This document shows, piece by piece, positions 1 to 21,333 of a stretch of 21,333 bases of DNA (its first letter is position 1; every line of letters begins with the position of its first letter). Under the pieces are notes generated by a model. That model ran no database searches, was not told where the DNA came from, and saw nothing but the letters and a program-made list of their open reading frames with translations. A program made the position numbers and the translations under genes. Source of the stretch: a virus; IMG/VR virus record IMGVR_UViG_3300025154_000408, positions 1-21,333 of that record; one strand, written 5' to 3'.

Positions 1-110
1 TGTGGTTACCTGGGGATACGTCCCCGAACAGGTTAGATGCGAAAGTGTGGGCGATGACTGAACTATCTGAGACGGGTGTTTCAATCGCGCTTGATGATCC
101 TAGTAACTAA
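1..110 (+). CDS. terminase large subunit, C-terminal end (partial)
   Basis: The reading frame is open from the left edge of the window (first full codon at base 3) and stops with TAA at 108-110. The last 35 residues include SPNRLDAKVWAMTEL, which matches the usual end of phage large terminases (S-P-D/N-R-x-D-A-x-V-W-A-x-T-E-L). In the family this subunit is the ATP-driven DNA-packaging motor and nuclease that docks on the portal. Only the extreme C-terminus is present, so the ATPase and nuclease motifs cannot be inspected. The portal gene follows directly, and the portal ribosome binding site AAGGAG starts inside this gene's stop codon, which is the expected terminase-portal arrangement. Confidence 0.85.
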   Translation, partial: WLPGDTSPNRLDAKVWAMTELSETGVSIALDDPSN

Positions 111-119
111 GGAGCGTGT

Positions 120-1565
120 ATGGCGAACATTGTCAAACAGTATATCGTAGATACAGTCAATCAGATGTTCGGGTTGAGTGGTAAAGACGCGTTGGAAGAG
201 ACACATATAGCGCGGCAGCAAGAATTATCCGGGTTGATGAGTTACTACTACGGGAACCAGCGCAAGCCGCTGAAAATATCCGGGTTAGGCAAAGATTACA
301 ACGTCATCACCAACCACACGAAAACGATTGTCGACAGGTCAGTATCAATGCTGTTTGGTGCAGGCGTTGAGTTTGACTTACCGGGTGAGGGTGAATCCGA
401 GCAGGATAAGGTTATTGCTACCACGTGGGACGCGAATAAAAAGGACGTGTTACTGCATGATTTGGGGCAGTTTGGAGGCATATACGGCACACCTGCGATC
501 AAGATAATCCCGAATGGTAAGGTAGCAATGGACGGCACGGTTACCAATCGACTTGTCGCGCTGAACCCGTTCAACTTGACCATCCACACAGCGCATGATG
601 ATATTGAGAATGTGCTGGCATACGTGTACCGTTGGAATGATGGTGACACAGCATGGCGTGAATTGACAGAGAAGGGTTACAAATACGTTGACGAGGACGC
701 TTCAAACAAGGTTGATTTATTGAAGTGGACTATCACAACGCAAAAATTGAGTAAGGAAACTGGAAGTAAGTGGGAGAACGTAGACAATCCGATAATTTGG
801 GATTATCCATTCCCCCCTATCGTTCATGGTAAGAATCTACCAAACGCTGGCAACGTGTACGGATATTCCGACATCGAAGGCATTATAGATTTACAGGATA
901 AGTACAACGAAGCGCGGAGTAACATCAACAAGATTCTAGCCTTGCAAGCCTGGGCACAGAAGTGGATTATTGGCGGCAAATTCCCGCGTTTCAAGGACAC
1001 AGACGGCAAAGAGTACCTTGATGTTGGACCCGACAAGGCGCTGGAAATAACTGGCGGAAACGAACACACGAAACTTGGCATATTACAACCATCCGGTGAC
1101 CTCACTTCATCCCGAGACCACGCCAACGACATCCGCCGCGACTTCTTTGAGATAGCCGCAACTGTAGACAGTGAGAGTGTCAAAGATAAGGTTGGGGCGC
1201 TGACTAACTTTGGGTTACGTGTGCTGTTCAAGAATGAGATAGCCAAGAACGCAACGAAGCAGTTACTTTACGGGGATCTGTTACTGACCGTGAACAATCG
1301 ACTGTTGCAACTGGCAGGGTTTAGCGGTGCAGAAGCTGACCCCGGCGAAGTCAAGTTTGGCGACCCGCTGCCCGAGAATGACGTTGAAGCGGTGCAAACT
1401 TTGCAGAGTGAAATGGGATTAGGCATCCGCTCGAAAGAGACCGCAGCGAAATCACGCGGCATTGATTGGGAAGATGAACAAAATAGATTAGCGAAAGAGA
1501 AACAAGCAGCCGGTAATGTGGGCTCCTCAATCATTCGTAACTTTTTGGCAGGGAAGGGACAATAA
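120..1565 (+). CDS. portal protein, SPP1 gp6-like
   Basis: This 481-aa protein is the likely portal: the dodecameric ring at one capsid vertex through which DNA is packaged and ejected, and onto which the terminase docks. Length and position directly after terminase fit the SPP1 gp6-type portal family. The N-terminal part has the family-like stretch SYYYGNQ followed by NHTKTIVDRSVSMLFG, and a middle segment around YSDIEGIIDLQDKYNEARSN that is typical of this family's stem/clip region. The C-terminal part is charged and probably helical. The ATG at 120 is preceded by AAGGAG at 109-114 with a five-base spacer, which fixes the start. The stop overlaps the next gene's start (TAATG). The family assignment rests on remembered sequence patterns and synteny, not on a search. 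Confidence 0.88.
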   Translation: MANIVKQYIVDTVNQMFGLSGKDALEETHIARQQELSGLMSYYYGNQRKPLKISGLGKDYNVITNHTKTIVDRSVSMLFGAGVEFDLPGEGESEQDKVIATTWDANKKDVLLHDLGQFGGIYGTPAIKIIPNGKVAMDGTVTNRLVALNPFNLTIHTAHDDIENVLAYVYRWNDGDTAWRELTEKGYKYVDEDASNKVDLLKWTITTQKLSKETGSKWENVDNPIIWDYPFPPIVHGKNLPNAGNVYGYSDIEGIIDLQDKYNEARSNINKILALQAWAQKWIIGGKFPRFKDTDGKEYLDVGPDKALEITGGNEHTKLGILQPSGDLTSSRDHANDIRRDFFEIAATVDSESVKDKVGALTNFGLRVLFKNEIAKNATKQLLYGDLLLTVNNRLLQLAGFSGAEADPGEVKFGDPLPENDVEAVQTLQSEMGLGIRSKETAAKSRGIDWEDEQNRLAKEKQAAGNVGSSIIRNFLAGKGQ

Positions 1566-1798
1566 TGTCGTTTATTTGCGAAGGCTGTTTTCGACCACAA
1601 GAAACCTATGATAAACCAGTCAGGTTTGTGTCAGAAACGCGTGAAAAAATTTATCCAAAACGCTATGCAAAAGACGGTAAAACCGTTATTGACAATGGCG
1701 GAAAAGGAATAGAAATTGTTAAGGAAATGAATTTATGTGGGTACTGTAGCGCAATTGTTTTTACTAATGGTCTTTCTGGGATTGGCGATAAGAGATGA
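1565..1798 (+). CDS. small zinc-ribbon-like protein, unknown function
   Basis: A 77-aa protein whose ATG overlaps the portal stop as TAATG, suggesting translational coupling. It has two Cys pairs, C5-x2-C8 (CEGC) and C58-x2-C61 (CGYC), the spacing expected of a four-cysteine zinc ribbon. The region between them is rich in Lys, Arg and Gly. No family is recognised. Small zinc-binding proteins with this layout are frequent in phage structural operons, where their role is usually unknown. Its base composition is more AT-rich than the portal gene, as for the other small genes nearby. Confidence 0.65.
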   Translation: MSFICEGCFRPQETYDKPVRFVSETREKIYPKRYAKDGKTVIDNGGKGIEIVKEMNLCGYCSAIVFTNGLSGIGDKR

Positions 1799-1812
1799 TT
1801 AGAAGGCGTTCT

Positions 1813-1944
1813 ATGCAACTCGTCTCCGCTTCCCTGAACTGTGTCTGGTCTCGCAAACCAGCCAAGATACCCTCGTGGTGTAGCAAAATTCGGGCGATAC
1901 CGAGCCACGAGGGAAGACCAAATAACCGTCTGGGAGACGAATAA
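1813..1944 (+). CDS. possible 43-aa protein, unknown
   Basis: An open frame from ATG 1813 to TAA 1942-1944 fills the gap between two neighbouring small genes, starting 15 bases after one and ending one base before the ATG of the next. An AGAAGG sequence at 1801-1806 lies six bases before the ATG, a good ribosome binding site. The peptide begins MQLVSASLNCVWSRKP and is rich in Arg, Trp and Cys; no family is recognised. The alternative is that the stretch is non-coding RNA, because it carries several inverted repeats (1820-1940). Good spacing and a usable ribosome binding site support a gene; its short length and the strong secondary structure argue for caution. Confidence 0.45.
   Translation: MQLVSASLNCVWSRKPAKIPSWCSKIRAIPSHEGRPNNRLGDE
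1820..1940 (+). promoter_or_regulatory. long-range RNA stem that could hide the next gene's ribosome binding site
   Basis: TCGTCTCC at 1820-1827 is the exact reverse complement of GGAGACGA at 1933-1940. The latter contains the GGAG that serves as ribosome binding site for the ATG at 1945. Inside this closing stem lie a hairpin CTGGT/ACCAG (1845-1849 with 1857-1861, seven-base loop) and a nine-base inverted repeat CCCTCGTGG/CCACGAGGG (1870-1878 with 1905-1913). The nested pairings suggest a multi-branched fold able to control translation of the 68-aa gene. The pairing is seen in the sequence; the regulatory role is inferred. The same bases may also encode a 43-aa peptide. Confidence 0.4.
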
Positions 1945-2151
1945 ATGAATAAAAATATGGAACTTATAAATAAAAAGACAGAGATGGAAAAAGAACTCTT
2001 GGCTCTTATATCGTCATGGAGAGCTACTTTGTTCAGAGACCACGGAGTACAAATCGAGAGCGTTTATGTAAATATTGAGAACACAACTGCGTTTTACAAT
2101 AGTAGCGATAATTTCGCATTAAGAAACGTAGTGGTTAAATTGACAGTCTAA
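1945..2151 (+). CDS. small protein, unknown function
   Basis: This encodes a 68-aa, Lys/Glu- and Asn-rich protein with no recognised domain. The N-terminal 25 residues look helical (NKKTEMEKELLALISSWRA) and the C-terminal half looks like beta strands. The ATG is preceded by GGAG at 1933-1936 with an eight-base spacer. The stop codon overlaps the next ATG (TAATG at 2149-2153), and since the downstream head gene has no clear ribosome binding site of its own, this small gene may act by translational coupling. Base composition is clearly more AT-rich than the flanking head genes, consistent with a later insertion. Confidence 0.6.
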   Translation: MNKNMELINKKTEMEKELLALISSWRATLFRDHGVQIESVYVNIENTTAFYNSSDNFALRNVVVKLTV

Positions 2152-3170
2152 TGCCCGCTAAACTGACTGACGTCTGGAATAAACTGAAAAACGAAGCCGA
2201 TGACGCTGACTCGCTGGTATTGGAGCGCATGGCGAACGCATACGCAACTGGCTACATGAGGATTGACCCGCAGGTACAGGCGCTCACAGAACAACTGGAA
2301 GCGTTGCAGAAGATTGACAAACTAACCACAGCACAGGTGAAGCAAAGCGCGGCATACAAGAATCTGATTGCATCGGTGACACGCGAACTGGATGATTACT
2401 CCGCATACATGCGCACAGAATTGAGCGCGGCGGTAACAGATTCCGCAAAGCGCGGGATGTTCGCGGGAAACGAGTTGCTACTGGCAGGCGTGGCTCTAGC
2501 GCTAGGGATAGAGGTCAAGGATATACCGAAAGACACCATCCTCCGCCCGAATGACAAGACGCTTGATTTTCTCGCAAAGTATCTTGACCCAGACGGCGCG
2601 TTATTTGGCAAGATTTACAATCAGGCGGGATTCTACGCTGATGAAATCGCCGCCGGAATATTGGAGCGTGTCGGGCAAGGATTGAACCCGCGTGTGATTG
2701 CGAACTGGATTACTGATGAGTATGGGTATCCCCTCACAGACGCCATGAGACAAATGCGCACAAGTCAACTTTATTCCTATCGGGAAGCGAACGCGAATAC
2801 TCGAAGAGAAAATGCAGACATCCTTGAAGGTGATGTTTGGTGTGCCGAATTAGACGACAGGACGTGTGATAGCTGTATAGCAATGCACGGCACGGTTGCC
2901 CCCGCCGGGACGGTCTGCAACGACCATCATCTGGGCAGATGCGAATATTTGCCGTGGGTCAAGGGAATGCCTAACCCTATCGAACAAACGGGAGCCGAGT
3001 GGTTTACGCAGCAGGATGAAGCCACACAGCGCAACGTCATGGGTGACGCGAAGTTTGAAGCATGGAATGACGGCAAGTTTGAGTTTAGCGCGTTGTCACG
3101 AGAGTATGAGAATGACGTGTTTGGGACAATGAGAGGCAGTACACCATTGAAAGATTTGATTGGAGAATAA
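2151..3170 (+). CDS. Mu gpF-like head morphogenesis protein
   Basis: A 339-aa minor head protein of the Mu gpF / SPP1 gp7 type, which binds portal and capsid and is packaged in a few copies. The diagnostic part is at residues ~225-265: C239-D-S-C242-I-A-M-H246-G-T, then C256, DHHLGRC (D258 to C264). This Cys/His-rich block is the hallmark of the family and probably binds a metal. After it comes WFTQQDEATQRNVMG and FEAWNDGKF, also familiar at the end of such proteins. The N-terminal ~200 residues are helical and charged. The start overlaps the preceding stop codon (TAATG) and no ribosome binding site is obvious, so translation is probably coupled. Confidence 0.85.
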   Translation: MPAKLTDVWNKLKNEADDADSLVLERMANAYATGYMRIDPQVQALTEQLEALQKIDKLTTAQVKQSAAYKNLIASVTRELDDYSAYMRTELSAAVTDSAKRGMFAGNELLLAGVALALGIEVKDIPKDTILRPNDKTLDFLAKYLDPDGALFGKIYNQAGFYADEIAAGILERVGQGLNPRVIANWITDEYGYPLTDAMRQMRTSQLYSYREANANTRRENADILEGDVWCAELDDRTCDSCIAMHGTVAPAGTVCNDHHLGRCEYLPWVKGMPNPIEQTGAEWFTQQDEATQRNVMGDAKFEAWNDGKFEFSALSREYENDVFGTMRGSTPLKDLIGE

Positions 3171-3171
3171 T

Positions 3172-3387
3172 ATGGCAGAGATTGTAAAAGGTAATTCAAT
3201 GTTCAATGTCGATTTTTACAGCGTTGGTACAGGATTCAAAAAAGATGAAGAGTACAAGCGGTACAGATACGCTTATGTGATTGCCGCAGACCTTGACGCA
3301 GCGCAAGCGATTGCCACAAAGAATTGCGAAGAGGATGAGGTTGTTGTCGGTATCCGTGAGAATATGGACGCTAAGGTGTACTTGTAG
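3172..3387 (+). CDS. small protein, unknown function
   Basis: This encodes a 71-aa protein starting MAEIVKGN. The ATG at 3172 is chosen over an in-frame ATG at 3160 because GGAG at 3162-3165 lies six bases upstream of it and the upstream gene ends at 3170. The sequence has a run of Tyr (YKRYRYAYVIAADLDAA) followed by an acidic stretch (CEEDEVVV). The alternating beta strands and a D-AAQAIA helix resemble small conserved phage proteins that carry a single ferredoxin-like domain, but no family is recognised with certainty. It sits between head genes in a tight operon. Confidence 0.65.
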   Translation: MAEIVKGNSMFNVDFYSVGTGFKKDEEYKRYRYAYVIAADLDAAQAIATKNCEEDEVVVGIRENMDAKVYL

Positions 3388-3388
3388 A

Positions 3389-3493
3389 ATGTCCGACACC
3401 GCTTTAGCTGAAATTGTCTGTCGCGCCCTGATAATGATTGTCAAGGCGATAATCAAGAAGTATGCGCTGAATATCAAGACGTTTAGCGAATAG
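3389..3493 (+). CDS. possible 34-aa protein, unknown
   Basis: A short frame starts at ATG 3389, one base after the preceding stop codon, and ends at TAG 3491-3493. The peptide (MSDTALAEIVCRALIMIVKA then IIKKYAL) is amphipathic and would form one helix with a hydrophobic face. The only ribosome binding candidate is AAGG about 12 bases upstream, which is distant, so expression would rely on coupling to the preceding gene. Tight packing supports it being real; its size and weak start context leave doubt. Confidence 0.4.
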   Translation: MSDTALAEIVCRALIMIVKAIIKKYALNIKTFSE

Positions 3494-3511
3494 CTGCCAT
3501 TTTGCATAATA
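3494..3511 (+). promoter_or_regulatory. promoter-like repeat, copy 1
   Basis: The 15-mer CTGCCATTTTGCATA (3494-3508) is followed by ATA, giving TTTTGCATAATA. CATAAT at 3505-3510 matches five of six bases of a sigma-70 -10 box, but no good -35 box lies 17 bases upstream. The identical 15-mer recurs at 21121-21135 in another intergenic gap. It marks the start of the only long non-coding stretch of the window. A phage-specific promoter or regulator site is inferred. Confidence 0.35.
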
Positions 3512-3691
3512 GGAGATTACTGACTTACTGGTTACGATGATTACATAAATAATCCTTGATGAGGTCGCGAAACTATCAACATTATTGAATCACACGTGAC
3601 GCTAGTTAGTGGAATCCGGGTGTGCGTCCCGGCAAGGATACGGATAACGAAGCACTCTTACGAAGTTATCTACTTATCAAGTGAAATTACT

Positions 3692-3832
3692 GTGTGTGCG
3701 GCGTGGTGGGAACACGTTAGGGTTACTACGTAACAGACGCAAAAAGAGTAACGACTCTTTCCCTAAAAACGCATGAGGCGAGTCACACAAGAGGCGAGCT
3801 ACTTCGATCAGGTTCAAATCCTGACACACACT
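3692..3832 (+). tRNA. tRNA-like structure with large insertion (degenerate tRNA-Val(UAC)-like)
   Basis: The 3' part is a perfect T-arm: TCAGG-TTCAAAT-CCTGA at 3808-3824, containing the B-box GGTTCAAATCC. The next seven bases (CACACAC, 3825-3831) pair fully with GTGTGTG at 3692-3698, leaving T3832 as discriminator; CCA is not encoded. A D-arm fits at 3701-3715 with one C-A mismatch. An anticodon arm fits at 3717-3733 (TTAGG / GTTACTA / CGTAA, one G-G mismatch, T33 present, anticodon TAC). T8 and A14 are not conserved, and 74 bases separate the anticodon arm from the T-arm instead of 4-20. It is therefore a decayed tRNA, an interrupted tRNA or a tRNA mimic, not an ordinary tRNA gene. Confidence 0.35.
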
Positions 3833-3840
3833 TTGTAATA

Positions 3841-3918
3841 ACAACCGAATAGCACCAAAGCCCCGCTATCCAGCCGCGCTTATTTTCCCAAGATGGGAGA
3901 GTAAGCGCTTTTTATTTT
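3841..3918 (+). repeat. duplicated leader/terminator element, copy A (upstream of scaffold)
   Basis: This segment resembles 14328-14406. The first 27 positions agree at 23, sharing the blocks ACAAC-GAATAGCA and AAGCCCCGCT. After that the sequences diverge, but both form an AGC-GCGC segment and then a long hairpin with a five-base loop and a T-run. Both copies lie a few bases upstream of the ribosome binding site of a highly expressed virion gene (here the scaffold at 3937). Similarity is read by eye. The role may be attenuation, RNA processing or a leader; this is inferred. Confidence 0.6.
3876..3918 (+). terminator. strong Rho-independent terminator A
   Basis: GCGCTTATTTTCCC (3876-3889) pairs along its full 14 bases with GGGAGAGTAAGCGC (3895-3908), with two G-U pairs and the five-base loop AAGAT. 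TTTTTATTTT follows at 3909-3918. This is a textbook intrinsic terminator, 19 bases before the scaffold start codon and 10 bases after the hairpin ends before its ribosome binding site AAGGAG region. Transcripts from upstream should mostly end here unless antiterminated, so scaffold and capsid expression needs read-through, an antitermination mechanism or RNA processing. Confidence 0.8.
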
Positions 3919-3936
3919 ATCTAAGGAGAATACGCA

Positions 3937-4476
3937 ATGACTGAAGAAACAAAGGCTACTGAGACAGTGGCAAAGATTGAAACCGAAGTCGTGACTGAGC
4001 CAGCCAAGACCGAGGTGACCACCGAAACAGAAATAGGCAAGGACGGGCAACCGTTTGACGCTGCCCGTGCAATGGCAACCATCGAAGCCCTACGAAAAGA
4101 GAATAGGGAATTGAAGCCGAAAGCGAAAAAGGCGGATGAGTTTGAGAAAGCCGAAGAAGACCGCAAAACAGCCGAGATGTCTGAATTGCAAAAGGCGCAA
4201 AAACTCATTGACGATCTGACCGCCAAGACCAAAGCCGCTGAACTGCGCGAACTACGCCGCAAGGTTGGTGAGGCTGCCAAAATACCCGCTGACATTTACG
4301 ACCTGCTCCCAGAGGGGACAGAGGACGAAATGAAGGCGAAGGCAGAAGCAATCGCAAAGGCTTTACCGAAACCACAACCAGGACTATCCGCAACGAATCC
4401 GGGCGCGTCAACAGGAACCGTCACAGACGAACAGCGCCGGGCATTCATTTACGGGAACGGTCCATTACCCAACTAA
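3937..4476 (+). CDS. capsid scaffolding protein
   Basis: This 179-aa protein is very charged (Glu, Lys) with low aromatic content. An extended Thr/Glu-rich N-terminus (~residues 1-45) is followed by a long coiled-coil-like region (~45-115, EALRKENRELKPKAKKADEF and beyond). A short C-terminal tail is rich in Pro and Gly. Composition, size and location immediately before the major capsid gene identify the assembly scaffold, which directs procapsid shape and is lost on maturation. The C-terminal segment would be expected to contact the capsid protein. The ATG has a strong AAGGAG seven bases upstream (3922-3927 region). Terminator A sits between this gene and the upstream genes. No protease gene is seen nearby, so scaffold may exit without cleavage. 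Confidence 0.85.
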   Translation: MTEETKATETVAKIETEVVTEPAKTEVTTETEIGKDGQPFDAARAMATIEALRKENRELKPKAKKADEFEKAEEDRKTAEMSELQKAQKLIDDLTAKTKAAELRELRRKVGEAAKIPADIYDLLPEGTEDEMKAKAEAIAKALPKPQPGLSATNPGASTGTVTDEQRRAFIYGNGPLPN

Positions 4477-4485
4477 GGAGCAATT

Positions 4486-5355
4486 ATGACTGCAGGAATG
4501 AACTTGTGGAGTGACGTATCCGCCATCGCTAACGCGGTGCAGGAAAACGCACTCTTCGCAATAACCGACAGCGCCCTTATGCCCAACCTGATCTCCGTTC
4601 GCGGCGATGTGGCTGGCATGAACCCGCGCAAATTGTACGGGTACAACGCAGGAGCAATGAAACAACTTGCCGAAACTGACGACCTGGCAAGCTCGACCAT
4701 CACCCCCTCCCTGCTCGCTACCCTCACACCGTATGAATACGGTGATCAGTATTTCATCAGCGACCAACGCGCCCGCAGTGAAGCCCCGGAAGATATTATC
4801 CGTGACGGCGCCTCCGCCCTCGCGTTTGCCGCAGTTGCAGAGGTTGAAGCCGACCTCGTTGGTGACATGGCAAGTCTGACTGGTGGAACCATCGGAGCCG
4901 CCGGGACTGCAATTACCTGGGGTTACGTGGCAGCTGCAATCGCACGCGCACGCAACGCCAATAAATCAACCGTCATTCCTCTGTCCGTTGTGATTCATGG
5001 CTATCAGGCTGCGGTGCTGGCAAAGGCTGCAAGTGTGGCTGGTGCAACTGTGATAACCACGCCCGCAACCAATGACGCTATCACTCGCGGTGGAATGTCC
5101 CAGGCGTTCAGCTTCATGGGCGTCCCCATCTATCAATCGTTTGTGTCCCCTGATACATCCGATGATTTCACTGGCGGTGTGTTCCCACGTAACGCTTTGA
5201 TGCTTGACTGGCGCGATCCGTTCAAGGTTCACCCCCAACGTGACGAATCACGGCGCGGGCTGGAATTGAACTTTGTCGGCTCTTATGCTCACGGTGTTTA
5301 CCGCGCTGCTTTAGGCGTGAAGATGATCTTTGACGCCACTGCCCCGACCAGCTAA
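4486..5355 (+). CDS. major capsid protein, HK97 fold
   Basis: A 289-aa protein in the position of the major capsid protein, directly after the scaffold and with a strong AAGGAG ribosome binding site. The pattern fits an HK97-fold shell protein without a cleaved N-terminal delta domain: an N-terminal arm (about 1-60), an E-loop-like segment TPSLLATLTPYEYGDQYFIS, a spine helix (SALAFAAVAEVEADLVGDMA, ~110-130), a central A-domain with IPLSVVIHGYQAAVLAKA, and a final strand LELNFVGSYAHGVYRAALGV that is common near the end of phage capsid proteins. Codon use is more GC-rich and regular than in the small neighbours, as expected for a highly expressed gene. Confidence 0.88.
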   Translation: MTAGMNLWSDVSAIANAVQENALFAITDSALMPNLISVRGDVAGMNPRKLYGYNAGAMKQLAETDDLASSTITPSLLATLTPYEYGDQYFISDQRARSEAPEDIIRDGASALAFAAVAEVEADLVGDMASLTGGTIGAAGTAITWGYVAAAIARARNANKSTVIPLSVVIHGYQAAVLAKAASVAGATVITTPATNDAITRGGMSQAFSFMGVPIYQSFVSPDTSDDFTGGVFPRNALMLDWRDPFKVHPQRDESRRGLELNFVGSYAHGVYRAALGVKMIFDATAPTS

Positions 5356-5368
5356 TAGGAGATGACAA

Positions 5369-5731
5369 ATGGCTAATCATGTTCAATTCGTAAGTGCAAA
5401 CGTAGGGGCGCTATCTAACGCGCTCCGCCCGATATTCCTCATTCCCACTGGTCACGGTGGAATCCGAGTAGTCGGGTGCAACTACACCAATCCTGGTGTA
5501 GGTACTTCATGGGTGTCACTGGTTGACCTCGGTACTTCTGGAACCGCTGTTAGCAAAGTTATTGCTGATGGTGGAACCGCCGTATCCGTTGCAGCCGTCC
5601 CCGCTGAAATCACCGTAACCGCCGCCAACGCATTTGTTGACGAAGGTCACTGGGTTGGCGTGAAGGAAAACAACATTGGGGCGATGAATGCCGTCGCAAT
5701 TGTTGACGTGGCATTCCTGCCCGGTAAATAA
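5369..5731 (+). CDS. putative head decoration protein
   Basis: A 120-aa, Ala/Val/Gly-rich protein predicted to be all beta, placed right after the major capsid gene with AGGAG eight bases before its ATG. Position and composition suit a capsid decoration or stabilising protein, added to the shell after expansion. The sequence has no lysines in most of its middle and no recognisable catalytic motif. The alternating pattern VSLVDLGTSGTAVSKVIADG followed by VAAVPAEITVTA suggests an immunoglobulin- or beta-tulip-like fold. Assignment rests on synteny; a small structural protein of another kind remains possible. Confidence 0.6.
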   Translation: MANHVQFVSANVGALSNALRPIFLIPTGHGGIRVVGCNYTNPGVGTSWVSLVDLGTSGTAVSKVIADGGTAVSVAAVPAEITVTAANAFVDEGHWVGVKENNIGAMNAVAIVDVAFLPGK

Positions 5732-5738
5732 GTAAACA

Positions 5739-5795
5739 AGGGACTGGATAGGGTAATTCCCGAAAAGCTGCCCCCTCCCCAGCCTGCCAGTCCCT
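5739..5795 (+). promoter_or_regulatory. structured intergenic RNA element before the accessory cassette
   Basis: AGGGACTGG at 5739-5747 is the exact reverse complement of CCAGTCCCT at 5787-5795. Inside lie GGG/CCC around TAATT and GCTG/CAGC around a pyrimidine tract. There is no following T-run, so it is not a standard terminator. It lies in the 93-base gap between the decoration gene and the accessory genes and could be a processing site or partial terminator that reduces expression downstream. The stem is visible; its role is inferred. Confidence 0.45.
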
Positions 5796-5824
5796 ACTTG
5801 GGAGCCTAACAGAGGATTAGGAAA

Positions 5825-6121
5825 ATGAATAGAGAGAATGTTACTAAAGCATTAGAACTTTATAGCGAGTTTATAAAGGCTATTTCAACCGAACAATTTG
5901 GGGCAAAGTTTATAGATTTTGCAAGTGAAATAAAACCAATTGTATCTTTAGAAATAAGAGCCATAAGTTCGGCTGGTATTGTGTATGTTGCATCGGTGAC
6001 TAAAAACCAAGAAATATGTAAAGAATTTCTTGAGCACTATAAAGAAATAGAACATGACAATGGCGACATGACCGAAATTGGCTATATGGCTCAGCAAAAT
6101 GTGGCGGTGCTACATGACTAA
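5825..6121 (+). CDS. small protein, unknown function
   Basis: A 98-aa AT-rich gene encoding a mostly helical, mildly acidic protein (starting MNRENVTKALELYSEFIKAI) with no recognised domain. The ATG is preceded by a purine-rich stretch (GAGGATTAGGAAA) that can act as ribosome binding site. Its last eight bases overlap the start of the glycosyltransferase gene at 6114, implying coupled translation. Base composition differs from the capsid genes just upstream, so this marks the left edge of the inserted accessory segment. Confidence 0.6.
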   Translation: MNRENVTKALELYSEFIKAISTEQFGAKFIDFASEIKPIVSLEIRAISSAGIVYVASVTKNQEICKEFLEHYKEIEHDNGDMTEIGYMAQQNVAVLHD

Positions 6122-8030
6122 AACACAAGCGAAAAGCACATTAACAACTGAAAAGAATCTGACTATTTCGTGGTTCTCAAACAGCCCTTTTTACGCTACC
6201 GGATATGGTTGTCAGACTAGATTGTTTGTACCGCGTCTGCAAAAAGCCGGATACAGCATGAGTATTTCGTCATTCGCGGGATTATCAGGACACACGCTTG
6301 ACTGGGTTGACGGGATAAAAATATACCCGAACGCGCGACACAGGTACGGTCAGGATGTGTTAGAACAACACGCTAAGACCGCAAAAGCAGACGTGGTTAT
6401 ATCCCTCATGGATGCGTGGGTGTGTGAGCCTGATCAGTTTCCTAATACGAAGTGGATACCCTGGTTTCCTATAGATTCTCACCCTATCACGACAGGGAAC
6501 GCAGAAGCCGTAAAGCAAGCGTATAAAAGAATCGTTATTTCAAAGCATGGCGCCAAGATGATGGATGATGCCGGGATGGATTATGACTATATCCCTCATG
6601 GCGTGGATACAGACGTATTCAAACCGCTTGACCGCTCCGAAGTCAGAGCCAAGATTGACTTCCCCGAGGATAAATTCATTGTTGGCATGGTCGCGGCTAA
6701 CGTAGGATTTCCCCCGCGTAAGGCGTTCGCTGAAAACATATCCGCATTCAAGATGCTGCATGACAAACACCCTGACACAATGCTATACCTGCATACCGCT
6801 GATGGTACGCGCGGCGAAGGGTTTGACATTCCCGCCTTCTGCCAATTCATAGGGCTGGAAATAGGCAAGGATGTAATTTTAGCCAACCAATACCATTACG
6901 CATCGTTGAGTTACCCGGATGGTGCAATGAACCTGCTTTACAACGCAATGGATGTGCACCTGTTGTGCTCAAAAGGTGAAGGGTTTGGAATTCCTATTTT
7001 GGAAGCGCAAGCGGCAGGCTGCCCGGTGATCGTTGGCGACTGGTCCTCAATGGGCGAGTTGTGCTTCTCGGGATGGAAACTTGACCGCGACACAGAAGCG
7101 GAGCCGGAATATACACAATACGGCGCTTATTGGTTTGTCCCTCACATTGGAGCTATTTATCAAAAGTTAGAGAATGCTTACCAGAAAAAAGGTAACAAAA
7201 TTTACCGCGAACGCGCCCGCGCGGGTGCAATGGCTTATGACGCAGATCTCATTGTTAAAGATTTCTGGGTTCCTTACCTCGATAAATTGGCAGAGGAAGT
7301 CCACGACCCCGTAAAGGGACACATGCACAAGTGGGGCAAGACTGGATTGTATAACCCTGATGGTTCCATGTCCGTTCCATGTTTAGGGTGCAATGACGAA
7401 ATGAAGGGTAACGAGATTATCAAAGACGGCTTCGCAAGTAATATCGGGCTTGACCTCGTACCTGATTCAGACGGCTTGACCAAGATTATCAGCCGCGAAA
7501 TTGAGAAGGATTACAAGTTAGACAACCTCGACTTGAAAGCCGGGGATGTGGTAATCGACATCGGAGCGCATAAAGGAATTGTCTCGTGTTACTTGGCTAA
7601 AAAGTATCCTGGTATCAAGGTAATCGCATTCGAGCCGAATGAAGAAAACTACAACGCCATGATTGAGAATATCGAGCGCAATAAATTAGAAGGTATCACC
7701 GCTGAATTATGCGCTATCACCAAGAATGGCAGGAACGTGACTGTTAGCACAGACAAGAATAACAGCGGCGGCGGGATGATATTCGATGGTGGTGAAGTAC
7801 CGTCTACCACGCTTGAAAACGTGTTCAAGACGTATGAGATTGACCGGGTTGCGCTTCTTAAGTCTGATTGTGAGGGAAGCGAATTCGAGATATTTGAAAA
7901 CGCGATTGACCTATTGAAACGCGTAGATGCTTTTCGCGGAGAAATACATAGGGGGGCTGGAGATGCGGACAAGTTGCTTGCGGCTATCAAACAGCGCGTT
8001 ACAAACACAATTGTTACCATTCAAGGATAA
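6114..8030 (+). CDS. GT4-type glycosyltransferase fused to FkbM-family methyltransferase
   Basis: A 638-aa two-domain enzyme. Residues ~10-390 resemble a GT-B glycosyltransferase of the GT4 type: an N-terminal NSPFYATGYGCQTRLF loop, then IPHGVDTDVFKP, and the nucleotide-sugar site E289-G-F-G-I-P-I-L-E297 (E-x7-E) followed by AQAAGCPV. A linker carries a CLGC pair (C423, C426). Residues ~470-638 form an FkbM-type S-adenosylmethionine methyltransferase: VVIDIGAHKG (480-488) is motif I, AFEPNEENY follows, and KSDCEGSEFE (D585, E587, E590) is the FkbM signature. The likely activity is sugar transfer followed by O-methylation. ATG 6114 is preferred to 6078 because it overlaps the upstream stop in typical coupled fashion. 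Acceptor unknown; virion protein glycosylation is one possibility. Confidence 0.85.
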   Translation: MTKTQAKSTLTTEKNLTISWFSNSPFYATGYGCQTRLFVPRLQKAGYSMSISSFAGLSGHTLDWVDGIKIYPNARHRYGQDVLEQHAKTAKADVVISLMDAWVCEPDQFPNTKWIPWFPIDSHPITTGNAEAVKQAYKRIVISKHGAKMMDDAGMDYDYIPHGVDTDVFKPLDRSEVRAKIDFPEDKFIVGMVAANVGFPPRKAFAENISAFKMLHDKHPDTMLYLHTADGTRGEGFDIPAFCQFIGLEIGKDVILANQYHYASLSYPDGAMNLLYNAMDVHLLCSKGEGFGIPILEAQAAGCPVIVGDWSSMGELCFSGWKLDRDTEAEPEYTQYGAYWFVPHIGAIYQKLENAYQKKGNKIYRERARAGAMAYDADLIVKDFWVPYLDKLAEEVHDPVKGHMHKWGKTGLYNPDGSMSVPCLGCNDEMKGNEIIKDGFASNIGLDLVPDSDGLTKIISREIEKDYKLDNLDLKAGDVVIDIGAHKGIVSCYLAKKYPGIKVIAFEPNEENYNAMIENIERNKLEGITAELCAITKNGRNVTVSTDKNNSGGGMIFDGGEVPSTTLENVFKTYEIDRVALLKSDCEGSEFEIFENAIDLLKRVDAFRGEIHRGAGDADKLLAAIKQRVTNTIVTIQG

Positions 8031-8033
8031 CCG

Positions 8034-8684
8034 ATGACCAGCGCAGGAATATATAAAATCACCAACCTTGTTGACGGTAAACAATATATTGGACAGTCGA
8101 TAAATATAGAGCAGAGGCGATGTTCTCATTACTCAATGCTTGATAAAAATAAACATCCTAATTTACATTTACAAAGAGCCTATAACTTGCTTGGTAAAGA
8201 AAACTTCATGTTTGACATTGTTTTGTTCTGTGAAAAGGAAGAACTAACAAGATATGAACAAGCGGTGGTTAATTTCAGTAAAAATATTTATAACTTCAGG
8301 TTAGAGTGTACCGACAGTAATAAAGGAATAAAGTTTTCAGCAGAGTCTCTTGAAAGAATGAGAATATCTCATACTGGGTTAAAGCATACGGAAGAGGCAA
8401 AAAGAAAAATATCAGAAAAAAATAAGGGTAAAACAATATCTGAATTTCAAAAACAACAACTTTTGAAGTCTCATTTAGGAAAACCTCTTTCTGATGAAGT
8501 AAAGAAAAAACTATCCATAGCGCTAACTGGAATAAAACACAGCCAAGAGTCGATTGACAAGGTCGCTGCAACACACACAGGAATGAAGCGTTCTGTTGAA
8601 TCCAGAAATAGAATGTCGATTGCCGCAAAAAAACGCAAAGCGCGTGAGGCTTTAGAAAAACTAACTTTTGGGATTGCACAATGA
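8034..8684 (+). CDS. GIY-YIG homing endonuclease with NUMOD3-type repeats
   Basis: This 216-aa protein begins with the GIY-YIG nuclease module: G5-I-Y7, then Y18-I-G20, Arg at 28/29, and a later YEQAVVNF segment with the expected catalytic Glu. From residue ~98 come about six tandem ~17-aa repeats of the form G-x-K/H-S/T-x-E-x-x-K/R-K/R-I/M-S, as in NUMOD3 DNA-binding helices of Seg/I-TevI-like enzymes. These enzymes cut intron- or gene-free alleles and promote copying of themselves. No intron boundary is seen, so it is free-standing. It sits three bases after the previous gene and overlaps the next by ATGA. It is more AT-rich than its neighbours, consistent with recent arrival. Confidence 0.9.
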   Translation: MTSAGIYKITNLVDGKQYIGQSINIEQRRCSHYSMLDKNKHPNLHLQRAYNLLGKENFMFDIVLFCEKEELTRYEQAVVNFSKNIYNFRLECTDSNKGIKFSAESLERMRISHTGLKHTEEAKRKISEKNKGKTISEFQKQQLLKSHLGKPLSDEVKKKLSIALTGIKHSQESIDKVAATHTGMKRSVESRNRMSIAAKKRKAREALEKLTFGIAQ

Positions 8685-9040
8685 GAACGCCTGCAGAGAC
8701 AAAGAAACTGATTAGTAAGTATCTGAAATGGTGGATTAAATATACCGGATTAGGGTATCAGACAGTCAAGGTTGTGTTTGTTGACTTCTGGGAAGGCGGA
8801 ATGAGTTGTGATGCAATCTGCGACACTAACTGGAAATACATGGAAAGCACACTCACATTCAATATAACCCACATGCAGGATCGGTCTGACGAAGAGATTG
8901 AAGAAACGGTTGTACACGAATTGATGCACATATTTCTAAACGAGATGCGAGCAGACGAAAACACTGACGACATTGAGCACGAAGAACGGGTAGCGTCCTC
9001 ACTTCAAAAGGCGTTCATGTGGGTAAAGGGAGCGAAATGA
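8681..9040 (+). CDS. small HExxH metallopeptidase-like protein
   Basis: A 119-aa protein with the zinc-peptidase motif H79-E80-L-M-H83 in a predicted helix (EETVVHELMHIFLNEM). An acidic HEE (100-102) about 17 residues later can supply the third ligand. An N-terminal region (~1-65) has a short beta sheet, as in SprT- or ImmA-like minimal metallopeptidases. The gene overlaps the homing endonuclease stop by ATGA. Similar single-domain HExxH proteins are common in phages; substrates are mostly unknown. Two cysteines (C43, C47) are present but no Zn-ribbon is apparent. The catalytic assignment is by motif only. Confidence 0.7.
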   Translation: MRTPAETKKLISKYLKWWIKYTGLGYQTVKVVFVDFWEGGMSCDAICDTNWKYMESTLTFNITHMQDRSDEEIEETVVHELMHIFLNEMRADENTDDIEHEERVASSLQKAFMWVKGAK

Positions 9041-9156
9041 GCGAAAAAGACTTCAAGAAATTACTTGTGCTTTTTACTTTAGTCGCGGTAATGTGCGGTT
9101 GTTGTTTAGGGGGCGTTCTTTTCAGAGCGATTGATTTACTTATGGTAGCGAAATGA
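9037..9156 (+). CDS. 39-aa single-span membrane protein
   Basis: A short gene between the metallopeptidase-like and glycosyltransferase genes, overlapping both by ATGA (start 9037, stop 9154-9156). It begins MSEKDFKK and has one hydrophobic span, LLVLFTLVAVMCGCCLGGVL, with three Cys near the middle. A possible ribosome binding site AAAGGGAG is at 9025-9032. Overlaps at both ends and the clean transmembrane segment support a real gene. Function is unknown; it could be a membrane anchor for the cassette or simply a small phage membrane protein. Confidence 0.6.
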   Translation: MSEKDFKKLLVLFTLVAVMCGCCLGGVLFRAIDLLMVAK

Positions 9157-9824
9157 GTTTATCCATCTTGTGTGTCACCAACGCGGAACCGCACGCCGGA
9201 TTATTCATCATGCGGATGCACAGGCTGGCGACCATCCTTAATTGTGAATTCGTAATTGGATTAGACGGCGAGAATGCGCAAAGTGGGTGCCTTAGAAAGT
9301 TTGCAGACGTGGCAATCGACCTACCCGCGCACGATGTACCTTTGCAGGAAATGGTATCAGATTTAGCCGTGAATGCCTGCTCAGGTGATTATGTTTTACG
9401 GCTGGATGATGACGAAGTTGTCAGTCCGGCGTTGGAAACGTGGCTCCGACAAAAGAAGTATGAGAGCGGTAACCTGTTCGCGTTTCCCAGGGTGTACATG
9501 TACCCCGACAAGTATCACACACTTTGCAACGATGGGATATACCCTGATTTACAGACGCGGTTAGGGTTGAAACAGAATATGCTCGGGATTAATTTCATTC
9601 ACGCCGGAAATCCCAACGGCTGCGGACAAGTTGTCCCCTACGCTATCGAGCATCACAAGTTACTGGTCAAGTCATACGAGCAACGCAAAGAGATAGCGGA
9701 CAGGTACGAGGCAATCAGGGAAGGCGCGGGGACACTGCCACATTACGCACGGTACAACATGCCGGAATTGATTTATGACAAATTGGAAACGCAGGATTAC
9801 TTCGATGGAGATTATGCAGGATGA
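9153..9824 (+). CDS. GT-A glycosyltransferase, GT2-like
   Basis: A 223-aa protein starting MSLSILCVTNAEPHAG, a first beta strand of a nucleotide-sugar-binding fold. D85-D86-D87 (VLRLDDDEVV) is the metal- and sugar-nucleotide-binding DXD motif. The HAGNPNG and PHYARYNMPEL segments lie where the acceptor site would be. It is shorter than typical GT2 enzymes, with no membrane span, so it is a soluble enzyme. It overlaps its neighbours by ATGA on both sides. With the GT4-FkbM enzyme it could build a two-sugar decoration; this is inferred. The acceptor is not known. Confidence 0.72.
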   Translation: MSLSILCVTNAEPHAGLFIMRMHRLATILNCEFVIGLDGENAQSGCLRKFADVAIDLPAHDVPLQEMVSDLAVNACSGDYVLRLDDDEVVSPALETWLRQKKYESGNLFAFPRVYMYPDKYHTLCNDGIYPDLQTRLGLKQNMLGINFIHAGNPNGCGQVVPYAIEHHKLLVKSYEQRKEIADRYEAIREGAGTLPHYARYNMPELIYDKLETQDYFDGDYAG

Positions 9825-10030
9825 AAACATTCCACTTGTTGCGAATTGAAGATGAGTCGGGAATTTCGGGAACTGGCATTGTTGCTGAGGGTGTGGTTTT
9901 TTCGGAGGGGAAGTGTGTGCTGGTTTGGCTAACAAAGTTCAAGTCTATTACGGTCTATGACAGTATTCAAGAATTAGAAAACATTCATGGACATAACGGA
10001 AAAACAATAATCGAATGGAATAAGGAATGA
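9821..10030 (+). CDS. small conserved-looking phage protein, unknown
   Basis: A 69-aa protein with predicted beta strands (MKTFHLLRIEDESGISGTG, then VAEGVVFSEGKCVLVWL) and an end of the form YDSIQELENIHGHNGKT. I recall the pattern FHL-R-ED-SG-SGTG-VAEGV-F-G and S-Y-D-S-x-E-IHGH-G-T from small hypothetical phage proteins, but I cannot give a name or function. It overlaps the upstream glycosyltransferase gene by ATGA and the radical SAM gene by ATGA, so all three are probably co-translated. Confidence 0.65.
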   Translation: MKTFHLLRIEDESGISGTGIVAEGVVFSEGKCVLVWLTKFKSITVYDSIQELENIHGHNGKTIIEWNKE

Positions 10031-10770
10031 TAAAACGCCCGCACGGTGAAACGAACGTCACGCTTGCCTGCCAAAACTCATGTGTAGGATGTAACCACTT
10101 CATACCCATGCAGAAGCCGTATTTTATCGAGCCGGCCACGTTAGAACGTGACCTCACCGCAATGGCTAAGATAGTCCACTTCGACCGCTATAACCTTGTG
10201 GGCGGTGAGCCTACATTGCACCCCGACATCATGGAGTTGTTGCAGATTGTCAAGGATTCAGGCATAGCGGATACCCTTGAAGTTACATCCAACGGGCAGA
10301 ACATCTACAAAATGCCGGACGCGTTCTTTGAGATATTGGATGAATTGATCATCACGCCATATAAACTCGGGGAGCCTGAAAGAGCCTATATCACCGCGAA
10401 GTGTGAGCGGGCTGGAACATCCCTACAATGGCATCCGGTGATATTTACGGAGTGTGCATACAAGGAACCGTCACCGCAGGACATAGCACAGGGGCGCTTC
10501 AACGCCTGTTGGTACAACATCAACCGTCACGTGATTGACGAAGGATATTTTTACCGTTGCTGTACCGCGCCGTTTATCCCTTCAATATTATTAGGACTGC
10601 CAAAAGAGACTGACGGGATCGCGATTGAGGAACTGACCGAACAAGCATTAGCGGATTACTTATCCACGAGAGAAGTCCCTGCGTCCTGCTTTGTGTGCGC
10701 GTCAAACATGGGGAATCGTATCGAATGGCGCGAGAACCGTGATAACTGGCTAAATGAGAGTGTAAAATGA
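10027..10770 (+). CDS. radical SAM enzyme
   Basis: A 247-aa protein. Near the N-terminus it has the [4Fe-4S] motif C15-x3-C19-x2-C22 (ACQNSCVGCNHF), followed by GGEP at 59-62 (VGGEPTLHPD), the S-adenosylmethionine-binding loop, and VTSNGQNI (86-93). Further Cys at 161, 178, 179, 221 and 224 form a C-terminal cluster that may bind a second iron-sulfur centre, as in SPASM/Twitch proteins. The reaction cannot be told from sequence. Its place at the end of a sugar-modifying cassette suggests carbohydrate or peptide modification. It overlaps both neighbours by ATGA. Radical SAM genes are uncommon inside virion gene modules. Confidence 0.85.
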   Translation: MIKRPHGETNVTLACQNSCVGCNHFIPMQKPYFIEPATLERDLTAMAKIVHFDRYNLVGGEPTLHPDIMELLQIVKDSGIADTLEVTSNGQNIYKMPDAFFEILDELIITPYKLGEPERAYITAKCERAGTSLQWHPVIFTECAYKEPSPQDIAQGRFNACWYNINRHVIDEGYFYRCCTAPFIPSILLGLPKETDGIAIEELTEQALADYLSTREVPASCFVCASNMGNRIEWRENRDNWLNESVK

Positions 10771-12617
10771 CAGAATTAATTGGTAAGAATTTATTGATAA
10801 ACTGGATTACGACAGGCGGGACTATCGACTTGAGCGGAGACTTTCGCGCGGTTGGTTATAACCCGTCTGTCAAACTGTTAAACATAACTACTGGTAGTGC
10901 TACATTTGAGGATTACCTGGTATTGACTAAAGATACAAAGGTTTCCTACCGTGGCGTGATGCAAACCACCGTAACTACTATTGAGGACTCGTTAGAAGCG
11001 GGCACGTTTGGAACATTGATAATCCAACCCGAGGGGACTATATCTTGTAAACGAAAATACACGATCCCTGCTTTTTCTCTGGGTGGTAATGTCAACTGGC
11101 CATTTGATGACACTGTAGAAATATCATGTGACTTCCAGGGAGCCGGAACCCCTACTATTAGCACCAACTACTTGGGACCGCTACTTGATTTATTCACAGG
11201 TGACGGTGGTCAAGTTGGCATTGAACGGGTTGGTACGTCCTACTGGTTGTACTCTCCAATTCAAGACGGAAGGTATCACGGGACAAAGCTCACTCCGTTT
11301 ACAGTTTCTGGGAAAACGGACATCGCGGTCTCTACAATGGAAGATCGTATTCCGATGGCATCAGTCAAAGACAATAATGCGACTTATGCAGTAAAAACAG
11401 GAACATGGACCAATGACGCTGCTCAAGCGCTTGCTTATGGTGGTACTTACAGTTTTTGCTTAACCGCAGGTGGGTATATCACATTTACCACTCCCGCGAA
11501 CGTCAAGAGGGTGGGTATAAGGCACGTGAAGACTACTAATGCCGGGCTTGTTCTAGTTTCGATTGACGGAGACAATACATTAGCGGATTTACTCTCAACC
11601 GCTCAAGATTTAGTGGACGCAGGAACGTTCCCGAATACTATCCTGGTGGCAAATGGCGGTACTCTCAATCCAACTGACAGGGTAATTGATATGTACTCCG
11701 CCGCCGCTGATTATGACGTGAAACTTAAACTTGCAAATGATTTAACGGCCGGTGTTCATACAATTGTATTGTCCTATACGGGGTATAAAAGAGACGCTTC
11801 AAGCGCCACTAGACTATACATTACCGGAATGTACTATAACGGTACATCAGTAACAGTCGCAACCGCCGGGATATTTATGGAAACCCAGCAATTAGTTGGC
11901 GCTGCGGCTGGCGCTTCGGTATATGAGGCTGTACAGCACATAAAACCAACAGGGGCGACCAATAGCGAGTGGGTAGGGCATGGTCACGGAAATACTGTAC
12001 TAAATTCAACAGTTATAACGGTGGATGGCGTTGCGGTAACTCCTGCCGACGGCAGTATTACGGCTGGCACTGTTATCTCGTTTGCAAGGAATTCCAGTCT
12101 GTATCATTCTGAGATTGGAGCCGGAGCAACCATAATTGGTACGTCTATTACTACGTACTATCCGACTGCTACCGAGGGATTGCGAATAACCACACAAACA
12201 ACTTGGGCGTTGGGTGGAGTCACAATAACAGTATATCCCGCCATGTTCCCAACTGGTATCTTTATGGAGAAGGGGGCTAATATAGCCCTGCCAGGACAAT
12301 CCGTAACGCTAAGCGCAGATGACGAATCGAAGGTAGTAAATGCCAAAAGTCCGGCAGGTTATGTTTATGATTCTGACGGGTATTATGCCGCGCTGCTTTA
12401 CACCCCTGACCTGGCGCTAAACGTTAGTGATTATTCCCAGATAACGGGCGGGTATTACTTATTCACTCAAGACAGATCTGTCGCAACATTCAACAAAATT
12501 TATCAGACAAAGATAGATAACGTTGTTCCGGTTGCGTATGCTATTGGCGAGGTCTGGAATTCCGATGCACAATGGCGAATATTCAGACGCGCTAATACGT
12601 TGACACTGCCACTATAA
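10767..12617 (+). CDS. tail-tube-like domain fused to large putative surface or adhesin region
   Basis: A 616-aa protein. Residues ~1-134 align almost end to end with the tail tube protein at 14428-14835 (roughly 60% identical by eye, sharing blocks such as KDTKVSY-GVMQ, TFGTLIIQPEGT, KRKYTIPAF and VEISCDFQG-GTPT). The remaining ~480 residues are Thr/Gly/Ala-rich, probably beta-sandwich domains, with no recognised family. The start codon overlaps the radical SAM stop (ATGA). The N-terminal domain could let the protein enter the tail tube or tail-end ring while the C-terminal part projects outwards as decoration or receptor-binding domain. An alternative is a minor head or neck fibre. The duplication is visible; the function is inferred. 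Confidence 0.7.
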   Translation: MTELIGKNLLINWITTGGTIDLSGDFRAVGYNPSVKLLNITTGSATFEDYLVLTKDTKVSYRGVMQTTVTTIEDSLEAGTFGTLIIQPEGTISCKRKYTIPAFSLGGNVNWPFDDTVEISCDFQGAGTPTISTNYLGPLLDLFTGDGGQVGIERVGTSYWLYSPIQDGRYHGTKLTPFTVSGKTDIAVSTMEDRIPMASVKDNNATYAVKTGTWTNDAAQALAYGGTYSFCLTAGGYITFTTPANVKRVGIRHVKTTNAGLVLVSIDGDNTLADLLSTAQDLVDAGTFPNTILVANGGTLNPTDRVIDMYSAAADYDVKLKLANDLTAGVHTIVLSYTGYKRDASSATRLYITGMYYNGTSVTVATAGIFMETQQLVGAAAGASVYEAVQHIKPTGATNSEWVGHGHGNTVLNSTVITVDGVAVTPADGSITAGTVISFARNSSLYHSEIGAGATIIGTSITTYYPTATEGLRITTQTTWALGGVTITVYPAMFPTGIFMEKGANIALPGQSVTLSADDESKVVNAKSPAGYVYDSDGYYAALLYTPDLALNVSDYSQITGGYYLFTQDRSVATFNKIYQTKIDNVVPVAYAIGEVWNSDAQWRIFRRANTLTLPL

Positions 12618-12639
12618 AAGGGAATAAACAAGGAGCAAC

Positions 12640-13227
12640 ATGACCGCTAGAGCAGGAATGAGTACGTTACTGACAACCTTACGAGGCATGACCAACGCAG
12701 GGACGGCGGATTACACCGTTGGCTCCGCTACGTTTTGGAGTGATGACCAACTGCAAGCCGTGATGGACAGGTATGTTACTCCAGTCAGGGATGAAGTAAT
12801 AAGCGGTATCCCAATCATGGCGGGCGGAACGGTCAATTATCTCGACTACCAGTCTAACAACCGATTCTTCGAGACAACCGTTGGCGGTACATCCAGGTTC
12901 ATTATCCGTGACATTGGCGGTACGGCACAAGGTACAGCAAATTGGAGCGCGGATTACGAAAAGGGATTGATCAGTTTCACCGCTGACACGAAGGGGACGG
13001 CTTACTTCTTAACCGGATTCTCTTATGACGTTTACGCCGCCGCCGCCGATGTGTGGTTCCAGAAGGCAGCACACGCGAGTGAGATGATCGACTTCTCAAC
13101 CGATGGTCACAGCATCAAGCGCGGTCATGTGGCTACCATGTGCATGAAAATGGCTCAAAGATATGAGAGCATGGCAAGCGTGTCAATGAGTACGCCTGTC
13201 GAATTAGTCCGCGGAGATATGACATGA
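12640..13227 (+). CDS. head-tail connector (adaptor) protein
   Basis: A 195-aa protein opening the connector block, with AAGGAG and a five-base spacer before its ATG. The N-terminal ~60 residues look like the helical bundle of gp6/gp15-type adaptors (STLLTTLRGMTNAG, FWSDDQLQAVMDRYV), where WSDDQL is a familiar pattern of that family. A beta insert follows (~60-125) and a long C-terminal helix (~130-180, YAAAADVWFQKAAHASEM). Adaptors bind the portal underside and extend the channel. The 615-nt block 3' of it (head closure, tail component, terminator) confirms the context. It overlaps the next gene by ATGA. Confidence 0.72.
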   Translation: MTARAGMSTLLTTLRGMTNAGTADYTVGSATFWSDDQLQAVMDRYVTPVRDEVISGIPIMAGGTVNYLDYQSNNRFFETTVGGTSRFIIRDIGGTAQGTANWSADYEKGLISFTADTKGTAYFLTGFSYDVYAAAADVWFQKAAHASEMIDFSTDGHSIKRGHVATMCMKMAQRYESMASVSMSTPVELVRGDMT

Positions 13228-13598
13228 CGCAGGGATTATCCGCCGCCGAACTTGCACAGATACGCGCTGATATTGGTCAACTATTCCCTGATACTTGTAG
13301 CGTGCTCGGTATCACGCGAACCAGTGACGGCGCGGGTGGATGGACTGACACGGCGGGGACAATCACAGGCGGCACGGCTGTACCCTGTCGCCTCGACTTC
13401 CCCAATCCGGGTAAAGAGGCAATGGCAGCCGGAGCGGTGCAATCATTCAAGACTGGCATAGTCTCAATGGCTTATGACAAAACGATCACCACCGCCAACC
13501 AGATACAGATAGGCACGGATACCTATAACATTGTCGGCGTGAACACTAACCAGTCGTGGATTGGCGTCAAGCGTTTAGCAGTGGAGAAGATACCTTGA
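13224..13598 (+). CDS. head closure / head-tail joining protein
   Basis: A 124-aa protein, start overlapping the adaptor stop (ATGA). An N-terminal helix (LSAAELAQIRADIGQLFPDT) leads into beta strands with SDGAGGWTDTAGTI, PCRLDFPNPG and a C-terminal GTDTYNIVGVNTNQSW, the pattern of gp16/gpFII-type head completion (stopper) proteins. In that family the protein plugs the filled head and creates the tail-binding surface. Size is within the usual 100-130 aa. It ends with TGA overlapping the TTG start of the next gene. Confidence 0.72.
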   Translation: MTQGLSAAELAQIRADIGQLFPDTCSVLGITRTSDGAGGWTDTAGTITGGTAVPCRLDFPNPGKEAMAAGAVQSFKTGIVSMAYDKTITTANQIQIGTDTYNIVGVNTNQSWIGVKRLAVEKIP

Positions 13599-13927
13599 TA
13601 TTCAACATGAAGATTGACACGAAGCCTTTAGCGCAGTATGAGAAATCCGCTGTAGAAAAGGCGAAGAAAGCGGTCAAGAAGAACGCGCTGGCAATCCAGG
13701 CGAACGCCGCTCAAAACGCCCCGGTGGATACTGGCGCGTTGAAGAACAGCATATCTGCATTGCCAGAAGGCGGCGGTGAGAATTGGTCAATACAGGACGG
13801 CGTAAATTATGGTATATGGCAAGAATTAGGAAGTTCACGAGGCGTACCTGCGATTCATTTTCTCGGTAACGCCTGCGAGAAACAAGCGGATAAGTTTTTC
13901 AATGACGTAAAGGAGGCGCTAAAGTGA
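13595..13927 (+). CDS. HK97 gp10-like tail component
   Basis: A 110-aa protein in the position of HK97 gp10 family members. The core NAPVDTGALKNSI (P-V-D-T-G-x-L-x-x-S) followed by VNYGIWQELGS is the recognisable signature of the family. The preferred start is TTG at 13595 because GGAG at 13584-13587 lies seven bases upstream and TTGA overlaps the previous stop; the in-frame ATG at 13607 has no such site. Family members take part in joining head and tail. The protein ends in a basic helix and is followed directly by the tail terminator gene. Confidence 0.78.
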   Translation: MIFNMKIDTKPLAQYEKSAVEKAKKAVKKNALAIQANAAQNAPVDTGALKNSISALPEGGGENWSIQDGVNYGIWQELGSSRGVPAIHFLGNACEKQADKFFNDVKEALK

Positions 13928-14319
13928 GTTTACACGCGCTGAACACGGCACTTTATTCACGATTAGGCGGTACTGCTACATCAGCAGGGACAAGTGTTTT
14001 CTTCCTCAAAGCGCCTGACAATCACCCGTTCCCCTACGTTGTCTGGGATTACACCGCAGATCTTGACGATAACGACAACCCGAACAGGACTAAAAACGAT
14101 GTGCTGTTCATCCGGGCGTATGCCGCTTCACCCTCCACAGCCGGAACGATTGACGGGCAAATTGATACCCTTCTACACCACAAACCGTTGACAGTAACAG
14201 GCTTTACAAACTTCTGGCTGGCGCGTGAAAGCGGATATGCGTTACCTGAAAAGGATGCGTCGGGAAGGGAGTCTTACATGGTCGGTGCTGAATACAGGAT
14301 TCGACTGGACTCAACATGA
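13924..14319 (+). CDS. tail terminator / tail completion protein
   Basis: A 131-aa protein with a GTG start overlapping the preceding stop (GTGA). An excellent ribosome binding site, AAAGGAGG at 13909-13916, lies seven bases upstream. It starts with a helix (LHALNTALYSRLGG) and has PFPYVVWDYTADLDDN and SESYMVGAEYRIRL-like strands (GRESYMVGAEYRIRLDST), which resemble gp17/gpU-type tail terminators that cap the tube and dock it to the head. Place between the gp10-like protein and the tail tube gene agrees. Element B and a terminator follow. Confidence 0.72.
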   Translation: MSLHALNTALYSRLGGTATSAGTSVFFLKAPDNHPFPYVVWDYTADLDDNDNPNRTKNDVLFIRAYAASPSTAGTIDGQIDTLLHHKPLTVTGFTNFWLARESGYALPEKDASGRESYMVGAEYRIRLDST

Positions 14320-14327
14320 GATAAATG

Positions 14328-14406
14328 ACAACTGAATAGCAATCAAGCCCCGCTTTAGTAGCTGCGCCTGCGATTTACCGGAATGGTAACGTGGGCGTTT
14401 TTTATT
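14328..14406 (+). repeat. duplicated leader/terminator element, copy B (upstream of tail tube)
   Basis: This is the second copy of the element at 3841-3918, sharing 23 of the first 27 positions (ACAAC-GAATAGCA and AAGCCCCGCT blocks). The hairpin half has changed sequence while keeping a long paired stem and a five-base loop. It sits in the short gap between the tail terminator gene and the tail tube gene at 14428. Two copies in front of two abundant virion genes suggest a shared control role, which is inferred. Confidence 0.6.
14365..14406 (+). terminator. Rho-independent terminator B
   Basis: CGCCTGCG (14365-14372) pairs with CGTGGGCG (14390-14397), including two G-U pairs. After a two-base bulge TTACC (14375-14379) pairs with GGTAA (14385-14389) around a GGAAT loop, and TTTTTTATT follows at 14398-14406. 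The arrangement mirrors terminator A although the stem bases differ, so the structure seems conserved. It lies only 22 bases before the tail tube start codon. Confidence 0.7.
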
Positions 14407-14427
14407 CAAATCACACAGGAGTATAAG

Positions 14428-14835
14428 ATGGCAGAAATCACAGGTAAGGATTTAGTAATCAACTGGTTCCCCTCATCCGGTGGCACCATCGCGTTAAGCG
14501 GTGACTTCCGCACGGTATCCTACACGCCAAGTGGCAAACTTGCCAACGCAACCGCAGGCGCTGACGCGTTTGAAAGTTACATCGGCACCGTGAAGGATAC
14601 CAAAGTTTCCTACAAGGGCGTTATGCAGTCCGCAGGAACCGCGTTAGAAGATGCACTCGAATCCAACACATTCGGCACGCTTATTATCCAGCCGGAAGGC
14701 ACCGCATCAGGGAAACGCAAGTACACCATCCCTGCGTTCGCTGGCGGAGCTAATATCTCATGGCCGTATGCGGATGTTGTTGAAATTTCCTGCGACTTCC
14801 AGGGCAGCGGTACACCCACCAAAGCAAGTAATTAA
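14428..14835 (+). CDS. major tail tube protein
   Basis: A 135-aa beta-rich protein. The ATG at 14428 is chosen over an in-frame ATG at 14383 because AGGAG at 14417-14421 lies six bases upstream and 14383 falls inside terminator B. Conserved blocks GGTIALSGDFR, KDTKVSYKGVMQ, FGTLIIQPEGT and VEISCDFQGSGTPT suit a siphovirus tail tube subunit, which stacks in rings around the tape measure. It is immediately followed by the frameshifted tail assembly chaperone and the tape measure, the canonical order. It is shorter than most tube proteins and has a paralogous domain at the start of the 616-aa protein at 10767. Confidence 0.85.
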   Translation: MAEITGKDLVINWFPSSGGTIALSGDFRTVSYTPSGKLANATAGADAFESYIGTVKDTKVSYKGVMQSAGTALEDALESNTFGTLIIQPEGTASGKRKYTIPAFAGGANISWPYADVVEISCDFQGSGTPTKASN

Positions 14836-14848
14836 GGGGCGCTGACAC

Positions 14849-15118
14849 ATGGGAGAGATAACGCTTAGCAACGGTGTAAACACGGTTATTGACGTTGGCA
14901 AAATTACCTGGGGAGAATGGACAAAATTTTTCTCAGGTAAGGGTACACACAAAGAAGATAACTTGTTCCTCGAAAAGTGTACCGGAATCAAAGCCGATGA
15001 ATTTGACCAAATGCTGCGGGATGATGTTCGTAGGATTGTCCAGTCAGTTCTAAAAGTTGGCAGTCAACCGTTGGCTGACCCAAAAAACTCTCAAAGCGCG
15101 TCTACCTCTCCCGAATAG
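14849..15118 (+). CDS. tail assembly chaperone, short form
   Basis: This 89-aa protein is the unshifted product of the tail assembly chaperone gene (gpG analogue). It sits between the tail tube and tape measure genes. The N-terminal ~70 residues are compact and helical (KITWGEWTKFFSGKG, IKADEFDQMLRDDVRRIVQS); the end is low-complexity (SQSASTSPE). In the lambda-like system the short form binds the tape measure. Ribosome binding site AAGGGG (14834-14839) is about nine bases upstream of the ATG. The gene contains the slippery sequence A AAA AAC near its end. Confidence 0.82.
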   Translation: MGEITLSNGVNTVIDVGKITWGEWTKFFSGKGTHKEDNLFLEKCTGIKADEFDQMLRDDVRRIVQSVLKVGSQPLADPKNSQSASTSPE

Positions 15119-15282
15119 GGCAGGAAGGCGCGCCTTTTGAGGATATGCGCTGGCAGTTAGCACAGACGTTCGGATGGACGCTTGAGTACGTTGACGCGCT
15201 GAAAATGGGTGATTTACATGAGTATTTACAGGTCGTGGACGGGCGCAATAAAGCGGCTGGTTCGGCATTCAATAAAAGGTAG
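14849..15282 (+). CDS. tail assembly chaperone, long form by -1 frameshift (gpGT-like)
   Basis: A -1 shift at 15082-15088 joins 80 codons of the short form to 64 codons of a second frame. That frame has no start codon, is open only from 15079 and ends at TAG 15280-15282. The extra part includes GAPFEDMRWQLAQTFGW and LHEYLQVVDGRNKA, a typical T-domain (W-x-L/F-A-x-x-x-G). The fusion protein is about 144 aa. In lambda, gpG and gpGT are made in a fixed ratio to assemble the tail around the tape measure. Context, slippery sequence and downstream stem all agree. Confidence 0.85.
15082..15141 (+). promoter_or_regulatory. programmed -1 frameshift signal
   Basis: AAAAAAC at 15082-15088 is in the X XXY YYZ register of the chaperone frame (A AAA AAC); an overlapping CCCAAAA (15079-15085) is also in register. 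Downstream, GCGCG at 15096-15100 pairs with CGCGC at 15129-15133, starting seven bases after the slippery site. A lower stem CTCAAA/TTTGAG (15090-15095 with 15136-15141) extends it, and a CCC/GGG hairpin sits in the loop. This is the standard stimulator layout. Confidence 0.82.
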
Positions 15283-15288
15283 GTAAAT

Positions 15289-17100
15289 TTGGCGACCCGA
15301 GTTTCTTCAATATTAGCCGAGATCGGAATAGACAGCTCCAAGTTTACTTCCGGCGCGAATATGCTTAATGGTGACATTGGCAAAATTATCAGCAACCTCG
15401 GAAAGATAGGGGCTGCCGCCGTTGCATTTGACTTGATCGCAAAAGGATTAAAGTTTGCGGTCAACGAGGCTATTGGAGCGGAAGAGGCGACCACCAGGCT
15501 AAAGCAGGTGCTTGAATCCACTAATGGTGTGTCTGGAATGACAATCGACTCGTTAGAGGGAATAGCCTCTGCGTTGGCAAAAGTCACCATATACGACGAC
15601 GACACGATCAAATCCGCCGAAGCCTTGATGCTCACGTTTACAAAAGTTAGCAGCGAAGTATTCCCAGATGCAATGGAAGCCGCGCTTAATATGTCCGCCG
15701 CGTTTGGTGGTGACTTGCAGTCGTCCGTAATCCAGTTAGGTAAAGCGCTGAATGACCCGTCAGGTATGGCGGCAATGAAACGGATCGGTGTGTCGTTCTC
15801 GGATGCTCAAATCCAAATGGCGAAGTCGATGTTTGAAGCCGGGGACATGGCTGGCTACCAAAAGTTAATCATGTCAGAATTGAATACCGAAGTTGGCGGC
15901 ATGGCTGAGGCAATGGGTACAACCTACGCCGGGCAAGTTGCCATATTCAAAAACAACCTGGGGGAATTGGGTGAAACAGTTGGCGGTGTTGTACTCCCCT
16001 ACATGGCGGAAACCGTAAGTGTAATAAACGACCTGTTTAATACACAATCAAAATTACTAGATGTTCAGGGTAAATATGCCGTTCAAATGAGTGCAAGCGG
16101 CGCTGGTTATGACGAATACAAGAAAAAGATAATTGACAACGCAAGAGCGCTTGGATTTTTGACGCTAAACAGCTACCAACAAATGCAGTTATGGGGCAAA
16201 GGTAATGCTATCACTAACGAAACTGCCGAAAAGATAGGGTTACTGTCAGAGCGCGAATACCGATTATCGCAGTATATGGACTTGTTGAAGGGTTCTATTC
16301 CAGAAGTAGCGACGCAAATGGGGCATCTTGGGGTTGAGGGTGAAGACGCCGCCTCTAGTGTGTCTGACCTTGCACAAGCGGCGCTAGACGCTGAAGACGC
16401 CATGAAGAAAATGTCAGACGCCAATAAAGACATGGTATCAATGGCAGCTTCATTTACACAGGCGGAAGAGACTTACCTTGAAGCGTCTCAATCCATAGCG
16501 GAAGAACGCGCCACGTTACTTGAACAACGTGCGCGACTGATAAAGCAGGGTTACAGCGAGACAAGCACTGCAATTAAAGGGGTTGACGCGGCATTAGTGA
16601 CAAATGGCGTGAAGGCTGGAGAAGTTGCGGCTGCGCACGAAGATGCTACTCATAGAATAATTTTAGGCTACCTCGACCAGAAAGCAATGGCTGATGGCAT
16701 TCTGACTGATGACGAGATGGAATGGCTACTAGCACAAGGCGTCCAGTGGGGCATCTATTCCGCTGACGCCATTTCAGAAATGCGAAGGGTGCAACGCGAG
16801 TGGGAAAATTGGGACCCAAATGACAAAAACGCCTCGTTCAATATAAACGTAAACGGCGGCGGTCCTGCGGCTCCTGGCAGTACAGATGCCGAAACCAATT
16901 ATGGGTATGCCAACGGCGGAGACTTCATTGTACCCCCTGGCTACCCCAACGACTCATTCCCCATGAGAGTTCAATCCGGTGAACACGTGCAAGTTACTCC
17001 TGCGGGGCAATCCGGTGGTGGATACGAGCAGGAATTGTTAGCAGCTATTGAGTCTCTACCGCGCACAATCCGCGACTCAATACTACAGGCGGCAGGATGA
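15289..17100 (+). CDS. tail tape measure protein
   Basis: A 603-aa protein with TTG start (15289); purine-rich AAAAGG and AGGTAGG lie 5-12 bases upstream, and no other good start is near. It has the tape measure pattern: N-terminal RVSSILAEIGIDSSKF, a hydrophobic Gly/Ala segment near residues 30-60, and the family block around 145-185 (SVIQLGKALNDPSGMAAMKR then IGVSFSDAQIQ). A long helical stretch and a Gly-rich end (GGGPAAPGS, GGDFIVPPGYP) follow. By the rough rule of 0.15 nm per residue it predicts a tail near 90 nm. The last residues overlap the next gene by ATGA. No peptidase or lysozyme insert is seen. Confidence 0.9.
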   Translation: MATRVSSILAEIGIDSSKFTSGANMLNGDIGKIISNLGKIGAAAVAFDLIAKGLKFAVNEAIGAEEATTRLKQVLESTNGVSGMTIDSLEGIASALAKVTIYDDDTIKSAEALMLTFTKVSSEVFPDAMEAALNMSAAFGGDLQSSVIQLGKALNDPSGMAAMKRIGVSFSDAQIQMAKSMFEAGDMAGYQKLIMSELNTEVGGMAEAMGTTYAGQVAIFKNNLGELGETVGGVVLPYMAETVSVINDLFNTQSKLLDVQGKYAVQMSASGAGYDEYKKKIIDNARALGFLTLNSYQQMQLWGKGNAITNETAEKIGLLSEREYRLSQYMDLLKGSIPEVATQMGHLGVEGEDAASSVSDLAQAALDAEDAMKKMSDANKDMVSMAASFTQAEETYLEASQSIAEERATLLEQRARLIKQGYSETSTAIKGVDAALVTNGVKAGEVAAAHEDATHRIILGYLDQKAMADGILTDDEMEWLLAQGVQWGIYSADAISEMRRVQREWENWDPNDKNASFNINVNGGGPAAPGSTDAETNYGYANGGDFIVPPGYPNDSFPMRVQSGEHVQVTPAGQSGGGYEQELLAAIESLPRTIRDSILQAAG

Positions 17101-19292
17101 GCGTTTACCTTACTTCGTGGAGCGTGTGGGTATATCTAAGCGCGGCATGGGTAGACATTACCTCATACGTGCTGCACAGGGACAATATTGGTCTCAAGTG
17201 GGGTATCAACGGGAATGGACCACTAGACATCCTGGCGAGCACCGGAACTATGACACTTACCCTAAACAACGCGGGCTGGAAATTCTCCGCTGGGCGTGCT
17301 GAATTAATGAGCGGGTTCAAGGTTGGCGTCCCCATAAAACTGGTGCAGACATTTGGCACAACTGATTATGTTAAGCGATTCTATATCGACAAAATAAAAC
17401 CAACAACGGGGTTATACGGGCAGCGTTCGGTCAGGATCACGGCGGTTGACTGGCTGGATCGAGCCGCGAAATATCCTTTATTCGGGCTGGGCGTTGGGTA
17501 TGACCAGACCGCAGACCAGGCGCTTGACACAATTATTGCGGCAATGCCCGCCGACCTTCGTCCGCTTGCAACCAGTTTTGACACCGGGCAGGTAGTATTC
17601 CCGGCAACATTTGACATGACCACTAATAAAACAGTAGCCTATTCCGAGTTTGCGAAAATTGCAAGGTCAGAGATGGGATTTATTTATCTCAGGCACGATG
17701 GGACAGACGGCGAAACGCTGGTGTTTGAGAATATGTATCATCGCAACGCTTCTGGCACAGCCTCTTTAAGCATATCAGACACTATGGTAGATGCCGATAT
17801 AAACGATGGTGACGTTATTAACCAGGTGACGGTCACGGCTTATCCAAAGAAAATTGACTTGATTGGTGGCGGCGTGAAGGTGCTGTATGACCTGGCAACG
17901 CCCATGTTGGTAGGGTCGAATCAGTCTGTAGTATTCAGCTCAAATTACACAGATCCAAGCGGGGCGGGGCGTAGATGTAACGCTGACCCAGATACGATGG
18001 TCGACCCTGTAGCAACCACCGACTTTTTATGCAACACGAAAGCGGATGGCACGGGGACTAATATCACCGCAGATTGTACGGTAACAGCCGTCTACACCGC
18101 TTCCGGCGTCACGTTTACAGTAACAAATAATTCAACTCTGAACGGGTATATCACATTCCTCCAGGCGCGGGGATTGGGAATTTACACATATAACCCGATT
18201 GAGTCAATCGCCACAAGCTCAGTTAGTTATAACGAGTTCGGCTATCAACCAGAGACCATCAACCAGCCTTATCAGCGTGATCTTGTCTACGGTCAATTAA
18301 TAAACCAATCTATTCTTGACGCCAACAAACAACCACATACCAGAATAAACAAATTGACGTTTTGCGCTAACGAATCAAGCGCAATGATGACCGCCGCGTT
18401 GAGCCTGGACGTTGGCGACCTGGTTGAGGTTGTAGAATCTCAAACTGGGCTATCTGGATATTACTATATCCAAAACGTAAGTCTAACAGTAATCGGAGGG
18501 AACATTATTATGTGCACATGGGTATTAAAGCTATCACTTACCCTGTTTATGGGATTGAGCCTGATCGGGGCTGAGTTCAACGCCGCGTCAACCGACATGA
18601 TCGGATTCGGGTATTTGCCCGAGCTTATCAATAAAAACGAGCGCACTGTGGAGGCGTGGATATTCATTCACTCCGCCGGGGTGACCGAGGACGTGCAGAT
18701 AATTGCAGGCGCGTTCTATGGCGTCAGCTCCACTGGTGGCGGATGGTTCCTGTATATGTCAGGCGATTCACTGGGATTTTATCAAGAAGCACCAACCACA
18801 TCCGGGGCGTGGTTTTCATCCGTTGGGGCGTTACCTTATGACGAATGGGTGCATGTGGCGGTTACCCGTGACTGCACAACGGCCACTACCCTGCCAAAGA
18901 TGTATATTAACGGCGTCGAAGATACCGGGGTTACCGAGGCGTTACGTCCTGGCGGAGCGATCAACGATGAAACAGGGGCGCAGTTTGCCATTGGAAATAT
19001 GGACACCGCCGCACATCCGAAAACTTACCCGTTCGATGGCGTGATAGAGGATGTTAGATACTATGGCCGGATATTGAGCGCCGCTGAAATAGCAGCAGAA
19101 TACGCCGATGTAACTGAAAACACAACCGGGCTGTTGTTCCAGGGTCCTGCGGTCAGGACTGCCGATCTTACATATTTTACAGATCACGTCATGGTGGCTG
19201 ATGATAGGGTGATTGACAACATTTACGGGGTCGTTGGAAGCGCGTCTGATACGGTTACAACCCGTATCGCCGCGCAACCTAATTTGCCGTAA
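17097..19292 (+). CDS. tail-tip protein with LamG-like C-terminal domain
   Basis: A 731-aa protein after the tape measure, where distal tail and hub proteins are found. The N-terminal ~140 residues (SWSVWVYLSAAWVDITSYV, GTMTLTLNNA, YGQRSVRITAVDWLDRA) resemble the N-terminal domain of minor tail proteins. The middle (~140-480) is beta-rich and may carry the hub fold. From about residue 500 a concanavalin-A/LamG-like jellyroll is suggested by TVEAWIFIHSAG, DEWVHVAVTRDCT, KMYINGVED and FDGVIEDVRYYGRILSAAEI, a carbohydrate-binding fold common in adhesion. The start overlaps the tape measure stop by ATGA. It may combine tail tip and receptor-binding roles; the exact structural role is inferred. 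Confidence 0.75.
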   Translation: MSVYLTSWSVWVYLSAAWVDITSYVLHRDNIGLKWGINGNGPLDILASTGTMTLTLNNAGWKFSAGRAELMSGFKVGVPIKLVQTFGTTDYVKRFYIDKIKPTTGLYGQRSVRITAVDWLDRAAKYPLFGLGVGYDQTADQALDTIIAAMPADLRPLATSFDTGQVVFPATFDMTTNKTVAYSEFAKIARSEMGFIYLRHDGTDGETLVFENMYHRNASGTASLSISDTMVDADINDGDVINQVTVTAYPKKIDLIGGGVKVLYDLATPMLVGSNQSVVFSSNYTDPSGAGRRCNADPDTMVDPVATTDFLCNTKADGTGTNITADCTVTAVYTASGVTFTVTNNSTLNGYITFLQARGLGIYTYNPIESIATSSVSYNEFGYQPETINQPYQRDLVYGQLINQSILDANKQPHTRINKLTFCANESSAMMTAALSLDVGDLVEVVESQTGLSGYYYIQNVSLTVIGGNIIMCTWVLKLSLTLFMGLSLIGAEFNAASTDMIGFGYLPELINKNERTVEAWIFIHSAGVTEDVQIIAGAFYGVSSTGGGWFLYMSGDSLGFYQEAPTTSGAWFSSVGALPYDEWVHVAVTRDCTTATTLPKMYINGVEDTGVTEALRPGGAINDETGAQFAIGNMDTAAHPKTYPFDGVIEDVRYYGRILSAAEIAAEYADVTENTTGLLFQGPAVRTADLTYFTDHVMVADDRVIDNIYGVVGSASDTVTTRIAAQPNLP

Positions 19293-19361
19293 GAATGATT
19301 TGGGGCGGCATATGACATGTTCAGGCGCTTATGGTGGATTTGCTTGTTGGTGGAGGTTGGG

Positions 19362-20684
19362 ATGATTTTTAGTGATTTTCCGATTAGGTTAGTTGATGTA
19401 AGCCAGTATCAGGATAGATACGATACCCCGTATAAACCCAACTTCGACAAGTTGATCGCCGAGGGGTTTAAAGGCGCTGGTATTCGCGTTGGTCTTGGCA
19501 TTGTGGAAGATAGGATGTTCAAATCATACTGGCAATCAGGAAAAGGAAAGATTGCGAGAATGCCGTATTGGTACTTCGATTATTACTCTCACCGGGGCAA
19601 GGGAATGACAATCGAATCATGGGCAACCGTGCAAGCGGGGGAATGTTGGGATTCACTTAAAGCAGATCCTGGGGAATTACCGTTACACATTGACTGTGAG
19701 CCTTGTAGTTATGGTGGAGCGATAACAATCTTGAATTCGTCTGAATACGCAAGAGGTGTTAAGGCATTCATGGTCGAGTATAAAAGGTTGTCTGGCAGGA
19801 ATGTTAGTATGTACTTCTCGCCAGGATTTATGTGGGTGTTTGGCGACTGGTTCAAGGATTCCGATTTATGGCTGGCGTGGTACAACAAGACGGTTACTTA
19901 TCAGAAGATATTGGATAAACTTATTTATTGGAAATGGCGCGGGCGCGTGAAGCTGTGGCAGTACGCTTCAGATGGTGACATAAATAACGATGGAATAGCG
20001 GACGGGATGAAATTAGGTATGGAGTCCGCCGCCCTCGATCTAAACGTATTCCTGGGAACGGTTGACGAGTGGAAGTCATGGCTTGGAGTGCCGACAAGTG
20101 AAGATGAAATCATCGACATGTCAAATGTTATGAATATCCAACCATTCTCACAGCAAGACGCGAGATGGAAAGATAACCATTTTGGGACTACAACGATTGG
20201 CGCTGATGGATGTTTGATAACTTGTGTATCAATGATGCTGAAACATTTGGGGTATGACACAGATCCGGCAAGGTTGAACACATGGCTTATTGCCAACAGT
20301 GGATATTCCGGCAACCTGTTTGTCTGGGCTTCAATCGAGCGGTTACTCCCAGGATTGAAATTCACCGCGAAGTATACAGGTCCACAACTGGATAAAATTG
20401 ACGAATCCCTGGCAAAGAAAATACCCGTCATGGTACACGTGGACTATAACCCTGATACATCTTTGGTTGAGCAACACTGGGTATTAGTTGTGGGTAAGTC
20501 TGGCGCGTATTACGTCATTATTGACCCGCGTGACGGTTCACGGGTACGCTTCGAGGATGTTTACGGCGATCCTGCGACACACATTTACAACGTAGCGACC
20601 TATTCATACGCCGCGCCTGTAACCGCTTTCACAGACGCTGAAAAGTTGGCGAAATTATGGCAATACCATCCCACTTTGCACTAG
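19362..20684 (+). CDS. endolysin: GH25 muramidase plus C39-like cysteine peptidase
   Basis: A 440-aa two-domain lysin. The N-terminal domain (~1-235) is a glycoside hydrolase 25 lysozyme: D12 in VDVSQYQD, D111/E113 in LHIDCEP, MYFSPGFMW, LWLAWYN and LWQYASDGDINNDG. The C-terminal domain (~265-440) resembles peptidase C39-like fold proteins: C284 in GADGCLITC, H372 in EQHWVLVVGK and D388 in IIDPRDG form the catalytic set. Such lysins cut both glycan and peptide bonds of peptidoglycan. ATG 19362 is preferred because GGAGG at 19352-19356 is five bases upstream; ATG 19317 would add a short hydrophobic N-terminus (MFRRLWWICLLVEVG) and cannot be excluded. Confidence 0.85.
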   Translation: MIFSDFPIRLVDVSQYQDRYDTPYKPNFDKLIAEGFKGAGIRVGLGIVEDRMFKSYWQSGKGKIARMPYWYFDYYSHRGKGMTIESWATVQAGECWDSLKADPGELPLHIDCEPCSYGGAITILNSSEYARGVKAFMVEYKRLSGRNVSMYFSPGFMWVFGDWFKDSDLWLAWYNKTVTYQKILDKLIYWKWRGRVKLWQYASDGDINNDGIADGMKLGMESAALDLNVFLGTVDEWKSWLGVPTSEDEIIDMSNVMNIQPFSQQDARWKDNHFGTTTIGADGCLITCVSMMLKHLGYDTDPARLNTWLIANSGYSGNLFVWASIERLLPGLKFTAKYTGPQLDKIDESLAKKIPVMVHVDYNPDTSLVEQHWVLVVGKSGAYYVIIDPRDGSRVRFEDVYGDPATHIYNVATYSYAAPVTAFTDAEKLAKLWQYHPTLH

Positions 20685-20694
20685 GAGTTGAGTT

Positions 20695-21066
20695 ATGGCG
20701 TCTTCAGTTACAAACAATCAGATATTCACCGAATTAACAAAAGTGTCCGTTGCCGTTGCCAGGATAGAGGGGCGCGTGAAAAACGTTGAGGACTCCACTA
20801 CCGACCTGATGAAAATAGTTGTCAAGGGTAACGGTAAGCTACCACTGACTGAGCGCGTGCAAAAGTTAGAGGATAGGAATTGTAGTGACGACGCGGATAA
20901 AAAAGCTGCCGATGATATGGCAGATGCCGTGAAAAAAGAGGTCAAGGCAAAGCGCGAGAAGTGGTCAACCCGGACTTGGGGCATCATAGCCGCCATAATA
21001 ACGTATCTCATTATTCAGTCCATCACACTTTTAAATTTGTTTCAGAGGGTTGCGGCGATAAGGTAA
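20695..21066 (+). CDS. holin-like / XhlA-type membrane protein
   Basis: A 123-aa protein directly after the endolysin with AGGAG about nine bases before its ATG. An N-terminal ~85 residues form a charged coiled coil (VARIEGRVKNVEDSTTDLMK, RVQKLEDRN) and the C-terminus holds one strong transmembrane segment (~residues 95-115, WGIIAAIITYLIIQSITLLN). This architecture matches XhlA-like proteins and some phage holin-associated proteins. With the endolysin it probably forms the lysis cassette, delivering or timing the lysin. A true holin with one span is possible; no second-span protein is seen nearby. Confidence 0.65.
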   Translation: MASSVTNNQIFTELTKVSVAVARIEGRVKNVEDSTTDLMKIVVKGNGKLPLTERVQKLEDRNCSDDADKKAADDMADAVKKEVKAKREKWSTRTWGIIAAIITYLIIQSITLLNLFQRVAAIR

Positions 21067-21186
21067 TTGCTACGTTTGCGTACTAGTAGAATCCCGCGTT
21101 TACCTATACGATGGTGTTAACTGCCATTTTGCATACTATTCTAACGATGAATGAATGTGTACGATGGAATTGACAAGGAGCGATTA
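21067..21186 (+). promoter_or_regulatory. intergenic region with promoter-like repeat copy 2
   Basis: This 120-base gap holds the 15-mer CTGCCATTTTGCATA at 21121-21135, identical to 3494-3508. It also has two TACGATGG direct repeats (21107-21114 and 21160-21167) and a third AACGATGA between them. No terminator is visible after the holin-like gene. CATACT/TACTAT offers only a weak -10 box. The gap separates the lysis genes from the metallophosphoesterase gene, so a promoter or operator is inferred. Confidence 0.4.
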
Positions 21187-21333
21187 TTGAATATCGACAG
21201 TAAACAAGTTGGGGCTATTACCACTTTTGTAATTGACGGCACAGAACAGAAATTCTTTTTCACATCAGACGTGCATTTCGACAGCGTGTACTGCAATCGC
21301 AAAGCATTCTTTCAAGATCTGGATACAGCAATA
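21187..21333 (+). CDS. metallophosphoesterase, N-terminal part (partial)
   Basis: The reading frame starts at TTG 21187, six bases after AAGGAG (21175-21180), and runs off the window. The first 49 residues include FFFTSDVHFDSVYCNRKAF, the first metal-binding motif (S-D-x-H-x-D) of calcineurin-like phosphoesterases. Phage members of this family are known or thought to act as phosphodiesterases or DNA-processing nucleases. The remaining metal-ligand motifs lie outside the window, so only the family can be assigned. Confidence 0.72.
   Translation, partial: MNIDSKQVGAITTFVIDGTEQKFFFTSDVHFDSVYCNRKAFFQDLDTAI

Follow-up and report, generated by a model that had tools for sequence, protein, structure and literature searches.

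A tRNA-like RNA on an inserted cassette of an uncultivated tailed phage, probably a previously uncatalogued class of phage tRNA mimic

RESULTS

Gene content of the window

The window examined in this work, i.e., the whole analyzed stretch of 21,333 nucleotides (21.3 kb) from IMG/VR record IMGVR_UViG_3300025154_000408, is a portion of an uncultivated tailed phage that encodes an SPP1-like portal, a scaffold-like protein, and a major capsid protein, along with a Mu-F-like minor head protein whose match falls slightly under the Pfam cut-off. Its initial 10.4 kb are identical to a second record, IMGVR_UViG_3300025009_000241 (39.5 kb), in which the window start, the window end, and the insert at 3494-3840 are all present unchanged. 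A first-pass annotation had singled out a gene-free stretch ahead of the capsid genes as a candidate free-standing non-coding RNA of about 400 bases. The stretch is indeed gene-free, as no credible gene was found between the 34-amino-acid ORF that ends at 3493 and the gene at 3937. This short ORF gave no match in a Pfam search, and comparable short ORFs occupy its position in two relatives (L003 and L014). The features of the locus are collected in Table 1. Elsewhere in the window, two coding stretches of 150 nt (7651-7800 and 14851-15000) have unusually low folding z scores (-4.6 and -3.6, respectively).

Table 1. Features of the RNA locus and related elements (window positions unless another record is named)
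Feature	Position	Strand	Evidence or remark
34-aa ORF	3389-3493	+	immediately 5' of insertion site
Inserted cassette, ~347 nt	3494-3840 (3' end approximate)	+	blastn and junction reading
Promoter-like 18-nt repeat CTGCCATTTTGCATAATA, cassette start	3494-3511	+	recurrence in phage
Promoter-like repeat, second copy (17/18)	21121-21138	+	upstream of ORF at 21151
Promoter-like repeat, third copy	L024:1573-1590	same strand	17 nt exact from 5' end
Leader, ~180 nt	3512-3691	+	no relative found; folding not significant (z -1.2)
tRNA-like RNA core, 141 nt	3692-3832	+	covariance model R1, 83.9 bits (window copy itself belongs to the model's seed); covariation, 57 sequences
Acceptor stem, 5' strand GUGUGUG, 7 bp	3692-3698	+	pairs with 3825-3831
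C8 G9	3699-3700	+	invariant, 57/57; not imposed by search patterns
D-like arm GCGUG - loop GUGGGAA - CACGU, 5 bp	3701-3717	+	covariation
Variable middle	3718-3807	+	possible UAGGG/CCCUA stem at anticodon-arm position; no canonical anticodon arm
T arm UCAGG - UUCAAAU - CCUGA, 5 bp	3808-3824	+	descriptor search, covariation
Acceptor stem, 3' strand CACACAC	3825-3831	+	covariation
Terminator-like hairpin, 15 bp, then U-run	3876-3908	+	upstream of scaffold gene
Companion RNAs, abnormal middles	L093:4373-4490, L141:6126-6225	minus	tRNA-Leu-type D region
Companion RNAs, abnormal middles	L081:4562-4758, L181:1990-2100		tRNA-Leu-type D region

An inserted cassette at a variable site

Comparison with close relatives showed that most of the gene-free stretch is an insertion. 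In three relatives (L003, L004, and L018, the last from the same source metagenome as the window's twin record), ~10 nt stand in for ~347 nt of the window, and the flanks are 94% (3404-3492) and 92% (3841-3960) identical. In a further relative, the very site of the RNA cassette is occupied, on the opposite strand, by an N6/N4 DNA methylase gene (L014:3476-4300). Because the same position may hold a methylase gene, the RNA cassette, or nothing, it looks like a place of accessory-gene exchange, an apparent hotspot at which small accessory genes are gained and lost.

The downstream hairpin has a separate history. It is retained in L003, which is free of the cassette, and because it is present in relatives of this kind, we assign it to the capsid operon, i.e., to the phage backbone, and place it outside the cassette. 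The strong intrinsic terminator that the first-pass annotation had seen as the end of its RNA is thus real as a 15-bp hairpin with a U-run but is part of the capsid operon, and the proposed single unit of about 400 bases is composite, with the cassette spanning only 3494 to ~3840. Folding energies for the whole region (z of -3.98) were rejected as evidence for a structured RNA, since the signal derives from the terminator alone (z of -5.5, compared with only -1.3 for the insert at 3512-3840). The segment at 3841-3936, with hairpin, U-run, and ribosome site upstream of the scaffold gene, has counterparts in many relatives, where a comparable hairpin and U-run likewise precede that gene. A 71%-identical copy of this element lies at 14324-14406, upstream of the gene at 14383, and the element may serve structural genes as a conserved leader or as a partial terminator.

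At its 5' end, the cassette opens with an 18-mer that has three close copies, and no others, in the 39.5-kb record, all of them intergenic and on one strand. The copy in L024 follows an HNH-like ORF and precedes a small membrane-protein-like ORF (both read by eye). The promoter-like repeat previously noted at this position is therefore confirmed as a repeat; in a -35/-10 scan, it was not scored as a sigma-70 promoter. We infer a promoter role from the repeat itself and its placement.

A family of tRNA-like RNAs

A descriptor combining the T arm, acceptor stem, and D-like arm was run on both strands of ~1.08 Mb of sequence and gave four matches: one tRNA, one weak site, the window, and a sister phage (G002) in which the copy occupies a different place in the genome. 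The two phage copies have GUGGUGGGAACAC in common, and their acceptor stems are fully compensated (GUGUGUG/CACACAC in the window versus CUGGCGG/CCGCCAG in the sister phage). A gapped pattern built from this pair retrieved 27 IMG/VR stretches, and looser patterns added more, with two covariance models (R1 and R2) used to separate true members from chance matches. Around 10 matches to a looser pattern were discarded as chance sites ahead of true tRNAs; a weak nhmmer match in L009 proved to be coding sequence. In all, the descriptor, the IMG/VR pattern scans, and the covariance model yielded 63 distinct members of 89 to 174 nt, each with a highly diverse, unalignable middle of 38 to 104 nt.

Evidence for the fold came from an alignment of 57 sequences, in which 97.8% of cells hold standard pairs and double changes are seen at 14 of the 17 pairs (7/7 in the acceptor stem and 4/5 in the D-like arm). 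The covariation score was 0.629 for these 57 sequences, compared with 0.141 after shuffling and no more than 0.107 with slid structures. In addition, RNAalifold, given the first 21 sequences, predicted the identical three helices (17 pairs) unprompted. Since the search patterns imposed most of the D-like loop and the T loop, conservation there is partly a product of selection, and the evidence for the fold rests on the unforced features: the acceptor stem, C8/G9, and an A preceding the T stem (54/57). As counted here, the core in the window extends one base past the acceptor stem, to U at 3832. That this RNA has a tRNA-like fold shared by a family is, in our estimate, nearly certain. Covariation in related phages thus bears out the tRNA-like fold suspected from the sequence, and the signal is strong enough to uphold the candidate non-coding RNA, which takes the form of a 141-nt tRNA-like unit in a ~347-nt cassette rather than an ornate RNA of 400 nt. 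An open reading frame at 3596-3733 that might have been coding is not conserved; it crosses the acceptor stem and D-like arm, both of which are conserved as RNA structure.

Within the variable middle, an extra arm whose 3' strand ends 1 to 3 nt before the T stem occurs in 40 of 51 nonredundant members, versus 17.4 in shuffled sequences; in the window, the 3' part of 3718-3807 corresponds to the region where this variable arm sits in most members. The long variable arm of class II tRNAs sits directly 5' of the T stem. A helix at the anticodon position across members is weakly supported. In two subfamilies, base pairing is possible between the anticodon-position loop and the variable-arm loop (read by eye), and each subfamily shows a single compensated change (L161 and L145; L140 and L172). 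A constant scaffold around so diverse a middle, together with this likely loop-loop pairing, would also fit a tRNA scaffold whose middle carries an antisense or guide segment with its own target in each phage, but the middle is mostly self-paired in predicted folds, and we consider such a role quite unlikely. In two members (L077:337-472 and L188:8888-9030), the middle itself holds another T-arm-like stretch or one that resembles an entire tRNA.

Distribution and genomic context

Members were found on diverse phage contigs of ~5 to 205 kb; most records hold one, and some two or three. Within the capsid family of the window, a member is present in five phages including this one, at a different place in each. 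Matches were also present in ~1% of sampled Chloroflexota genomes (3/301 and 4/400), the weakest of which resemble ordinary tRNAs; two of the three strong sites sit among phage-like replication genes. Among the isolates in the phage collection, no member could be confirmed: short-query BLAST matches to haloviruses HSTV-2 and relatives, Burkholderia KS10, Aurantimonas AmM-1, Mycobacterium Adawi, a fecal clone, and two plasmids were rejected as partial, none of them matching the model convincingly over its full length.

A recurrent neighbor gene was sought beside the members and not found, the contexts being many and unrelated. Because no gene recurs beside them, the distribution argues for an RNA that would act in trans. 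A tRNA gene lies near 10 of the 63 members (background, 7.8%), a modest association in which 1 of the 10 is a member itself called as a tRNA, and some members are only 2 to 6 nt from the adjoining tRNA gene. In L093, a DUF3800-VIII RNA (RF03075; L093:4303-4368, minus strand) lies between two tRNA-like RNAs; a general link to DUF3800 was rejected, as this RNA was present in 1 of 35 member phages and a DUF3800 protein gene in none of the 35.

These contexts bear on a reading in which the element is processing punctuation, with the tRNA-like fold serving to recruit RNase P and RNase Z, whose cuts in the operon transcript would define the ends of mRNAs. In MALAT1, a tRNA-like element directs such processing of the host RNA, the core in the window sits between two blocks of structural genes, and the members 2 to 6 nt from tRNA genes resemble co-processed arrays. 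Against this, members occur in many unrelated gene contexts, the D-like loop is conserved far beyond what processing would be expected to require, and in the window, the terminator already parts the core from the capsid gene. Processing punctuation is unlikely on this evidence.

Comparison with known RNA classes

Rfam searches of the window at gathering and relaxed thresholds gave two chance matches only, and no family in Rfam 15 matched the tRNA-like core. Group I intron models in Rfam likewise gave no match, and the middles of 38 to 104 nt are short for such introns. A literature search on the motif and the class, with preprints and most subscription papers outside its scope, found no description. 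Thus, the RNA probably represents a previously uncatalogued family, a new class of phage tRNA mimic.

The closest known relative is class II tRNA, specifically tRNA-Leu (RF00005). The core has the 7-bp acceptor stem and the 5-bp T arm with a TTCRANN loop that were used as a tRNA criterion, and the family further shares with tRNA-Leu the UUCRAAU T loop, an arm directly before the T stem, and a D region of similar length with ends like GGCG...ACGC. In contrast to tRNA-Leu, however, the family is without a canonical anticodon arm, has C8 in place of the usual U8, and combines a D-like stem of 5 bp that closes a fixed loop of 7 nt with the long middle. Neither the window nor the other members tested reached tRNA thresholds in Rfam or ARAGORN (best sub-threshold member, 24.6 bits against 29 for RF00005), with the single exception of a short member that ARAGORN calls as a tRNA of unknown anticodon. 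A canonical anticodon arm, defined as a 5-bp stem and 7-nt loop with U33 and a purine at position 37, was present in 3 of 63 members, compared with 1.9 expected in shuffled middles.

Neighboring companion RNAs, some up to 197 nt, have a tRNA-Leu-type D region (TGGCGGAAT.GGTAGACGC) and similarly odd middles, and one Chloroflexota genome holds an intermediate form. Because of this D region and this intermediate, descent of the family from tRNA-Leu appears likely. The same companions, occurring in the same arrays, could be taken to mean that the members are genuine tRNA genes that carry unusual introns or have decayed in sequence, and that they form no separate functional class, as could the short member that ARAGORN reads as a tRNA. 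We regard this as very improbable, given that the canonical anticodon arm occurs at chance frequency, that C8/G9 is invariant and the 5-bp D-like stem keeps its fixed loop across distant phages, and that decay would not preserve covarying pairs. Shortly upstream of the RNA in the sister phage (L072, ~11935-12005, minus strand) is a tRNA-like sequence that has an 8-bp hairpin at the anticodon position and no evident D arm (read by eye).

As in tmRNA, the tRNA-like core encloses other helices, and the extra arm close before the T stem is placed as helix 2 of tmRNA is. The family could accordingly be pictured as ribosome directed, either a tRNA-derived tmRNA analogue for rescue or a ribosome-binding regulator, with the variable middle as its working part. 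Members are nevertheless much shorter than tmRNA (89 to 174 nt) and have a true D-like stem, searches with ARAGORN and Rfam found no tmRNA, and the unalignable middles show no shared tag reading frame by eye, all of which leaves a ribosome-directed role with little probability.

Among the large phage RNAs, GOLLD and ROOL are phage encoded, have no assigned function, and at times lie near tRNA genes (PMC12286853), properties that the family shares. Family members differ from them in fold and in size (about 90 to 170 nt, compared with several hundred), and the Rfam models for GOLLD and ROOL gave no match, in agreement with the earlier impression by eye. Phage tRNAs that counter tRNA-cutting defenses are also known (PMC11555353, PMC10264068). 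Like the family, they are phage encoded, tRNA shaped, and accessory, and they are often altered in the anticodon loop; unlike it, they decode and replace cut tRNAs, a task for which the family lacks a canonical anticodon arm.

DISCUSSION

Taken together, the observations are best explained, we think with somewhat better than even confidence, by a mobile cassette that encodes a non-decoding, trans-acting, tRNA-derived phage RNA, most likely a tRNA mimic. To our knowledge, non-decoding tRNA-like RNAs are few, and no family of them backed by covariation is known to us from tailed phages. In the mechanism we propose, the cassette would bring its own promoter-like repeat, from which transcription may start, and the ends of the RNA would be processed by tRNA enzymes. 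The RNA keeps the acceptor stem, D-like arm, and T arm of a class II tRNA, with a large variable insert replacing the anticodon and variable arms, and could thereby show an enzyme that binds tRNA the expected elbow and acceptor while having no usable anticodon. Such a mimic might plausibly distract or block a host enzyme that acts on tRNA, e.g., a tRNA-targeting defense nuclease.

The function of a tRNA mimic or decoy, taken by itself, is our best guess and a tentative one. Conservation falls on the portions by which enzymes that bind tRNA hold it, and the portion used in decoding is absent; one tRNA-cutting defense is reported to cleave a tRNA variable loop (PMC13096335). No specific enzyme partner is evident, because the acceptor sequence and the base following it vary freely among members; the D-like loop, being almost invariant, points to a dedicated partner. 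Nor is the decoy role tied to any enzyme, because no isolate with a known host or defense system carries the RNA. Equally provisional is a more detailed form of the mimic reading, namely, a trans-acting class derived from tRNA-Leu that would have given up decoding and in which a locked elbow and a self-paired anticodon/variable region would capture or block a tRNA-binding host protein, on small, promoter-bearing cassettes that are gained and lost.

The anomalous gap in the window is explained as an accessory RNA cassette. If the family is what it seems to be, a structured RNA class found in phages of several kinds would be added to those known. It would also provide a specific candidate for an RNA that interferes with tRNA biology in the course of infection, a question that the covariance alignment would make testable.
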